From: an uncultured Crocinitomix sp.
GTDB taxonomy: Bacteria > Bacteroidota > Bacteroidia > Flavobacteriales_D > Crocinitomicaceae
Assembly: GCA_905478225.1 (NCBI GenBank)
Contig: CAJQHR010000049.1
Span: 1-64,000 of the forward strand
DNA length: 64,000 nucleotides
Direction of reading: 5' to 3'
A program made the translations under genes and the position numbers. The notes under the pieces are model-generated. The model saw nothing but the letters and a program-made list of their open reading frames with translations, was not told the origin of the DNA and ran no database searches. Numbering within the stretch: position 1 is the first letter of the stretch; each line of letters begins with the position of its first letter. Below, in pieces: positions 1 to 64,000 of this stretch.

Positions 1-108
1 TATTTGCAGAATTATTTGAATGAATTTTGCTACAAACTTAACCGCAGATACTTTGGAGAAAGGCTCTTCGATAGATTAACATTAGCCGTGGCTAAATCAT
101 ACTGGTAA
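1..108 (+). CDS. IS1595-family (ISXO2-like) transposase, C-terminal fragment
   Basis: An open frame runs from the left edge to a TAA at 106-108. Its 35 residues contain NEFCYKLNRRYFG followed by RLFDRLTLAVA, which resembles the conserved end of IS1595/ISXO2-type DDE transposases (an EF..R.NRR..G..FDR pattern). Only the extreme C-terminus is present, so catalytic residues cannot be checked and it is unknown whether the element is intact. The short palindrome ATCAAT-TAG-ATTGAT lies at 120-134, just past the stop; I could not identify a terminal inverted repeat. The gene converges on the TPR gene whose stop is only 12 bases away, so the element may have truncated that gene. Confidence 0.7.
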   Translation, partial: YLQNYLNEFCYKLNRRYFGERLFDRLTLAVAKSYW

Positions 109-120
109 GAAAGCGACGAA

Positions 121-435
121 TCAATTAGATTGATCGAATTCAACAATGCCATAAGTATATAATGCCATGGTGTCATTTGGGTACTCAATTAATACATGAT
201 CCAAGTCCCTTTTCGCTAAATCAAATTTTTGTTGCATTCGATAACAGCTCGCCCTATTTTGATATGATTCCCATGGTGCCGGATTATTTTCAATAATCAG
301 TGAATAAATTCGAATTGCCTCGTCATAATCTTCCTCCATGTGCGCTTTATAGGCTAAAGCAAAACTATAAGTGCTAGTTTGTCCATAGGTTAAAGAAATA
401 AAAAAAATGAACAATATTAGAAGTGGGGGTTTCAT
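121..435 (-). CDS. short secreted TPR protein, possibly truncated
   Basis: This 104-residue protein starts with a hydrophobic signal peptide ending near TYGQ. About two TPR-like helical units follow (DYDEAIRIYSLIIENNP at about 37-53, then the QKFDLAKRDLDHVLIEYPND unit). It stops abruptly after VEFDQSN, midway through what would be a third TPR helix. The stop lies 12 bases from the end of the converging transposase gene, so loss of a longer C-terminus is plausible. It is the last gene of a minus-strand run, 11 bases after rsmG. It probably acts in the periplasm as a protein-protein interaction module; no specific function can be assigned. Confidence 0.65.
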   Translation of the reverse strand: MKPPLLILFIFFISLTYGQTSTYSFALAYKAHMEEDYDEAIRIYSLIIENNPAPWESYQNRASCYRMQQKFDLAKRDLDHVLIEYPNDTMALYTYGIVEFDQSN

Positions 436-446
436 TACAAAAAGTG

Positions 447-1082
447 TTAAATCATTTTAATGTAGACCACTTTCTTGGTTTCAAAAAACTCCTCTGCAAA
501 GTACTTTTCTAAATCCAAAATTTCGGTATGGCGCCGAACTCCTTTGAATTCCTCGGTTAAATCACCACCTTTTAAATAAAAAATACCGTTCGGGTAGGCA
601 TTTTTTTGTTTGTGATAGAATTTATTACTCACCCATGGCAAAAACTTATCAATTTGTGTGACCGCCCTACTCACAACAAAGTCAAACTTTTGTTTCACCT
701 CTTCTGCGCGCTGGTGCGCCGCCGTAACGTTTTTTAACCCCAAGGCTTCAACTACGTCATGAACCACTTTTATCTTTTTTCCAATCGAATCCACTAAGTG
801 AAAGTTTACTTTTGGATAAAGAATAGCCAGGGGAATCCCAGGGAAACCACCTCCTGTACCAACATCTAAAACAGATGTGGTTGGTTTAAAATCAACCATT
901 TTTGCAATACCCAATGAATGCAAAACGTGGTGTTCATAAAAGTACAAATCAAAATCTTTTCTACTAACAACATTAATTTGATCGTTCCACTCTTTATATA
1001 CATCATATAAAGCCGCAAATTGTTCTTTTTGTTTGTCAGTAAGATTGGGGAAATAATGGAATACGCGGTCGACTGAAATCAT
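447..1082 (-). CDS. rsmG: 16S rRNA (guanine-527 N7)-methyltransferase RsmG
   Basis: RsmG (GidB) methylates N7 of G527 in the 530 loop of 16S rRNA using S-adenosylmethionine. The 211-residue length is normal for the family. The SAM-binding motif VLDVGTGGGFPGIPLA lies at about residues 71-86, and the family pattern VVSRAV follows in the second half. Its start overlaps the stop of the sigma-factor gene by 4 bases, indicating translational coupling. Placement downstream of a glycosyltransferase and an ECF sigma factor is probably positional rather than functional. The assignment is secure on motif and length. Confidence 0.95.
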   Translation of the reverse strand: MISVDRVFHYFPNLTDKQKEQFAALYDVYKEWNDQINVVSRKDFDLYFYEHHVLHSLGIAKMVDFKPTTSVLDVGTGGGFPGIPLAILYPKVNFHLVDSIGKKIKVVHDVVEALGLKNVTAAHQRAEEVKQKFDFVVSRAVTQIDKFLPWVSNKFYHKQKNAYPNGIFYLKGGDLTEEFKGVRRHTEILDLEKYFAEEFFETKKVVYIKMI

Positions 1083-1684
1083 ATGGTGTGCCGCGTATTT
1101 TTGATCATATCAGCTAAAAAGGCTCTTGCTCTAAACAATTGTGCTTTTACCGTACCTAATGGCAAGCCCATGTCCACTGCAATTTCGTCATAAGATAATT
1201 CTTGGAAATAACGCTTTTCTATCAAATCGCGGTAGCGTGGTTTCAATTTCTTGACCACTTCTCTTAACATCACCACTTTTTCAGCGTGCATGGTAACCTC
1301 TTCTGGATCTTTTTCGGTGCTTTTCACATCCAAACTGACAGATTCACCGTCGTCGTTTGTATACACAGTGTCCATTGAGGTGACTTTAATTCTTTTTTTA
1401 CGAATAAAGTCAATAGCGTTGTTAGAGGCTATTTTGAATAACCATGTGCTAAACGCGTAACTCGGTGAATATTGATGCAAGCGATTGAATGCTTTACCAA
1501 ATGCTTCAATCGTTAAATCTTCAGCATCATCATCTTTACGTACCATTTTAAGCATCATGAAATAAATCGATTCACGATACATTTCCATTAAGCTGGCATA
1601 AGCCATTTGGTTTCCGTTCAGCGCTTTTTCAACCAAAGCTAAATCCCGTTTTCCTTTATCCGATAAATTGTTTTTTTCTACCAT
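1079..1684 (-). CDS. RNA polymerase ECF-type sigma-70 factor
   Basis: This 201-residue protein has the two domains of ECF sigma factors. Region 2 (about 30-98) includes DDDAEDLTIEAFGKAF and the promoter-melting segment ending in AIDFIRKKR. Region 4 is a helix-turn-helix near 155-195 (LSYDEIAVDMGLPLGTVKAQ). A longer acidic linker with VSLDVKSTEKDPEE separates them. No anti-sigma factor gene is adjacent. It sits between a glycosyltransferase and rsmG, overlapping them by 7 and 4 bases. This arrangement, without a cognate regulator, suggests it is governed by expression or by a distant partner. Its regulon cannot be read from the sequence. Confidence 0.92.
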   Translation of the reverse strand: MVEKNNLSDKGKRDLALVEKALNGNQMAYASLMEMYRESIYFMMLKMVRKDDDAEDLTIEAFGKAFNRLHQYSPSYAFSTWLFKIASNNAIDFIRKKRIKVTSMDTVYTNDDGESVSLDVKSTEKDPEEVTMHAEKVVMLREVVKKLKPRYRDLIEKRYFQELSYDEIAVDMGLPLGTVKAQLFRARAFLADMIKNTRHTI

Positions 1685-2808
1685 TTACTCGTTTCTGTTC
1701 TTTCGGTTGAGTAATATATGAAGGGCATTAAAATGAAATGCAATAGCTCAAAAAACGGATAGAAGGCAATAAGATCTCCCGATTTAAATTTCTTGAAAAG
1801 TAAGCCGTTAATTATCCAATATAATACGAACCTCAGGACAAGCAGAGCAGTAGCAAAAAGCCACCATTCATAATTAAGCAGTAAAATAAAGAAAGATATC
1901 AGCATGAAAACCATGCTCATTGGAAATATTCCTAAAAATAACTTGTTGATAAGTCTGTATTTTGGAGCCGTAGTAAAGTGCCTCTGCTTCTGCTTAAACC
2001 ATGCACGCCAAGTCTTTTGAGGGATTGAGTAGACAAAACTCTCTGGGTTTGTTTCTACTGCAACATTTTTACGATTTGCAGCATCTTGGATGAAGAGATC
2101 ATCATCTCCCGACTGAATATGATAATGTTTTTTGAAACCATCCACGCCAAAAAAAGTAGATTTTGTATAACTCATATTCCGACCTACTGCCATATACGGT
2201 CTTCCCGTTCGCGCAAAACTCATATAAGTCATAGCAATGCTTGTGGTGTCGAATCGAATCATTTTATTTAATAATCCTTTCTCCTTTTTATAAGGACCAT
2301 AACCAATAACAATTTCCTTTTTTTCTGAATAATTATTGACAATATGTTGCAACCATTTATTTGAACTCGGGTAACAATCAGCATCAATCATGAGCAAATG
2401 CTCATACTTAGCTCCTTTAATTCCAATAGTCAACGGCACCTTTTTACCAAATTTTCGGTGTTTATTTTTTTCGAGTTCTATAAGTTTTAAATGAGGATAT
2501 GATTTTTGATACGCCTTAATAATATGTCTTGAATCATCTACACTTTGGTCATTCACAACAATAACTTCAAATTCGGGATAATCTTGTTCTAAAATCTTCG
2601 GTAAATAATGGAAAAGATTGTCCTCTTCATTTCTAGCGCATACAATAATCGTAACAGGAAAACTGACATCTTCCACAGGTTTAGGTTTGTACAGCAATAA
2701 ACGTACATAAAAAATGAGCAGATAGAGAATTTGGATAAAAAGCGCAGCGCAAAACACCAGGAAAACAATTCCAATAAAATCAAATGATATTTCCGGTATT
2801 AAATACAT
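1678..2808 (-). CDS. membrane-anchored family 2 glycosyltransferase
   Basis: This 376-residue GT2 enzyme has an N-terminal membrane helix (about 8-38), a GT-A catalytic domain and two to three C-terminal membrane segments. Visible motifs are TIIVCARNEEDNL at the start of the fold, VVNDQSVDDS for the nucleotide pocket, the metal-binding D-A-D in MIDADCYPS, and KQKQRHFTTAPKY, which resembles the QxxRW-type acceptor motif of processive GT2 enzymes. It probably transfers sugars to a lipid or polymer at the inner membrane; donor and acceptor are unknown. It is the first gene of the minus-strand run leading into the sigma factor. Confidence 0.88.
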   Translation of the reverse strand: MYLIPEISFDFIGIVFLVFCAALFIQILYLLIFYVRLLLYKPKPVEDVSFPVTIIVCARNEEDNLFHYLPKILEQDYPEFEVIVVNDQSVDDSRHIIKAYQKSYPHLKLIELEKNKHRKFGKKVPLTIGIKGAKYEHLLMIDADCYPSSNKWLQHIVNNYSEKKEIVIGYGPYKKEKGLLNKMIRFDTTSIAMTYMSFARTGRPYMAVGRNMSYTKSTFFGVDGFKKHYHIQSGDDDLFIQDAANRKNVAVETNPESFVYSIPQKTWRAWFKQKQRHFTTAPKYRLINKLFLGIFPMSMVFMLISFFILLLNYEWWLFATALLVLRFVLYWIINGLLFKKFKSGDLIAFYPFFELLHFILMPFIYYSTERTETSKW

Positions 2809-2858
2809 TCTTCAGTCAATTAATTCAATACTCAAAGGTGCTATAATTTAATATGGCG

Positions 2859-2866
2859 TATATTTG
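2859..2866 (+). promoter_or_regulatory. candidate -7 element for tgt
   Basis: TATATTTG fits the Bacteroidota -7 consensus TAnnTTTG and lies 24 bases before the tgt start codon. No good TTTG is present at the usual distance upstream, so only the -7 half is supported. Confidence 0.35.
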
Positions 2867-2889
2867 TTCATCCATTATTTATCAACAAA

Positions 2890-4020
2890 ATGAACTTTAT
2901 ATTAGAAAAAGAAGATCAAGCATCAAAGGCGAGAACAGGAGTTATTGAAACCGATCACGGTAAAATCAAAACTCCCATATTTATGCCAGTTGGAACGGTT
3001 GGATCGGTAAAAGGGGTTCATCAACGTGAGCTAAAGGATGATATTAAAGCACAAATCATTTTAGGAAATACCTATCATCTTTTTTTACGCCCAGGAATGG
3101 AAATTATGGAAGCTGCGGGCGGTTTGCACAAATTCATGGGATGGAAAGGCCCTATTTTAACAGATAGTGGTGGGTACCAAGTATATTCATTGTCAAATAC
3201 GAGAAGTATTAATGAAGAGGGGGTTGAATTCCGCTCGCATATTGATGGAAGTAAACACTTTTTTACTCCTGAGCGATCGATAGATATTCAGCGAAGCATT
3301 GGTGCAGATATTATTATGGCGTTTGATGAATGCACACCCTATCCCTGCGAATACAACTATGCAAAGGACTCAATGGAAATGACCCACCGCTGGCTAAAAA
3401 GATGTACCGATCATATGGACAAAACGAATGACCTTTACGGACATTCGCAAGCCCTGTTTCCAATTGTACAAGGAAGTACCTATAAAGATCTTCGTTTAAA
3501 AAGTGCTGAAACAATCGCGAGTTTCGACTTGCCAGGGAACGCTATTGGCGGACTTTCTGTGGGTGAACCTGCTGAAGAAATTTACGCCATGACAGACTTA
3601 GTTTGCTCGGTTCTTCCTAAAGATAAGCCTCGCTATTTAATGGGGGTGGGCACGCCAGCTAATATACTTGAATGCATTGCACTTGGTGTAGATATGTTTG
3701 ATTGTGTTATGCCGACCAGAAATGCACGTCACGGAATGTTATTTACAAGAAATGGCGTAATGAATATGAAAAATGCCAAATGGAAATCGGATTTTTCGCC
3801 ATTAGATGAATTTGGAACTTCTTATGTCGATTCATTTTATTCTAAATCATACGTGCGTCACTTATTTCACGCGAAGGAGTATTTAGCCTTGCAAATTGCG
3901 AGTATTCATAATTTGGCGTTTTATTTATGGTTAGTTGACGAAGCACGCAATCAAATTGAAAAGGGCACGTTTAGTGTATGGAAAGATGAAATGGTCCCTA
4001 AATTAAGTCAAAAAATATAA
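2890..4020 (+). CDS. tgt: queuine tRNA-ribosyltransferase (tRNA-guanine transglycosylase)
   Basis: Tgt exchanges the guanine at the wobble position of GUN-anticodon tRNAs for a queuosine precursor. The 376 residues follow the TIM-barrel family throughout: ILTDSGGYQVYSL carries the general acid/base Asp at about 92, IVQGSTY and GGLSVGEP line the pocket, and MFDCVMPTRNARHG carries the nucleophilic Asp. The CxCxxC...H zinc site expected just after this region is missing: the segment around SDFSPLDEFGTSYVDSFYSKSY has no cysteines. I recall the same replacement in other Bacteroidota Tgt proteins but could not check. It is followed 2 bases later by the LptF/G permease gene, a pairing common in this phylum. 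Confidence 0.96.
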   Translation: MNFILEKEDQASKARTGVIETDHGKIKTPIFMPVGTVGSVKGVHQRELKDDIKAQIILGNTYHLFLRPGMEIMEAAGGLHKFMGWKGPILTDSGGYQVYSLSNTRSINEEGVEFRSHIDGSKHFFTPERSIDIQRSIGADIIMAFDECTPYPCEYNYAKDSMEMTHRWLKRCTDHMDKTNDLYGHSQALFPIVQGSTYKDLRLKSAETIASFDLPGNAIGGLSVGEPAEEIYAMTDLVCSVLPKDKPRYLMGVGTPANILECIALGVDMFDCVMPTRNARHGMLFTRNGVMNMKNAKWKSDFSPLDEFGTSYVDSFYSKSYVRHLFHAKEYLALQIASIHNLAFYLWLVDEARNQIEKGTFSVWKDEMVPKLSQKI

Positions 4021-4022
4021 CA

Positions 4023-5099
4023 GTGATTCTAACCAAACTCGATCGGTTTATCATTAAAAAGTTCTTAGGAACTTTTGTGTTTACGCTCATTCTTTTGATG
4101 GCGATTAGTATCGTTTTTGATTTATCAGAAAAACTGAACGAATTCATTGCCAATGGTGCACCATGGGATGAAATAATTTTTGTTTATTATTCCAACTTTT
4201 TTGTGAACTACGGGGCACAGTTTAGCTATTTACTGAATTTCATATCAGTGATTTATTTCACCTCTAAAATGGCTGGGAATACTGAAATTGTTCCCATTTT
4301 AAGTTCAGGAGTTGGGTTTAATCGATTTTTAAGACCTTATTTTATATCTGCTGCAATTTTAGTTGCCGCCACTATACTCGTTTATAATTATGTGCTTCCG
4401 CAATCTAATGCCGCCCGAATTGAATTTGAGGAAGTATACTATCGAGACCATAATAATAAGATAGATGTGCGCTTGCAACTCGCCAATGGTGATATCCTAC
4501 ATTTCCGCCATTACGACGGAACTAAAAAGGAAATAAAAGATTTTTCTTTAGACCGAATTGTAGGCACTCGCATGGAATATTCATTGAATGCAAAAAAAGC
4601 AATTGGAGATAGTTTAAGTAATGATTGGCATTTTGAAAACATAATTATTCGAAGAAATGGAGAGTTTAATGATGACTTATTTTATGCTGAAGAACTGGAT
4701 ACGACCTTAGAGTTTGGCGTAAGAGATTTGGTGTTTAGACCCAATGTTATTGAAGCCATGAACAATCGAGAACTTGATGAATTCATTGCAGAACAAGAAA
4801 AAACAGGCTCAAGCAAAATATCCTATTACTTAATTAAAAAGCATGAGCGCTGGTCGTCGCCATTTGCCATCTTTATTTTGACATTGATTGGTGTGTCGGT
4901 CTCCAGTAAAAAAAGCCGTGGAGGAATGGGCCTAAACCTTGCCCTTGGTTTGGGAATTTGTGTGTTGTACATCTTCTCTATGCAAATGACCACCGTAGCC
5001 GCATTAAATGTTGGATTCACTCCTATATTAGCTGTTTGGCTGCCTAATATAATATTTAGCATTATTGCTTACGTACTTTACTTAAAAGCTCCTAAATAA
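4023..5099 (+). CDS. LptF/LptG-family lipopolysaccharide export permease
   Basis: This 358-residue YjgP/YjgQ-family protein begins with GTG directly after tgt. The N-terminal LDRFIIKKFLGTFVFTLILL is the typical first membrane helix, with about three N-terminal and three C-terminal helices around a periplasmic beta-jellyroll region (about 125-270). With LptB and its partner permease it extracts LPS from the inner membrane and pushes it towards the LptA/C bridge. A single permease gene here is normal for Bacteroidota, where the partner is encoded elsewhere. It cannot be decided from sequence alone whether this is LptF or LptG. Confidence 0.9.
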   Translation: MILTKLDRFIIKKFLGTFVFTLILLMAISIVFDLSEKLNEFIANGAPWDEIIFVYYSNFFVNYGAQFSYLLNFISVIYFTSKMAGNTEIVPILSSGVGFNRFLRPYFISAAILVAATILVYNYVLPQSNAARIEFEEVYYRDHNNKIDVRLQLANGDILHFRHYDGTKKEIKDFSLDRIVGTRMEYSLNAKKAIGDSLSNDWHFENIIIRRNGEFNDDLFYAEELDTTLEFGVRDLVFRPNVIEAMNNRELDEFIAEQEKTGSSKISYYLIKKHERWSSPFAIFILTLIGVSVSSKKSRGGMGLNLALGLGICVLYIFSMQMTTVAALNVGFTPILAVWLPNIIFSIIAYVLYLKAPK

Positions 5100-5101
5100 C
5101 C

Positions 5102-5518
5102 ATGATAGATCCAAATACTCCACTCGAACTCATCAATAAGTACAGCAAAAACACGCTTTTAGGTCAACTTGGGATTCGAGTAACAAAGCTTGGCGAAGAC
5201 TTTATAGAAGGAACCATGCCCGTAGACAAAAGGACACACCAACCAGTTGGGTTATTGCACGGTGGTGCTAGTACTGCACTAATTGAAAGTTTAGGTTCAA
5301 TTGGGTCAACACTTTTAGTAGACATGGCCACACACAATGTTGTGGGCTTAGAAATTAACGCAAATCATGTGCGTGGTGTAAAAACGGGAACAGTAACTGG
5401 CCGCGCTAAAATTGTACATGCAGGTAGAAAAACACATTTGTGGCAAGTGGACATCACAAACGAAGCAGGGAAATTAGTTTGCACTGGGCGCTTGACAGTT
5501 ATTGTTGTTAAAAAATAA
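5102..5518 (+). CDS. hotdog-fold acyl-CoA thioesterase (PaaI/MenI-like)
   Basis: This 138-residue single hotdog-domain protein shows the PaaI/YdiI-type motif THQPVGLLHGGASTALIES, whose glutamate is the likely catalytic base, and the CoA-side segment GLEINANHVRGVKTGTVTG. The gene directly downstream is an isochorismate synthase, so the most likely role is hydrolysis of 1,4-dihydroxy-2-naphthoyl-CoA in menaquinone synthesis (MenI). Sequence alone would also allow phenylacetyl-CoA or a general thioesterase function. Its TAA stop at 5516-5518 overlaps the probable start of the next gene. Confidence 0.85.
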   Translation: MIDPNTPLELINKYSKNTLLGQLGIRVTKLGEDFIEGTMPVDKRTHQPVGLLHGGASTALIESLGSIGSTLLVDMATHNVVGLEINANHVRGVKTGTVTGRAKIVHAGRKTHLWQVDITNEAGKLVCTGRLTVIVVKK

Positions 5519-6495
5519 AACAAATCGAAACTTATATTGCATATCGTTTACCACATGGGAAATCACCTCAACTTTTTAAAGGAGTTGGTCAATGGATTTT
5601 AGACTTAGAGGAGGTCGGATCAGATGGTTTTCTTTTTCATTCTTTTCAAGGAGATAAAATTTTAAATATCACAGCTTTGGAGGCGGTAGCTGAAGGAGAT
5701 TTTAAATCCTTCAAATCTGCAGATACCTCAAGCATTCAAACACAAACAGACTACAATACAAAATTCAAAAACCTACAATCAGAAATTGAAAGTGGACGCT
5801 TTAAAAAAGTCATTCTATCACGCACAAAAACGATTGACACTAATCTCGACGCCCTAACGATCTTTAACCAACTGAACACTGCTTATGGCAATACTTTAAA
5901 CTACATAATTAGCAATTCAGAAATAGGCACATGGATTGCCGCAACGCCAGAACTATTATTGTCGGTAGATGGGAATCATTTAAAAACCATGGCTTTAGCA
6001 GGCACAAAAACGACTGCCGAAGTTTGGAGTAAAAAAGAGTTTGATGAACAAAAATTTGTTTCAGATACAATCGTAGATAATTTGAATGCGGCTAATTGCA
6101 CTGATATTAAGTTGGACGGTCCAAAAACAACTCAGGCGGGCAAAATTGAGCATTTATTGACAAATATTTCGGCAGAAATGACCCGTGAAAGGGATTGGAT
6201 TAATGTGCTTAAAGGCCTTCACCCTACCCCGGCGGTATGCGGAATTCCAACATCTGAAGCAAAGCAGTATATTCCAGATTTAGAGGGTTATAATCGTGAA
6301 TTTTATGCCGGATTTATTGGGATGATGAAGGGGAATAAGAAAGACTTTTTTGTGAACCTGAGGTGTATGAAATTACACGAAAATAGCGCTAAATTGTATG
6401 TGGGCGGTGGAATAACTGACCAGTCTATTAAAGATGCGGAATGGAATGAAACGGAGCGTAAAGCTCAAACTTTAGCCAGTGTTTTGAAAGGGTGA
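5515..6495 (+). CDS. menF: isochorismate synthase / chorismate-binding enzyme with non-standard start
   Basis: MenF converts chorismate to isochorismate, the first committed step of menaquinone synthesis. The C-terminal catalytic fold is clear: FKKVILSRTKTI, TPELLLSVDGN, MALAGTKTT, the conserved LHPTPAVCGIPTSEA and YAGFIGMMKG. The first ordinary start codon in frame is TTG at 5677 (272 residues), but the frame stays open back to a stop at 5509. The upstream residues (YIAYRLPHG, then GQWILDLEEVGSDGFLFHSF) look like the N-terminal domain of Bacteroidota isochorismate synthases. The only early start candidates are ATA at 5515, overlapping the previous stop as ATAA, and ATC at 5524. I therefore extend the gene to 5515; the exact start is uncertain. 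Confidence 0.85.
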   Translation: MKQIETYIAYRLPHGKSPQLFKGVGQWILDLEEVGSDGFLFHSFQGDKILNITALEAVAEGDFKSFKSADTSSIQTQTDYNTKFKNLQSEIESGRFKKVILSRTKTIDTNLDALTIFNQLNTAYGNTLNYIISNSEIGTWIAATPELLLSVDGNHLKTMALAGTKTTAEVWSKKEFDEQKFVSDTIVDNLNAANCTDIKLDGPKTTQAGKIEHLLTNISAEMTRERDWINVLKGLHPTPAVCGIPTSEAKQYIPDLEGYNREFYAGFIGMMKGNKKDFFVNLRCMKLHENSAKLYVGGGITDQSIKDAEWNETERKAQTLASVLKG

Positions 6496-6503
6496 AATAA
6501 GTT

Positions 6504-7136
6504 CTATTTTGCGTAGATATTCTCAATCCGTTTGTCAATGATGCGATCATCCTGCGTTTCGAAGATGCAATATTTTTTAGTCTTGTAGTCAATTCCTATT
6601 TGTAGGTACCGATTTCCTTTATACCAATCCTCTATTTCCTTCTTAATTTCAGGTTTTCCTTCTGTTTCATTTTGAATTCGAATTTGGGGTTCAATTTCTG
6701 TTTCCACCTCCGAATCAATTTCTGTGTCGGTTTCTGCTTCAACTTCCGTTTTTAACTCAGGATCTGCATGAATTCCATTCAGCCAATTCTTTATTTCAGG
6801 CAAAGCTATTCTCAATAAAATACTTTTTGATCTTCTCGTTTTATCCAATTCAACAGGATATAGATTCATAACCCATTCATCTTTCTGCTCCGAGTAATTA
6901 ATTGAAATGAAACATTGAAATGAAAGCAGCTCCTTCGAATACCCTTTCAACTTTCGGCCATCAAACCAACCAGGTACATATACGCCGAGTCTATTGTCTG
7001 TATCATCATCAAAAACCAATTCCAAGTCAGAATAATGCTTGCAAGGGAAAAGACAATCTGAAATAATTTTTAATCCCAATGGGTGCGTATATCCTTTACG
7101 GAGTTTCGACTTATAACTTCTTTTCAATAACTCCAT
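6504..7136 (-). CDS. hypothetical protein with alternating acidic tract
   Basis: I do not recognise this 210-residue protein. It has no signal peptide or membrane segment. The N-terminal half is mixed alpha/beta (LKIISDCLFPCKHYSDLELVFDDD, with SLQC-like beta strands around KELLSFQCFISINY). Residues about 128-150 form an acidic tract in which almost every second residue is Glu or Asp (for example EVEAETDTEIDSEVETEIEP). The C-terminal segment DWYKGNRYLQIGIDYKTKKYCIF follows. It lies 12 bases downstream of the OmpA-like gene on the same strand, and converges on menF with an 8-base gap. Confidence 0.6.
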   Translation of the reverse strand: MELLKRSYKSKLRKGYTHPLGLKIISDCLFPCKHYSDLELVFDDDTDNRLGVYVPGWFDGRKLKGYSKELLSFQCFISINYSEQKDEWVMNLYPVELDKTRRSKSILLRIALPEIKNWLNGIHADPELKTEVEAETDTEIDSEVETEIEPQIRIQNETEGKPEIKKEIEDWYKGNRYLQIGIDYKTKKYCIFETQDDRIIDKRIENIYAK

Positions 7137-7148
7137 TTAATAACGTAA

Positions 7149-8033
7149 TTAGATAAACTCAAAATCCACCCGGCGGTTCAGCTGCTTGCCTTCAGTGGTT
7201 ATGTTAGATGTGGCAGGGTCTGTCTCGCCCCGATATTCGATCACAACTTTATCAGCAGGAACGCCAACATCTATCAAGAATTTTTTAACCCGCTCCGCTC
7301 TTCTTTCAGAAAGACCAACATTGTATTCGTTTGTTCCATTAGAATCGGTATGTCCAATAATTTTAATCCGTAAATCAGTATGTGAATTTACAATTTCAGA
7401 CATCTTTGTCAAATATTCATCAAACTGGGTCTTCAAAATATCCTTATCATGATCAAAATAAACGGGTACAAATTGAAAATTTCGCATTACCTCATCTCGT
7501 ACATAATAAGCATTCCAACCTCTTTCAATGTCGTTTGCCAAATTATTAACCCAAGAATGATAAAGCGTTAATGAATCGGTTCTAGACAGCTCGTACTTTG
7601 AGCGGTACACAATTATTTGTCCGCCTTGACGACATTCTTTCGAGACCCATTGGCCAGTTAAATAACCTGTAGAATCATTATACTCAAGGTCGCCGCCAAG
7701 AATACACCAAACGTCTGTACCAGCATTTTTATCTAAAGCAATAAAGTCATCTTTGAAAGTGAGTTCACGTTTGCTTTTAACAGTTCCTTCAATGGTTTTG
7801 TAGGCAAAATATTTGGTGAACGGTGTCTCAACACGCGAATCACCTTTCAAGTCTCCAGTTACAGGATCAATTTTAAAATCAAACCAAATGGCCGTACCTT
7901 GTTTTGGAGTTTGCCCTGACCTCGTTATAATACCTTGCCAAGTACCTTGTAGGTAATTCAACTGTCCTTGCAAATGCAAAGAAATTCCAAGAAATATGAT
8001 TACGATTAAACGCATATAATTACTTACAAACAA
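7149..8033 (-). CDS. OmpA-family peptidoglycan-binding secreted protein
   Basis: This 294-residue protein has a signal peptide (MRLIVIIFLGISLHLQGQ, so the true start may be the second Met at about residue 7). An N-terminal lipocalin-like or beta-rich domain of about 125 residues (NYLQGTWQGIITRSGQ) precedes a C-terminal OmpA domain (about 190-294). The OmpA domain shows the peptidoglycan-binding signature LRIKIIGHTDSNGTNEYNVGLSERRAERVKKFL, with the diaminopimelate-contacting Asp and Arg in place, and ends with NRRVDFEF. It probably tethers the outer membrane or a surface complex to the cell wall. Confidence 0.88.
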   Translation of the reverse strand: MFVSNYMRLIVIIFLGISLHLQGQLNYLQGTWQGIITRSGQTPKQGTAIWFDFKIDPVTGDLKGDSRVETPFTKYFAYKTIEGTVKSKRELTFKDDFIALDKNAGTDVWCILGGDLEYNDSTGYLTGQWVSKECRQGGQIIVYRSKYELSRTDSLTLYHSWVNNLANDIERGWNAYYVRDEVMRNFQFVPVYFDHDKDILKTQFDEYLTKMSEIVNSHTDLRIKIIGHTDSNGTNEYNVGLSERRAERVKKFLIDVGVPADKVVIEYRGETDPATSNITTEGKQLNRRVDFEFI

Positions 8034-8216
8034 GTTTCATCCTTTTATACGACATTGATTAAATAAGTTACATTCTAAAACAGATTCAACCGTTATATAT
8101 TTTACATCATGACACTAAATGTTCAAAAACACCCAGTTAAGTCAATAAAATCACTTGTTGAATCAAAGTCATTCGTTAATCTTGACCCAAATCGGTCTTT
8201 TTCATATCTTTAATAT

Positions 8217-8918
8217 ATGAACATTAAAAAAATCAGTCTCTTTTTAGTCAGTGTTTTTTTCTTTATCAGCACACAAGCGCAATACGGGAGGAAAATGCGA
8301 GACAGTGAAATTGATCAAATGAATTCTGAACGACAGATTAAGGAACTCAAAGAAAATGTGCTCTTAGTTAGACTTCGAACGCGTCAACCAGTGATTGATG
8401 CACTTGTAAAAGCTGAGCGAAATGAGGAAGCCAAAAAAGTTGAATTGGACCAATTACAAAAGAACCAAGAAATAATTGCAGCATTTGACCAATACTTTGA
8501 TTTTTGTCCCGTGTTCTTTTTTAGAAGTAATTATTCCGAATATATCATAAAAAACCAACTGGATAGCATTGTGTTTTTAAATGATACGGCAGGGCTTGAT
8601 CCAGGCATCAAAGTACAATCAAAGTTATTTTACCTGGCTGAGATTACAGGACTTGCTGCAGATACTTCCACTTTTGAAAACGGCACTTATTTGGCTGAAA
8701 ATGAAGATGGTTTAGTGCGCCGAACAGCCTATGCTGGCGGAGGCAACACGGGTTTCCAGGCCTTAATATTTAAGAGCAGTGCCATGTATCAATTGCGCCG
8801 ACCCTTCCCTTATTATTCCCGTACATTACAATCGCTCCCCATTTTTAGAAGATCGCATAAACGGGTTATTTCAAGAGCCAATGATGCACTCCATTATTAC
8901 TACAATAAGGTTTATTAA
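8217..8918 (+). CDS. hypothetical secreted protein
   Basis: This 233-residue protein has a clear signal peptide (KISLFLVSVFFFISTQAQ). A charged helical segment (about 35-80, NSERQIKELKENVLLVRLRTRQP) is followed by a compact beta-rich region (about 90-190) and a basic C-terminus ending HYYYNKVY. I do not recognise the family. An upstream TTG and TATCTTTA about 20 bases apart (roughly 8182-8212) resemble a Bacteroidota promoter. The following gene starts 15 bases later on the same strand and also encodes a secreted protein, so the two may be co-transcribed. Confidence 0.7.
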   Translation: MNIKKISLFLVSVFFFISTQAQYGRKMRDSEIDQMNSERQIKELKENVLLVRLRTRQPVIDALVKAERNEEAKKVELDQLQKNQEIIAAFDQYFDFCPVFFFRSNYSEYIIKNQLDSIVFLNDTAGLDPGIKVQSKLFYLAEITGLAADTSTFENGTYLAENEDGLVRRTAYAGGGNTGFQALIFKSSAMYQLRRPFPYYSRTLQSLPIFRRSHKRVISRANDALHYYYNKVY

Positions 8919-8933
8919 AAGAAAGTTGTTTTT

Positions 8934-9408
8934 ATGCGTTTTTTATATTTGTTTTTCGTTGTATTTCTCGGCAATTCTGGTCTTGCTCAAAACAGCGTGA
9001 ATGATTTACTCGTGATTATTGAAATGCAGGTTGATACTTCTAACTATTTATCGGGAAATAGAAATGTTAAAAAATCTACTGTCCTATGGCACAGACTCCA
9101 TCCCAAGCCTCATGACTCACTTTTGTGATAAAAGGAAATCATCTATCTACTCAGACTGTCAAGACTTTCAATTAAATAGAGGTGAAATCGCGATTATCAT
9201 GGCCGATCTAATAGAAGGTATGCCTTATTTTTTAGTTACTGGAATTCAAAATTGTTTACTCACGTTTTGCCCCAATAGTAAGAATAACATTGAATCCTAT
9301 TTATCAGCTATTCGACGAGATGATGGAGAGTCCTTTAACAGAAAATATGACGAATGGTTTAACAGCAAAGAACATAAAAAGCAATTAAAAAGGAAAAAGA
9401 AAAGCTAA
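8934..9408 (+). pseudogene. frameshifted secreted hypothetical protein
   Basis: One frame (8934-9128) begins with a signal peptide, FLYLFFVVFLGNSGLAQ, and runs into VNDLLVIIEMQVDTSNYLSGNRNVKK. A second frame continues with NLLSYGTDSIPSLMTHFCDKRKSSIYSDCQDFQLNRGEIA and IEGMPYFLVTGIQNCLLTFC, up to a basic tail at 9408. Removing one A from the six-A run at 9069-9074 joins them into a single protein of about 157 residues. The fused sequence looks like a small secreted family common in Flavobacteria, with the GEIAIIMADLIEGMPYF core, but I cannot name it. It could be a pseudogene, a sequence error or, less likely, a slippery site. Confidence 0.7.
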
Positions 9409-9460
9409 ACTTCCGCAACGAATTTTGGAATTTAATCCCGAAAGAAATGAAGATTAATAC

Positions 9461-10501
9461 CTAATTCTTCCTATACCACTCCGAAAAGTTAGTGGTGATT
9501 CCAAATACATTTGAAGCTCCTGCAACAGAAAAGAACGCAAGGCCATAGTTAAACTCAAACTTTTTCGTTCTCAACCCTACGCCAAACGAAAATCCACTCG
9601 CTCCTTTTCGGTCAATAATTCCCAGTGCATTTCTACGTTGATAATTAAACCCAACTCTCACAAAGAAATTATCTGAAGGCACTAATTCCACTCCAAAATT
9701 CGTGTGGTATGCTACCTTTTGTGCAAAACTGGCAGACGGCACAGGAATTGTGTCACCTGTCAATTGATCAATCGTTGGAGTTAAAGAAGGGTCGTTGTAC
9801 GTTAAATCCCATTTTGTTAAATCTGTCCCCATAAGGCTGAAGCGAAACGGGGCGTGGTGAAATTTATAACTAATCCCTGCCAAGACTTCAATGGGCAAAG
9901 GTTCATGATTGTCTTTGGTATATCCTTTAATTTGATAGCCAATATTCCGCGCTACAATTGTTGCAGTCACATTTGACTCTTCATCATAAAATGTAGTTGC
10001 TACATCTACCCCAACACCAACTGAAGTATAAGTTTCTAAATGTGAAAAGATAACATTCAAATTCGCGCCCGCAGAAAAGTATTTATTCAGTGCTTTTCCA
10101 TATCCTAAACCCAGCGCATAATCGCCTGCGGTAAATGTTCCTTCTTCTACACCCGACTGATCCGTTCTTGTGAATCTCCCGTATGAGACGTAGCGTAAAT
10201 GCCCCGTAAATGTCCCAATGTTTTCGAAAGTTTGTCCATAAGCCAATTGTCCATAATTAATTCCGGCAGGATAGATAAAATGATTCAAAGCTAAATTACC
10301 GTTGATTTTTTCAGTGATAGAGGCTGGATTAGAAACCGCAAGATTAATGTCTCCATCTTTTAAGGCGATAAAGTCTCCACCCAAACTCATTGAGCGTGCA
10401 TTAAAATCTAAGTCCAAAAACTGATAGGTGTTTTGTCCACCTGACTGAGCAAATGAAAGCGAACCTATTAAAAGGCCAAGGAGTGTAAGCTTAATTTTCA
10501 T
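9461..10501 (-). CDS. porQ: type IX secretion system protein PorQ
   Basis: This 346-residue outer-membrane beta-barrel has the signal peptide KIKLTLLGLLIGSLSFAQ. The family-defining N-terminus follows (YQFLDLDFNARSMSLGGDFI, then DINLAVSNPASI and LALNHFIYPAGINYGQLAYG). Later PorQ hallmarks are GTFTAGDYALGLGYGKAL, VARNIGYQIKGY and the HHAPFRFSLMGTDLTKWDLTY segment. PorQ is known to work with PorU, PorV and PorZ in the attachment complex that cleaves sorting domains and anchors T9SS cargo to the surface. This agrees with the type A sorting domain at 59055-59534. Confidence 0.9.
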   Translation of the reverse strand: MKIKLTLLGLLIGSLSFAQSGGQNTYQFLDLDFNARSMSLGGDFIALKDGDINLAVSNPASITEKINGNLALNHFIYPAGINYGQLAYGQTFENIGTFTGHLRYVSYGRFTRTDQSGVEEGTFTAGDYALGLGYGKALNKYFSAGANLNVIFSHLETYTSVGVGVDVATTFYDEESNVTATIVARNIGYQIKGYTKDNHEPLPIEVLAGISYKFHHAPFRFSLMGTDLTKWDLTYNDPSLTPTIDQLTGDTIPVPSASFAQKVAYHTNFGVELVPSDNFFVRVGFNYQRRNALGIIDRKGASGFSFGVGLRTKKFEFNYGLAFFSVAGASNVFGITTNFSEWYRKN

Positions 10502-10630
10502 TCATTGAGATTTTTCCGAGTCAAACTCCCGATTTCTCGTTATGTTTTTATCGTAACACAACTCTTAACGTATTCAAATTTAATTTATTTTATCGCATTA
10601 GCCGAATTAGAGTCTTTTTTTCACAATGGT

Positions 10631-11151
10631 TTAGGGTGTCCATTCTAAATTTCTAATGGCGTAGATTTTCCAATCATCTTTTTCGTCTTGAAAAAATTCG
10701 ATCATTAAGACTTCGTAAGAGCCTATTTAAGGATCATTATGATCGATATAAGCGATATGAGCATCTCGTGCTTCCGATTCTTCAAACGTCATATCTATAT
10801 CGATATGGTCACTACTATAATTTCCGGTAAATCAGTACCCCATAACACTGTATCTTGAATGCCATTTTGGAGAGTTTTCAGTGGAATCACTTCTTAAAGT
10901 CTCTAACCAAAACATCGCACTTACCATTGAATCCGATTCTTCAAAATCTGGCAATACATAGCTATAGGCACCATCCAGCAACCCTTCATGGTCCCATAAT
11001 CCGCTAAAATCAAATTGATTTCGAGCAATTTTTCCGCACGGATAGAAATAAACCCCATCCTTGTGCAAACATCTTTTGTGCAGCAGCAAAATTTTCTTGT
11101 TTCAATAAGATTGGCTATTTCTTTGGCACTTAATGTATTGCACAGTTGCAT
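10631..11151 (-). pseudogene. heavily degraded gene of unknown function
   Basis: Reading from ATG at 11151, MQLCNTLSAKEIANLIET changes frame near 11097 into NFAAAQKMFAQ. It changes again near 11065 into DGVYFYPCGKIARNQFDFSGLWDHEGLLDG, which runs to a TGA at 10832-10834. The same frame resumes with FTGNYSSDHIDIDMTFEESEA up to a TAA at 10727-10729, and again with IGSYEVLMIEFFQDEKDDWKIYAIRNLEW to a final TAA at 10631. Two frameshifts plus two in-frame stops mark a true pseudogene of about 173 codons. The C-terminal part is vaguely like an NTF2/SnoaL-type domain, but I do not assign a family. Confidence 0.75.
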
Positions 11152-11224
11152 GCTGTACTAGTTTTTAAGGGTTAAAAAATAATTAGCCAAAGTTATGAAA
11201 ATTAATTTTATTCGCTTTTTTGAA

Positions 11225-11256
11225 CTTATATTAATCATTAAATAAATTAATATAAG
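11225..11256 (-). terminator. AT-rich stem-loop after the KAS III gene
   Basis: CTTATATTAAT at 11225-11235 and ATTAATATAAG at 11246-11256 form a perfect 11-bp inverted repeat around a 10-base loop, starting 11 bases after the stop of the minus-strand KAS III gene. There is no U-tract in the transcribed direction, so it may be an mRNA-stabilising hairpin rather than a terminator. Confidence 0.4.
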
Positions 11257-11266
11257 AGTCTATCTT

Positions 11267-12328
11267 TTAATATTTATAAACCATAGCATTAATATTCATT
11301 CCTGCACCAACTGAGGCTAATAGCAAAATATCTCCTTTGTTTATTTGATGCCCTTCTATCTGATTTTTTAAGATTAAATCAAACAAGGTTGGAACTGTTG
11401 CGACTGAACTGTTACCCAATTTATGAATACTCATAGGCATAATTCCTTCTGGCATTTCTTTGTCGTATAATTTATAGAAACGCTCTATAATTGCTTCATC
11501 CATTTTTTCATTTGCTTGATGAATTAATACCTTATTGACACTTTCTATTTCTATTCCACTCTTATCTAAGGCTATTTTCATAGCGTTTGGTACATTGGTT
11601 AAGGCAAATTCATAAATTTTTCTTCCATGCATTTTTATGTAATTAGTTCCTTGGTCTTCTGCTGGATTAAAAGAACTACCATAATACAAATGATAAGCTT
11701 CTTCAAAAGTAAAAGATTGAGCTGCATGACTCAGAATTCCTCTGTCATTATCATCTGCTAATTCCAAAATACAAGCCCCTGCTCCATCCGAATAAATCAT
11801 AGAATCTCTATCGTAGGGATCTACCACTCTTGAAAGAGTTTCTGAACCAATCACCAAACAAGTTTTCGCTTCTCCTGCCTTTATAAACATATCCGCTTGA
11901 ATAACTCCTTGAAGCCATCCTGGACAACCAAAAATAACATCATAAGCCACGCAATTTGGATTTTTTATTTTCAAATTATACTTTATTCTCGAAGCAATAC
12001 TTGGCAAAAGATCACATTGAGTATATCCATCTCGCACATCTCCAAAATTATGTCCCACAATGATATAATCAATTTTTTCTGGATCAATGGCTGAATCTTT
12101 TATAGCTCTCTCTGCAGCAATAGTTCCTATATCACTATTTTTCATTTTATTATCTACATACCTTCTCTCTTCTATTCCAGTAATTGCTTTGAATTTACTT
12201 ATTATAATTTCATTAGAATTAGGAATTTTGGATTGACTCTCATTATAAAAATCTTGCTTTAAAAAATCTTCGTTTCTTTGAATTTTTTCTGGAATGTATG
12301 AACCTGTTCCTGTGATAATATTTTGCAT
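11267..12328 (-). CDS. 3-oxoacyl-ACP synthase III-like enzyme (KAS III family)
   Basis: This 353-residue thiolase-fold condensing enzyme of the FabH type has the catalytic triad visible: Cys135 in VIFGCPGWLQG, His in VLIHQANEKMDEAI, and Asn in KLGNSSVATVP. The C-terminus DILLLASVGAGMNINAMVY is typical. Its length is slightly above canonical FabH (about 320), due to an expanded N-terminal segment (NEDFLKQDFYNESQSK). It stands alone with no other fatty-acid genes, between two broken genes. Its codons are more AT-biased than its neighbours. A secondary-metabolite or unusual-lipid priming role is therefore as likely as housekeeping fatty-acid initiation. Confidence 0.85.
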   Translation of the reverse strand: MQNIITGTGSYIPEKIQRNEDFLKQDFYNESQSKIPNSNEIIISKFKAITGIEERRYVDNKMKNSDIGTIAAERAIKDSAIDPEKIDYIIVGHNFGDVRDGYTQCDLLPSIASRIKYNLKIKNPNCVAYDVIFGCPGWLQGVIQADMFIKAGEAKTCLVIGSETLSRVVDPYDRDSMIYSDGAGACILELADDNDRGILSHAAQSFTFEEAYHLYYGSSFNPAEDQGTNYIKMHGRKIYEFALTNVPNAMKIALDKSGIEIESVNKVLIHQANEKMDEAIIERFYKLYDKEMPEGIMPMSIHKLGNSSVATVPTLFDLILKNQIEGHQINKGDILLLASVGAGMNINAMVYKY

Positions 12329-12352
12329 AGTTCTTTTTTTTTAAATGTAATC

Positions 12353-12503
12353 TTATTTTTCGATGAACACTAGTCCATCATCTTTTGCAATAGAATCCAC
12401 AACCTCATAAGACACACCCGAAGATTCCACCTCCTTATCAGGATTTGCGTCCTCACAAGACCCAAGTATACTAAAGGGCTGCAACAATTGTTATGATTCT
12501 CAT
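12353..12503 (-). pseudogene. frameshifted micro-lipoprotein, coupled to YfcE-like gene
   Basis: ATG at 12501-12503 overlaps the TGA of the phosphodiesterase gene as ATGA and reads MRIITIVAAL before a TAG. Skipping one base in the GGG/AAA run at 12473-12478 gives a classical lipoprotein start, MRIITIVAAFSILGSC, with lipobox LGSC. It continues EDANPDKEVESSGVSYEVVDS and ends GLVFIEK at a TAA (12353-12355). The intact product would have about 49 residues. No family is recognised. The coupling to the upstream gene and the good lipobox argue that it was once a real gene. Confidence 0.6.
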
Positions 12504-13009
12504 AAATTCACTTTTGCTTTTACACCCAACTCAATCGCTTCCATATCCTTCACTTTTCCATCATCAATTACAAAGCGCAAAATAGTTTTGACTTTGTGAA
12601 ATCCTTTATAACCACATGCTCCAGGATTCAGCCATAAACTATTGATATTTTTATCGAATTGAACCAATAAAATATGAGAGTGTCCACAAACAAAAAGAGA
12701 TGGTTTATGTTCATTTATCGCTGCACGTGCATCTTGCGTATATTTATAAGGCTTGCCAGCAATATGAGTCATGCAAACCTTCATTCCTTCACATTCAAAA
12801 GCGTTTACTTTTGGCCAAGTGGCGCGAATCACATGATCATCTATATTACCACAAACACCACGAATCAGTTTAAAAGCTTCCAGTTCCTCAATCACTTCCA
12901 TTGAACCCACATCACCGGCATGCCAAATCTCATCAACATCTTTAAAGTATTTGAAGATTTTTGGATCAACCCATCCGTGGGTATCTGACATTAAACCTAT
13001 TTTCTTCAT
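12500..13009 (-). CDS. YfcE/MJ0936-family metallophosphoesterase
   Basis: This 169-residue phosphodiesterase of the small calcineurin-like family shows the metal-binding motifs in order: MSDTHG (D-x-H) at about 8-13, WHAGDVGS (G-D) at about 29-36, VCGNIDDH (G-N), MTHIAGKP (H) and CGHSHI (G-H-x-H). The family hydrolyses phosphodiesters with Mn2+ or similar metals; natural substrates are mostly unknown. It is divergent from truA with only 23 bases between the starts, and its stop overlaps the start of the broken lipoprotein gene downstream. Confidence 0.9.
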   Translation of the reverse strand: MKKIGLMSDTHGWVDPKIFKYFKDVDEIWHAGDVGSMEVIEELEAFKLIRGVCGNIDDHVIRATWPKVNAFECEGMKVCMTHIAGKPYKYTQDARAAINEHKPSLFVCGHSHILLVQFDKNINSLWLNPGACGYKGFHKVKTILRFVIDDGKVKDMEAIELGVKAKVNL

Positions 13010-13015
13010 TTAAAC

Positions 13016-13032
13016 TTTCTTATTTTTGCGGT
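13016..13032 (+). promoter_or_regulatory. candidate -7 element for truA
   Basis: TATTTTTG (13021-13028) matches TAnnTTTG and ends 4 bases before the truA ATG, implying a very short leader. The same block, TATTTTTG-nGGT-ATG, precedes the Wzt-like gene at 49853. No convincing -33 element was found. Confidence 0.3.
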
Positions 13033-13794
13033 ATGAGTGAGCAGCGTTATTTTCTAAAACTCTCCTACAAAGGAACGCATTTTTTTGGTTGGCAAAGACA
13101 ACCCAACGCAATTACTGTGCAAGAATACATTGAAGATGCGCTCACACAAATGAATCGGAATAGAGAAGTGAAAATCACCGGATGCGGCAGAACCGACACA
13201 GGGGTTCATGCAGCAGAATTTTACGCTCACTTTGAAATGAATGCGGACTGGAATACTGAAACTTTTGCTTATAAATTAAACTGTATGATTCCCGAAGATA
13301 TCGCCATTCAAAAGGTGATTAAGGTGCCAGAAGGTTTACATTCTCGTTTTAGTGCTACCAGCAGGACCTATCATTATTTTGTGCACAATGAAAAAAATCC
13401 GTTTTTGAATAAAACCTCGTGGCTGGTTCGGCAGGACTTAGATCTTGAAAAAATGAATAAAGCCAGTGATTTATTAACGAAACATGAAAATTTTAAGTGT
13501 TTCAGCAAAACTATTACTGGAATCAGTAGCTTTAAATGTGATGTAACTGCGGCCCATTGGACTAAGACGTCAGGTGGATATCAATTTACAATTCAAGCCA
13601 ACCGCTTTTTGCGCAATATGGTGCGTGCAATTGTTGGGACAATGGTTGATCTTGGAACAGGTAAAATTGAATTTTCTGATTTCCAAAAAATACTCGACTC
13701 ACAAGAGCGCAGCAAAGCGGGTCAATCAGTTCCACCACAAGGTTTATTTTTAGTGAAGGTGGATTATGACAATGACAAAACAATTATCGACTAA
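13033..13794 (+). CDS. truA: tRNA pseudouridine(38-40) synthase TruA
   Basis: TruA isomerises uridines 38-40 in the tRNA anticodon stem. I start at the Met of MSEQRYFLKLSYKGTHFFG, because the longer frame (from 12961) would run back through the divergent phosphodiesterase start. Motifs include YKGTHFFGWQRQPNAITVQ, the catalytic Asp in GCGRTDTGVHAAEF, and the C-terminal ANRFLRNMVRAIVGTMVDLG. The 253-residue length is normal. The last 29 bases overlap the start of the M23 peptidase gene, so the two are translationally coupled. Confidence 0.95.
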   Translation: MSEQRYFLKLSYKGTHFFGWQRQPNAITVQEYIEDALTQMNRNREVKITGCGRTDTGVHAAEFYAHFEMNADWNTETFAYKLNCMIPEDIAIQKVIKVPEGLHSRFSATSRTYHYFVHNEKNPFLNKTSWLVRQDLDLEKMNKASDLLTKHENFKCFSKTITGISSFKCDVTAAHWTKTSGGYQFTIQANRFLRNMVRAIVGTMVDLGTGKIEFSDFQKILDSQERSKAGQSVPPQGLFLVKVDYDNDKTIID

Positions 13795-14368
13795 CTTATT
13801 TATTCTTTTTGCTTTAGTTGTAATTGTTTCGGGGTTTATGGTTCAATCCAATCATTCAATGGCAACATTTCATCCGCGCCCTTCTATGGATATTGATCCT
13901 TTATGGGCAGATCATTTTGACTTCCCAGTTGGTAAACCAGATGGTGATGGCTATTATAACGCTCAAAAATTTGGAGAAAACAATCATTTAGGAGATGACT
14001 GGAATGGATTAGGTGGCGGAAACACTGATTTAGGTGACACCATTTATTCAATGGCGAACGGTTATTTAATTTCCGCAAAGGATAATGGTCACGGCTGGGG
14101 AATTGTAATCATGATTCAGCATTACATGAAAGGTTATAATAAGGTAAATTCACTTTATGCGCATTGCACCGAAATGTTTGTGTCACAGCCAAACCAGCTG
14201 ATTAGACGCGGTGACCCAATTGGCACCATAGGCACAGCAGGCGGTATTTATCCTGCTCATTTGCATTTTGAAATGCGACATGGCTTAGAATTACCACTTG
14301 GCGGTGGTTATTCTGCAGACACAAGTGGATATCTCGATCCGACGGCTTTTATTAACTCACATAGGTAA
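13766..14368 (+). CDS. M23-family (LytM-like) metallopeptidase
   Basis: This 200-residue protein has an N-terminal signal anchor (TNLFILFALVVIVSGFMV) and a single M23 domain. Zinc ligands are visible in NNHLGDDWNG (H and D) and in HLHFEMRHG (HxH), with the usual TVYAHC-type segment present here as NSLYAHCTEMF. A conserved glycine-rich turn around RRGDPIGTIGTAGG precedes the HxH. Family members cut glycyl bonds in peptidoglycan or act as amidase activators. The complete ligand set suggests an active enzyme. Start codons at 13766 and 13772 are both possible, both inside the truA 3-prime end. Confidence 0.9.
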   Translation: MTMTKQLSTNLFILFALVVIVSGFMVQSNHSMATFHPRPSMDIDPLWADHFDFPVGKPDGDGYYNAQKFGENNHLGDDWNGLGGGNTDLGDTIYSMANGYLISAKDNGHGWGIVIMIQHYMKGYNKVNSLYAHCTEMFVSQPNQLIRRGDPIGTIGTAGGIYPAHLHFEMRHGLELPLGGGYSADTSGYLDPTAFINSHR

Positions 14369-14397
14369 CCTTAAAACTGTGGCAGACCTATTTAAAA

Positions 14398-14487
14398 TAC
14401 ACCGATTTTAATTCAAATAATGATTAAAAACCCCTTTTCAATTCCGAAATTTTACCGAAATAAGGCTAAAGCAAAGGAATCGGTGTA
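14398..14487. repeat. 90-bp segment bounded by 10-bp inverted repeats
   Basis: TACACCGATT at 14398-14407 and AATCGGTGTA at 14478-14487 are perfect inverted repeats flanking 70 AT-rich bases between the M23 peptidase and def. No coding potential is visible inside. It could be a small MITE-like element or a long-range mRNA hairpin; copies elsewhere in the genome would be needed to decide. Confidence 0.35.
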
Positions 14488-14516
14488 CTTAGATGGACGA
14501 TTATTTCATATAAATC

Positions 14517-14526
14517 AACTATTTTT
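14517..14526 (+). promoter_or_regulatory. candidate -7 element for def
   Basis: TATTTTTG, close to the Bacteroidota consensus TAnnTTTG, lies about 20 bases upstream of the def start codon. A -33 TTTG is not evident. Confidence 0.35.
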
Positions 14527-14547
14527 GTAAAAAAATTAAGGACAACA

Positions 14548-15147
14548 ATGATACTACCTATTGTAGCATACGGGTCGCCAGTTCTGAAAAAAATGGCTGA
14601 CGAGATAGAAGAAGATTACGAAGGACTAGCTGATTTGATTTCAAATATGTTTGAAACCATGTACGAAGCGAGTGGAGTTGGTCTAGCGGCACCGCAAATT
14701 GGAAAATCAATTCGTTTATTCGTAATTGATGCCTCTCCTTTTGCAGAGGTTGACGAGGATGAAGAACCAGATCCGAAAGCGGCTGGATTAAAAGGATTTA
14801 AAAAAGTATTTATTAATCCTATTATTGAAACTGAAGAGGGTGAAGAATGGGGATTTCAAGAGGGATGCCTAAGCATCCCTACGATTCGTGAGGAAGTGAT
14901 GCGTAATCCACAAATTAGAATTACGTATTATGATGAAAACTGGAATTATTGTGACAAAGAGTATGATGGCTACGCGGCCAGAATTATTCAGCATGAATAT
15001 GATCATGTAGAAGGGATATTATTTACTGACCATTTAAGTCCATTGAAAAAACGGATTTTAAAGAAAAAGTTAGTCCAGATTTCAAAGGGAGATATTGAAG
15101 TGGCTTATCGCATGAAGTTTCCATCTCTTAAAAGAGGTAAACGATAA
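14548..15147 (+). CDS. def: peptide deformylase
   Basis: This enzyme removes the formyl group from nascent N-formylmethionyl proteins. All three family motifs are present: GVGLAAPQIG (about 43-52), EGCLSIP with the metal-binding Cys, and QHEYDHVEG with the HExxH metal site. The 199-residue length is in range. An acidic insertion (EVDEDEEPDPKAAGLKG) between motifs 1 and 2 is typical of Bacteroidota versions. It is followed 16 bases later by a TPR lipoprotein gene and probably starts the operon. Confidence 0.96.
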   Translation: MILPIVAYGSPVLKKMADEIEEDYEGLADLISNMFETMYEASGVGLAAPQIGKSIRLFVIDASPFAEVDEDEEPDPKAAGLKGFKKVFINPIIETEEGEEWGFQEGCLSIPTIREEVMRNPQIRITYYDENWNYCDKEYDGYAARIIQHEYDHVEGILFTDHLSPLKKRILKKKLVQISKGDIEVAYRMKFPSLKRGKR

Positions 15148-15163
15148 AATTTAAAATACAAGC

Positions 15164-15751
15164 ATGAAAACGATTCAATTTTTTGGACTATTAACAGTGT
15201 GTGGCGGATTCATCATTTCTTGTGGAAGTGAACCAACAGATGAAGTGCTGATTGAAACAACTATGACTGACATTGGTTTAGATACTGCTGCCTTTTTAAC
15301 GAATTTGAAGGCATTAGAGTCGCGCATTGACAACAGTCTTGATATGCCAAAAGAAAAGGATTTAAAAGAAGCTATAACTGCCTTTCAAGATTTTGCGGCT
15401 ATTTTTCCTGAAGATCCTAAAGCACCAGATTATTTATTAAAAGCTTCAGATATTTCTTTAACCACTGAGCAACCGCAAATGAGCGTAGCACTTTTAGAGC
15501 AAATCATTGAAAAATTTCCGAATTATAGGAGAATTGAAGATGTAAAGTATAACCGAGCAAGTCATCTCGATTTTGAATTACGCGACACAACTCTTGCTAA
15601 AGAGGCTTACCAAGGTTTTATTGAAGAATACCCGAATTCACCTTTAGTGAATGACTGCAAGTCAAGAATTGAGAATATTCGCTATTCAGCAGATGAACTA
15701 GCAGAAAAATTCATGAGAGAATTGGAATTAAATGGTGGTTTAGATCAATAA
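15164..15751 (+). CDS. TPR-repeat lipoprotein
   Basis: This 195-residue protein has a lipoprotein signal (FFGLLTVCGGFIISCGS, lipobox IISC) and an alpha-helical repeat region of about three TPR units (KDLKEAITAFQDFAAIFPEDP, MSVALLEQIIEKFPNY, LAKEAYQGFIEEYPNSP). The spacing and the xxFPxxP turns resemble BamD/YbgF-type tetratricopeptide proteins, but it is too short to be BamD with confidence. It is probably anchored in a membrane facing the periplasm as a scaffold. It lies between def and the deacetylase operon, on the same strand with 26-base spacing. Confidence 0.8.
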   Translation: MKTIQFFGLLTVCGGFIISCGSEPTDEVLIETTMTDIGLDTAAFLTNLKALESRIDNSLDMPKEKDLKEAITAFQDFAAIFPEDPKAPDYLLKASDISLTTEQPQMSVALLEQIIEKFPNYRRIEDVKYNRASHLDFELRDTTLAKEAYQGFIEEYPNSPLVNDCKSRIENIRYSADELAEKFMRELELNGGLDQ

Positions 15752-15777
15752 TCTAAAACCAATTTTAAAAGCGCGCA

Positions 15778-16770
15778 ATGAATTTGTTTTTAACGTACGA
15801 TTACGAACTCTTTTTTGGCGCTCCAACGGGAACGGTTGAAAAATGTATCATTGAACCCACCAATCTATTGCGTGAAATTGCAAACCGCACTGGTGTCAAA
15901 ATGGTCTTTTTCATTGATACTGGGTATCTCAAACTTTTAGAAAAATATAAAGACCTGCAACCTAAAGTCAAACATGAATTTGACTTGGTGAAACAGCAAA
16001 TTGAAGATTTGGTTAAAGAAGGCCATGATTGTCAATTACACATTCACCCGCATTGGGAAGATTGCACGCACGACGGATCTGAATGGAAAATGATAACCGA
16101 TCGCTATAAGTTGGTCGATTTTTCTGAAGAAGATATCATAAATATTGTATTGGAATATCGTGATATATTGGGACGCTGGACAGGCAAACCGATTCATTCA
16201 TACCGAGCCGGAGGATGGTGTCTACAACCTTTTAGTAAAATCACAACTGCATTTGAAAAAGCTCGATTAAGATTAGATTCTACAGTTTTTCCAGGTGGAA
16301 AGTTTACCGCCGGAAATTACTACTACGACTTTACAAACACTCCTAATAAATCAACCTGGAAATTCAGTACAGATTTATGCCAAGAAGATGCGGAAGGCAA
16401 TTTTATTGAATACCCTATTTCTAATTACAAATATTCTCCTTGGTTTTTTTGGCGCCTTTTTGGTTTTGGCCGATTGCAACCGCATTTGCACAAGCCAATT
16501 GGAGATGGTTACCCCATGTCATCTCCTGGATTAAAAAAACAAATGCTGACCAAAGGCAGGAACCTATCTGCTTCTGTGGATGGATATTTTGTAACTAAAT
16601 TGCAGCAAGTGGTTAAGAATAACTTAAAAAAGGGATTCAATGAATGTGTTATTATTGGACATCCTAAAGCATGTACCCATTTCGCATTGAAAAAATTAGA
16701 ACAGTTTATTGAAAAAAATAAGACTAAACACAAGTTTTTAACGTTTGCAGATCTTGAGATCAATCAATGA
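15778..16770 (+). CDS. polysaccharide deacetylase-like enzyme (NodB/CE4 fold, WalW-like)
   Basis: This 330-residue protein starts directly with a CE4-type strand, MNLFLTYDYELFFGAPTG. DYE supplies the likely catalytic Asp region, CQLHIHPHWED matches the metal-binding HxxxH stretch, and SYRAGGWC matches motif 3 (R-x-G). The long interval between motifs resembles the WalW-like deacetylase subgroup linked to LPS biosynthesis. There is no signal peptide, so action is probably cytoplasmic on a lipid-linked or nucleotide-linked sugar. The stop overlaps the next start as ATGA, beginning a three-gene unit with a FemAB-like transferase and an SDR. Confidence 0.75.
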   Translation: MNLFLTYDYELFFGAPTGTVEKCIIEPTNLLREIANRTGVKMVFFIDTGYLKLLEKYKDLQPKVKHEFDLVKQQIEDLVKEGHDCQLHIHPHWEDCTHDGSEWKMITDRYKLVDFSEEDIINIVLEYRDILGRWTGKPIHSYRAGGWCLQPFSKITTAFEKARLRLDSTVFPGGKFTAGNYYYDFTNTPNKSTWKFSTDLCQEDAEGNFIEYPISNYKYSPWFFWRLFGFGRLQPHLHKPIGDGYPMSSPGLKKQMLTKGRNLSASVDGYFVTKLQQVVKNNLKKGFNECVIIGHPKACTHFALKKLEQFIEKNKTKHKFLTFADLEINQ

Positions 16771-17651
16771 AATTTGTAAACCGCCAAGATATCGACACCG
16801 AAAAATGGAACAACCGCATTGGGAAAGATGCGGCTGAAAACGTGTTTTCATATACCTGGTATTTAGATTCCACGGCTGAAAGTTGGGGAGCCTTAATCAG
16901 TGATGATGATTTCAATACAGTTTTACCTATTGCATTCACCACTAAACTAGGAGTTAAACGCATGTATCAAGCTCCCTTTACGAGAGAGTATTCAATTTTT
17001 GGAAAAGACTTTAACTGGCCCGAGGCACTCGAATTTCTGAGGAAGGAATTCAAACATATTTCATTTAGAAGTGGTGAACTCGACCTCACAAACACAAGTG
17101 AAGGCAGACAAAATCAGGAACTTCTGTTGACAGAAGATTTTACAAGTAAGTATCGCTCAAATGCAAAAAGGCTTGTGAAAAAAGGAAACAAATTATTCAC
17201 TTTTCGTTTAGCCAAAGACCCTTCCCCTTTAATTCAGTTATTTGAAGATACCGTTGCGCACAAAGTTGACGCCGTTGGAAACATAGAGATTCAGAACCTA
17301 AAACAACTCATGCACCACGCTATTGAAATTGGCAAAGGAGAGTTGATCGAAGTCTTAGAAAATGAACAACTCGTTGCGAGCGGCTTTTTTTTGAAAGACA
17401 AAAAACGAATTACTTATTTGAAAGGAGCCTCACAAGAAGAAGCAAAAAAAGGTGGTGCCATGTATAGTCTATTTAATTATGCTTTTGAACGCTACCAGCC
17501 CAAATACGATACATTTGATTTTGGAGGTTCAGACATAGAGCCAGTTGCTATTTTCTTTAGAAAATTTGGCGCTATGGATCGAAACTATTATAATTACACC
17601 ATTGACAATTTGCCCTTGTGGTTTAAAACCCTGAAACGGCTTAAAGGATAG
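16767..17651 (+). CDS. GNAT/FemAB-like acyl or aminoacyl transferase
   Basis: This 294-residue protein has the pattern of FemAB/BioF2-like GNAT-fold enzymes. It shows an N-terminal half with VFSYTWYLDSTAESWGA and MYQAPFTREY, a positively charged core (SKYRSNAKRLVKKGNK) and a C-terminal acetyl-CoA-type half with LVASGFFLKDKKRITYLKGAS, KKGGAMYSLFNYAFER and FDFGGSDIEPVAIFFRKFGA. Substrates in this superfamily range from peptidoglycan stem peptides to polysaccharides. The 4-base overlap with the deacetylase gene suggests sequential action on one substrate, first removing and then adding an acyl group; that is inference. Confidence 0.75.
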   Translation: MKFVNRQDIDTEKWNNRIGKDAAENVFSYTWYLDSTAESWGALISDDDFNTVLPIAFTTKLGVKRMYQAPFTREYSIFGKDFNWPEALEFLRKEFKHISFRSGELDLTNTSEGRQNQELLLTEDFTSKYRSNAKRLVKKGNKLFTFRLAKDPSPLIQLFEDTVAHKVDAVGNIEIQNLKQLMHHAIEIGKGELIEVLENEQLVASGFFLKDKKRITYLKGASQEEAKKGGAMYSLFNYAFERYQPKYDTFDFGGSDIEPVAIFFRKFGAMDRNYYNYTIDNLPLWFKTLKRLKG

Positions 17652-17656
17652 TAGAG

Positions 17657-18364
17657 ATGAATAAAACAATTCTTATAATTGGAAGTTCCGGCGGTTTAGG
17701 CACTGAACTCGTGAACTTTTTTGAGGAAAAAGGCTATAATTTAGCCTTGCATTATCTCAACAATCCTCCTGTTACAAAGGGGGAGAATATTAAAACCTAT
17801 CAGGCAGATATTACGATTGAAGCGCAAGTAGAAGCGCTGATCTCAAAAGTTGTTGCCGATTTTGGAACAATTGATATTGTTTTGCATAACGCTGGCGTGT
17901 CTAAAAATGGAATGTCGTGGAAAACAGCCGAAGCTGACTGGAGCGAGACTTTAGCCGTTAATTTAACGGGACCTTTTTTGGTAAGTAAACATGCCATTCC
18001 GCACATGCGTTCTGCCAACTTTGGCCGCATTCTATTCATGTCATCCGTTGTTGCCCAAACGGGTTTTATTGGCACGGCTGCTTATGCCGCATCCAAAGCC
18101 GGACTTTTGGGTTTAACAAAAACCTTGTCGAAAGAATTGGCCAATAAAAACATTACTGTCAATGCAGTTGCCCTTGGCTACTTTAATGCTGGAATGATCA
18201 ATGATGTACCACTGGAAATGCGGGAACAGCTAAAAACAAACATCCCTATGGGAGAGCTAGGCGACCCTGACCAATTAGGCGCTTTGATTGATTATCTTAT
18301 TTCTGATCAAGCCAAGTATCTCACTGGGCAGACCCTCAATTTGAACGGCGGACTTTATGCATAG
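17657..18364 (+). CDS. FabG-like short-chain dehydrogenase/reductase
   Basis: This 235-residue classical SDR has the cofactor motif GSSGGLGTEL at about 9-18, LHNAGVSKNG, the catalytic Ser in MSSVVAQTGF, and the catalytic Tyr/Lys pair in YAASKAGLLG. The C-terminus has the FabG-like PMGELGDPDQLGALIDYLISD and LNLNGG pattern. It resembles 3-oxoacyl-ACP reductases and is co-transcribed with the deacetylase and FemAB-like genes (5-base gap). A role in modifying an acyl chain or sugar in that pathway fits better than housekeeping fatty-acid synthesis, but this is not proven. Confidence 0.85.
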   Translation: MNKTILIIGSSGGLGTELVNFFEEKGYNLALHYLNNPPVTKGENIKTYQADITIEAQVEALISKVVADFGTIDIVLHNAGVSKNGMSWKTAEADWSETLAVNLTGPFLVSKHAIPHMRSANFGRILFMSSVVAQTGFIGTAAYAASKAGLLGLTKTLSKELANKNITVNAVALGYFNAGMINDVPLEMREQLKTNIPMGELGDPDQLGALIDYLISDQAKYLTGQTLNLNGGLYA

Positions 18365-18445
18365 CATGAATAAAGCGCTCAATATACTTGTTATCCTATT
18401 TGGGGTAGCCCTAATAATATATTTGCCGTAATTTTCATAAATTTT

Positions 18446-18853
18446 TTGGGAGGATTTGCTTTCATATTTCATGCTCTAAAAACATTAAACTATAAAAAAG
18501 AGCACCTCATTATTCAATCAAATTCAGCCATTATAGATAAAAAGGTGCCGACTGATCTGAAAGAAATGTCTCGCCCCATAATGCTCACTGGATCATACAG
18601 CATAATTATTGGGTTATGGTTCATCCTTAAAATTGCGATTCTTATTTACGGATCAAGAGACTCTAACATAATGGGATATATTGAATTATTCATACTCACA
18701 ACATTGATCTCATTCGGCTCCGGATTATGCCCAATAACTCTAACAAGTCGAAACATTAGTTTAAGCAGCAAAATCAGAAAGCGAAAGGAACGGGAGAAAG
18801 TTGCCCTTTATCATTCCAAAATGAAGGCACGTGCCTCTGATAGAAGAAGGTGA
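18446..18853 (+). CDS. hypothetical membrane protein, N-terminus possibly frameshifted
   Basis: In this frame the first usual start is TTG at 18446, giving 135 residues. Hydrophobic segments lie near the N-terminus (GGFAFIFHAL) and at about 52-70 (YSIIIGLWFILKIAILIYG) and 80-100 (ELFILTTLISFGSG), followed by a strongly basic tail. The frame is open further upstream (FAVIFINFLGGF). Two bases after the SDR stop, an ATG at 18366 in another frame encodes MNKALNILVILFGVALIIYLP, a good first membrane helix. A single frameshift near 18410-18430 would join the two into a protein of about 160 residues. No family is recognised. Confidence 0.5.
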   Translation: MGGFAFIFHALKTLNYKKEHLIIQSNSAIIDKKVPTDLKEMSRPIMLTGSYSIIIGLWFILKIAILIYGSRDSNIMGYIELFILTTLISFGSGLCPITLTSRNISLSSKIRKRKEREKVALYHSKMKARASDRRR

Positions 18854-19123
18854 TTCCCGTATTTTTATTAAACAAATTGCAAATGGCTCAATTCCATAAT
18901 TGTTCAGCGATTGAATTCGTGGATTTATCAAGGGTATCAGACAGGTCTCGTTGTTCAGTACACGACAATAGCCCAACTCACTTTATATAATCATGTTCAC
19001 TTTTATTTCTCTCTTCGAATATTGCTGAAAATTAGCTAACTTAGCGTACGAAAATTTTAAGGTCTAAATAATGAAGATAATTAGGCCTTTGAAATCAAAC
19101 TATAAATATTTACAGGTTGTCCT
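18854..19123. other. 270-base intergenic region before upp
   Basis: No convincing gene was found. A 35-codon plus-strand frame near 18883-18990 (starting MAQFHNCSAIEF) has unclear coding quality. The block TAACTTAGCG at about 19037-19046 resembles a degenerate -7 element and could drive upp. Confidence 0.3.
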
Positions 19124-19771
19124 ATGATGCATGAATTAGGCAAAAAGAGCTCAATTTTAAATCATTATATTGCTGAAATTCGAGATGAGACTATTCAAAA
19201 AGACTCGCTGCGTTTCAGAAGAAATTTAGAGCGAATTGGTGAGATTTTGGACTATGAAATTAGCAAAACTCTTACGTACGAATCAAAATCCGTTAAAACA
19301 CCTTTAGGCGAAGCCAAGGTTGAATTAATGGCAGAGCAACCTGTAATCGCCTCTATTTTAAGAGCAGGATTAACCATGCACAACGGTTTAATCCACACGT
19401 TTGACAAAGCCGAAAATGCATTCATATCGGCCTATCGCAGACCTACCGGGACGGACGAAATTGATGTAATGGTAGAATACAAAGCATGTCCTGATTTGAC
19501 TGACAAAACTTTAATTGTTGCAGATCCAATGTTAGCAACGGGGCTTTCAATGGCGCTGGTATTTGAAGCTTTGTTGAAAAACGGAACACCAAAAAAGATA
19601 CATATTGCATCAGCAATCGCGAGTCGATCTGCCATTGACATGCTAAAGAAAAACCTACCGATTCCAGCGGATATTTGGGTTGGGGCAATTGATGAAAAGT
19701 TAAATTCCAAATCATATATCGTTCCTGGATTAGGAGATGCGGGTGACTTGGCTTATGGCGTTAAACTTTAA
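19124..19771 (+). CDS. upp: uracil phosphoribosyltransferase
   Basis: Upp converts uracil and PRPP into UMP in pyrimidine salvage. This 215-residue protein shows LRFRRNLERIGEILDYEISK, PVIASILRAGLTMHNG, and the PRPP-binding loop LIVADPMLATGLSMALVFEAL. The C-terminal family motif GDAGDLAYGVK replaces the common GDAGDRxFGT, which is usual in Bacteroidota-type proteins as far as I recall. Two consecutive ATGs (19124 and 19127) are available. A small membrane protein and a nucleotidase follow on the same strand, the latter also in pyrimidine metabolism. Confidence 0.93.
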   Translation: MMHELGKKSSILNHYIAEIRDETIQKDSLRFRRNLERIGEILDYEISKTLTYESKSVKTPLGEAKVELMAEQPVIASILRAGLTMHNGLIHTFDKAENAFISAYRRPTGTDEIDVMVEYKACPDLTDKTLIVADPMLATGLSMALVFEALLKNGTPKKIHIASAIASRSAIDMLKKNLPIPADIWVGAIDEKLNSKSYIVPGLGDAGDLAYGVKL

Positions 19772-19773
19772 GC

Positions 19774-20250
19774 ATGGTATACTATTATACTTGGGGATTT
19801 ATTTTCGGAACATTTAAGTTTCTTTTCTCGCATTGGACCATTTTTGGTTGGGCAAAAATAGCTGGAGAACCCATTCAATTTTTAGATATTTTTGTGCCAA
19901 CAACCGCTGGTGCGATCTTCTCAATGGCAATATTTTATTTTTTAAGTGATTTTTTAATGGAACGCGCTGCAGCAAAACGGAAATTAGCGCAGGAAACCGC
20001 TTTAGCCAATGGAACAGAATATATCCCAAAACGAAAGTTTACTCGACTCAATAAATTGATGGTAAAACTTAAAATGAGGATTGGAATTTATGGCATCACT
20101 ATTTTGGCGCCTTTGTTTTTATCAATCCCAGTAGGTTCAATTGTTTGTGCTAAGTTTTATGGGCACCACAAAAAAACTTTTCCGCTAATGGTTGTTTTTA
20201 TGTGCGCATATAGTTTGTTAATGTGCGCCATCATTTATCTTTTAAATTAA
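19774..20250 (+). CDS. small membrane protein of unknown function
   Basis: This 158-residue protein starts 2 bases after the upp stop. It has an N-terminal hydrophobic stretch (YYTWGFIFGTFKFLFSHW), a second at about 45-62 (TAGAIFSMAIFYFLSDFL), a basic cytoplasmic loop (AAAKRKLAQETA ... KRKFTRLNKLMVKLKMR) and two C-terminal helices (IYGITILAPLFLSIPVG and PLMVVFMCAYSLLMCAIIYLL). I do not recognise the family. Tight spacing suggests co-expression with upp and the nucleotidase. Confidence 0.7.
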   Translation: MVYYYTWGFIFGTFKFLFSHWTIFGWAKIAGEPIQFLDIFVPTTAGAIFSMAIFYFLSDFLMERAAAKRKLAQETALANGTEYIPKRKFTRLNKLMVKLKMRIGIYGITILAPLFLSIPVGSIVCAKFYGHHKKTFPLMVVFMCAYSLLMCAIIYLLN

Positions 20251-20268
20251 ACTGCTTAGCCCAATTTT

Positions 20269-20961
20269 ATGGACGACATCCAACATATATTTTTCGATCT
20301 AGACCACACACTTTGGGATTTTGAAAAAAATTCATCCGAAGCATTGCGAGAAATATTCGTTGAAATGCAATTGCATGATTTTATAGACAATGTTGATTCA
20401 TTCATAAATACATATCAGCGTATTAACGCCAAATACTGGGATCTTTATAACCATGGTAAAGTGACCAAAGAAAAACTGCGTTATATCCGATTTCAGGATA
20501 CTTTAAGTGAATTCAAAGTAATTGGTGCAGAAAAAAAAGCAGTTTTGCTTGGTCAAAACTACATTAAACGCAGTCCACATAAAACCAATTTATTTCCAGA
20601 TGCGCATGACACGTTACAATATTTAAACGAGAAATATCAACTTCACATTATAACGAATGGATTTACTGAAGTTCAGTATATTAAATTAGACAATTGCGGC
20701 CTCACAAACTACTTTGATTTGATTTTATGTACAGAGGAAGTGGGAGTCAATAAACCAAACCCTTTAGTCTTTAATACAGCCTTATCTCGCGCAAATGCAA
20801 ATGCAAGCCAATCACTCATGATTGGTGATAACCCAGAAACGGATATTCGAGGAGCTCAAAACTGCGCCATGCACACGGTTTTATTCAACCCACATCAGCA
20901 TCTACACGACGTCAACTCTATTGAAATTCAAGGGTTAAAGGAGCTAAGAGATCTACTCTAG
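20269..20961 (+). CDS. yjjG: HAD-family nucleotidase, YjjG type
   Basis: This 230-residue HAD-like hydrolase has motif I FFDLDHTLWDFEKNS (nucleophile D at about 10), motif II ITNGF, the Lys in VGVNKPNP, and motif IV MIGDNPETDIRGA. The LDHTLWDFEKN signature is characteristic of YjjG/YfnB pyrimidine 5-prime-nucleotidases, which remove phosphate from UMP, dUMP, dTMP and non-canonical pyrimidine nucleotides. Its position near upp fits pyrimidine salvage and housecleaning. Confidence 0.88.
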   Translation: MDDIQHIFFDLDHTLWDFEKNSSEALREIFVEMQLHDFIDNVDSFINTYQRINAKYWDLYNHGKVTKEKLRYIRFQDTLSEFKVIGAEKKAVLLGQNYIKRSPHKTNLFPDAHDTLQYLNEKYQLHIITNGFTEVQYIKLDNCGLTNYFDLILCTEEVGVNKPNPLVFNTALSRANANASQSLMIGDNPETDIRGAQNCAMHTVLFNPHQHLHDVNSIEIQGLKELRDLL

Positions 20962-20986
20962 ACTACATTATAGCGCACTCACCCTA

Positions 20987-21003
20987 TTTAGAATGATTCT
21001 AAA
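20987..21003 (+). promoter_or_regulatory. Fur-family-like 7-1-7 palindrome upstream of nqr
   Basis: TTTAGAAT-G-ATTCTAAA is a palindrome with 8-base arms. Its core TTAGAAT-n-ATTCTAA differs from the PerR box TTATAAT-n-ATTATAA by one base in each arm and has the same 7-1-7 layout as Fur boxes. It lies 24 bases upstream of the candidate -33 element. A second half-site ATTCTAAA occurs at 21064-21071, just downstream of the -7 element. Binding by a Fur or PerR homologue is inference. Confidence 0.45.
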
Positions 21004-21026
21004 CTAATATTTAGGCCCCAAAAAGG

Positions 21027-21057
21027 TTTCAAATAAAACATCTGATTTCTAAATTTG
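21027..21057 (+). promoter_or_regulatory. Bacteroidota-type promoter of the nqr operon
   Basis: TTTC at 21027-21030, a 19-base spacer and TAAATTTG at 21050-21057 fit the consensus TTTG-N19-TAnnTTTG with a single mismatch. The element ends 33 bases before the nqrA start codon. Confidence 0.55.
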
Positions 21058-21090
21058 CGAATTATTCTAAACAAATTCCATATTTAAGAT

Positions 21091-22455
21091 ATGTCAAGGA
21101 CTATCAAATTAAGGAAAGGATTGGATATTAAATTGCTAGGAGAAGCTGAAAAGGTTAAATCAACCCCTAAAGTTACTGCATTTGCAATTAAGCCACCTGA
21201 TTTCCACGGCCTTATGCCGAAACTGACCGTAAAGGTTGGAGACAAAGTGAAAACCGGATCGGTTATCTTTTTCGATAAGTATCAAGAAGAAGTTAAATTC
21301 GTTTCGCCAATTGCTGGAGAAATTACTGAAATCGTTCGCGGAGCTAAGCGTAAAATTCTAGAGGTAAGAATTAAAGCTGATGCTGAAAATTCTGCCGAAG
21401 AATTTGGAATTATCAATCCGGATTCAATGGACGAAGCAGCAACCAAAAAAGCGTTATTGGATAACGGACTTTGGCCATTTATTAAAATGCGTCCAATTGA
21501 TATCGTCGCAAATCCAAACGATACGCCAAAAGCGATTTTTGTTTCAGGATTCGATTCTTCACCGTTAGCACCAGATTACGATTACGTATTACATGGTCAT
21601 GCAGAAGCTTTTCAGGCAGGAATTACCGCTCTAAGCAAATTAACGCAAGGGAAAGTGCACATAACAACACGGGCTAATGCAGCAAATGATGAAGCGCTAA
21701 AAGGAGTTAAGGGTGTGCAATCACATACAATTGTTGGTAAACATCCTGCGGGTAATGTAGGAACGCAAATTCATCACATTGATCCAATTAACAAAGGAGA
21801 AGTGGTATGGACAGTAAATGCGTTGGATGTAGCTTTAATCGGTAGTTCATTAATTGGCGGAAAATATGATTCTTCAAGAATTATTGCGTTAACAGGTTCT
21901 GAGGTTAAGAAAACTGAATATATCAAAACAAATATAGGAGCATCAATGGCTTCTTTAATTGAAAATAAAATCAAAGCAGACGGTGATGTAAGAATCATTA
22001 GCGGAAATGTATTGACTGGTGACAAGGTTTCTGCAGATGGATATCTTGGGTTTTATCATCAACAAATCACTGCAATACCTGAAGGAAATGAAGCGAGCTT
22101 CCAACTTTCTGGTGGCGGCTGGTTGGGCCCAGGAACGAAAAAATTCTCTATTAATAGATCTTACTTTTCATGGTTAACACCAAATAAAAAAAGACGTTTG
22201 GACACAAACTTAAATGGGGAGATTCGTTCTTTTGTCGTGACTGGAGAGATGGAAAAGGTATTCCCTTTTGACATTTATCCTATGCAATTGATTAAATCAG
22301 CAATGTATAATGATATTGATTTAATGGAAAATTTAGGGATCTACGAAGTGGCACCAGAAGATTTTGCATTATGCGAATTCGTTTGTACATCCAAAATAGA
22401 TATTCAAGATAAGATTCGTCAAGGACTTGACGTAATCAAGGAAGAATGCATGTAA
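21091..22455 (+). CDS. nqrA: Na+-translocating NADH-quinone reductase subunit A
   Basis: NqrA is a peripheral cytoplasmic subunit of the six-subunit sodium-pumping NADH:quinone oxidoreductase. The 454 residues match the family throughout: the barrel-sandwich N-terminus (TIKLRKGLDIKLLGEAE, KPPDFHGLMPKLTVKVGD), GLWPFIKMRPIDIVANPND, VGKHPAGNVGTQIHHIDPIN and a C-terminus rich in acidic and cysteine residues (DFALCEFVCTSKIDIQDKIR). The KHPAGNVGTQIHHIDP segment is diagnostic. It is the first gene of a complete nqrABCDEF operon. Confidence 0.96.
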   Translation: MSRTIKLRKGLDIKLLGEAEKVKSTPKVTAFAIKPPDFHGLMPKLTVKVGDKVKTGSVIFFDKYQEEVKFVSPIAGEITEIVRGAKRKILEVRIKADAENSAEEFGIINPDSMDEAATKKALLDNGLWPFIKMRPIDIVANPNDTPKAIFVSGFDSSPLAPDYDYVLHGHAEAFQAGITALSKLTQGKVHITTRANAANDEALKGVKGVQSHTIVGKHPAGNVGTQIHHIDPINKGEVVWTVNALDVALIGSSLIGGKYDSSRIIALTGSEVKKTEYIKTNIGASMASLIENKIKADGDVRIISGNVLTGDKVSADGYLGFYHQQITAIPEGNEASFQLSGGGWLGPGTKKFSINRSYFSWLTPNKKRRLDTNLNGEIRSFVVTGEMEKVFPFDIYPMQLIKSAMYNDIDLMENLGIYEVAPEDFALCEFVCTSKIDIQDKIRQGLDVIKEECM

Positions 22456-22482
22456 TTTGAATTATAAAATCTAATTATAAGA

Positions 22483-23721
22483 ATGAAGTCTTTAGAAAAA
22501 TTTCTGCGCAAAATAGAGCCGACTCACGAAAGTAAGTGGGCGAAATTTCACCCAGTATGGGACGCGCTATACACATTTGCTTTCACACCAGGTGAGACCA
22601 CGAAAAAGGGATCGCACATTCGTGATGGTATCGACCTGAAGCGTACCATGTTCATGGTTATCGTAGCATTGATTCCTTGTTTACTTTTTGGGATTTACAA
22701 TACAGGTCATTGGCATTATTATGCAGAAGGAACCGCAGGAGCATTTATGGATCATTTTGGAGATAAACTGCTCTACGGTGCAATAAAAATCCTTCCTATT
22801 GTAATTGTTTCCTATGGAATTGGTTTAGGAGTCGAATTTATTTTCTGTATCCGAAACAAACATGCGATTCAAGAAGGATTCCTGGTAACAGGGATGCTAA
22901 TTCCTTTAATCCTTCCTGCTGATATTCCATTGTGGATGGTAGCCGTTGCAACTGTCTTTGCCGTAGTTTTAGGTAAAGAGGTTTTTGGTGGAACAGGAAT
23001 GAACATTGTGAACATTGCATTAACAGCACGTGCTTTCTTATTCTTTGGTTACCCAACCGAAATGTCGGGAGATAAAGTTTGGATGAGTGGAATTGGTGAC
23101 ATGGCTAAAGCAGATATACCTGAAGGGGTAACTGGGGCAACTCAATTAGGAGAACTGGCCTCCTTCACCTTCCCTCAAGAAGAGTGGGCCTATGGCGCCG
23201 AAGCCGTTGCGAACATTCAAGAAACCGCTATTAGCGGATTTCAATCAGCTTGGCCTTTGTGGGAATCATTTGTAGGAATGATTCCAGGATCTATTGGAGA
23301 AACCTCTGTTGCTGCTATTTTGATTGGGGCAATACTTTTATTGTATACAGGAATTGGTAACTGGAAGTTAATGTCATCATTTGTTGTTGGTGGGTTAGTA
23401 GTAGGATTAATTGCAAATTGGACAGCTGTTAATCCATATATGGAATTGGAACCTCTCAATCATTTGATTATTGGAGGATTTGCTTTTGGTGCCGTATTTA
23501 TGATAACAGACCCCGTCTCAGCTGCACAAACCAGCACGGGGAAGTTTATTTACGGATTTTTAGCGGGTGCCTTATCCATAACAATACGTGTATTTAACGG
23601 AGCATACCCCGAAGGCGTATTCTTAGCGATTCTTTTCATGAACGTTATGGCACCAATGATTGATCACTACGTGATTCAAGTAAATATTAAACGAAGATTA
23701 AAACGAATTAAAACCGCATAA
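22483..23721 (+). CDS. nqrB: Na+-translocating NADH-quinone reductase subunit B
   Basis: This 412-residue integral membrane subunit has about ten hydrophobic segments. It carries the covalently bound FMN site as TGAT in GVTGATQLGELASF (about 206-219; flavin attaches to the second Thr by analogy with characterised enzymes), and the conserved loops IRDGIDLKRTMFMVIVALIP and KEVFGGTGMNIVNIALTARAFLFFGYP. Near the C-terminus is MITDPVSAAQTSTGK, another family hallmark. NqrB is the main Na+-channel subunit together with NqrD and NqrE. It sits 27 bases after nqrA and 2 bases before nqrC. Confidence 0.96.
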   Translation: MKSLEKFLRKIEPTHESKWAKFHPVWDALYTFAFTPGETTKKGSHIRDGIDLKRTMFMVIVALIPCLLFGIYNTGHWHYYAEGTAGAFMDHFGDKLLYGAIKILPIVIVSYGIGLGVEFIFCIRNKHAIQEGFLVTGMLIPLILPADIPLWMVAVATVFAVVLGKEVFGGTGMNIVNIALTARAFLFFGYPTEMSGDKVWMSGIGDMAKADIPEGVTGATQLGELASFTFPQEEWAYGAEAVANIQETAISGFQSAWPLWESFVGMIPGSIGETSVAAILIGAILLLYTGIGNWKLMSSFVVGGLVVGLIANWTAVNPYMELEPLNHLIIGGFAFGAVFMITDPVSAAQTSTGKFIYGFLAGALSITIRVFNGAYPEGVFLAILFMNVMAPMIDHYVIQVNIKRRLKRIKTA

Positions 23722-23723
23722 TC

Positions 23724-24434
23724 ATGGCGATAGATAAAGATAAAAACGGATACACCTTCCTTTTTTCCATTTTAATGGTCATTGTGGTGGGTTCTGGATT
23801 AGCTGCTGCTTCTTATGGTTTAAAACCGCTTCAAGATAAAAACTTGAGAGTAAAAAAGAAGATGGATATTCTAGGTGCACTTAAAATCGAAGGCGTAGAT
23901 CGTAAGACTGCGGAAGATTTATATGCGCAATATATAATTGAAGATGAATGTATCGTATTAGATGCTGATGGAAATATAAGAGATGGCATTGTTGCTTTTG
24001 ATGTTGATATCAAAACGCAATTTAGAAACAAGAAATTGGATCCTGCCGATAGAGATTTCCCTTTATACGTTGCTTCAATTGACGGTTCAACAAAATATGT
24101 CATTCCTGTTGTAGGAAGTGGGCTTTGGGGACCAATTTGGGGATACGTTGCAGTAGACGAAGATAAATCATCTATCTATGGTGCAACTTTCGATCATAAA
24201 ACTGAAACACCTGGTTTAGGTGCGGAGATTAAGCAACCATTCTTTTACAATCAGTATTTGAAAGAAGTAATTTCAGTAGATGGTGAATATAAAAAGATCA
24301 AAGTGGTAAAAGACGGTTCTGGAGCTGACGATTTCAAAGTAGACGGAATTACTGGAGGTACAATTACTTCTAAAGGGGTTGAAGAAATGGTGGATCGCAC
24401 CATTCAAGTTTATGTTAAATACTTTAATAAATAA
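23724..24434 (+). CDS. nqrC: Na+-translocating NADH-quinone reductase subunit C
   Basis: This 236-residue subunit has one N-terminal membrane helix (FLFSILMVIVVGSGLAAAS) and a periplasmic FMN domain. Characteristic segments are LYVASIDGSTKYVIPVVGSGLWGPIWGYVAV and TPGLGAEIKQPFF. The covalent flavin site is DGITGGT near residue 210, a slight variant of the usual SGAT; the terminal Thr that carries FMN is kept. Maturation would need the ApbE flavin transferase, which is not encoded in this window. Confidence 0.95.
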   Translation: MAIDKDKNGYTFLFSILMVIVVGSGLAAASYGLKPLQDKNLRVKKKMDILGALKIEGVDRKTAEDLYAQYIIEDECIVLDADGNIRDGIVAFDVDIKTQFRNKKLDPADRDFPLYVASIDGSTKYVIPVVGSGLWGPIWGYVAVDEDKSSIYGATFDHKTETPGLGAEIKQPFFYNQYLKEVISVDGEYKKIKVVKDGSGADDFKVDGITGGTITSKGVEEMVDRTIQVYVKYFNK

Positions 24435-24443
24435 TAGGTTGAC

Positions 24444-25139
24444 ATGAGTGAAAAAATTAAAGCACCAAAAGAGCCTTTATTTTCGAAGAAAAATAAGAGG
24501 TTAGTAACGGAGCCACTGGATGATAATAACCCAGTAACGTTGCAAGTATTAGGTATTTGTTCAGCATTGGCGATTACTGTTTCTATTGAGCAGGCGTTAA
24601 TCATGACGGGAGCGGTATTTTTCGTATTGGGTCTTGGAAACGTAATTATCTCTTTATTGAGAAATGCAATCCCTTCTCGCGTTCGAATTATTGTTCAACT
24701 AGTGGTAGTTGCGGCATTGGTAATTATCGTAAATGAGGTGTTAAAAGCTTATTTACCTGATCCTGCTGAGAAACTTTCAGTATTCGTTGGATTGATTATT
24801 ACGAACTGTATTATCATGGGTCGTTTTGAGGCATTTGCAATGGCAAATAAACCTTGGCCTTCGTTCTTAGATGCAGTGGGAAATACATTGGGTTACGGAA
24901 TGGTCTTAGTTATTGTATCTGTAATTAGAGAGATCTTCGGATCTGGGAAATTCTTCGGATATCCAATTCTTGGAAACAACATTGTTGATCCAGAGGCAGG
25001 ATTAGAACTAACAGGACTTTACAGCATAGGTTATATGAATAATAACTTCATCATCCTGGCGCCATTCGCACTATTTGCGGTAGCGTTAATAATATGGGTG
25101 CAACGTGCTAGAAATAAATCATTAATTGAAGAGCATTAA
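24444..25139 (+). CDS. nqrD: Na+-translocating NADH-quinone reductase subunit D
   Basis: This 231-residue, six-helix membrane protein matches the NqrD/RnfE family. It shows [24 protein letters not shown] near the N-terminus, [31 protein letters not shown], and the cysteine-containing [23 protein letters not shown]. This cysteine pairs with one in NqrE to hold an intramembrane Fe centre in characterised enzymes. The [12 protein letters not shown] motif follows. Family membership versus RnfE is settled by the surrounding nqrA, B, C, E and F genes. Confidence 0.96.
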
Positions 25140-25150
25140 TAAGTAGAGAC

Positions 25151-25768
25151 ATGGTAGATTATATTAACATAGCCTTAAAAGGTATTTTTATTGAGAACAT
25201 GATTTTTGCCTATTTCTTAGGTATGTGTTCTTACTTGGCGGTATCAAAAACGGTCAAAACAGCAGTTGGTTTGGGTGCAGCAGTAATCTTTGTATTGGCT
25301 GTAACGGTACCTGTAAACTGGTTGTTAGAAAATTATGTATTAAAAGCGGGTGCTCTAGAATGGTTAGGTGCTGAATATGCAGATATGGATTTAAGTTTCC
25401 TTTCTTTCATCATGTTCATTGCCGTTATTGCATCAATTGTTCAATTAGTTGAAATGTTAGTGGAAAAATTTGCTCCTGCGCTTTACGGTGCTTTAGGAAT
25501 TTTCCTCCCGCTAATTGCAGTAAACTGTTCTATCCTGGGTGGCGCTTTATTCATGCAAGAAAGACAATATTCAACAATTGGTGAAGCAACAACATTTGCA
25601 GTTGGTTCAGGAATTGGATGGTTCTTGGCAATTGTAGCAATTGCTGCCATTCGTGAAAAAATAAAATACTCAAATGTACCTACTCCTTTGCGTGGTTTAG
25701 GAATTACTTTCATCATCACAGGGTTGATGGGAATTGCATTCATGAGTTTTAGTGGAATTAGTTTATAA
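25151..25768 (+). CDS. nqrE: Na+-translocating NADH-quinone reductase subunit E
   Basis: This 205-residue, six-helix membrane subunit is homologous to NqrD and inserted in the opposite topology. It has [20 protein letters not shown] with the first conserved Cys region, [23 protein letters not shown] with the second Cys motif, and [22 protein letters not shown]. These cysteines are predicted ligands of the Fe site shared with NqrD. It lies 11 bases after nqrD and 12 bases before nqrF, consistent with a single transcript. Confidence 0.96.
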
Positions 25769-25780
25769 TAGGAAATAGAA

Positions 25781-27082
25781 ATGGGAGAAGTAATCATAAC
25801 AACAATAATTGTATTCGCAATTATTACATTGCTATTGGTGAGTTTATTGCTTTTTGTAAAAGCGAAAATCTCTCCAGCTGGAAAATTAACAATCACAATC
25901 AACGGTGATACGACACTCGAAGTTAATGGAGGTGATACTTTATTAAGTACTTTAAGTAATAACGGTATATTTTTACCTTCTGCTTGTGGTGGCGGTGGTA
26001 CCTGTGTTCAGTGTTTATGTCATGTAGATACTGGCGGAGGATCAATTCTTCCAACGGAAGAGCCTCACTTTTCGAGAAAAGAAATTGCAGATAATTTGCG
26101 ATTGGGTTGTCAAGTTAAGGTGAAAGAAAACATGGAAATCCGTGTTGAAGAAGAGGTGTTAGGAGTAAAAGAGTGGGAAGCAGTTGTTTCGTCAAACTAT
26201 AACGTTGCTACTTATATTAAAGAGTTTATTGTTGATATCCCTGAGGATATGAACTATAAGGCAGGCGGATACATACAAATTAAAGTTCCCCCTTGCGAAA
26301 TTAAATTCTCTGAAATGGATATTACAGCTCACCCAACAGATCATCCGGGTGAGCCAGATAAATTTGAAAAAGATTGGTCTGAAGGACCATACGCAATACG
26401 TAATCTTGTCATGAAGAATGACGAAGATGTTGTTCGCGCATACTCAATGGCATCTTATCCTGCTGAAGGACGTAAAATAATGTTGAACGTTCGTGTGGCA
26501 GCACCACCTTTTGACCGTAAGACCGGTACTTGGATGAATGTTAATCCAGGAGTTGTATCATCTTATATCTTTAACTTGATAGAAGGAGATCCAGCTATTA
26601 TATCTGGGCCCTATGGTGAGTTCTTTATCAACGAGTCTGATGCAGAAATGCTTTATATTGGTGGTGGAGCTGGAATGGCACCAATGCGTTCTCACTTATA
26701 CGAGTTATTTAAAACGATCAAAACTGGTCGTAAAGTATCTTATTGGTATGGTGGGCGTTCAAGAGCCGAGCTATTCTATATTCACTATTTTAGAGATTTA
26801 GAAAAGGAGTTTCCAAATTTCAAATTCTACATGGTATTATCTGATGCATTAGAATCAGATAACTGGAAAGAAATGAAAGATATGGATGATGCTGAAGGAG
26901 ACGGATTCGTAGGATTTGTTCACCAAGCTGTTATCGATCAATATTTGTCGAAACACGACGCTCCAGAGGACATTGAATTCTACTTCTGTGGACCACCAAT
27001 GATGAACCAAGCCGTTATCAAAATGTGTGACGATTGGGGTGTACCACCTGAAAGTGTAAGATTTGATGACTTTGGTGGATAA
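25781..27082 (+). CDS. nqrF: Na+-translocating NADH-quinone reductase subunit F
   Basis: NqrF is the electron entry subunit. The 433 residues comprise an N-terminal membrane helix (IITTIIVFAIITLLLVSLLLF), a 2Fe-2S ferredoxin domain with cysteine ligands at 69, 75, 78 and 110 (SACGGGGTCVQC, LRLGCQV), an FAD-binding domain (VVRAYSMASYP) and an NADH-binding domain (YIGGGAGMAPMRSHL, FYFCGPPMMNQAVIKM, ending DDFGG). Length and motifs indicate a functional protein. A strong terminator follows 24 bases after the stop. Confidence 0.97.
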   Translation: MGEVIITTIIVFAIITLLLVSLLLFVKAKISPAGKLTITINGDTTLEVNGGDTLLSTLSNNGIFLPSACGGGGTCVQCLCHVDTGGGSILPTEEPHFSRKEIADNLRLGCQVKVKENMEIRVEEEVLGVKEWEAVVSSNYNVATYIKEFIVDIPEDMNYKAGGYIQIKVPPCEIKFSEMDITAHPTDHPGEPDKFEKDWSEGPYAIRNLVMKNDEDVVRAYSMASYPAEGRKIMLNVRVAAPPFDRKTGTWMNVNPGVVSSYIFNLIEGDPAIISGPYGEFFINESDAEMLYIGGGAGMAPMRSHLYELFKTIKTGRKVSYWYGGRSRAELFYIHYFRDLEKEFPNFKFYMVLSDALESDNWKEMKDMDDAEGDGFVGFVHQAVIDQYLSKHDAPEDIEFYFCGPPMMNQAVIKMCDDWGVPPESVRFDDFGG

Positions 27083-27106
27083 AACGCAAAGTTTATACTA
27101 CTTAGA

Positions 27107-27143
27107 ATCCCGCATCAGCTTATCTGATGCGGGATTTTTTTTT
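27107..27143 (+). terminator. rho-independent terminator of the nqr operon
   Basis: ATCCCGCATCAG (27107-27118) and CTGATGCGGGAT (27124-27135) form a perfect 12-bp stem with a 5-base loop, followed by nine T residues (27135-27143). Confidence 0.92.
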
Positions 27144-27296
27144 CAGAACTCTTTGATCGAAGCCATTGATTGGCAAAACAAAAATTGAGAATGAACATCA
27201 ATACGACTAGAAATAGAATTGACATGACACGCTTTTAGTTCTCAAATCTATTGAAGTTCATATTATCCGTATCTTTAACTCAAACGGATTTGCATT

Positions 27297-27832
27297 ATGA
27301 AACACCCATTACAATTATCTGTATCAATTCTCTTTCTAGCCGCATGTGGAGCTGATAAAACATCAGACACTGAAACTCCATTAATCTCTGAGGAAATTCC
27401 AATCGAAATTCTGGACGAATTAATGGACTCGGCGACCGTTGAACTTATTGACTGGGATCAAAATTATGATGTCTATCAAGGGAATTATTTCTCTATTGAA
27501 TATCCATCCAATTTTACAGCTTCACCATTAGGTCCGAAGGAATCGATAGATAATTATGAATTTATTGATACAGATGAAGCCACGTTCACTTCACCCAACG
27601 CAGAGGTTGAATTCTTTGTCTACTCTCCACTCTGGGGAGGAGAACCAGCATCATATTTGGAGGAGTTGGTGAAAGTGGCATAGGTTCTTATCGTGGCGAA
27701 AGCGGATTTAAGACTTTTTCTCATTATAAGAGCATTATTGATAAACCAACTTGGTTTGAATTAAACGTGAAATTCTCACCCCGATCAGCAAAAAAACTGA
27801 AGTGGATTAAATTCTTGATGGGACAGAAATAA
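27297..27832 (+). pseudogene. frameshifted lipoprotein of unknown function
   Basis: The first frame encodes a lipoprotein start, PLQLSVSILFLAACGAD (lipobox LAAC). An acidic linker and a domain beginning YQGNYFSIEYPSNF and ending [15 protein letters not shown] follow, before a TAG at 27681-27683. From about 27680 another frame continues [18 protein letters not shown] and [17 protein letters not shown] to a TAA at 27830-27832. The change of frame near 27650-27684, possibly with some lost sequence, splits the gene. The SIEYPSNF element is typical of secreted photosystem-II-PsbP-like or DUF-type domains, but no firm family is given. A TTG/TATCTTTA pair at about 27250-27275 could be its promoter. 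Confidence 0.6.
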
Positions 27833-27869
27833 CTTTTGTTGATTAAAAAATTTATGCTAATATTGATAC

Positions 27870-28426
27870 TTGAATCCCATTTCAAGAAGAAACATAAATT
27901 CCAACCCTGTGCAGAAAACACCCGACACAATAGAAACAGCTCGACTCATTCTGCGTCCTTTTACGCTGGATGACATTGCTCCTTCTTATGAAATGAATTT
28001 AGATGCTCGCATTAGCAAATACACGGGTGATGGAGGTATAGTGAGCCTGGAAGAAACTGAACGCCGAATCAAAGGAGATGTACTTGGAGATTATGCCAAA
28101 TACGGTTACGGACGTTGGGCGGTAGAATTAAAATGTGAAAAAAAATTCATTGGTTTTGCTGGACTCAAATATTTAGACGACCTTGACGAGGTTGATTTAG
28201 GATACCGTTTACTCCATGACTACGGGGCAAAGGCATTGCTACAGAAGCAGCATTTGCCTGTTTAGATTATGGTTTCAATCAATTGAAGTTAAACCGAATT
28301 ATTGCTTCGATTTTGCCCGATAATATAGGATCTATGCGAGTATTAGAAAAAATCGGATTTCAATACGAAAAGGAGTTCATGGAGGACTGTGATTTGGTCA
28401 AACAATATTTTATCGAGAAGCCATAA
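27870..28426 (+). pseudogene. frameshifted RimJ/RimL-type GNAT acetyltransferase
   Basis: The first frame (TTG at 27870 or GTG at 27909) reads IETARLILRPFTLDDIAPSYEM, then VELKCEKKFIGFAGLKYLDD and GYRLLHDYG. It then drifts into nonsense and stops at 28265. From 28226 another frame supplies the expected acetyl-CoA loop and C-terminus: GKGIATEAAFACLDYGF, LNRIIASILPDNIGSMRVLEKIGF and a final TAA at 28424-28426. One missing base at about 28223-28227 (TACGGGG) explains the break. The joined protein would be a normal RimJ/RimL-like N-acetyltransferase of about 175 residues. Confidence 0.8.
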
Positions 28427-28438
28427 AACCATATTTGC

Positions 28439-30157
28439 TTATCGGGCAGCAACTTTTGTTGAAGTGTCATCCGACCAAGGTTTCATATACGTTTCCATTT
28501 TATAAAGTGAATGATCAGAGTCATAATGTTTCCAAACGCCTATTCGTTCTTTATTTTCATTGTACTGACCAAGGCTCATTACAACTTTATACGTTTCCTT
28601 TTCAGCATTTGATAGCCCATAATTAGGAGGATTCCACCAGTCACGCTGAGGAATGAAGTTCGCGTAATATGGAAAATGTCTTACCTCATGATATGTTAAT
28701 TCAACATGTGTATATAAATCATTCCCAAATCCGTAAAATCTATCTGCATAATTATCCGAATAAACGACTTTTACCGAATCATAACCTTGTTTTAAATCAA
28801 GATCTTCAGCCTCATACACAATAGCGTAAAGGTCTTGCCAATAATGCTCAAAATCTTTTATGAACTGCTCTCTTACTTCTAATTTATTCGTGTCTCTTTT
28901 GTAGTTTGCGGAATATTCACGATAATACAACCAATCCCCTTCTTTTTTATACTCAACCAGCGGCGGCGTATTATACAAACCAGAACCTGTATTCGGATCA
29001 ATAAAACGCTCCTCGTCACCATAGCTATTACTGGTGGAAATATCTCTAGAAGTAATCGCAAACGTATTTAATGCAGCCAATTCAATATTCTGAAACCACA
29101 GCAAGCCTCCAGGATTATGTACAATTTCATTTCCAGCCGCTAATAAGGCACCTTCTAACGTGTACACTTCGGTGTAGACACTTGTCGAGTCCAGCAATTT
29201 GCGCACAAATCGGATTGAGCGGTGTAAATCATAATTCGTTTTTGTAACAGCCACTCCATCCTTGAATAAAATTTCCTCAATTAGCTCCCCTTGTTTGCTA
29301 AAACGTTTACGAATACCATTCAACTTATCATTTCGCCAATTCTCCGTACGACACAACCGATCAGTTCCTTGGTAATACTCGCGCCATTGCCCCGTACGTT
29401 TCCCATTTGAAAAATAGCCAATAATCCAAGGCAAGTTCGAAGAATATCGTTGTTCCCAACGTCCGTTTAAAATTCCATCTTCCCCCTCCCCTTTACACCA
29501 AATATTTACCGTTTCATCACCACCCAAAGATCGTCTCCCACTTCCCTCTTCAAAAAACGCTTCAACAACTTCAGGTTTTTGCGGAATTTCATATTTATTG
29601 GGTGCATAAAAAGCATTCGGCATATAAAAATCATACGCCCCTTGAATCAACTTCAATTCCTCCACCGTGAATCCAGACAAGACTTGTAAATGAGGAATGG
29701 CTTTATGCTGAATGTCCTTCACCCAGTTATAGTTTTCTTCCGCCGCAATTTCGAGCGCAATAGGTTCTAAACCCGTTTGCTCCAATAAATACCCAAGAGC
29801 ACAATGCGTATTATCTTCGTCAATAAAAATAGGCGTTCTTTCTTCCCTAAAGTAGTTCAAAGGGAACTTCCCTGCTAAGCGGTACTCTTCCAATATTTCA
29901 ATTAAATAACGGCGTGTTTTCTGTTGTTCGACGGTAAATTCACCTGTTGGATTGGCACGAAGAATCGGCAATACATGCGTTAAATGCGTTTGTACATGCA
30001 ACTGATCCGATTTGAAATCAACCGCGTTTCCATCAGGAACGCGGTTTCCATATTTATTCCAATTATAATTGAATTCGCACAACTGTTCATACAATGTTTT
30101 GGCCGATACTGTTTGAATAATGAGGAGACTAATAAACGTAAAAAGAATTTTAATCAT
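28439..30157 (-). CDS. large secreted protein with MORN/YwqK-like repeats
   Basis: I start at the Met of MIKILFTFISLLIIQTVSA, a clean signal peptide; the frame extends 31 codons further upstream but that stretch looks non-coding. The N-terminal half (about 20-180) is helical with a His/Cys pair in NTHCALGYLLEQTGLEP. Residues about 245-320 carry MORN-like units typical of YwqK-family proteins (GYFSNGKRTGQWREYYQG, LNGIRKRFSKQGELIEEILF). The C-terminal 250 residues are unrecognised. The protein is probably periplasmic or surface-exposed. It converges on the broken GNAT gene. Confidence 0.7.
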   Translation of the reverse strand: MIKILFTFISLLIIQTVSAKTLYEQLCEFNYNWNKYGNRVPDGNAVDFKSDQLHVQTHLTHVLPILRANPTGEFTVEQQKTRRYLIEILEEYRLAGKFPLNYFREERTPIFIDEDNTHCALGYLLEQTGLEPIALEIAAEENYNWVKDIQHKAIPHLQVLSGFTVEELKLIQGAYDFYMPNAFYAPNKYEIPQKPEVVEAFFEEGSGRRSLGGDETVNIWCKGEGEDGILNGRWEQRYSSNLPWIIGYFSNGKRTGQWREYYQGTDRLCRTENWRNDKLNGIRKRFSKQGELIEEILFKDGVAVTKTNYDLHRSIRFVRKLLDSTSVYTEVYTLEGALLAAGNEIVHNPGGLLWFQNIELAALNTFAITSRDISTSNSYGDEERFIDPNTGSGLYNTPPLVEYKKEGDWLYYREYSANYKRDTNKLEVREQFIKDFEHYWQDLYAIVYEAEDLDLKQGYDSVKVVYSDNYADRFYGFGNDLYTHVELTYHEVRHFPYYANFIPQRDWWNPPNYGLSNAEKETYKVVMSLGQYNENKERIGVWKHYDSDHSLYKMETYMKPWSDDTSTKVAAR

Positions 30158-30300
30158 GACGTTGAGTTTTGATTTGAATCCAAATATCCAGAGAAAATGG
30201 GCGAGAAAAAAGGGCCGATTAGGGAACGCGGCGTTTGGGTGAGTAATCACCGATTAGAAGAAAGATTAGAGAATAGATTGTAAAAGCTAATTCACTTTTT

Positions 30301-30450
30301 TTAATAATATTCTAACCGATCGATATCTTCAATTGAAAATTTTTCAAGATTCGCTTCTTCATTTGCCGCATTAGATCCTTTACAAGATTAGAAACAAACC
30401 ACAGCTGATAGGAGAATAAGAATGATGCCTTTTACAAATTTGAATTGCAT
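30301..30450 (-). pseudogene. micro-lipoprotein with in-frame stop before the lipobox cysteine
   Basis: ATG at 30448-30450, two bases after the stop of the 114-residue gene, reads MQFKFVKGIILILLSAVVCF, then TAA (30388-30390). In the same frame it continues SCKGSNAANEEANLEKFSIED, ending RLEYY at a TAA (30301-30303). The hydrophobic core followed by SCKGS is a standard lipoprotein signal with a nonsense codon two residues before the lipidated Cys. The intact product would have about 49 residues. It resembles the broken micro-lipoprotein at 12353-12503 in size and lesion position. Confidence 0.6.
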
Positions 30451-30452
30451 GC

Positions 30453-30797
30453 TCAATTGGAATCATTATAAACGTGAACCCATTCACCATATTTCAACCT
30501 TGAAATAATCAATCCCTTTCTCAATCGGTCTTCAATGCTATTTTCATTGATTAAATCATCTTCAACATTTTTAGAGAAAATGACTATTTCGATCCCAAAA
30601 CCATCCTGAAGTTCAAACGCATTATAATCAATTTTAAACGAAAGTTGTTTTACCCGAATCGGTTCACAAAGACCATACATTAAATGATCCTCCAGGGTTT
30701 CTTCATAAACAGCCTCTCCTTGAAAATCAACGATTGTCTTCTTTGGAACTTCAATCCTAAAAACTGTACAACCGTCTTTATTTTTCATTTCATCCAA
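30453..30797 (-). CDS. hypothetical protein
   Basis: This is a 114-residue soluble protein without signal peptide or membrane segment. Predicted strand-rich segments include CTVFRIEVPKKTIVDFQG and QLSFKIDYNAFELQDGFGIEIVIF, followed by a helix around NSIEDRLRKGLIISRLKYG. I do not recognise a family. It is followed directly by the broken micro-lipoprotein gene, with TGA and ATG only two bases apart. Confidence 0.55.
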   Translation of the reverse strand: MDEMKNKDGCTVFRIEVPKKTIVDFQGEAVYEETLEDHLMYGLCEPIRVKQLSFKIDYNAFELQDGFGIEIVIFSKNVEDDLINENSIEDRLRKGLIISRLKYGEWVHVYNDSN

Positions 30798-30850
30798 GTT
30801 ACGCGTATATAATCCTCAAGTTTATTCCCATTAAAAAAAACAAAAGTCAA

Positions 30851-32113
30851 CTACCCTGCCGTAACAACACTCAAATCGTCTTTCTGTAAATATTTAACCG
30901 CCAAGTCTTGCAGTTCCGCAGCGGTGGTTTCATGAATGGCATGGATAAAATCAGTGTAATAGGTATGCGGTAATTTATTGAAGTGGATGTTTTTAAAATT
31001 CTCCATCATGGCAATTGGTCCGTTGGCATGGCGAAGGAATTCTCCTAATAGGTAGTTTTTTACTTTTAGGAGCTCTTCATCTGAAACGAGCTCGGTTTGA
31101 AGGCGCTCTATTTCTTTGAATATTTCTTGGATAGTTTGCTCGCGTACTTCTATTCCAACTTCTGTGCTAATGACGAAATATGCTGCGTCTTCCATTACAG
31201 AAATGTCCGATCCAATGCCGTAAGTATAACCTTTATCCTCACGGATGTTTGCCATTAAACGACTGCCAAAATAACCTCCTAATATGGTATTTAGTACTTG
31301 GAACTTAAAATAATCGGGATGTGTTTTCCGGAACATTAAACGCCCCACTCTAACAGCGGATTGAACGGCATCTGACACGACTATATTAGCTATTCTTCCT
31401 TTTTCTTGTAATGGTTCACCAGACGCATATGCCAATGGCTGTGGATTGAATGTTTCTGTCCAAATTTTCAATTGCTGAATAAAGGCTTCGTCAACATTTC
31501 CTACTAAAAACAATACGGGTTTCCCTTCTTGATAAGCGGATTGATAATAGGCCTTTAAGTCGTTTATCTGAACATTTTCAAAGTCGGTTTCGGTTGCAGA
31601 ACTTCCGTAAACTGAGGCTTCACCAAAAATGGCTTTTATGAAACGTCTTTGACAGATATTTTTTACTTTTTTCGACTCTATTTTAAAAGACATAGTAGCC
31701 ACACTTCGCTCTTTTTCAAATTGATTTTCTGGGAAAGTAACCGAGCCAAAAGCTTCGGTAAATATTTCAAATACATTTCCAATATTTTCCCGCAATCCAT
31801 AAATTACGAATCCTGCATGATCACGATCGAGTTCGTGTTGCAAATAGCCCCCATAGAAATCAATTCTCTCAGCTATTTCTGGACCCGATTGGTTTTCATT
31901 CCCAGAAAGTATTAATTTATTGGTAAAATTAGCGACCAATTTTTTAGATTGATATTTTGACCCTGAGCACCACTCGATATCCAACTTGACAGAATCGTCT
32001 TTTACGTCTTTCAGCCAATAAAGTGTGATTCCATTCGCCAACTTAACTTCCTCAGGAAATTGAATTGCTAAACTCTCGGGTTGCGTATATTCTGGGGCAG
32101 CTACTCTGTTCAT
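30851..32113 (-). CDS. M16-family peptidase homologue lacking the zinc motif
   Basis: This 420-residue protein has the two-lobed M16 architecture (LANGITLYWLKDV at the start; DKGYTYGIGSDISVM and VKNYLLGEFLRHANGP in the second half). The HxxEH motif is absent: the corresponding helix reads NFTNKLILSGNENQSGPE. Such proteins pair with a catalytic M16 partner to form a clamshell protease. The partner is the gene directly upstream, overlapping by 4 bases (32110-32113). The pair probably degrades peptides, in the periplasm or cytoplasm; no signal peptide is visible in either protein. Confidence 0.88.
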   Translation of the reverse strand: MNRVAAPEYTQPESLAIQFPEEVKLANGITLYWLKDVKDDSVKLDIEWCSGSKYQSKKLVANFTNKLILSGNENQSGPEIAERIDFYGGYLQHELDRDHAGFVIYGLRENIGNVFEIFTEAFGSVTFPENQFEKERSVATMSFKIESKKVKNICQRRFIKAIFGEASVYGSSATETDFENVQINDLKAYYQSAYQEGKPVLFLVGNVDEAFIQQLKIWTETFNPQPLAYASGEPLQEKGRIANIVVSDAVQSAVRVGRLMFRKTHPDYFKFQVLNTILGGYFGSRLMANIREDKGYTYGIGSDISVMEDAAYFVISTEVGIEVREQTIQEIFKEIERLQTELVSDEELLKVKNYLLGEFLRHANGPIAMMENFKNIHFNKLPHTYYTDFIHAIHETTAAELQDLAVKYLQKDDLSVVTAG

Positions 32114-33348
32114 TTTTTTATTTTTACTTTAAGAACGGATTGCTTGTTAGGAGCAAAAATTCTTTGAGAGAAATCGCGAATATCTTCCGCAGTAATTTCA
32201 TCATAATGAGTAAGGACATTATTGATATCATGTAATAATCCCATATTTTCAAAAAAAGCAATGTTCATCACACGATTCAATAAATTTTGTTCTGAAAACA
32301 CCTTACTGGTTTTATGTTTGTTCTTCACTTTTGTCAATTCGTTTGGATCCATCATTTCTGATTTAATTTGATCCAACTCTTCCCAAATAAAAGCTTCAGC
32401 TTCTTCGAACGTGGTTTCTTTGTTCAAATGACCCGAAATCACAAATAATCCTGCTTCCAAAGATCCTGTGATGTACGCCGAAATGCTCGTAAATTTCTTT
32501 TCTTCAACAATTAGACGGTTATATAGACGAGACGATTTACTTCCCGCAATAATGTCGGAACATAAATCTCCAATATAATGTTCGTCACTCGTGCGGTCAC
32601 CCATTCTAAACGCCATGTATAACGCATCTGAAGGCACATCTCGTTCAATAATTAATTCGCGTGCTTCTGATTGTTCTGGTTCGGAGGGAATATTTCTTAC
32701 ATATTTTTCGCGAGCGGGAATTGGACCGAACCATTTCTCTGTTAACGTTTTCACATCATTCAACTCCACATTACCACCCACTACTAAAATCGCGTTTTGA
32801 GGAGAATAATGTTTAAAAAAGAAGCCCTTCACATCCTCCATTGTCGCTTTTTCAATATGCTCAATTTCCTTTCCAATAGTCGCCCATTTATACGGATGAT
32901 TTTTATAGATTAAGGGACGAAAATTCAACCAAACATCTCCATAAGGTTGATTTAAATAACGTTGTTTAAACTCCTCAATCACAACCCCACGTTGAACTTC
33001 TAAACTTTTCGGAGTAAAAGCCAACTCTAACATGCGATCACTTTCTAACCAAAAGGCAGTTTCAATATTTTGAGCGGGAACAGTATCATAATAGTTGGTG
33101 ATATCGTTGCTTGTAAAAGCATTACACTCCCCTCCTGCCATTTGCAAAGGCGTATCGAAATTTGGAATGTTTTTAGATCCCCCAAACATCAAATGTTCAA
33201 ATAAGTGAGCGAATCCAGTGCGCTGCTCATCCTCATCCCTTGCGCCGACATCATACAATACATTGACAACTGCCAAGGGAGTTGTTTTGTCTTGATGAAA
33301 GATCACTTTTAAGCCATTTTCAAGCTTAAACTCTTCGTAATTAATCAT
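32110..33348 (-). CDS. M16-family zinc peptidase (catalytic subunit)
   Basis: This 412-residue protein starts EFKLENGLKVIFHQDKTTP. It shows the inverted zinc motif HLFEH at 48-52 (H48, E51, H52), with the distal Glu in LEVQRGVVIEEFKQRYLNQP. The second half carries DVPSDALYMAFRMGDRTS and GSKSSRLYNRLIVEEKKF. It is the active member of an M16 pair with the downstream non-catalytic homologue. The stop of the upstream nitronate monooxygenase-like gene shares its final base with this start (TAATG type overlap at 33348). Confidence 0.92.
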   Translation of the reverse strand: MINYEEFKLENGLKVIFHQDKTTPLAVVNVLYDVGARDEDEQRTGFAHLFEHLMFGGSKNIPNFDTPLQMAGGECNAFTSNDITNYYDTVPAQNIETAFWLESDRMLELAFTPKSLEVQRGVVIEEFKQRYLNQPYGDVWLNFRPLIYKNHPYKWATIGKEIEHIEKATMEDVKGFFFKHYSPQNAILVVGGNVELNDVKTLTEKWFGPIPAREKYVRNIPSEPEQSEARELIIERDVPSDALYMAFRMGDRTSDEHYIGDLCSDIIAGSKSSRLYNRLIVEEKKFTSISAYITGSLEAGLFVISGHLNKETTFEEAEAFIWEELDQIKSEMMDPNELTKVKNKHKTSKVFSEQNLLNRVMNIAFFENMGLLHDINNVLTHYDEITAEDIRDFSQRIFAPNKQSVLKVKIKK

Positions 33349-34307
33349 TAAAATTGATGTTTATTCGCGTTGAATTCACTTAAAGCTTCGCGGTATTCTT
33401 TTATAATTTCGTCCACAATTAAAGCAGCCGGTTTTATTTCATTTATAATGCTTGCAACTTGCCCGATTTCAAGCTCCCCCTCTTCCATATCTCCTTCGAA
33501 CATTCCTTTTTTAGCGCGGCCAAGACCGAGCAGTGTTTTCAAATCCTCTTGACTTGCATCCGTTGCATAGGCCTCCAGAATCTTTTCATAAAAAGGACTT
33601 TTAATCAGACGTACTGGCGTTAATTCTTTTAAGGTCAGTTGGGTTCCTCCATCCTTTGTTTCAACCACTTTGTCTTTAAAATTTTGATGAGCAGATGATT
33701 CGTTCGAGGCCACAAATCGACTTCCTATTTGCACCGCATCCGCTCCCAAAACCATTGCAGCAAGCATACCTCTTCCTGTTGCTATTCCGCCTGCAGCAAT
33801 AACTGGAATATCTAATTCTTGGGTCACAGTTGGCACCAAGGTAAAAGTCGTAGTTTCATCCGCCCCGTTATGTCCTCCTGCCTCAAATCCTTCTACCACA
33901 ACAGCATCTACCCCAGCAGATTGAGATTTTAAAGCAAATTTCAAACTTGACACCACATGCACCACAGTAATTCCATTTTCTTTCAGTAAAGCAGTCCATG
34001 TTTTAGGATTACCGGCAGATGTAAATACAATCGGCACTTTATGTTTTATAATCGTTTGAATATGTTCATCAATGGCGGGATAAAGCATGGGTAAGTTCAC
34101 AGCGAAAGGTTGGTCGGTTGTTGCTTTACATTTTTGGATATGTTCATCTAAAACTTCTGGATACATTGATCCAGATCCGATAATCCCTAAGCCACCAGAA
34201 TTACTTACTGCTGCTGCTAATTCCCAACCAGAACACCAAATCATTCCTGCTTGAATTAAAGGGTATTTTACACCAAATAATTCAGTAATTCTATTCTTCG
34301 ACATCAT
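33348..34307 (-). CDS. nitronate monooxygenase / 2-nitropropane dioxygenase-like flavoenzyme
   Basis: This 319-residue FMN-dependent TIM-barrel enzyme shows the family signatures YPLIQAGMIWCSGWELAAAVSNSGGLG at the N-terminus, VVEGFEAGGHNG (which includes the catalytic His region) and VIAAGGIATGRGMLAAMVLGADAVQIGSRF for phosphate binding. Related proteins oxidise alkyl nitronates; FabK enoyl-ACP reductases share the fold, so the exact reaction is not certain. It is the first gene of the operon with the M16 pair. The plus-strand barrel gene starts 138 bases away on the opposite strand. Confidence 0.88.
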   Translation of the reverse strand: MMSKNRITELFGVKYPLIQAGMIWCSGWELAAAVSNSGGLGIIGSGSMYPEVLDEHIQKCKATTDQPFAVNLPMLYPAIDEHIQTIIKHKVPIVFTSAGNPKTWTALLKENGITVVHVVSSLKFALKSQSAGVDAVVVEGFEAGGHNGADETTTFTLVPTVTQELDIPVIAAGGIATGRGMLAAMVLGADAVQIGSRFVASNESSAHQNFKDKVVETKDGGTQLTLKELTPVRLIKSPFYEKILEAYATDASQEDLKTLLGLGRAKKGMFEGDMEEGELEIGQVASIINEIKPAALIVDEIIKEYREALSEFNANKHQF

Positions 34308-34444
34308 TTAGATTTTAGCCATACGAATTTACGCATAATATCAATGAAATTAGTTGAATGGTCGAAAGATTGGCTTTTTTTTCCTAATTTAGTTTGACTC
34401 CTCTGCGTAAAGGCTTAACTTTACGTGAAATGGACTTTTTAAAC

Positions 34445-35380
34445 ATGAAAAAAACACTGGTACTTTTTTGTCTGATTGCTTCCGCAACATTTACGAATGC
34501 GCAACAGTATAATTTGGGCTTTGGTGTTCGCGCCGGTGTGTCCAACTTTCTAGGAGACATAGGTAGTGGAGATTTGGCGCGTGGTTTTGTTTACAATATG
34601 GAATTGCGCGATACCCGTTGGGATATTGGAGCTTTTGCTCGTTACCGTTTTCATCCACTTTTTGCTGTTCAAGTAGCATTCGATTGGAATAGACTTCAAG
34701 GACGCGATTCAAACTCTGACAATAGAGCGCGATTAGGACGTAACTTACAATTCACAAATAACGTTTTGCATTTAAATGCTAAGTTAGAGCTGTATCCACA
34801 AATTCTATCGGTTTCAGATGTGGGATATCGCGGAAGATATCGAACAGATTATCAGACCTACTTTTTTGCTGGTGTTGGCGGAATCTACCACAATCCAAAA
34901 GGAGAGTTAAATGGAGAGCGAATTAAATTGCGTCCGTTAATGACGGAGGGAGTTAATTATAGCAAAGTTGTTTTGACGATTCCATTTGGAGGAGGATTCT
35001 TTTTCACACATAAAAAGATTCACCGTTTTGGATTTGAATATGCTTGGAACTGGACATTTACTGACTATTTAGATGATATAAGTGATCGTTACGTTAGTCC
35101 AGATCAAATGTCTTCTGATCCGAATGCAGCACTATTAGCCAATCGTTATGAACCGAATCCATTTGTTGATCTTCCGGATGCAAAAAATTATCTATGGAGT
35201 GGTAATGGAGTTGGTAATCTTGGACCACAAAGAGGAGACCCAACAGATCGCGATAATTTCATGACAATCACTGTTTCCTATAGCTATTTAATCCGTACAA
35301 GAGGAGGTCTCTACAGATCAAATTACTCATGGATGTATGGACGCAAGAGACGTTGGGGCGGTACTAAGGCGAAGTTCTAA
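34445..35380 (+). CDS. DUF6089-like outer-membrane beta-barrel protein
   Basis: I start at the Met of MKKTLVLFCLIASATFTNAQ, a clear signal peptide; a start at 34394 is open but adds an unlikely leader. The mature protein (about 290 residues) shows GFGVRAGVSNFLGDIGSG, FFAGVGGIYHNPKGEL, LRPLMTEGVNYSKVVLTIPFGGGFF and NWTFTDYLDDISDRYV, the pattern I associate with DUF6089 barrels of Bacteroidota. Alternating amphipathic strands end in a basic C-terminus. The function is unknown. A hairpin terminator follows about 85 bases later. Confidence 0.82.
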   Translation: MKKTLVLFCLIASATFTNAQQYNLGFGVRAGVSNFLGDIGSGDLARGFVYNMELRDTRWDIGAFARYRFHPLFAVQVAFDWNRLQGRDSNSDNRARLGRNLQFTNNVLHLNAKLELYPQILSVSDVGYRGRYRTDYQTYFFAGVGGIYHNPKGELNGERIKLRPLMTEGVNYSKVVLTIPFGGGFFFTHKKIHRFGFEYAWNWTFTDYLDDISDRYVSPDQMSSDPNAALLANRYEPNPFVDLPDAKNYLWSGNGVGNLGPQRGDPTDRDNFMTITVSYSYLIRTRGGLYRSNYSWMYGRKRRWGGTKAKF

Positions 35381-35466
35381 ACGGCACTTCGATACCGTAT
35401 TCGAGAGCATTTCTACAGGCTAAATTTAGCACATCAATTGCCGGGTCAAGTATAAAAGATATTTAA

Positions 35467-35495
35467 ACGATCAGATTTTAATCTGGTCGTTTTTT
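35467..35495 (+). terminator. hairpin terminator after the barrel gene
   Basis: ACGATCAGAT (35467-35476) pairs with ATCTGGTCGT (35481-35490), with one G-T wobble, around a TTTA loop, followed by T residues to 35495. It lies between convergent genes. Confidence 0.7.
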
Positions 35496-35497
35496 AT

Positions 35498-36233
35498 TTA
35501 CTTCTTCTTTTTTCTAAACCAATTAATGATGCTCTTTTTTGAAATATTCTCATCTTCGGGTGGCTCATTTTGAATTTCACCCTTAGCAATTCGCTGTAGG
35601 AACTTGATATGTGAGTTCAAGTTCACTTTCTCGTAATCAAAAACGGAAGGTTCCATAATTTCGTACTCCTCATAAAAAACGCTAACCCCCTTGTACGAAT
35701 GAAATTCGCCTGTTGCCCCTCCCCACCAGCCAAAAGCGCCCTTGTTTTCACCTGACAAAATGATTACGCGTGTATGACCGCAATCAGCATGACCGAACAT
35801 AAGGCTGATAGCTAAGTATTGGGGACTTCCTTTTGCAGAGCCGATAATGGATTGAATTTTCGGGTGATTAAACTCATCCTTTGTGACATCATAATCTACA
35901 TTTTCAATATCATCCTGGTGAAACTCCATTATCTATCAAGTATTCAACGGCTTCCTTCGTAAAAACATAATCAAAAGGTGAATCATAATAAATATTAGGG
36001 CGCTTTAAAAAGTCATACTGCTCAAACATACCAGCTGACCCAAAATGTAGAAGGAATTCTTTTAAGTTTTTCGGCAGTTCAATCTTGTATTCATGCTCAA
36101 ATGCACTTAGTTGATCCTTCGTGATTTTACGCGACTTCCGATATCTGATGTGATATTTAGAACGAGGTCCTTTCTTCTCAAGCTCAATAATTTTTCTTTG
36201 AAGCCTTTCTATATCTCGAATGTTCGTTGTCAC
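35498..36233 (-). pseudogene. SMI1/KNR4-family protein split by a frameshift
   Basis: The upstream frame (36233 to 35910) encodes a SMI1/KNR4-like N-terminus: RKITKDQLSAFEHEYKIELP, NLKEFLLHFGSAGMF and KEAVEYLIDNGVSPG before TGA. The downstream frame (from 35929) continues DDIENVDYDVTKDEFNHPK, SPQYLAISLMFGHADCGHTRVIIL and GAFGWWGGATGEF. Removing one base of the CC at 35914-35915 gives NGVSPDDIENVDYD, a seamless junction. The intact protein would be about 240 residues. Family members often serve as immunity proteins to secreted toxins. It lies 5 bases after the signal peptidase gene on the same strand. Confidence 0.72.
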
Positions 36234-36238
36234 CTCTC

Positions 36239-36949
36239 CTAGAATAACACTCCGTAAACGTCATCCAAATGAATGAATCCGATATACCTTGAATCTGAGC
36301 TATTATCGCGATTGTCACCAAGGACAAAGCAGTGATCTTTAGGAACTGTGATCGGACCGAAGTAGTTTTCATTCCACAACGGTTCTCCCCAATAGGCGGC
36401 TATGGTATCATTCGGTTCGCTTAGTATTCGACGTTTCAATAACGGTCGATCAATTACCTGTTCAGAAGTCAAGAAAAGATCCACAGAATCAAGGTTGTAT
36501 TCTGGCCTAACCATGGGATAATAATCCAAATAAAATTCAAGTCCTAATTTTTCAGCAAGTACATGACCAAAAGAAGCTTCACAACGATACCGATACTGCA
36601 AATCCAAATGGCTATCCAAAATCTGACCATTCATAAAAAAAGTACCATCCTTAAAAGAAACAGCCTCCCCTTCAAAAGCACAAAACCGACTCACCCAGAC
36701 TTCTTCCCATCCAAAATAATCTGTTTTAAACGTGATGAAATCGAACCTTTCAGGTGTGATTAAATTTGAAGCGAGAAACTGATCTCCATGCTTCAAATTT
36801 GGCATATTACTGCGACCGTCCATATTATACCACTGTAAAACTCCAAAAATACGCAGGAGTGCAAAAATAACAAGCAAGGCAGCTGCTCCAATGACTAATT
36901 TCAGCCATATGTTGAGTTTCTTTTTTTTGATATTTAATTCATCATCCAT
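36239..36949 (-). CDS. signal peptidase I-like protein lacking the catalytic lysine
   Basis: This 236-residue S26-family protein has one N-terminal membrane helix (LVIGAAALLVIFALLRIF). The nucleophile motif is kept as GRSNMPNLKHGD (Ser47) and the C-terminal box as VLGDNRDNSSDSRYIGFI. The usual lysine motif (IKRVxGLPGD) reads WVSRFCAFEGEAV, so the general-base Lys is replaced by Ser87 and the GLPGD turn is altered. An insertion (about 110-170) with RYRCEASFGHVLAEKLG is also unusual. It may be inactive, use a different base, or be specialised. It is probably co-transcribed with the SMI1/KNR4 gene. Confidence 0.82.
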   Translation of the reverse strand: MDDELNIKKKKLNIWLKLVIGAAALLVIFALLRIFGVLQWYNMDGRSNMPNLKHGDQFLASNLITPERFDFITFKTDYFGWEEVWVSRFCAFEGEAVSFKDGTFFMNGQILDSHLDLQYRYRCEASFGHVLAEKLGLEFYLDYYPMVRPEYNLDSVDLFLTSEQVIDRPLLKRRILSEPNDTIAAYWGEPLWNENYFGPITVPKDHCFVLGDNRDNSSDSRYIGFIHLDDVYGVLF

Positions 36950-36976
36950 TGAGAATTATTTTCCAGGGTTACGTAC

Positions 36977-37127
36977 TTAAGTCGCGTGTTTTTGAATTTC
37001 CTTTTTTGTCATTGGTTTAAGGTCGGTCATTCTATCAATTAGCTTTACTAAAATAGATTTAATGCTTATCCGCCACTTTCCCAATGGGGATTTTATTTTC
37101 CGAAATATACGCCTTTCCTTTTATCAT
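36977..37127 (-). pseudogene. frameshifted small gene
   Basis: From ATG at 37127 one frame reads MIKGKAYISENKIPIGKVADK before a TAA. Removing one of the two T residues at 37066-37067 continues it as SIKSILVKLIDRMTDLKPMTKK and ends QKHAT at a TAA (36977-36979). The intact product would have about 49 residues with a basic helix. No family is recognised. It lies between the signal peptidase-like gene and the polysaccharide locus on the same strand. Confidence 0.4.
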
Positions 37128-37209
37128 TGCTTCAAAAGAAAGAAAAAATATAGCCTATCAAAGTAGCGACTAACTACTGAAGTTCAGTTTAACATTAACC
37201 ATAATTATT

Positions 37210-37449
37210 TTATTTTTCAACAACTGTTTTAGGTTCTTTTCCAAGATACCAAAAAACAGCGGTGATGGCGAAAAACAAATACCACCACAAAAAATATTCA
37301 GAAATTAACAATTCCCAAAGCGCACCCCAATTTTCATAGTGGAAGATTTGATTTCCAAAGCCCATAATAATATGAAAACAAATAGCTAAAGTTGATATTC
37401 CAATACCCAACCATCCAATAATTCGAAATGCTTTTCTTAGATTTTTCAT
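37210..37449 (-). CDS. small two-helix membrane protein
   Basis: This 79-residue protein has two membrane helices (FRIIGWLGIGISTLAICFHIIMG and EYFLWWYLFFAITAVFWYLG), a short loop between them and a basic C-terminus. Its start overlaps the stop of the preceding glycosyltransferase gene by 4 bases (37446-37449), so it is the last gene of the minus-strand polysaccharide operon. No family is recognised; similar small proteins often end such operons. Confidence 0.65.
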   Translation of the reverse strand: MKNLRKAFRIIGWLGIGISTLAICFHIIMGFGNQIFHYENWGALWELLISEYFLWWYLFFAITAVFWYLGKEPKTVVEK

Positions 37450-38717
37450 TTTGATAGAACTTCTAATAATTGATCTGTAAGGTTAACAATTTGCAAGGTG
37501 CTTGCATCATAATTGGGATTAAAAACTCGCTCTTTAGCTTTCTCAATATTCAGCATAGCATTGTAAATAGTTTCTTCTAAATTGGAATCATCTCGATAAA
37601 ATACTTTACCGATTTTATGTTCCTCAATATGATCAGTAACCGCACCTTTAACAGAGAACGTCCACATAAATTTATTAATGGAGATGTAATCGCTAAATTT
37701 GGTTGCAAAATCCCCAGGCGAACCGTCATATTTAAACCAAAGGGCTATATCTGCCTGATTCAATTCACCATATGCCACAAAAGGGGCTAAAATACCGTGA
37801 ATTTTGACGTCTAACTCTTGTTGCTCAATGAACGAACTCACTTGTTCAGGGCAGTAACCCACGAGGCTAATTTCAATCTTTTTATACAAGTCGTGCTTTT
37901 CTTGCTTCAAACGAGCAAACGCATTAAAAAACGGCACCCAATAATAATCTTTTAAATAATGAAGCGTTCCAAAATGCACTAATTTGATTTTATCAGAAGC
38001 TTCTTTCTGACGAATATTACTTTGATAATCTTCGTGATCAAATCCATTTGGCACAAGGTAAATAGGTGCACTATCTGGCTGGTTTTTTTCAATCAAACTT
38101 TTTTGAAATGCTGAAACTGTGATGATTTTATCTACTTTTTGAAGCATCTCCTTTTCCAACGCTCTTTCATATTCGTGGCGCTCTTCACTAATTGGAAAAG
38201 GATCATTAAAATCATTCCAAGGATCGCGGTAATCCAAAATCAATTCTAAATTAGGGAATTCGGCTTTTAAACCATGCGCAAATTTAATGTAGCGATAAGG
38301 TGGTCCAGAAACAATCAATTTGGTAATGTTCTCTTTTCGAATAATAGCTGGAATTGTCTTTTTAAAATGAGACTCCCATAAAACACTAAAATCCCAATAA
38401 TTCCCTTCTACCCTGCGCTTCAACGAAAACAATTGAGTACGAAACATGACTTTACGAAAAATCGTTGGTTTCCAAAACTCCAAAAACTCTAAGTATTTTG
38501 GATAATTTGAGGGTAATTGCGTGTGTTTAAAATTGACGTTTTTCAACTCATCTGCAAAGCTCGACTTTACATTTTGAACGGTATTCTTAGCCGAAATGAC
38601 ATGAACATTCACGTCATCTTTACGACTGAGGTACTTTACAAATTTTGCCCATCTTCTGCCACCTACCCCTGGAACGGGAGGGAAATAACTTGAAATGATT
38701 AAGATATTAAGACTCAT
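37446..38717 (-). CDS. family 4-type glycosyltransferase
   Basis: This 423-residue GT-B fold protein has the N-terminal GT4 start ILIISSYFPPVPGVGGRRWAKFVKYL with its glycine-rich loop. A nucleotide-binding half includes DKIITVSAFQKSLIEKNQPDSAPIYLVPNGFD and KLVHFGTLHYLKDYYW. The E-x7-E motif is not canonical here (region GDFATKFSDYISINKFMW). It probably adds one sugar to the lipid-linked glycan at the cytoplasmic membrane face. The start overlaps the LpxD-like gene by 11 bases. Confidence 0.85.
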   Translation of the reverse strand: MSLNILIISSYFPPVPGVGGRRWAKFVKYLSRKDDVNVHVISAKNTVQNVKSSFADELKNVNFKHTQLPSNYPKYLEFLEFWKPTIFRKVMFRTQLFSLKRRVEGNYWDFSVLWESHFKKTIPAIIRKENITKLIVSGPPYRYIKFAHGLKAEFPNLELILDYRDPWNDFNDPFPISEERHEYERALEKEMLQKVDKIITVSAFQKSLIEKNQPDSAPIYLVPNGFDHEDYQSNIRQKEASDKIKLVHFGTLHYLKDYYWVPFFNAFARLKQEKHDLYKKIEISLVGYCPEQVSSFIEQQELDVKIHGILAPFVAYGELNQADIALWFKYDGSPGDFATKFSDYISINKFMWTFSVKGAVTDHIEEHKIGKVFYRDDSNLEETIYNAMLNIEKAKERVFNPNYDASTLQIVNLTDQLLEVLSK

Positions 38718-39585
38718 TTGAACGAATTACCTTAGCTGGAATTCCATAAGCCACCACATTTGGAGGAATTGATTTTGTGACAACAGCCCCCATTCCAATT
38801 TGTGTTTTCTCACCAATCTCAATCCCATTTCTAATCATTGCGTTTACGCCAACATAAACATAATCTCCAATTACAGCTGATCCTGAAATAACATTGTTAC
38901 TGGTCAAAATAACATTCCGCCCAATTACACAATTATGCCCAATATTGATTAATGCTCCAATTTTACAGCCTTCCTTTATGAGTGTTTTCCCTAAAGCGCC
39001 TCTTCTTACAGTTGTATTTGGCCCAATATCCACATGATCTTCCATGACCACATTACCAATTTGGGGTAATTTTTCTAATAAATCCGTTTCAGGATTCAAT
39101 GCAATTCCCATTCCTTCAGAACCAATAGAAGTATGCGGTTTGATGACACAATTTCTACCGATTACAGAGTCCGCCTCAATCACACCATAAGGATGAATGA
39201 CCGTATCATCACCTATGGTGACGTTTTGTCCAATAAAGGCTTGATCGGCTATTTTGATTTTAGGATTTTTTCTATGTCGTGCCGTATCGTCAACTAAATA
39301 ATAGTCGGGCGAGGGTGTGAAAAACTCCTTCATGATAAGCGACAGGGTTAACTTGGCATCTTTTTTTGTGATTAAATAAGTCACTCCGGCTTTCGGCTCA
39401 AAGTTAATGGACTCATTTACCAATAAGGTGCCAACCTCAATTCGTTCGGCATATTTATCCGCCTTTGCCCATGTTAAACCATCTGTTTGTTGATTCGCCA
39501 AAGCCGTAACACGCTTGATCGTTCTATCTTGATCTCCAACAACGGTTAAATCAAAACGATCGCTAATTTTCTGCAGTTCAATCAT
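38707..39585 (-). CDS. LpxD-like left-handed beta-helix acyltransferase
   Basis: This 292-residue protein has an N-terminal domain (about 1-100) resembling the uridine-binding domain of LpxD (RTIKRVTALANQQTDGLTWA). A left-handed beta-helix of hexapeptide repeats (about 110-275; IADQAFIGQNVTIGDDTVI, INIGHNCVIGRNVILTSN) includes the His of IGHNC, a likely catalytic base. LpxD itself is about 340 residues and belongs to lipid A synthesis. In this cluster an N- or O-acyltransferase acting on a nucleotide-linked amino sugar (as in LpxD/FdtC-type enzymes) is more likely. Confidence 0.8.
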   Translation of the reverse strand: MIELQKISDRFDLTVVGDQDRTIKRVTALANQQTDGLTWAKADKYAERIEVGTLLVNESINFEPKAGVTYLITKKDAKLTLSLIMKEFFTPSPDYYLVDDTARHRKNPKIKIADQAFIGQNVTIGDDTVIHPYGVIEADSVIGRNCVIKPHTSIGSEGMGIALNPETDLLEKLPQIGNVVMEDHVDIGPNTTVRRGALGKTLIKEGCKIGALINIGHNCVIGRNVILTSNNVISGSAVIGDYVYVGVNAMIRNGIEIGEKTQIGMGAVVTKSIPPNVVAYGIPAKVIRSNES

Positions 39586-39592
39586 GATTTAT

Positions 39593-40087
39593 TTATAATT
39601 GGTTGCGCATTTTATAAAACTTGGCGGGATTCCCAAACCAGATTTCATTTTCTCCTGCCACATCTCTCAATTGAGAACATGCCCCAATCATTGCGCCTCT
39701 GCCAATGGAAGCGCCCGGCATTAATGACACATTTGCGCCAACAATTGCGCCATCTCCAACAGCACCAGCATCCAAATCAACTTGTTTTTTAAAATCAAGT
39801 GTGGTACTTACGAATCCGAATTTCACATCAACATTACTTCCAATGACCGTGTCAGCACATAAGGTACAACGACTGCCAAAACTAGAATTATCTCCTATTT
39901 TAACATTGTTTCGAATTTCGTTATAGGATTTAATTTTACAATTTTTCCCGATCCTAGATCCGCTTCTAATTAATGTGAAATCTCCGATAAACGTGCCATC
40001 ACCAATTTCAACATCATCTTCAATAATCACGAATTTTCCAATGATTACATCTTTACCGATTTTTGCCGTAGCCGCAATATCCCTCAT
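39593..40087 (-). CDS. hexapeptide-repeat sugar acetyltransferase
   Basis: This 164-residue protein is almost entirely hexapeptide repeats (AKIGKDVIIGKFVIIEDDVE, IGDGTFIGDFTLIRSGSRIG, IVGANVSLMPGASIGRGAMIG). It ends in EIWFGNPAKFYKM, the typical closing motif of acetyltransferases that modify nucleotide-linked 4-amino sugars. The short length suggests a compact trimeric enzyme. It lies 8 bases before the LpxD-like gene, so two acyltransferases are produced together; they may act on different positions or different sugars. Confidence 0.85.
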   Translation of the reverse strand: MRDIAATAKIGKDVIIGKFVIIEDDVEIGDGTFIGDFTLIRSGSRIGKNCKIKSYNEIRNNVKIGDNSSFGSRCTLCADTVIGSNVDVKFGFVSTTLDFKKQVDLDAGAVGDGAIVGANVSLMPGASIGRGAMIGACSQLRDVAGENEIWFGNPAKFYKMRNQL

Positions 40088-40117
40088 AGCTCAATTTTAT
40101 ACAAAATAAACATTATT

Positions 40118-41287
40118 TTATGGTTTAGTCGTTAGGACTTCCGCCAATTTCTTACTGTAAATCGCATCCTCGAAATTTTCTTTCACGAAATCCTTCGCTC
40201 GATTTGCCATTTCTGTCATTTTTGTTGGGTTTTCAATTGAATAATTCAGCATTTCAAGTAACGATTTCCCCTCATTTTCAGGATCAATGAATAAACAGTG
40301 TTTATCCGCCTGAAAAATTGAGACTACCGTTTTAGTTGTGGGTGCGATAAATGGAATGTTAGACTGTGCATATTCAAAGAGTTTTAGAGGACTCCCATAC
40401 CAATTTGACCCAGGCATAAGTGCCACCGAAAATTGTGTTTTATAATTCAATAAATCAGCCTCAGAAACGAAGCCTGGCATTTCAACCACTTCTGTTAAAT
40501 TCAATTGTTCAACCAATGCTTTCACCTTATCCCACTCCATGCCGCAGCCTATCAATTGCAGGCGTGCATGACTGTGTGCTTTATGAAAATCTTTAAAAAC
40601 CCGCACCAGCATTTCTATTTTATGCCACGTTAAAAACGAACCTATAAAACCGATCTTAAAAACATCTGGCTGAGGATTATTCTTTACGTTTGTTTTGGTT
40701 ACAACGCAAGGTAAAACCCCAACTTTACCTTTAATGGAATACTTCGTTAGAATATGTGCTTCGCAAGCTGGGGAATAAACCATAATAGAATCCGTGGCTT
40801 CTAAGGTTTCCTTTTCAGAATTTATAATACGTTTCCAATGCGTGGTTTTGGTTCCGTGCATCTCGTAAAATTGTTCTTCAACAGGTGAATCAAAAATCAC
40901 AGAGAAATCAGCATTCCAATGCTCCGCTAATTGTTTTCCTAAAGTTGAACCAACAGTGTGGAATTCCACAACATGATCGAAAGGCTGCTTGTTACGGTAC
41001 AATTGAATTAATTGATCCTGTCTTTTAAAAAACCTGCGAAAAGCAATGGATTGATACAACCACGCCCATTTTTTAAGAATTGATTTTAATAATCCTTTTA
41101 CTCCCCCACTATTATTTGTGCTTAGCGAAGTATTTACTTTGTGATCAGCAGAAAATCCTAATACCACCTCATAGCCCTCTTTTTCAAATGCATCTTTCAC
41201 CTTCTTCAAAAAAGACGCCACAGCAGACATTTTATTCGAATAATCGAAGTCAGGAATACCGACTATTATGAGGGTTCTCTTACTCAA
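40118..41287 (-). CDS. family 4-type glycosyltransferase
   Basis: This 389-residue GT-B protein has TLIIVGIPDFDYSNKMSAVA at the start, SIMVYSPACEAHILTKYSIKG and VGVLPCVVTKTN mid-protein, and FKIGFIGSFLTWHKIEMLVRVFKDF for the second Rossmann half. The EX7E-like region is SPLKLFEYAQSNIPFIAP, which keeps one Glu. It belongs to the minus-strand glycan operon; its start overlaps the epimerase stop by 4 bases. Donor and acceptor are unknown. Confidence 0.85.
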   Translation of the reverse strand: MSKRTLIIVGIPDFDYSNKMSAVASFLKKVKDAFEKEGYEVVLGFSADHKVNTSLSTNNSGGVKGLLKSILKKWAWLYQSIAFRRFFKRQDQLIQLYRNKQPFDHVVEFHTVGSTLGKQLAEHWNADFSVIFDSPVEEQFYEMHGTKTTHWKRIINSEKETLEATDSIMVYSPACEAHILTKYSIKGKVGVLPCVVTKTNVKNNPQPDVFKIGFIGSFLTWHKIEMLVRVFKDFHKAHSHARLQLIGCGMEWDKVKALVEQLNLTEVVEMPGFVSEADLLNYKTQFSVALMPGSNWYGSPLKLFEYAQSNIPFIAPTTKTVVSIFQADKHCLFIDPENEGKSLLEMLNYSIENPTKMTEMANRAKDFVKENFEDAIYSKKLAEVLTTKP

Positions 41288-42150
41288 TTGGATTGATTTG
41301 CAAGGCGGTTTTTAATCGCATTTATTCCTTCTTTGAAGGTGAATTCAGGTTCCCATCCTAAATCTATTTTTGCCTTATTATTATTACAAAGTGTTTCTGG
41401 GATTTCGTTTTTTCGCTCAATTTCAGCAGATTCAACGGGTAAATTAGTCCCCCAAACATCTTGACATATAGCAATAATCTCAGCTACTGAATAAGAAGAT
41501 CCTCCACCAACATTATAGATTTGATTATTCGTGTTTTCAGCTGCCAACACTAAAAAACGAATCAAATCATCAATATAAACACAGTCTCTTTTTGGGCTTA
41601 AATCCTTCACTTTTATGCGTTCCCCCTTTTCGAGCTGTTCAATAATTTCAGGAATCAATAATTTATTGTTTTTCAACATCCCAAACACGTTAAATGGCCG
41701 AACAATCAGGTATGACAAATCATAGTGATCACCATAAAAAGTGCAAAGTTCTTCGCCCATTATTTTGCTTAATCCGTATGGATTTGAGGTTGAAACAGGA
41801 TGATTTTCATCAATGGGTAAATATTGAGGAGTGCCATAGGCATAAGAACTAACATAAACCAAACGGATATTATATTTGCGGCAAAACTCCAGCACTTTTG
41901 TTGTTCCGAGCACATTGATCTCGATAAAACGCGCCGGGTTCTCCCAACTGTCTGGCACAAAACTTATGGCAGCTAAATGATAGATGAGATCAATCTCTTC
42001 CGGATTGTCGAATTGCTCATAATAGGCATCTGCTTGAATGCGTAAAGCTGTGTTTTTAGCCCGAATTAACTGAGCGCCATTTTGCACAAGAGCTTTTGAC
42101 AAGGCGCTTCCTACGCCACCGTTTCCGCCTGTTATGTGAATCTTAAGCAT
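41284..42150 (-). CDS. NAD-dependent nucleotide-sugar epimerase/dehydratase (extended SDR)
   Basis: This 288-residue extended SDR has IHITGGNGGVGSALSKAL for NAD binding, LIYHLAAISFVPDSWENP, VYVSSYAYG with the catalytic Ser, and YGLSKIMGEEL with the Tyr-xxx-Lys pair. It is somewhat short for the family, and the substrate class cannot be fixed; it may be a C4 reductase or epimerase finishing a deoxysugar. It overlaps the upstream nucleotidyltransferase gene by 8 bases and the downstream glycosyltransferase by 4. Confidence 0.88.
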   Translation of the reverse strand: MLKIHITGGNGGVGSALSKALVQNGAQLIRAKNTALRIQADAYYEQFDNPEEIDLIYHLAAISFVPDSWENPARFIEINVLGTTKVLEFCRKYNIRLVYVSSYAYGTPQYLPIDENHPVSTSNPYGLSKIMGEELCTFYGDHYDLSYLIVRPFNVFGMLKNNKLLIPEIIEQLEKGERIKVKDLSPKRDCVYIDDLIRFLVLAAENTNNQIYNVGGGSSYSVAEIIAICQDVWGTNLPVESAEIERKNEIPETLCNNNKAKIDLGWEPEFTFKEGINAIKNRLANQSN

Positions 42151-42859
42151 CTTTTAAAAAGAGTCCTTTATTTTTTTCAAATTCATCAATCGCAACCATA
42201 TAATCGTCTGGGCGACCGATATCTAGCCAATATCCATCAAATTGACGGACGCTTGCATTTTTTTCAGCCTTGATTAAGTCTAACATTAAATGATCAAAAC
42301 CATAAGGTTCATTATGCGGAATATGCTCTAAAACCGCCTTGCTCAGCATGTAGATGCCCATACTCACCTCAAATCGTGCCACAGGTTTTTCCTTAAAATC
42401 TGTGAGCTTGTTATTGGCATCAGATTCTAACACTCCATATAAGTTCACATGTTCGCGAACATAGGATGAAATGGTAAAGATATTGTCAGTAGCCACGTGA
42501 GCTTGATAGAAATCATCATAATTCAGGTCTGTTAAGATATCTCCATTCATCACCAAAAAATGCTCTGGTAAATCGGATATTAAACTTAATGGTCCCATTG
42601 TAGATAGCGCCTTTTCTTCTAAAGAATAATCTATTTTGATATTCCATTTTGATCCATCCCCAAAATAGGTTTTAATCATTTCTGCCTGGTGATTTACTGT
42701 AATGGTCACATGATCGAATCCATTGCGCGTCAATTGTCGAATGATAATTTCCAAAATTGGATAATCCCCAATTGGAACTAAAGGTTTTGGCAGTTCAATG
42801 GTATACGGCCTTAAGCGCGTTCCCTTTCCTCCTGCCAAAATAATAGCTCTTTTAGACAT
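42143..42859 (-). CDS. sugar-1-phosphate nucleotidyltransferase
   Basis: This 238-residue enzyme carries the NTP-binding motif AIILAGGKGTRLRPYT, the KPLVPIG segment, VMNGDILTDL with the metal-binding Asp, and FKEKPV in the sugar pocket. It activates a sugar phosphate as an NDP-sugar for the cluster. The length fits HddC/RmlA-like single-domain enzymes. It overlaps by 8 bases with the LegB-like dehydratase gene upstream, so its product may be that enzyme's substrate, by analogy with the GDP-GlcNAc route of legionaminic acid. The nucleotide cannot be determined from sequence. Confidence 0.9.
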   Translation of the reverse strand: MSKRAIILAGGKGTRLRPYTIELPKPLVPIGDYPILEIIIRQLTRNGFDHVTITVNHQAEMIKTYFGDGSKWNIKIDYSLEEKALSTMGPLSLISDLPEHFLVMNGDILTDLNYDDFYQAHVATDNIFTISSYVREHVNLYGVLESDANNKLTDFKEKPVARFEVSMGIYMLSKAVLEHIPHNEPYGFDHLMLDLIKAEKNASVRQFDGYWLDIGRPDDYMVAIDEFEKNKGLFLKDA

Positions 42860-43844
42860 TGTAAATATTAGATTTATAGTGACTTAAATTACTTGGATCA
42901 GTAAACCATTCAACTGTTTCTTTAATTCCGTCCTCTATCGAAAAGGCCGGAACAAAACCAGTTAAGGCATTTATTTTTGAATTGTCGCACCAAAGGCGTT
43001 GCACTTCACTTTTTTCTGGACGAATACGCTGAGGATCGATTACAAAATCAACCGTTGAATTCATAGTTTTCTTAATCAACTCAAATGTATCCTTTATGGA
43101 AATTTCAAAATTCGATCCTATGTTGATTGTTTCCCCAACAGCTTTGTCTGATTTTGCAATAGCTATAAAACCGCGACATGTGTCTTTCACATAATTGAAA
43201 TCGCGTGTTGGCGATAAATCACCCACTTTAATTTCTGCCGCTCCATCTGCAATTTGCGAAATGATGGTAGGAATCACTGCTCGAGCGGATTGCCTTGGCC
43301 CATAGGTGTTAAAAGGTCTTGCAATTGCTACTTGTAAATCAAAAGCATTGTAAAAGCTCATGGCCATATTATCTGCACCAATTTTACTTGCACTGTATGG
43401 CGACTGCGGTTGTAACGGATGTTTTTCATCTATTGGAACATAAAGGGCAGTTCCATACACCTCAGAAGTAGAAGTATGAATAATTCTTTCGCAACCATTA
43501 TCCAAAGCAGCTTGACAAATATTCAAAGTTCCTGTAACGTTTGTGTCTACATAAGATGTGGGTGCGATATAAGAATAAGGTATCGCGATTAGAGCAGCCA
43601 AGTGAAATACAACGTCCACTCCTTTTGTGATGTGTTTGCAATAATGCGGATCGCGAATATCTCCAGAAAGCACTTCAATTTCTGAAAGGCCTTCAATTTG
43701 CTCCAACCATCCCCAATTATTGAAGGAATTATATTGTGATAAAGCTTTAACTTTACAGCCTTCTTTTAACAGCATTTCGGTTAAGTGGGATCCAATAAAA
43801 CCATCTGCCCCGGTGACTAAAACTGTTTTATCTTTTAAATTCAT
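42852..43844 (-). CDS. LegB-like NDP-sugar 4,6-dehydratase
   Basis: This 330-residue extended SDR closely follows the LegB pattern: VLVTGADGFIGSHLTEML, FNNWGWLEQIEGL, VFHLAALIAIPYSYIAP, HTSTSEVYGTA with Thr/Ser, YSASKIGADNMA with the Tyr/Lys pair, and RPFNTYGPRQSARAVIPTII. LegB makes a 4-keto-6-deoxy-HexNAc nucleotide sugar. None of the later Leg genes (synthase, CMP-transferase) is in the window. The product may instead feed a 4-amino-4,6-dideoxy sugar made with the DegT aminotransferase at 51208. A 101-base gap separates it from the upstream epimerase gene. Confidence 0.85.
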   Translation of the reverse strand: MNLKDKTVLVTGADGFIGSHLTEMLLKEGCKVKALSQYNSFNNWGWLEQIEGLSEIEVLSGDIRDPHYCKHITKGVDVVFHLAALIAIPYSYIAPTSYVDTNVTGTLNICQAALDNGCERIIHTSTSEVYGTALYVPIDEKHPLQPQSPYSASKIGADNMAMSFYNAFDLQVAIARPFNTYGPRQSARAVIPTIISQIADGAAEIKVGDLSPTRDFNYVKDTCRGFIAIAKSDKAVGETINIGSNFEISIKDTFELIKKTMNSTVDFVIDPQRIRPEKSEVQRLWCDNSKINALTGFVPAFSIEDGIKETVEWFTDPSNLSHYKSNIYNV

Positions 43845-43945
43845 TTACTGATATTTTTCTACTCTTATTTAAAATTAAACGCGATAAACTGCAATATAAG
43901 GAATATTGTACTTCTATGAGAACACTTGCACGACCTTTTGCTTTG

Positions 43946-44929
43946 CTATAATTCGCTGAATTCATTTAGCACCAGAAAGGCTAAATAACGCTTAATACCT
44001 TCTTTTAAATCAACCGTAGGATTGTAATTTAAGTGCTGCACCGCTTTATCGATTGATGCATATGAATGCTCAATATCGTCCGTTCTTTTCGGTCCATACA
44101 CCACATTAAATTCACCATGCGAATAATCATTCTCAGTGAAACTTGTTTGAATCGTATCAATTAATTCATTCAAAGTGATGGTGCTGCCGCAAGCGATATT
44201 GTAGACTGTATTTAAAGCCGAGTTATCTTGAACAGTTGCGGCTAAAACATTGGCATGTATCACATTATCAATATACGTAAAATCACGAGTCTGCTCACCA
44301 TCCCCATTTACAGTGATAGGCGCGCCATCTTGAAGTAATTTAATAAATCGTGGAAGCACAGCTGCATAAACTCCATCTGGATCTTGACGTCTTCCAAATA
44401 CATTGAAATAACGCAAACCAATTGTTTCTGTCCCGTATAATCGCGCGTAAACATCTGCATACATTTCGTTTACATATTTCGTGACGGCATAAGGAGAAAG
44501 CGGTTTCCCGATCTTCCCTTCTTCTTTTGGCAAATGGCTATGATCGCCATAAACGGAAGAAGATGTTGCATAAACAAAACGTTTAACACTCGCATTTTTA
44601 GCAGCTTCGAGCATATTTAAAAATCCGGTAATGTTATGTGCGTTTGTATTCAAAGGTATTTCGATTGACCGTGGAACAGAACCTAATGCTGCTTGGTGAA
44701 AAATGATGTCAATATCTTGTGCGGCTTTCAAACATGTTTCATAATCTCTCACATCACCTTCGATAAAGGTGAAGTGCGGATGATTGATTAAATGAGCAAT
44801 ATTCGATTTGTGACCAGTGAGTAAATTATCCAAACAGTACACTTCATTCTTTTGCAAAAAGAATTCACAAAGGTTTGACCCAATAAATCCAGCACCGCCC
44901 GTTACCAATATTCTTTTTCCCTCCAGCAT
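43946..44929 (-). CDS. WbpP/GalE-like UDP-HexNAc 4-epimerase
   Basis: This 327-residue extended SDR has RILVTGGAGFIGSNLCEFF, HQAALGSVPRSIEIPL, a diagnostic block for WbpP/TviC-type UDP-N-acetylglucosamine 4-epimerases, YATSSSVYGD, YAVTKYVNEMYA (Tyr/Lys) and RYFNVFGRRQDPDGVYAAVLP. It would interconvert UDP-GlcNAc and UDP-GalNAc (or the uronic acids) for the surface polysaccharide. It lies 2 bases after the GT2 gene and is followed by a 101-base gap before the LegB-like gene, a possible internal promoter. Confidence 0.9.
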   Translation of the reverse strand: MLEGKRILVTGGAGFIGSNLCEFFLQKNEVYCLDNLLTGHKSNIAHLINHPHFTFIEGDVRDYETCLKAAQDIDIIFHQAALGSVPRSIEIPLNTNAHNITGFLNMLEAAKNASVKRFVYATSSSVYGDHSHLPKEEGKIGKPLSPYAVTKYVNEMYADVYARLYGTETIGLRYFNVFGRRQDPDGVYAAVLPRFIKLLQDGAPITVNGDGEQTRDFTYIDNVIHANVLAATVQDNSALNTVYNIACGSTITLNELIDTIQTSFTENDYSHGEFNVVYGPKRTDDIEHSYASIDKAVQHLNYNPTVDLKEGIKRYLAFLVLNEFSEL

Positions 44930-44931
44930 TC

Positions 44932-45918
44932 TTATTTTTTTCCGAATCTTGTTGCAAAATAGTATTTAACCAATGCCTTATTACGCATTCCTAAGCCGAT
45001 CAATTGCATTATTCCCACTTTTTTCTGATCAATTAATCTGTAGCAGATTTTTTCCAAATACTTTTTTAAAATAAGGTCTAATTCTACTACAGGATAAAGT
45101 AACGACTTTTTATTCGCTCCACACAAAAGTTGGATGTGGTTTCGATAATCTTTTAGACCAAAGGTTGTTTTTTCTCGATTGTTTAATTGCAAATGCACAG
45201 ATAGGTTCTTTTCAGTTATGGCTACTCCCAAATCGGTTAAAACCATTTTATAAAATTCTTTAAATGCCAAGTTCTTTCTTTGCGTAATTTCATCATTGTT
45301 ATTATATGCAGCTTGTCTGTACAAATAAAATTTATTTGGGATGGCTGTTGTTAAGGTCAAATCTTTTAGCCGATAAAACAAATAATAATCTTCTAATCGC
45401 CAAAAACGGTCGACGTATGAAATTTTATTGGTCTTCAACACCGCCGTTCTAAAAATTGAAGAGGCATGACCAATCGAATGCCCAAAAATTAAATTCGCGC
45501 GATTCAGCTGTGGATCTTTTTCAAAGTCCATCACTTTACTTTCAATCCCAAATGTTTCAATGCTGCTGCTGCACACACCAATTTCTGGATGTTCGTCCAT
45601 AAAATTCACGAGTGTTTCAAATCGATCAGGGGTTGAAATATCGTCACCATCCAACCTGACATAATACTCCGTTTCAATGCGATCTAATGCCACATTCATG
45701 GTGTCAACAATTCCAGAGTTTTGCCGCTTTTTAATAATTACTAGGCGTTCATCTGAATAGGACTCAGCAATACTTATGCTGTCATCAGTAGAACAATCGT
45801 CCACAAAATAAATAATGAAATTGGAATACGTTTGAGCGAATAAACTCTCCAAAGCCTCTTTTAAATAAGGACCATTATTATAATTGGGCAGCAATACGCT
45901 TAATCGAGTCTGTTCCAT
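44932..45918 (-). CDS. family 2 glycosyltransferase
   Basis: This 328-residue GT-A enzyme starts RLSVLLPNYNNGPYLKEALESLFAQTY. It has YFVDDCSTDDS in the nucleotide site and YYVRLDGDDISTPDRFE with the metal-binding DGDD. The C-terminal half (about 215-328) has a helix-rich, basic region with no clear membrane segment. It probably adds an internal residue of the repeat unit. It is placed 2 bases after the GT4 gene and 2 bases before the WbpP-like gene. Confidence 0.9.
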   Translation of the reverse strand: MEQTRLSVLLPNYNNGPYLKEALESLFAQTYSNFIIYFVDDCSTDDSISIAESYSDERLVIIKKRQNSGIVDTMNVALDRIETEYYVRLDGDDISTPDRFETLVNFMDEHPEIGVCSSSIETFGIESKVMDFEKDPQLNRANLIFGHSIGHASSIFRTAVLKTNKISYVDRFWRLEDYYLFYRLKDLTLTTAIPNKFYLYRQAAYNNNDEITQRKNLAFKEFYKMVLTDLGVAITEKNLSVHLQLNNREKTTFGLKDYRNHIQLLCGANKKSLLYPVVELDLILKKYLEKICYRLIDQKKVGIMQLIGLGMRNKALVKYYFATRFGKK

Positions 45919-45920
45919 GC

Positions 45921-47153
45921 TTATGATTTCAATTTTTCCGCTACATTAGAAATTTCTTGATAGAGTGCTGCATAGTTTTTCTCGGCGTCAAAAACAATTA
46001 GAATTTGATCTTGAATTTGCTGACGATAGCCCTGTGTATTCATTTCCCCATCCAGTGCTTTTCGAATAGCAGCTTCAATTTCTGGCCCTTCGGATTCAGG
46101 TTTTAAAACGATCCCCGTTTTATCGGTCACAATATCTAAAACGCCACCAACGCCAATCACAACGGCAGGAAGTCCAAAACTTTGCGCTTCAATAATTGCC
46201 ATACCCAATCCTTCAGTCTCACTCGTGTGAATGAATAAGTTGATGGAATGGTTTTTATACATATCAATCAGTTCTGTATTGGGAACATGTCCTTTAAAGT
46301 CAACCGTAATATTCTCCGGTAAATCAACCAATTGTTTTTCCAATTCTGGTCGTAAAACACCATCACCAAAATGTATCCAATGAATAGATTTATCTTTAAT
46401 CCCCGCTAAGGCTGCAATGATTTTATCAATTCGCTTTAACGGAATCATATTCCCACAAGAAACGATCTGATATTGCTCTGATTCTTCCAATTGATTTAAA
46501 CCTTGCGGATAAATTCCGTAGGGCGCATAAACCAATTTACCTTTTTTAAAATCAATAGCTTTCAGATAGGACAAGGCTACTTTTGACAAGACATAAACCC
46601 GATTGACATACTTATAATTGAAATAACGGAAAGGCATATAATTTCCTGCGTGGCGTTCTTCAAAAATATCATACCCATTCACGCGAAAACCAAATCCAGA
46701 AATTTTGCTTTTAGCACGAAGGATACTTAATGACAAGGCGCCATCATTCATCCAAAAGGAATAATGGTGATTTTCGTTTTTACTTTCAATAGAACTTAAA
46801 TAGGCTTTGCTCAATGATTTACAATAAGCAATTGAAGTCATCCACCATTTTATTTTTTTAAAAATGAAGGATTTCTTATTCGATTTAAGGAATTCAAAAC
46901 CAACGATTCTCAAAATGATGAATAGCGCAGAAAAGACCTGTTTTTTTGTCACGTCTTTGTCAACAAGATTCAACGAATCATTTACCTTGACGTTAGTTGG
47001 GAGTTTTCGTAACCCATCCACTTTAATTAGCGGAAAAAGTACCACTTCATCATAGAATTCAGCCATTTTATCTACCTCGGCTTCAAAAAACTGTTCACCG
47101 AGACCGTAAGGAAAATTGTTCGAGATAATATTTAAGACTTTCTTCTTGCTCAT
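45921..47153 (-). CDS. family 4 glycosyltransferase
   Basis: This 410-residue GT-B enzyme has VLNIISNNFPYGLGEQFFEAEV at the N-terminus, YQIVSCGNMIPLKRIDKIIAAL for the C-terminal domain, and a canonical EX7E motif in HTSETEGLGMAIIEAQSFGLP (about 325-345). The motif marks a retaining GT4. It is the first gene of the minus-strand glycan operon; the divergent plus-strand arm starts 138 bases away. Confidence 0.9.
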   Translation of the reverse strand: MSKKKVLNIISNNFPYGLGEQFFEAEVDKMAEFYDEVVLFPLIKVDGLRKLPTNVKVNDSLNLVDKDVTKKQVFSALFIILRIVGFEFLKSNKKSFIFKKIKWWMTSIAYCKSLSKAYLSSIESKNENHHYSFWMNDGALSLSILRAKSKISGFGFRVNGYDIFEERHAGNYMPFRYFNYKYVNRVYVLSKVALSYLKAIDFKKGKLVYAPYGIYPQGLNQLEESEQYQIVSCGNMIPLKRIDKIIAALAGIKDKSIHWIHFGDGVLRPELEKQLVDLPENITVDFKGHVPNTELIDMYKNHSINLFIHTSETEGLGMAIIEAQSFGLPAVVIGVGGVLDIVTDKTGIVLKPESEGPEIEAAIRKALDGEMNTQGYRQQIQDQILIVFDAEKNYAALYQEISNVAEKLKS

Positions 47154-47160
47154 TCCAAAT

Positions 47161-47217
47161 ACTGAGTCAAATTTAATAAGGTTTTTAACAGTAAGTAAAT
47201 AAACTGAGTTGAAAACC
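47161..47217. promoter_or_regulatory. repeat-containing divergent promoter region of the glycan locus
   Basis: Between the divergent arms, ACTGAGT occurs twice (47161-47167 and 47203-47209). GGTTTTTAAC (47180-47189) and GTTGAAAACC (47208-47217) form an imperfect inverted repeat (one mismatch). The layout would suit a shared operator, but no factor is known. Confidence 0.3.
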
Positions 47218-47291
47218 GCACGAATTACAATTGGACAAATTCATTTTGATTATTAATATTGTACCTTTATCCCTTAAACGGAAATCGAAAA

Positions 47292-48245
47292 ATGCGAAAA
47301 ATACTCTTAACTGGTGGCGCAGGAAACGTGGGTAGCGCTATGGCGCAGGGGCTCTTGACCGAACCTGACACCTACCTGACCGTAGTAGATGATTTATCTA
47401 CCGGAAATATCAATAAATTACCGCAAAACCATCCCAATCTTAAATTCATTAAAGCGGATGTCAATAATCGTGAGGAGATAACTGATATCATGCTTTCGAA
47501 TCAATTTGATTACGTTTTTCATTATGCTGCATACGTTGGTGTTCAGCGCACACAAGAAAATCCAATTCGTGTTTTAAATGATATTGACGGCATTAAACAT
47601 ATTTTGTCTTTATCGAAAAATACGGGTGTTAAACGATTTTTCTTCTCTTCCTCTTCTGAGGTTTATGGAGAACCGGTTACCATTCCTCAACACGAAGAAA
47701 AAACACCTCTAAATTCCCGCGTTCCATATGCTGTGGTGAAAAATGTGGGGGAGGCCTTTTGTAAATCATACATGCAAGAATACAATTTGGATTATACCAT
47801 TTTTAGATTCTTTAACACCTATGGTCCAAATCAAACGCAAGATTTTGTGATGACTAAATTCATTTCTCAGGCCTTGCAAAATAAACCGATCACAATTTAT
47901 GGTGACGGCTCACAAACAAGAACGTTTTGTTACGTTTCTGATAATATTGAGGCCACAATTAAAGCGCTCAATAATGATTTGTTTGTGAATGATGTAATTA
48001 ATATTGGCGGTGAAACGGTTATTTCAATTTTAGAATTAGCCGAACTCATTATAAAGTTAACAGATAGTAAATCTGAAATCACATTCTTACCACCCTTAAA
48101 GGATGGAGACATGACCAGAAGACAACCGGACAATTCAAAAATGAAGGCAATTTTAGGACGTGAATTAATTACAGTAGAAGAAGGAATCAAAAAGTTGTTG
48201 GTTGACCCAACCTTTATTCAACAAATGGAATTAAAAGCTGAATGA
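47292..48245 (+). CDS. NAD-dependent nucleotide-sugar epimerase/dehydratase
   Basis: I start at the Met of MRKILLTGGAGNVGSAMAQGL; an upstream ATG at 47259 adds 11 unlikely residues. This 317-residue extended SDR has YVFHYAAYVGVQRTQENP, FFSSSSEVYGEP with the catalytic Ser, YAVVKNVGEAFC with the Tyr/Lys pair, and RFFNTYGPNQTQDFVMTKF. The V-G-V-Q-R-T motif resembles UDP-glucuronate decarboxylase or epimerase subgroups. It is the first gene of the plus-strand arm and overlaps the exporter permease gene by 4 bases. Confidence 0.88.
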   Translation: MRKILLTGGAGNVGSAMAQGLLTEPDTYLTVVDDLSTGNINKLPQNHPNLKFIKADVNNREEITDIMLSNQFDYVFHYAAYVGVQRTQENPIRVLNDIDGIKHILSLSKNTGVKRFFFSSSSEVYGEPVTIPQHEEKTPLNSRVPYAVVKNVGEAFCKSYMQEYNLDYTIFRFFNTYGPNQTQDFVMTKFISQALQNKPITIYGDGSQTRTFCYVSDNIEATIKALNNDLFVNDVINIGGETVISILELAELIIKLTDSKSEITFLPPLKDGDMTRRQPDNSKMKAILGRELITVEEGIKKLLVDPTFIQQMELKAE

Positions 48246-49093
48246 GCGAAGAAAAATGGGATTTAATTATTAAACCCAAATCAAGTTGGATTGATTTGAG
48301 ATTTAAGGAGTTGTGGAAATACCGCGATCTCCTACTCCTTTTCGTGAAACGTGATTTTGTCGCTGTTTACAAACAAACAGTTTTAGGGCCTCTTTGGTTC
48401 TTTATTCAGCCCATTTTAACCACGGTTATGTTCGCCATTGTCTTCGGGTATTTCGGCAAATTGGATACGGACGGAATGCCCGGACCATTATTCTATTTAA
48501 CGGGACTCACACTATGGAATTATTTCTCTGATTGTTTGACAAAAACCTCTGAAACCTTTATAAAAAATCAAAACATCTTTGGAAAAGTATTCTTTCCAAG
48601 ATTGATTGTGCCACTCTCTATTACTGTTTCATCTTTACTAAAATTTGGAATTCAATTTATTTTGTTTGCTCTTGTTTGGTGCTATTATTATTTTTTCTCA
48701 GCCCAAAGTGCGTCGATCAATCCCACTCAAGAGATCCTTGTAGTTCCACTTTTAATTATTATGATGGCTGGACTAAGTTTAGGGTTTGGAATCATCTTTT
48801 CTTCAATTACGACAAAATATAAAGACATGAACTTTTTATTAGCCTTTGGTGTCCAACTGCTAATGTATGTCTCATCTGTTGTAATTCCAATCTCTCAAAT
48901 GGGAGAATACGCTTGGATTTTCAAATTAAATCCAATGGTTAATATTATTGAAGCGTTTAAATATGCCTTTTTGGGTGCCGGTCAATTCAGCTGGTTTTGG
49001 CTCGGATATAGCTTTGTATTTATGTGTGTCTTATTATTCTTTGGAACGATTATCTTTAACCGTGTTGAAAAGTCATTTATGGATACCGTCTAG
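48242..49093 (+). CDS. polysaccharide ABC exporter permease (Wzm-like)
   Basis: This 283-residue ABC-2 type permease has an amphipathic N-terminus (LWKYRDLLLLFVKRDFVAVYKQT) typical of Wzm/TagG, then about six membrane helices (LGPLWFFIQPILTTVMFAIVFGYF, and LLIIMMAGLSLGFGIIFSS). It would flip a lipid-linked O-antigen-like or teichoic-like glycan across the inner membrane, powered by the Wzt-like ATPase at 49853. The partner gene is separated by 760 bases that include a broken VOC gene on the opposite strand, which is unusual for such pairs. Confidence 0.9.
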   Translation: MSEEKWDLIIKPKSSWIDLRFKELWKYRDLLLLFVKRDFVAVYKQTVLGPLWFFIQPILTTVMFAIVFGYFGKLDTDGMPGPLFYLTGLTLWNYFSDCLTKTSETFIKNQNIFGKVFFPRLIVPLSITVSSLLKFGIQFILFALVWCYYYFFSAQSASINPTQEILVVPLLIIMMAGLSLGFGIIFSSITTKYKDMNFLLAFGVQLLMYVSSVVIPISQMGEYAWIFKLNPMVNIIEAFKYAFLGAGQFSWFWLGYSFVFMCVLLFFGTIIFNRVEKSFMDTV

Positions 49094-49108
49094 TTAAATC
49101 TAGGACAT

Positions 49109-49147
49109 AAAAAAAGGGCATAACATTCAACATCAAGACCTTTTTTT
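49109..49147. terminator. candidate bidirectional terminator
   Basis: AAAAAAAGG at 49109-49117 and CCTTTTTTT at 49139-49147 form a 9-bp inverted repeat between the converging permease and VOC genes. The stem is mostly A-T and the loop is 21 bases, so support is modest. Confidence 0.4.
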
Positions 49148-49153
49148 AATTAT

Positions 49154-49535
49154 TTATTCGTTCGAATGTAATCCAATCAAATTCCCCTCAGTATCCATCA
49201 TCATTGCCATAAAGCCATTCGGCCCAATTGCCGTTTTTTGCATTGCGATATGACCGCCTGCCGCTTCAACTCTATTTAAAGCCACTTCTAAATTGGGATT
49301 TGCGTTCAAATAAAGCACCACACCTTCTTTACTCGGCTTGTGCATTGGACTTTCAGAAATTGCTCCTGATGCCTTCCCTGAAGTTTGGTTCATATGGAAA
49401 TGCCGCCATTTTAATATCTCCCATTGCCATATCAATCATTTGAATATCGAATACAGTTTGATAAAAAGCTTTTGCTCTATCAATTTTTTCTACTGAAATT
49501 TCGAACCAATTAATTGCGTTTGTTTTACTGTCCAT
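49154..49535 (-). pseudogene. frameshifted VOC (glyoxalase-like) protein
   Basis: The frame from 49535 reads AINWFEISVEKIDRAKAFYQ, a typical VOC start, then IDMAMGDIKMAAFPYEPN before drifting. A second frame supplies the rest: SGKASGAISESPMHKPSKEG, VVLYLNANPNLEVALNRVEA, IGPNGFMAMMMDTEGNLIGL ending HSNE. Removing one base of the AA at 49381-49382 gives PYEPNSGKASGAISES. The joined protein of about 125 residues would be a complete VOC domain of the bleomycin-resistance/glyoxalase type. It interrupts the Wzm-Wzt pair on the opposite strand. Confidence 0.8.
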
Positions 49536-49852
49536 TTTTCTCTTTTTAATTATATATAATTGAATGATACTTTTGAATTGCAGAAGGTCAATTTAAATGT
49601 TCAGCTGCGAATTCAATTCGTTCTTTCAAATGTACGAATCTATTTTTAGGAAAAACAATCATGAATAATATGGTTTACACTGACCCTAAAGCCTTTAGAA
49701 ATGTTTTCCGTAACACACCGGACTTTCACCTTTAGCATATAAAAAGAAATACATCAGAATCAACAAGCTCACTCATCATAATTAATGAGGTGTTTGTCGG
49801 AATTTTCCAAAAATATAAATCGCCTTGCAAAGCTTTTCGCTATTTTTGAGGT
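49536..49852. other. 317-base intergenic region before the Wzt-like gene
   Basis: No supported gene. A 24-codon plus-strand frame at 49661-49735 (starting MNNMVYTDPKAF) could be a fragment. TATTTTTG at about 49841-49848 ends 4 bases before the Wzt-like ATG, like the block before truA, and may be a -7 element for a leaderless or short-leader transcript. Confidence 0.35.
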
Positions 49853-51133
49853 ATGAGCATTGTTTTAAAGGCAGAAGACATCTCGAAACAATACCGTTTA
49901 GGTCAAGTTGGTACTGGAACTTTATCGCATGATTTAAAGCGCTTTTGGTATAAAACCCGTGGCAAAGAAGACCCCTATTTAAAAGTAGGTGCTGAAAATG
50001 ATCGGACAACTGTTGACAGTTCTGGATACGTTTGGGCTTTAAAAGACATCAACTTTGAAATTGCTCAAGGCGATATGGTCGGTATTATTGGAAAAAATGG
50101 TGCCGGGAAATCTACATTGCTCAAATTACTTTCAAGGGTTACCGCTCCAACAACTGGTCAAATCAAAATCAAAGGGCGCATTGCCGCTTTGCTTGAAGTT
50201 GGAACTGGTTTTCATCCTGAATTAACAGGACGTGAAAACATTTACCTCAACGGTGCCATACTTGGTATGAACCGCATTGAAATAAAGGCTAAATTAGATG
50301 AGATCGTTGAGTTTTCAGGCTGTCAAAAATACATTGACACACCTGTTAAACGTTATTCTTCTGGAATGATCGTAAGACTTGGATTTGCCGTTGCAGCTCA
50401 CCTTGAACCAGAAATTTTGATTGTAGATGAAGTTTTAGCTGTTGGTGACGCCGAGTTTCAAGATAAGTGCATTGGCAAAATGAAAGATATTAGTGGCGAA
50501 GGAAGAACGGTTCTTTTTGTCAGTCACAATATGGCATCCATGAAAGCACTTTGTAAAAAAGGCTTTTTAATGGAAAAAGGGCGCATGACGAATAAGGGGA
50601 ATATGACTGAAATCATTGAAACTTATTTGGCGAAAACCACAAAATCATCTGCCACGGGAGAAATTCCTGATGATGCTTCATCTATGAATACAGGCATTGC
50701 CAAATACAGAAGCATTCAATTGATTGACGCTCAAAATTCACCGATCGATCGCGTGAACTACATGGCTGATTTACGGTTCAACATGACGCTCGATTGCAAG
50801 TCACCACTGAAGGATGTCATTATCGATTTAAGAATAAACACGCGTGACGGAGTTGAATTAGTGCACACCATGAATAAATATGGAAGCTCGGATAAACAAC
50901 CCCTATCGCAAGGATTGAATAAAATTAGTTGTAAAATTCACAACCAATTGCAGCCGGGGAATTATTCTGTCACAATTGGCGTGCATGAAAGTAATGGCGT
51001 TACCTTGGATTTTGTAGAAAATATCCTAGATTTTTCAGTCATGAATATTGGCGAAGGAGAAAACTCAGGCTTTAGCTATGATTTTAAATTAGGTCACGTT
51101 CATTTTAATTCGAAATGGGTTGTTGAGGCGTGA
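49853..51133 (+). CDS. polysaccharide ABC exporter ATPase with C-terminal substrate-binding domain (Wzt-like)
   Basis: This 426-residue protein has a nucleotide-binding domain (about 1-245) with Walker A GKNGAGKST (80-88), signature RYSSGM, Walker B ILIVDEVLAVGD and switch His in FVSHNMAS. A C-terminal beta-sandwich (about 290-426; MADLRFNMTLDCKSPLKDVI, LQPGNYSVTIGVHES) resembles the Wzt C-terminal domain that binds the capped end of the exported glycan. No capping kinase or methyltransferase gene is visible nearby. It partners the permease at 48242. Confidence 0.9.
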   Translation: MSIVLKAEDISKQYRLGQVGTGTLSHDLKRFWYKTRGKEDPYLKVGAENDRTTVDSSGYVWALKDINFEIAQGDMVGIIGKNGAGKSTLLKLLSRVTAPTTGQIKIKGRIAALLEVGTGFHPELTGRENIYLNGAILGMNRIEIKAKLDEIVEFSGCQKYIDTPVKRYSSGMIVRLGFAVAAHLEPEILIVDEVLAVGDAEFQDKCIGKMKDISGEGRTVLFVSHNMASMKALCKKGFLMEKGRMTNKGNMTEIIETYLAKTTKSSATGEIPDDASSMNTGIAKYRSIQLIDAQNSPIDRVNYMADLRFNMTLDCKSPLKDVIIDLRINTRDGVELVHTMNKYGSSDKQPLSQGLNKISCKIHNQLQPGNYSVTIGVHESNGVTLDFVENILDFSVMNIGEGENSGFSYDFKLGHVHFNSKWVVEA

Positions 51134-51207
51134 GTAGTGAAAAGTAAAGAATTGAACATGAATATTGCAATAGCGACTAACGACTAGATATTAAGGACTA
51201 AATAAAA

Positions 51208-52308
51208 ATGAAATTCATCCCACTGGCAAGTCCAGATATACAAGAGCAAGACATTCAAGAAGTAGTTGATGTGCTTAAAACAGGCATGTTGGTGCAAGGA
51301 AAAAAGGTGGCCGAATTAGAAAGTAACAGTGCAGCTTTTGTCAAAAGTAAACATGTAATCGCTACCTCAAATGGAACATCTACCATGCACTTGGCCTTGG
51401 TGGCGCTAGGTATTGGGTTTGGGGATGAAGTAATTGTTCCGGCGCTTTCTTATATTGCTACGGCAAATGTAGTAGAGTTAGTGGGCGCAACTCCTGTTTT
51501 TGTAGATGTTGAAATAGACAGCTTTAATATTGACGCCACGCGAATTGAATCAGCCATAACACCTAAAACGAAGGCGATAATTCCAGTTCATGAATTTGGA
51601 CTACCCTGCGATATTGAAGCTATAATGAAAATTGCAAATACGCACAACCTTTATATAATTGAGGATGCAGCGTGTGCACTGGGCGCTAGTCAAAACGGTA
51701 AATTTGTTGGAACTTTTGGTGATTTTGGGTCCTTTTCGTTACATCCTCGCAAGGCTATTTCTTCTGGTGAAGGTGGCTTAATCACCTGCCAAAAACCTGA
51801 ATTGGCTAAAAAAGTCCAAATTTTACGCAATCATGGAATTGACATCATTGACGGAAAAATGGAATTTGTGGAAGCGGGTTTTAACTACCGCATGACGGAT
51901 TTTCAAGCCGCCTTGGTAAACAGTCAGCTTGCCCGATTAAAAGAGACGTTAACCTACAAAAATGAGTTAGCGAATGAATATCAATCGTTGATCACAAATT
52001 CAAAAATACAAGTTCCGAATTGCCCGGCCGATCGGATTCATACATGGCAAACGTATCATGTACTTATTGATCCAACAATTAACCGAGATGAACTTATAAA
52101 AACGTTGAGAGAAAAAGGGATTGGCACTAACTATGGCGCCCAAAATATCCCCGACCAAATCTATTATAAAAATAAATACAATCACAATGCTGCAATAGCC
52201 TTTCCAAATGCCAGTCGGGCATATAAAGAAGGCTTGGCAATTCCGCTCTACGAAAAATTAAATAGCGCAGATATTTCCTATATTGCAGCTGAATTAAACA
52301 AACTATAA
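51208..52308 (+). CDS. DegT/DnrJ/EryC1-family sugar aminotransferase
   Basis: This 366-residue PLP enzyme of the nucleotide-sugar aminotransferase family has [20 protein letters not shown], the PLP-contacting [11 protein letters not shown], and the Schiff-base Lys in [16 protein letters not shown]-terminal [14 protein letters not shown] is also diagnostic. It transfers an amino group from glutamate to a keto sugar, most likely the 4-keto-6-deoxy product of the LegB-like dehydratase (42852) or of the local epimerases. The adjacent acyltransferase genes could then N-acylate the product. Confidence 0.92.
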
Positions 52309-52316
52309 TAAAAACC

Positions 52317-53276
52317 ATGGAAGGTGAAAACATATTCATTACCGGTGGAGCAGGCTTCATTGCAAACACATTAATCAAGCGATTAATTGAAAAAAACAAA
52401 ATCACAGTTTACGATAACTTTCACCGTGACACCCTTACTGGTAGTGGCTATGCGGATCACGAAAACATCTCCGTTATTAAAGGTGACGTACTTGATTTTG
52501 ATTTAATGTGCGAATCAATGAAAGGGGCAGAAGTTGTGATTCATGCAGCTGGAATTGCAGGGATTGACACGGTAATTAAAAACCCTGTTTCAACCATGCG
52601 AGTGAACATGATTGGTACAGCCAATGCGCTGGAAGCAGCTCGCGTTAACGGAGTTTCTGATCGTTTTATCGATTTTTCAACGTCAGAGGTTTTTGGTTCA
52701 ATGGCTTTCAAGTCTTCTGAGACGGATGAAACAGTTTCAGGATCAGCAGGAGAAGCAAGGTGGACGTATGCCGTGAGTAAATTGGCTGGAGAACATTTAG
52801 CTCATGCTTATTATACGCAGCATAAATTACCCGTTGTTACGGTGCGCCCTTTCAACGTATACGGACCTGGTCAAACAGGTGAAGGAGCTATTCAAATTTT
52901 CATCAAGAAAGCGCTTAAAAATGAAGACATATATATTCACGGTGACGGAAATCAAATTCGGGCCTGGTGTTATGTAGATGATTTTGTAGAATGTATTTTC
53001 AGATGTTTAGATAATGACGAGGCGGTGGGTGAAAGTTTTAATATTGGGAATGCTCGAGCAGTAATCACCATTTTAGGGTTGGCGCAAACCGTTTGCCGTG
53101 TATTAAATTCCTCATCAAAAATATTATTTCAAGATGCCTTATCTGCAGATATTGCATTAAGAATTCCATCCGTAGAAAAAAGTACAAAAGTATTAGGATA
53201 TAAGGCACAAGTTGACTTGGAAGAAGGTATTTTACACACTTCTAAATGGATGAAAGAACAGATGTTAGTGAGCTAA
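52317..53276 (+). CDS. NAD-dependent nucleotide-sugar epimerase/dehydratase
   Basis: This 319-residue extended SDR starts 8 bases after the aminotransferase. Motifs are [47 protein letters not shown] (catalytic Ser), [18 protein letters not shown] (Tyr/Lys), [15 protein letters not shown] and [14 protein letters not shown]. Sequence does not reveal whether it is a 4-epimerase, reductase or dehydratase. With three other SDRs in the locus, at least two different nucleotide sugars are likely. Confidence 0.88.
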
Positions 53277-53279
53277 ATT

Positions 53280-53864
53280 ATGGATAGAAAAAAGGCATTA
53301 GAACATAAAGAATCGGCTAAAACATTGGCTGAATTGCGTGATCTACATGCTGATCTATTTAAGGCATTCAAACAACAATTTGATCGATCGCTCCCCTTTA
53401 CGGATGAAGTTTTTGACCGCTGGAAACGTGCCACGGATTTAGGTTGGGGTAAAAAAAGTTCAGTTTACGATAGTGCCTATGTTTTTGGTGATACGAAAGT
53501 GGGAGAAAATACTTGGGTTGGTCCATTTACGATAATAGATGGTTCAGGCGGTTTGTCAATCGGCGATCATTGTACCATTTCTGGAGGAGTTCATATCTAC
53601 ACACACAGTAATTTAAAACAAACGTTAAGTGGTGGAAAACTGCCGATTGATCGTGAATCAGTAAGTATTGGTTCATGCACGTACATTGCCCCTCAAAGCA
53701 TTATCGGTATGGGAATTCGTATTGGCGATCATTGTGTGATTGCCGCCAATTCATTTGTGAATACGAGTTTTCCTTCGCATGCCATTATTGCAGGAAATCC
53801 GGCGAAGCAAATTGGGCGTGTAGTTATTACGGAAGACGATATTTCATTTGACTATACTAATTGA
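53280..53864 (+). CDS. hexapeptide-repeat acyltransferase
   Basis: This 194-residue left-handed beta-helix acyltransferase has a helical N-terminal extension (about 1-70, AKTLAELRDLHADLFKAFKQQ). Hexapeptide coils follow (TKVGENTWVGPFTIIDGSGG, LSIGDHCTISGGVHIYTHSN, SVSIGSCTYIAPQSIIGMGI) and the closing motif AIIAGNPAKQIG. It probably acetylates or formylates a sugar hydroxyl or the amino group introduced by the DegT enzyme. It starts 3 bases after the epimerase. Confidence 0.87.
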   Translation: MDRKKALEHKESAKTLAELRDLHADLFKAFKQQFDRSLPFTDEVFDRWKRATDLGWGKKSSVYDSAYVFGDTKVGENTWVGPFTIIDGSGGLSIGDHCTISGGVHIYTHSNLKQTLSGGKLPIDRESVSIGSCTYIAPQSIIGMGIRIGDHCVIAANSFVNTSFPSHAIIAGNPAKQIGRVVITEDDISFDYTN

Positions 53865-53879
53865 GGTTAAATCAATAAG

Positions 53880-55190
53880 ATGAGGGTAGCTTGTTTGGCA
53901 AATTTGAATAACATGATGTTTATTCTATGTCGCTATCTCCGCGACGTAGGCATAGATGCTCATTTAATTACCTTGTCTGATGAACCGGCTCATTTTAGTC
54001 CGGGTTCGGATTCTTATGATGATGACTATTTGGAATATTACAAGGTATTGCCCGTCACAAAGTCTACACTCTATAAAACAGAATCAATCCAAATTTTAAA
54101 AAAGGAATTGGCTGACTTTGACTTTTTTGTGGGGACGGATATTTCACCAACAATCGTTACACTAATTGGTAAAACATTGGATGTTTTTATTCCTCATGGA
54201 AGCGACATCTACGACTTACCATTTGAGAAAAAAAGGAAGAAAGGAACCAATAAAGTTTGGTGGTTGAGTGAAAAGGAAACATTGAGCAAATTGCAAAATA
54301 TAGGAATTAAAAATACAAAAACGATCCTCTTTCCAGATGAGTATGACATTCATTTCCCCTTTAAAAACAGATTAAAAACCGTTGCGAAATACCACAACAC
54401 CTCTGGTCCCATGGTTTTCATTCCACAATATGATGATTTAGCGAATAATCCATATGTTAAAGACCTACAATGGTATCCATTTTTTAAAAAACTAAGAGAA
54501 GAGAATGACCTGATCATCTTTTCGCATTCCAGACATAACGGATTTAATTTAAGTGCCGAAATGGCCATTCATCAAAAAGGGAACAATATATTGATTGATG
54601 GAGTTGCCAATTTTGTAAAAACACATCCCAAGGTCAAAACTAAGTTAATCTTTTTCGAATACGGAATGGATGTAGACGCTTCAAAAGATCTTATAAAAGC
54701 TCATAAAATTGAGGATCATATTGTTTGGATGCCATTAATGCAACGGAAGGAAATTATGCTAGGCCTAAACATGGCTGACATTTCATGCGGGCAATTTGAC
54801 AACAGTTGGTTGACATGCGGCGTGGTGGACGAGACACTTGCCTCAAACATTCCTCTACTTCATTATAGAGAAGATGCCTTGTATGAAACAGATTATGAAA
54901 CGCTCTACCCTTTAATGAATGCTAAAACCGCTGCCGACATTACAGAAAGACTTGAAGCTTATTCATTGGACAAAGACTATCAGAATAAATTGGCCGAGCT
55001 AGGATCTCAGTGGTTAAAAAAGTATACAGTAGACAATCCGTTGCGGATTATTCAAGCGCAATTTGATTTAAAAACAAAAACAACATTGAGCATAACTGAA
55101 TTAAAAAAGGTGAAATCAATTTTGAAAAAACACCGAACGAAAGATAAAGTTTACCGTGCGCAAGGCAAGATTAAGACAAAGTTTACTTAG
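53880..55190 (+). CDS. GT-B-like glycosyltransferase
   Basis: This 436-residue protein has MRVACLANLNNMMFILCRYLRD as an N-terminal Rossmann strand, a long central region with FVGTDISPTIVTLIGKTLDV and VFIPHGSDIYD, and a C-terminal half with HIVWMPLMQRKEIMLGLNMAD and TCGVVDETLASNIPLLHYRED, in the region where GT4 proteins carry the donor-binding glutamates. The last residues are strongly basic. It is the last gene of the plus-strand arm, and its 3-prime end overlaps the convergent S74 gene by 8 bases. Confidence 0.78.
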   Translation: MRVACLANLNNMMFILCRYLRDVGIDAHLITLSDEPAHFSPGSDSYDDDYLEYYKVLPVTKSTLYKTESIQILKKELADFDFFVGTDISPTIVTLIGKTLDVFIPHGSDIYDLPFEKKRKKGTNKVWWLSEKETLSKLQNIGIKNTKTILFPDEYDIHFPFKNRLKTVAKYHNTSGPMVFIPQYDDLANNPYVKDLQWYPFFKKLREENDLIIFSHSRHNGFNLSAEMAIHQKGNNILIDGVANFVKTHPKVKTKLIFFEYGMDVDASKDLIKAHKIEDHIVWMPLMQRKEIMLGLNMADISCGQFDNSWLTCGVVDETLASNIPLLHYREDALYETDYETLYPLMNAKTAADITERLEAYSLDKDYQNKLAELGSQWLKKYTVDNPLRIIQAQFDLKTKTTLSITELKKVKSILKKHRTKDKVYRAQGKIKTKFT

Positions 55191-57171
55191 TCAATAAACT
55201 TTCTTCAGGAAATGACTCTTCGGTCAATTCTTCTTCACCCATTTTTTGCTCCAACTTAATTAACAATTCGAATAGTTTTTCGCGTTGTGCTTTTAGTTCA
55301 GCCAATTCGGTTTCTAATCCTTCCAATGTAGCAGCCTGCGTTTCTAACAATGCCATTTTTTCATCTAGTGCTTTAATGAGCAATAAATTAATCCCATCAA
55401 AATCACCTGAATTAATCGTGGTTGAATCTGTTCCTAGTTCAAACGTTTTGTGAAAATCTTGCGCCATTGGTCCTATGTGACGAATGCTAGAATCTTGAGA
55501 AATGTACGACCACTCATATACATCAATTTGATCGAGTCGTTGCAAATAATCCTGTGCATCAATACTTACAATATTCTCTTTTCTTTCTCTATCTGACAAA
55601 ATAGACCAAGCTCCAGAGCCTGGAATTAATTCAACACCAGTGGTTAAATCCGCATCAGTATAGAAAACAGTTCCACCGGAAGCTTTTACCATAAATTGAT
55701 TCTCGGCAGTCGTTTCAACATAACCTAGCGCATCAATTTTATCATTAAAAATAAAACTACCGTCATGCAATGCTTCAGCGTGATAACCTATGGCCACTGA
55801 ACTTTCGCCGTGTGCATAAGTGTAGTTTCCTAAAGAAAGCGCATAGGGCGCATCAGCCGTTGGATGGTATCCAATTGCCACCGCACTTTCAGCATGTGCC
55901 AAAGCACCTCTGCCAATTGCGATAGCATGGTCACCCGTTGCTTGCGGATTATGACCCACGGCAAATGCATAATCACCCGAAGAAATTGAAGCATTCCCCA
56001 TTGCCATTGCTCCTTCGCCAGAAGCGGTTGTATTAAATCCGAATGCAACACCGTAATCTCCGGCCGCACGTGCATTATAGCCTGATGCAAATGAATAATC
56101 GCCAATAAACGCTGCATTCCATTGTGCACCTGTTACTTCGCCCGATCGAAACGCGGCTTTATTTGAAAAAAACATCATTCTTGAGCCAGCGCCTTCTATT
56201 GGAATTGCTCCTGAACCAAATTCACCCGTAAACAATGCTCCGTTGACGTTGTTCACATGAAATTCAGATAATGGATCTGCTGTTCCGAAACCAATTAATC
56301 CGTTCGCTTTTATACGCATACGCTCTGTATTATATGATTTAAAGACTAAATCAACAGAATCAATTGTTCCTAAAAAATGATCGGTTTCATTCACATTATC
56401 ATTACCAGAAATTCCCCAATTATTATAAGCGAAAGTTGTCACTCCAGCAGTATCAGCATAAGAAGCCGAATCCGAATAAAACGCGGAATTCCCTTCAAAG
56501 GCAAAGTTTGCAGAATCTGAATAGTACGCATAAAGTGTACTATCAACCAATGTTATATCATCACAATTGTGAGCAAACGTAACTGTATCTGCATAGTTGG
56601 CTACGTCACTATTATAGGCGAAATTAACCGTGTCAGGCACTAAATCTTCAGTTGGAACCCAGTTGACACCGTCCCAAGTTAAAATATCACCAATTGAAAT
56701 TCCTGTAGCATCTACATCTCCCAATTCAGATAGGTTAAATTCTTGCGAAGTGGTTTTAGAATGAAACGCAAAAGGAACCGCCATCATTTGCTTTGTCATT
56801 CGAGAGACGAATGAACCGATATTATCAATGTCAATTAACATCTCTAAAAAATAGATATCTCCCGCCCAATCAATTTCGGCAAAAGAAGTTGAAGTTCCTG
56901 TTCCTGTAGCAGTACCTTCTCCAATATTAGTTGCGAAATGACCTAATTCATTTAATGTAACAACGTGACGTTCTTGCCAAGCGATTTCACCATCAATAGC
57001 GGCGGAGCGAATATTAAATTCTACTCCAATTGTCGCGTCCGACAAAAATCCACCATCCAATCCATGCACTTGGGCTTGATAAGGAATTCCTTCTGGGAAT
57101 CCTTGAGAAAAGACCAAATTAATGCATAACAGGAATATACTAGTTATGATCCAATTCTTCATATAATTCAT
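55183..57171 (-). CDS. S74-domain fibre-like surface protein with YadA-head repeats
   Basis: This 662-residue protein has a signal peptide (WIITSIFLLCINLVFSQ), an N-terminal domain common in Bacteroidota fibre proteins (GIPYQAQVHGLDGGFLSDATI), linkers, and head repeats (about 345-490; for example DYAFAVGHNPQATGDHAIAI). A C-terminal S74 domain (about 545-620) follows, with WSILSDRERKENI (Ser-Asp pair and Lys of the self-cleaving dyad) and RHIGPMAQDFHKTF. A coiled coil (EKMALLETQAATLEGLETE) ends the chain. By family knowledge it would trimerise, and the S74 part would cleave itself off. No T9SS domain is present. Confidence 0.85.
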   Translation of the reverse strand: MNYMKNWIITSIFLLCINLVFSQGFPEGIPYQAQVHGLDGGFLSDATIGVEFNIRSAAIDGEIAWQERHVVTLNELGHFATNIGEGTATGTGTSTSFAEIDWAGDIYFLEMLIDIDNIGSFVSRMTKQMMAVPFAFHSKTTSQEFNLSELGDVDATGISIGDILTWDGVNWVPTEDLVPDTVNFAYNSDVANYADTVTFAHNCDDITLVDSTLYAYYSDSANFAFEGNSAFYSDSASYADTAGVTTFAYNNWGISGNDNVNETDHFLGTIDSVDLVFKSYNTERMRIKANGLIGFGTADPLSEFHVNNVNGALFTGEFGSGAIPIEGAGSRMMFFSNKAAFRSGEVTGAQWNAAFIGDYSFASGYNARAAGDYGVAFGFNTTASGEGAMAMGNASISSGDYAFAVGHNPQATGDHAIAIGRGALAHAESAVAIGYHPTADAPYALSLGNYTYAHGESSVAIGYHAEALHDGSFIFNDKIDALGYVETTAENQFMVKASGGTVFYTDADLTTGVELIPGSGAWSILSDRERKENIVSIDAQDYLQRLDQIDVYEWSYISQDSSIRHIGPMAQDFHKTFELGTDSTTINSGDFDGINLLLIKALDEKMALLETQAATLEGLETELAELKAQREKLFELLIKLEQKMGEEELTEESFPEESLLTK

Positions 57172-59053
57172 TTATGCGTTGCTCGATTTCATCCAGCTTC
57201 GCTTTTTCGTTATCTATTTTTTTTATTACTTCTTCAACCTCAGTGCTTGTAGGCTGATTATTAATTTCATCATTCAATTTTTTAATTCCTAAAAAGGTTG
57301 CCCCATCACTATCAATCATGTTAATGAGATAGGGTTTTTCACCCACGCCAAACGTGCTATAAAAGTCTTGTGCAATTGGTCCAACATGAACCGTATTTTT
57401 TCCAATATAATTCCAAGATAAAACGGCAAGGTTATCAAACTGTGGACTATAATCAATTGGTGTTAATAGTTGAATATTGAACTTTTTATTGCGATCAGAT
57501 ATCATAGACCAACTACCGCCACCCGACGCCAATTCAACCCCCATGGTTAATGCCACATTCGAATAAAATACAAAACCACCGTCCGCTCGAACCATAAATT
57601 GATGATTGGCCGTATTTCTTAAAGTGTCTGTTGTGGAATTGTCCCCATAAACAAAAGAACCGACTTTAGCATCTGAACTCGCATTGGAACCGATAACAGT
57701 AGAAAAATGACCGTTTCCAGTTAGATTTCGGCCCACTACCCAAGCTGTTGCTCCTTCAACCAAAACATTGTTTCCAATTGCCACGCCCGCTGAGGCTACA
57801 TTTGAAGTCACGTTTTTTCCAATGGCAATATTTCTATAATAGTTTGCAATGGCGCTATCACCAAAAGCAAAACTCATATGTGCAACATGACAATCTAAAC
57901 CAGCAGCAAAACTCGAAATTGAAGCATATGGCACCAACTCACCTCCGAAAAAGGAGGTATCACCATAGGTGTTTTTTCCAAAAACGGTGGAATACGGCCC
58001 GTTTGTTCCTACATTTTCTCCCCAAGCAAAACTATAATTCCCTTTTAAGCTATCAAAATCACCCGTCCGTGAGCCGCCATGAATGGCGCTTGTCTCTCCG
58101 TCAAAATAAAAGAAGCTGCCATCAATTTCTGAAATCCCGGCATTGGTATTTGGCGTAATGAGTAATCCACTCACTGTTCCAATTCTAAACCCATCACCAG
58201 GAAAGTTATTATGGGTAGAAAAATCATTGTCAAAAACTAAGCGCGGTGCACTATTCGTTCCAATCACGAATCCTTCATCCACAGTTGGTCCAATAAAATG
58301 ATCAACTCCTAAATCCGAATCGCCGTTAACAGACCAGTTACCCGAAGAATAAAGGGCAACATTTGCCGAATCGGCATAATTAGCAGAATCTGAATTAATG
58401 ATGTGATTAATGGTAAATGCGTAATTAGCAGGGTCTGAAAAATAGCTATAAGTCGCAGTGTCAGCATAATCATTATTGAGGGCGAACCAAGCTGTATCTG
58501 CGAATGTTGTATGTTCGGCTTCCCAGGCGTACTCGGCAGTATCACCAACAGTTATCATTCCAAATGAATAACCTGAACCGTTAAACTGAATGGTGTGACC
58601 GGGTAAATAAGTGATATCGTCTAAATCTACCAAATTAGTCGTTTCAATTGGAGAACCCATTTTTAAACTATGCATAGCGTATGGTACAGACTGCGCTTCA
58701 AATGATCCTTGTAAATAGCGAGTATCACCAAAATGGTAAAGCTCTACTCGGTCGACATCCAACCAATTCATTTCATAAAAATTAGTGATATCCCCAGAAA
58801 TAAAAGTACCCGCACCAAAAGGCAGGGTAAATGTACCTTGACCATATAGAGGAATTCCAGTATGCGATTCGCGCCACATGGTATCACCTGTAATGCTAAG
58901 CACTAAAAACTCAAAATCCGTTTCACTCGAAGTGTTGTTCATGAGTTGTCCCTGAACATTGATTCGATTATAATTTAGTTCTTGTGCATAACCATCCGCA
59001 ACCGTGAAAACAAGACTGAAAACCAATAGGATATGGAGGATTCCTTTTCGCAT
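57140..59053 (-). CDS. S74-domain fibre-like surface protein (paralogue)
   Basis: This 637-residue homologue of the downstream gene has a signal peptide (GILHILLVFSLVFTVADGYAQ), an N-terminal domain beginning NYNRINVQGQLMNNTSSETD, degenerate YadA-head repeats (about 385-475; FAAGLDCHVAHMSFAFGDS, GHFSTVIGSNASSDAKVGSF) and a C-terminal S74 domain with WSMISDRNKKFNIQ and VHVGPIAQDFYSTF. It ends in a coiled coil (EEVIKKIDNEKAKLDEIEQR). Its 3-prime end overlaps the start of the other S74 gene by 32 bases, and its start is 1 base after the T9SS-sorted gene, so all three are translationally coupled. Confidence 0.85.
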   Translation of the reverse strand: MRKGILHILLVFSLVFTVADGYAQELNYNRINVQGQLMNNTSSETDFEFLVLSITGDTMWRESHTGIPLYGQGTFTLPFGAGTFISGDITNFYEMNWLDVDRVELYHFGDTRYLQGSFEAQSVPYAMHSLKMGSPIETTNLVDLDDITYLPGHTIQFNGSGYSFGMITVGDTAEYAWEAEHTTFADTAWFALNNDYADTATYSYFSDPANYAFTINHIINSDSANYADSANVALYSSGNWSVNGDSDLGVDHFIGPTVDEGFVIGTNSAPRLVFDNDFSTHNNFPGDGFRIGTVSGLLITPNTNAGISEIDGSFFYFDGETSAIHGGSRTGDFDSLKGNYSFAWGENVGTNGPYSTVFGKNTYGDTSFFGGELVPYASISSFAAGLDCHVAHMSFAFGDSAIANYYRNIAIGKNVTSNVASAGVAIGNNVLVEGATAWVVGRNLTGNGHFSTVIGSNASSDAKVGSFVYGDNSTTDTLRNTANHQFMVRADGGFVFYSNVALTMGVELASGGGSWSMISDRNKKFNIQLLTPIDYSPQFDNLAVLSWNYIGKNTVHVGPIAQDFYSTFGVGEKPYLINMIDSDGATFLGIKKLNDEINNQPTSTEVEEVIKKIDNEKAKLDEIEQRINELYEELDHN

Positions 59054-59054
59054 A

Positions 59055-59534
59055 TCAAGATTTAACTACTTTTTCATTAAAAAGTGTTCCTTGTTCAGTC
59101 ACCCCGCGCACAAAGTACATTCCACGTTCCCATGTTTCTGAAAGAATTTCAATTTGAGAATCGCTCGTTTCAATACGCTGAATTAGAGCACCGTTAATGG
59201 AATAAATTTCAATCGATATGACAGTCGCTTCGGAATTCGTCCAATTGATTTGTAAAGAACTACTAAATGGGTTCGGATAAATTGAATAAGCGGTTGTAAT
59301 CGTTGACTTCTCAACACTTAGTAATGTATTATTTAATGGATAATATCCATGTTCTAGCAGAGGAGAATCTGATTTGCCTGTCATGATTTGTCCTCCGGCA
59401 ACCAATAATGTATCGTTTGGCGTGATTGAACTAAATACGGCAAAGGTATTCCGCTGCACCGTTTGAGCGCTCAAGCCGAGCGTCAATGCAGAGAAAAGAA
59501 AAAGAAGAGTAGTTTTTAATATAAAATTTGTCAT
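59055..59534 (-). CDS. small secreted protein with T9SS type A sorting domain
   Basis: This 159-residue protein has a signal peptide (LKTTLLFLFSALTLGLSAQ) and a short mature domain (about 22-82) containing NTFAVFSSITPNDTLLVAGG. A complete type A T9SS C-terminal domain follows (about 85-159: IYPNPFSSSLQINW, ISIEIYSINGALIQRI, WERGMYFVRGVTEQG, EKVVKS). Such proteins are carried across the outer membrane by T9SS, and PorQ is encoded at 9461. It starts the operon with the two S74 proteins, which lack sorting domains, and could act as their surface anchor or escort. Confidence 0.85.
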   Translation of the reverse strand: MTNFILKTTLLFLFSALTLGLSAQTVQRNTFAVFSSITPNDTLLVAGGQIMTGKSDSPLLEHGYYPLNNTLLSVEKSTITTAYSIYPNPFSSSLQINWTNSEATVISIEIYSINGALIQRIETSDSQIEILSETWERGMYFVRGVTEQGTLFNEKVVKS

Positions 59535-59604
59535 TCAATGTAAACTAATGGATTCATTTCAATCCGCCTCAAAATTAGCGGTTTATTCTACCAATGTAAA
59601 TTAA

Positions 59605-62010
59605 TTAGTAGTTTTCATTATCCGTGTAGCCACTTCCGTACGTGCTTCCATAACCGTATCCATAACCATATTTATAACCATAAGTGTACTTATAAGTGTA
59701 CTTTGAATAATAATATTGTAGGCTACTTTCTTTGATACCGTTAAGTACTACACCTTTTCCAATGTCGTCAAACTTTTCTAACATTTCATTGATATGCTCA
59801 ACTCCTTTTTTACGAGTGTAGCGCGTGTTCATAATAATCAAGAACATGTCAACATGTCTCGTTAATTCAAGCGTATCGTTTAATAAACCGAATGGTGGTG
59901 TATCTATAATCACATAGTCATACTTTTCATCTACCATATCAATCAATTCGCGCACTTTATCACGCAAAACTAATTCAGATGGATTTGGTGCAATGGGTCC
60001 AGCAGTTATAACATCCAAATTCGGATAAACATCTTTTATTAAGATTTCATCAAAATCACTTTTTCCAATAATGAAATTTGAAACCCCCTTTAAATTTTCT
60101 ATCTTATACATTTTATGCACTTTTGGTCGGTGCAAATCAAAATCTATAATTAGCGTTTTTTTACTTCCCTTCGCAATTAGGTTGGCTAAATTGGTTGAAC
60201 AAAATGTTTTTCCTTCTCCTGGAAAAAATGACGATAACAATACCTTTTTCGCCTTGCCTTCTTTGTCTTCATCTAAAAATGAAAGGTTTGTTCGGATGGT
60301 TCTAAAGCTTTCTGTGACATGAGATTTTGGTTGCGACTCAATCATCAGTGGGCTTTCCATATCTTTCACATGTGGAACACCTCCTGCAATGTTAATTTCA
60401 GACACCTCAGCTAAATCATTCACATTTTCAATTTTCTCAAAAAAGAGTTTACGAACAATCGCTATTAAAAAAGCAAAGATGAATCCGCCAAGTATAAACA
60501 AACGAAGAATTTTAGTTTTATTCGGATAAACAACGCCTGTACCTACCGTTCTTTCAATGATTTTTACCTGAGGAATAATACCCGCACGTGCAATCAATGT
60601 ATTTGTTTTCTTTTCAAGTAAAAAGAGGTACATTTTATTGTTGACATCCAATTCACGCTGAATATTCATGACACCTTGCGCCGACTTTGGTAGCTGGCGA
60701 ATGTCATTTTTATAGTCCCGGATGTATCTATCCGCAATTTCTATTTGTCGATTAAAGGCGCCTAATAAATTCTCTAAATAATTTAAAATATCATTATTGA
60801 GCATGGCTATTTCCTTTCGCGCTTGAATCATAGTTCTATTATCCTCTGATTTTTGCGTCTTATCTATCTCATAACGAATTTGTCTTTTTCGTACTTCTCC
60901 AATGGCTTCTTTTAAATACTCATCATTCTCCTCAATATAAAACGAAGGCGGAAGCACTCTATTATCCTCAGATATTCTTAAATATTCAGTCAATGCAATA
61001 ACAGAACCCTTTTTCTGTTCTAATATTCTTTTATCCTTTGTGAAGGAAATATATTCTGCAAAAAAGTCATCCTCCTCTTTATTAATGTTTAGAATAGCAT
61101 TTTTGTCTTTATACAGCAATAACTCCCGTTCTTTCTCTTGAATTAATATGTGAACCGTGTCAATTTGTTTTTCAATATTGTTCAGTGTGTTTTCATTCAC
61201 TTCCAATTGTTGACGCTTCGAATAATCAACATAGGTATTGGTTAATGTATCCAGATAAACAATCGCCCGATTTGCCAATTCATCATTTACAGAAAGTGAA
61301 ATAACACTCGTGTGCTCAATATTTTCAATATTTAGGCTTGACTGATATTTATTAATCAAATAACTGCGAGAATGAAAGACAATTTCATAATCAGATTCTT
61401 TTAATTCATTGATATTTTCATCATCCAACTCATATCTACGGTCTAGCTGTAAAACAAAATCAGAATTGGTGACTTCTTCATCAAAACTATAGATATACTC
61501 CAAGTTTGCCCCACCAACCGTATAAGCAATCCTATATTCATCCTTATTTAAAATTGTGACCTGAATCGGCACTTCATGCAACTGCGGGTTTAACACCGTA
61601 ACAGTTGATTTAAACGGCAAGGTTTCAAAAACCTCCACTTTTTTAATTCTACCTACCACATAATATGATGTTCCGATATTAATTTTATCGATCACCTCAC
61701 CAATTAAATCCCGTGAGTTTAAAATTCGAATTTGATTTTGAACATCCATATAGACCCCATAAGCTCCAAGCCCTTTATAAATTGGATCTTGATAATCGTA
61801 AGTTTCGTTTGACTTTAATAATAACTCGGCTTTTGCTCCGTAAATATTTGTTAGTCGATAAGTATACACATACCCAATAGCATAAGCTATAAGCGGAATC
61901 GCTATAATGAATCCTAAATTTTTAAGGATCATTTTCCAAATGAAAATAATATCCTTTGATTCAATTAATTTATTGGTAGGCGTATTCTTGTTTTGATTAT
62001 TTGTTTGCAT
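59605..62010 (-). CDS. Wzc-like polysaccharide co-polymerase with tyrosine kinase domain
   Basis: This protein has about 801 residues (812 if the ATG at 62043 is used). The N-terminal Wzz-type domain has one membrane helix near residue 30 (FIIAIPLIAYAIGYVYTYRL), a long periplasmic coiled-coil region, and a second membrane helix near 500 (LFILGGFIFAFLIAIVRKLFF). The C-terminal BY-kinase domain shows Walker A FFPGEGKTFCSTNLA, Walker A-prime LIIDFDLHRP and Walker B YDYVIIDTPP. A tyrosine cluster at the end (YKYTYGYKYGYGYGYGS) is the likely autophosphorylation tail. It regulates polymer length and export. Confidence 0.92.
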   Translation of the reverse strand: MQTNNQNKNTPTNKLIESKDIIFIWKMILKNLGFIIAIPLIAYAIGYVYTYRLTNIYGAKAELLLKSNETYDYQDPIYKGLGAYGVYMDVQNQIRILNSRDLIGEVIDKINIGTSYYVVGRIKKVEVFETLPFKSTVTVLNPQLHEVPIQVTILNKDEYRIAYTVGGANLEYIYSFDEEVTNSDFVLQLDRRYELDDENINELKESDYEIVFHSRSYLINKYQSSLNIENIEHTSVISLSVNDELANRAIVYLDTLTNTYVDYSKRQQLEVNENTLNNIEKQIDTVHILIQEKERELLLYKDKNAILNINKEEDDFFAEYISFTKDKRILEQKKGSVIALTEYLRISEDNRVLPPSFYIEENDEYLKEAIGEVRKRQIRYEIDKTQKSEDNRTMIQARKEIAMLNNDILNYLENLLGAFNRQIEIADRYIRDYKNDIRQLPKSAQGVMNIQRELDVNNKMYLFLLEKKTNTLIARAGIIPQVKIIERTVGTGVVYPNKTKILRLFILGGFIFAFLIAIVRKLFFEKIENVNDLAEVSEINIAGGVPHVKDMESPLMIESQPKSHVTESFRTIRTNLSFLDEDKEGKAKKVLLSSFFPGEGKTFCSTNLANLIAKGSKKTLIIDFDLHRPKVHKMYKIENLKGVSNFIIGKSDFDEILIKDVYPNLDVITAGPIAPNPSELVLRDKVRELIDMVDEKYDYVIIDTPPFGLLNDTLELTRHVDMFLIIMNTRYTRKKGVEHINEMLEKFDDIGKGVVLNGIKESSLQYYYSKYTYKYTYGYKYGYGYGYGSTYGSGYTDNENY

Positions 62011-62043
62011 ACTTTTATTCACTCTTCTTACCGCTCGATTCAA

Positions 62044-62404
62044 CTAGACATCATTACTCCTTACGTACATACGTCATTTCTGTAAAAATGTTTTTTTTTG
62101 TTTACTCATTAACATTCTACCAAGGTACAACAAAACAAACTAAGAAATCGCTTAAATGATATTTTTAGACGTGTGATTTATAAAAATTTTAGCTAATCTG
62201 GCAACCTAAATGAATTCTATGCGTAAATTAATTAAAGGATGGAATATTTTAGAACCTCAAAGAAACTAATCATCTTCTACCTTAAATAATTATTTCGACT
62301 TGTAAATATGATTATTGATAGATTTTTTTCGACTGTTTAACGAATTGTTAATGAAATTTGGCCTGAAAACCGCTAAGCTATTTCGATTTGTTGAATAAAT
62401 TCTC
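62044..62404. other. AT-rich upstream region without visible genes
   Basis: About 360 bases between the divergent Wzc-like and large secreted protein genes. No coding frame of quality is seen on either strand. It should hold the promoter of the Wzc-like gene. Confidence 0.4.
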
Positions 62405-62412
62405 TACCTTTG
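62381..62412 (+). promoter_or_regulatory. candidate promoter of the large secreted protein
   Basis: TACCTTTG at 62405-62412 fits the -7 consensus TAnnTTTG; TTTC about 20 bases upstream resembles the -33 element. The start codon is 50 bases downstream. Confidence 0.45.
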
Positions 62413-62418
62413 ATCGAC

Positions 62419-62447
62419 TTAAACTGCTTGTGTTTATAACAGTTTAA
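62419..62447 (+). promoter_or_regulatory. 5-prime UTR hairpin
   Basis: TTAAACTG (62419-62426) and CAGTTTAA (62440-62447) form a perfect 8-bp inverted repeat around a 13-base loop, between the -7 element and the start codon at 62463. It may stabilise the leader or be an operator. Confidence 0.4.
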
Positions 62448-62462
62448 TACAAAAAAACGCTT

Positions 62463-64000
62463 ATGAAAACACAATTACGCTACTCTTTTGAATTTATTGG
62501 ATTCGCCTGCGCATTTCTTATCTCTGCAACAACATATGCTCAATCCGGCCCAGCTGGAGTTGGATCAAGCACATCTAACCAAGTATGGTTAGATGCCCAT
62601 TCATTAGATATTCCTGACGGTACATCAATTGCATCATGGTCAGATTTATCAGGAAACGGATCGGATTTTACGCAAGGAGCTTCGGAAAGACAACCTACTT
62701 ATAATATTTCTGGAATTAGCGGCATTTCTTCATTATCATTTGATGGTGTTAATGACGTTTTGGCTTCAGGTTCAATTCCAGCTTTGGAATCAGCTAACAT
62801 AACTTACTTTATAGTTTATGACAGAACGACTCTTACGAGTGACATGCTAATCAACGCTGATTATACATCCAGCTTTAGAAAGTGGAGAACATATATGAAT
62901 AATGGTCAAAATACTGTTTATAGCGTGCATTTTTCGCCCGGTATCAATTGGGTTCGTTATACCGATCCAGTTGGCGCTTCTTTTTTATCAACACACATAA
63001 CCCCAACTACGAATTCAATTTATAACCAAGGTAATTTAGAGCTATCTAAATCAGCAACTTACACAGTTCCAACTGGGCACAATGCTGTATTCGTTGGAAA
63101 TAAAGACGCTACCGCGATAAGCCTTTACACTTTCACAGGAGAGATTGCGGAAGTAATTGTATACAACGAGACTTTAAATCCCTTAGAAAGAATTTTAGTT
63201 GAAAACTATTTGGGTGCAAAATATGATATGACTATCCCTACCGATCATTACGCATACAATGCCTCACATAGATTTGGTTTAATAGGAATTGCAGATGACG
63301 GGACAGATACGCAAACAACTTCAAAAGGTGCAGGCCAATTAGAAATTTCAGGTGCAACAGACTTAGATTCAGATGAATATTTCCTAATTGCGCACACCGA
63401 TTTTTCATTCACCACGTACACGGGTGCTGATTTACCCATAGGCCTCCCGGAGCACGAGCGCTTGGAGAGAACTTGGCGAGTTGGAGAAACTGGTGACGTT
63501 GACACGGTTACTTTGACATTTCAACTAACTGGTGCCGATTTTGCAGCGTCAGACTCTTATCTTGTTTTAACAGATGATGATGGTGATTTTACGGATGCCA
63601 CATCTACTGCTGGAACTTATGATGCCATTACTCAAACGGTAACTTTTGATATTGATTTTGATGACGGAGACTATTTCACACTATCTGGAATTCCTGAAGT
63701 TCTTGTTATCCATTCAGTAGATGATGGACTTTGGAGTGATGTTGACACATGGGATTGTGTTTGCATTCCAGGAGAAAATGACTCAGTTTATATTGACCCT
63801 GCAACGGAAGTTACGGTGGACATTGATGGCTACGTTGACTTTTTAAGAGTTGAATTTACAGCGAACCTCATTATGGATACGGATGTTACTTTAGAGATTA
63901 ATGGAGATTTCGAAATGGCTGGGGATACAGAATTTACTGACGGAACGGTTTCCTTTACAGGTGAAGTTGCGCAAGACATAACAATTATTTCAACTGCGGC
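62463..64000 (+). CDS. large secreted T9SS-type surface protein, N-terminal part (runs off window)
   Basis: The ATG at 62463 opens a frame with no stop to the right edge (more than 510 residues). A signal peptide (FIGFACAFLISATTYAQ) is followed by a LamG/concanavalin-like domain (about 45-265; VWLDAHSLDIPDGTSIASW, ISSLSFDGVNDVLAS, GEIAEVIVYNETLNPLERIL). A linker domain (about 270-415, DDGTDTQTTSKGAGQLEIS) and a region starting WSDVDTWDCVCIPGENDSVYI follow, the latter typical of G8-like or carbohydrate-binding modules in T9SS proteins. No sorting domain can be seen because the end is missing. It is probably an adhesin or surface-layer component. Confidence 0.85.
   Translation, partial: MKTQLRYSFEFIGFACAFLISATTYAQSGPAGVGSSTSNQVWLDAHSLDIPDGTSIASWSDLSGNGSDFTQGASERQPTYNISGISGISSLSFDGVNDVLASGSIPALESANITYFIVYDRTTLTSDMLINADYTSSFRKWRTYMNNGQNTVYSVHFSPGINWVRYTDPVGASFLSTHITPTTNSIYNQGNLELSKSATYTVPTGHNAVFVGNKDATAISLYTFTGEIAEVIVYNETLNPLERILVENYLGAKYDMTIPTDHYAYNASHRFGLIGIADDGTDTQTTSKGAGQLEISGATDLDSDEYFLIAHTDFSFTTYTGADLPIGLPEHERLERTWRVGETGDVDTVTLTFQLTGADFAASDSYLVLTDDDGDFTDATSTAGTYDAITQTVTFDIDFDDGDYFTLSGIPEVLVIHSVDDGLWSDVDTWDCVCIPGENDSVYIDPATEVTVDIDGYVDFLRVEFTANLIMDTDVTLEINGDFEMAGDTEFTDGTVSFTGEVAQDITIISTA

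Follow-up and report, generated by a model that had tools for sequence, protein, structure and literature searches.

The 64,000-nucleotide stretch of DNA analysed here (the window) carries three minus-strand open reading frames (ORFs) that form a single unit, in which a small gene of 159 aa is followed by the genes for fibre A (637 aa) and fibre B (662 aa). The trio and its surroundings comprise the following features (T9SS, type IX secretion system; MAT, mosaic adhesive trimer).

59605..62043, minus strand: Wzc-type polysaccharide tyrosine kinase, upstream neighbour outside the trio (TIGR01007, 164.5 bits, cut-off 108)
59570..59577, minus strand: TAnnTTTG element, promoter-like, 43 nt 5' of the small gene
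59055..59534, minus strand: small protein, 159 aa, with a signal-peptide-like start, a mature part of about 55 residues and a T9SS type A sorting domain
59067..59282, minus strand: T9SS type A sorting domain within the small protein, residues 85-156 (PF18962, TIGR04183)
57140..59053, minus strand: fibre A, 637 aa, with a signal-peptide-like start, a MAT-like N-domain and a C-terminal S74
58640..58960, minus strand: putative N-domain of fibre A (canonical N-domain profile, E 1.6e-6)
57356..57499, minus strand: Peptidase_S74 domain in fibre A (motif SDRNKK, residue 519)
55183..57171, minus strand: fibre B, 662 aa, with a signal-peptide-like start, a MAT-like N-domain, YadA-head repeats and a C-terminal S74
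56737..57102, minus strand: putative N-domain of fibre B (canonical N-domain profile, E 4e-24)
55867..55941, minus strand: best of four YadA_head stretches, residues 411-435 of fibre B (PF05658)
55441..55596, minus strand: Peptidase_S74 domain in fibre B (motif SDRERK, residue 526)
53880..55190, plus strand: glycosyltransferase-like gene, convergent neighbour (weak assignment, Glycos_transf_1, E 0.05)

The genes of the unit are tightly packed. A preliminary description had reported overlaps of 1 and 32 bases; the fibre A and fibre B genes do overlap by 32 nt (57140-57171), but the junction between the small gene and fibre A is a 1-nt gap (59054). At its 3' end, the fibre B gene shares 8 nt (55183-55190) with the convergent glycosyltransferase-like gene. 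All three products have a signal-peptide-like N-terminus when the sequence is read by eye, which agrees with the signal peptides already attributed to both S74 proteins. The TAnnTTTG element, which resembles the promoter consensus, is found at -41 in three genomes (G047, G060 and G097) and at -15 in G071, and is absent from the 150 nt 5' of the small gene in G081 and G042.

The trio is present in 8 of 100 genomes of the family, members of which also fed into profile building, and this recurrence is taken as exceeding chance. The three-gene order put forward earlier is conserved, with junctions of 1 nt or similar. Its setting is a conserved polysaccharide locus. The neighbour previously called a glycan kinase is the Wzc-type tyrosine kinase, which adjoins the trio in all seven genomes with a visible flank, and a homologue of the glycosyltransferase-like gene lies on the same side of the trio in five genomes.

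The small protein bears the full T9SS sorting domain that had been ascribed to it, as both Por_Secre_tail profiles score above cut-off (PF18962, 48.4 bits, cut-off 27; TIGR04183, 45.9 bits, cut-off 23). SprA, the T9SS component searched for, is encoded in the window's own genome (TIGR04189, 2382 bits, at G000:C1). A profile of the N-terminal part of the small protein matches the same 8 trio genomes among the 100, with one extra marginal place (E 9e-4) that has a stop inside. An AlphaFold2 model of the mature part (residues 23-80) gave no confident fold (pLDDT below 50, about 40) and was not interpreted. hhalign detected no relation between the window's mature small domain and its canonical counterpart (probabilities of 0.2 and 0.1%), and one common mature domain for the window and the canonical pairs is therefore unsupported.

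Both fibres end in an S74 domain with an intact SDxxxK motif, in keeping with the Ser-Asp/Lys dyad noted before. For fibre B the Peptidase_S74 match is clear (42.2 bits by hmmscan and 46.7 in the genome search, cut-off 22), and for fibre A it is borderline, falling just below that value by hmmscan (21.8 bits) and above it in the genome search (25.9 bits). YadA-head repeats, originally claimed for both proteins, hold for fibre B (PF05658, 67.9 bits) but not for fibre A, which has no Pfam YadA match at E<=1 and a weak NCBIfam match to the adhesin Ata that falls far short of the cut-off (E 2e-4). YadA-head and S74 together point to fibres that are likely trimeric at the cell surface. Both are probably self-trimming, with S74 cleavage at the SDxxxK serine. 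Pfam and NCBIfam profile searches found no Por_Secre_tail or other sorting domain in either fibre, as had been stated.

Judged by profile comparison, the first domain of fibres A and B is related to the one with which the MAT fibres of Bdellovibrio start, their N-domain. The NCBIfam model of that domain, NF053851, matches 39 of 40 N-domains (best E 4.8e-12). The window fibres themselves, at 28.4 and 28.1 bits, stay under the curated cut-off of 60 bits; the N-domain of fibre A gives E 1.6e-6 and 28.1 bits with a profile-profile probability of 97%, and that of fibre B, taken alone, E 4.4e-7 and 29.8 bits, both under the same cut-off. AlphaFold2 predicts a beta-sandwich for the fibre B N-domain (mean pLDDT 78.8). 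Foldseek with this model returned no match at E<=0.001 (best 0.013), and VIA-align 2, run on 998 of the 1000 chains that Foldseek ranked highest, reached Z scores of at most 6.8, to generic beta-sandwiches. Its rank 2 was PorU residues 1067-1158, inside the C-terminal domain of PorU, a match that we do not trust.

The pairing of a small gene with an N-domain fibre is widespread in Bacteroidota, and it is the N-domain, not S74, that predicts the small gene. N-domains, small domains and sorting domains were called with home-built profiles from these loci and a simple ORF caller; the loci were the best 30 matches of each profile search, together with 60 further regions picked by hand from further down. 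With duplicate loci removed, the set with upstream data comprises 164 distinct N-domain fibres, and 127 of these have a small T9SS-sorted gene on their 5' side, directly or before a tandem fibre. Among other genes of the same loci, taken as controls, 2 of 108 have such a gene upstream, with a gap limit of 60 nt for controls and 250 nt for fibres. Of the 128 N-domain fibres in five locus sets, 92 are paired directly and 6 in tandem, the median gap being 6 nt and 88 of the 92 direct gaps being 60 nt or less. Conversely, 28 of 29 small genes are followed by an N-domain fibre, and the 29th by an N-domain fragment. Weaker N-domain matches pair less (9 plus 3 tandem of 23). To call the three genes inseparable was too strong, since 37 of the 164 fibres lack an upstream small gene in the calls made, where some may be missed ORFs.

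The S74 survey gave at least 150 matches by hand count, two of which are the window's own fibres; of the other 148 listed, 122 fall inside the regions examined and 26 outside. One mapped match gave no ORF and double matches were merged, which resulted in a set of 114 S74 ORFs, seven of them without an N-domain and without upstream data. A small gene precedes 34 of the 42 S74 ORFs with an N-domain (28 directly, 6 as the second of a pair) and 1 of the 65 that have upstream data and no N-domain. A similar small gene also precedes collagen-tipped and other N-domain fibres that lack S74. A partnership between S74 and the small gene was rejected for these reasons: S74 ORFs without an N-domain lack the gene and N-domain fibres without S74 have it. 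A surface fibre to which the small protein would supply the T9SS function, as first proposed, is retained as the best reading, but its tie to S74 passes to the N-domain. S74 homologues exported without the small gene had been named as the refuting observation. Most S74 ORFs without an N-domain lack the small gene, and most of those with one have it; because the small gene tracks the N-domain, a test that pools all S74 proteins would mislead.

Sorting domains are distributed in a complementary manner. None of 109 complete N-domain fibres has a sorting domain of its own, as called with profiles built from these loci. Among 72 S74 ORFs without an N-domain, 20 carry one, and S74 fibres therefore do use the T9SS. 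In a set of 247 genomes, SprA is present in all 59 genomes with the N-domain, and the N-domain in none of the 57 without SprA, a correlation that is confounded by phylogeny, as a single family (f28) accounts for 17 of the 20 SprA-less genomes listed.

Several known systems share parts of this architecture. The locus had been presented as an undescribed system. That holds for the T9SS-sorted partner of MAT-type fibres, of which no description was found in the literature searched, but the fibre class itself is described in Bdellovibrio bacteriovorus, for example Bd3182 (PMC10769870). MAT and window fibres share a signal peptide, a probably related N-domain right after it, a fibre body and an S74 tip with SDxxxK, and fibre B residues 279-367 match the structure entry of Bdellovibrio Bd2133. 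Bdellovibrio has 21 MAT genes, and for Bd3182 a serine-to-alanine exchange in the S74 motif has been made to examine self-cleavage. Unlike the Bdellovibrio MATs, the window fibres are preceded by a T9SS-sorted small gene and score below the curated cut-off of NF053851. No mention of T9SS, Bacteroidetes or Bacteroidota was found in the main text of the MAT study (PMC10769870), whose discussion says that the MAT N-domain binds a surface element still to be identified. Bacteroidota genomes offer a candidate for this partner, namely the product of the adjoining small gene.

T9SS type A cargo of the RemA/RemZ type has the type A sorting domain in common with the small protein. In those adhesins it lies within the adhesin itself (PMC10202324, PMC10994853), whereas in the window the adhesin-like fibre and the sorting domain are on separate proteins. 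T9SS type B substrates and their cognate SprF-like barrel shuttles are likewise encoded by gene pairs, one partner helping to deliver the other to the surface; there, the cargo keeps its own sorting domain (PMC12618676), unlike the window fibres. Trimeric autotransporter adhesins (YadA, BpaC) share YadA-head repeats with fibre B. A type Vc autotransporter was rejected, as hmmscan found no YadA membrane anchor and the C-terminus is S74. Endosialidase-type phage tail spikes have the S74 chaperone-protease with SDxxxK in common with the window fibres, which differ in their signal-peptide-like starts, MAT-like N-domain and chromosomal polysaccharide locus.

The pairing suggests how such fibres may reach the cell surface and stay there. 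The best reading, to which we give an even chance, is that the trio, with its two fibres, belongs to a widespread surface-fibre system of two components, the small protein acting as T9SS adaptor and anchor in trans. The first component would be a secreted protein of very small size that carries a T9SS type A sorting domain, and the second a MAT-type fibre composed of a constant N-domain, a stalk and an exchangeable tip, with no sorting domain of its own. Both would enter the periplasm via Sec, where the T9SS translocon would take the sorting domain of the small protein. The fibre N-domain would bind its mature part, so that the fibre would be exported along with it and then be held at the surface, N-terminus at the cell and tip outward. 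In the window, S74 would trimerise the fibres and then release itself by cleavage at Ser519 in fibre A and Ser526 in fibre B, which would leave fibre B with a YadA-head-like tip. In favour of this reading count the conserved trio, the two-way pairing, the lack of sorting domains in N-domain fibres, the distribution of SprA, the N-domain matches to the MAT model and three N-domain S74 fibres that have a barrel-like outer-membrane gene upstream where the small gene is missing. Against it count the unspecific mirror-tree result, the unrelated mature small domains of window and canonical pairs as judged by hhalign, the low-confidence AlphaFold2 model of the mature part, the fibres without a small gene in the calls made, the lower pairing of weaker N-domain matches, the phylogenetic confounding of the SprA correlation and the Bdellovibrio MATs discussed below. 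A general form of this proposal, to which we give somewhat less than an even chance, is that across Bacteroidota an adaptor of about 150-180 aa with a T9SS sorting domain exports and anchors sortless MAT-type fibres (a 'secretion signal in trans'), whose N-domain stays constant while the tips behind it are exchanged (S74, YadA-head, collagen and others). If the trans-signal reading is true, Bdellovibrio MAT N-domains are predicted to bind an analogous surface protein.

An unlikely but serious alternative is that the small protein is only an anchor. The fibre would take a different path across the outer membrane, as required of MAT fibres in Bdellovibrio, and the small T9SS protein, once fixed to surface glycolipid, would just capture its N-domain. 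Bdellovibrio is not known to have a T9SS, and its surface-exposed MATs would therefore imply that the N-domain needs no T9SS in general. That MAT fibres reach the Bdellovibrio surface is described in PMC10769870. The alternative also draws on three N-domain S74 fibres that lack the small gene and have a barrel-like outer-membrane gene upstream in its place; the frequent own sorting domains of S74 fibres without an N-domain speak against it.

Rather improbable, in our judgement, is co-expression without attachment, in which the small protein would not need to hold the fibre: it would be a surface product in its own right, or would act on fibre assembly in the periplasm, as a chaperone or regulator. 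The missing relation between the window and canonical small domains would fit this, as would the mirror-tree analysis of 95 pairs, where the small mature domain and the fibre N-domain correlate with rho 0.64 and the sorting domain and the N-domain with 0.69. The small mature domain is therefore not specially coupled to the N-domain, and the mirror-tree, being unspecific, is not used as a sign of contact between small protein and fibre. The very tight two-way pairing and the complementary sorting domains would not be expected of unrelated products, however, and a purely periplasmic role fits poorly with a surface sorting domain.

Phage tail spikes are the best-known carriers of S74, and the N-domain occurs on three viral contigs, but a prophage or phage-tail remnant, with S74 tail fibres and the small gene as a bystander, is dismissed as very improbable given the polysaccharide locus kept in every testable genome and just these three relatives confirmed by a one-pattern scan of a viral collection. 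In two of the three viral relatives, the fibre is likewise paired with the small gene; the third starts at a contig end.

The trio reads from the minus strand, and its three ORFs were found where the preliminary description had placed them:

59055-59534, minus strand: ORF of the small T9SS-sorted protein (159 aa)
57140-59053, minus strand: ORF of fibre A (637 aa)
55183-57171, minus strand: ORF of fibre B (662 aa)

Overlaps of 1 and 32 nt had been proposed. The second is present as a same-strand overlap of the fibre genes (57140-57171; 20-32 nt in relatives with both on one contig), but the small gene and fibre A are separated by a gap of 1 nt instead. Fibre B also overlaps its convergent neighbour by 8 nt (55183-55190). 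As described, the small protein carries a T9SS type A sorting domain, which occupies its second half, while both fibres have S74 with the SDxxxK dyad motif (residue 519 in fibre A, 526 in fibre B) and lack a sorting domain. YadA-head repeats, claimed for both, are clear in fibre B and not clear in fibre A. In the PDB sequence set, fibre B also matched the adhesin BpaC and, through residues 279-367, Bd2133, a fibre of Bdellovibrio; fibre A had no match in this set at E<=1. PF13884 matches in the genome itself are limited to these two proteins.

A scan of genome contigs with the small protein returned 23 loci, and only two of them, both from Crocinitomix sp. records, showed a near full-length match in a protein of similar size (residues 1-159 in L003 and 6-158 in L004). 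A match to residues 15-142 in L011 lies within an 894-aa ORF. L003 and L004 retain the same gene order, with a 1-nt gap followed by a 32- or 23-nt overlap; they correspond to contigs G047:C9 and G081:C158 and were counted once. An S74 match is present in 61 of 100 genomes of the family, and the three-gene order was found in 8 of the 100, namely the own genome, six further members of its genus, and G042 from another genus. The trio of G089 is spread over separate contigs and its fibre B is fragmentary. A profile of the N-terminal part of the small protein matched the same 8 genomes, plus a single marginal site that contains a stop. In the family survey, G011 and G031, of the own genome's genus, had no S74 match; G011 has a fibre with the canonical (profile-defined) N-domain adjoining a canonical small domain.

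The N-terminal domain of the fibres appears related to that of the Bdellovibrio mosaic adhesive trimers (MATs). NF053851 (Bdello_MAT_N) was matched by 39 of 40 scanned N-domains (best E 4.8e-12), with inspected bit scores of 27-38, under the curated cut-off of 60, and no other NCBIfam model matched the 40 at E<=0.01. The diverged N-domain of fibre A matched the canonical profile with 97% probability (E 3.4e-11). For that of fibre B, AlphaFold2 predicted a beta-sandwich (mean pLDDT 78.8), and this model had no significant PDB match. In Bdellovibrio, all 21 MATs are described as having a beta-rich domain of ~130 aa after the signal peptide, and 13 of them a C-terminal S74 with SDxxxK; Ser782 is the self-cleavage site of Bd3182, and the surface partner of the MAT N-domain is still to be identified (PMC10769870). 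When seven N-domain fibres of relatives were scanned, four proved to contain collagen repeats, and of these four, one has an Lcl_C tip and one has S74; the other three, cut at the locus end, had no Pfam match.

Pairing with a small sorted gene is a common feature of N-domain fibres. The canonical N-domain profile matched 116/150 genomes of the order and 59/247 of the phylum. A small sorted gene stands directly upstream in 28/30 loci among the best matches of the order, in 25/33 among those of the phylum (plus 3 behind a tandem fibre), in 17/20 and 13/22 of two further locus sets, and in 9/23 of the weaker matches (plus 3 tandem). As a control, such a gene lies within 60 nt upstream of 2/108 other genes in the same five sets. 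With duplicates removed and family loci included, 127 of the 164 N-domain fibres with upstream data are paired (116 direct, 11 tandem). Conversely, an N-domain fibre follows 28 of the 29 small genes among the listed matches of the small-domain profile, and an N-domain fragment lies 356 nt beyond the remaining one. None of 109 complete N-domain fibres has its own sorting domain by two profiles built in this analysis. All 59 N-domain genomes of the phylum are among the 190 of 247 listed as SprA-positive (compared by eye), so that the N-domain occurs in 0/57 SprA-less genomes (Fisher 2e-8), a correlation confounded by phylogeny. The N-domain fibres are strongly expanded in genus g65 of the order survey (G182, G184, and G199), with 15 to 19 matches per ~2.5 Mb genome. 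Two viral contigs (IMG/VR; L256:3446-5386 and L257:3479-4669) carry a small sorted gene and an N-domain fibre 12 and 9 nt apart, which may be phage-borne surface genes or host flank.

The same association was seen among S74 proteins. Fetched regions for 122 of 148 listed matches outside the own genome gave 114 distinct ORFs, and a YQAVVRD...SVPYALYA-type N-domain is present in 42 of them. A small sorted gene is immediately upstream of 28 of the 42 and downstream of 2; another 6 belong to a trio as its second fibre, 3 follow a 209-215 aa gene resembling an outer-membrane barrel, and 3 show none of these arrangements. Where upstream data exist for the 72 ORFs without the N-domain, a small sorted gene was found in 1/65. 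A sorting domain follows S74 in 20/72 ORFs without the N-domain versus 0/42 with it (examples of the former are L045:1287-2243, L052:5368-6393, L056:5157-6632, and L060:2037-3506). If S74 self-cleaves, a sorting domain C-terminal to it would be lost along with it. The barrel-like genes, which take the place of the small gene at L084:4035-4667, L100:4837-5484, and L102:4403-5032, matched OMP_b-brl just under the cut-off in two cases (E 2e-6 and 4e-6) and not in the third; they possibly encode an alternative anchor of these fibres.

Type A cargo exits SprA sorting-domain first, with PorV (PMC10994853), and PorU removes the sorting domain and attaches a glycolipid, although some cargo is released instead (PMC10202324). 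With its N-domain bound to the small protein, a fibre could follow that protein or be captured by it. Three tests that could have favoured such contact came out neutral or negative. A mirror-tree test gave a result that was not specific, no confident AlphaFold2 fold was obtained for the mature small domain (between the signal-peptide-like start and the sorting domain), and no relation was detectable between the small domains of the window and the canonical type. In the searched portions of the literature (including PMC10769870, PMC10202324, PMC9251779, PMC11285876, PMC12618676, and PMC10994853), nothing was found that describes a small T9SS-sorted partner for MAT-type or S74 fibres; because these portions comprise open-licence papers without supplementary files, this absence does not prove that the pairing is new.

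The kinase gene noted beside the trio proved to be Wzc-type and to lie upstream in 7/7 testable genomes; the contig of G081 stops before that position. It is directly upstream on the same strand in the window, G047, G060, G071, G097, and G089 (a fragment at the contig edge), and in G042 it lies past two genes reading like the polysaccharide ABC transporter of the window. On the other side of the trio, a homologue of the convergent glycosyltransferase-like gene is found in G047, G060, G071, G081, and G097, with an extra gene between in G047 and G097. The element TAnnTTTG, which we take to be the Bacteroidota promoter consensus, precedes the small gene by 41-43 nt in the window and in G047, G060, and G097, stands at -15 in G071, and is absent from the 150 nt 5' of that gene in G081 and G042 (G089 was left out of this comparison). 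Divergent from wzc, a long secreted-looking ORF (62463-64000, plus strand) continues past the window end, and a start similar to that of this ORF adjoins wzc in loci L036 and L037.
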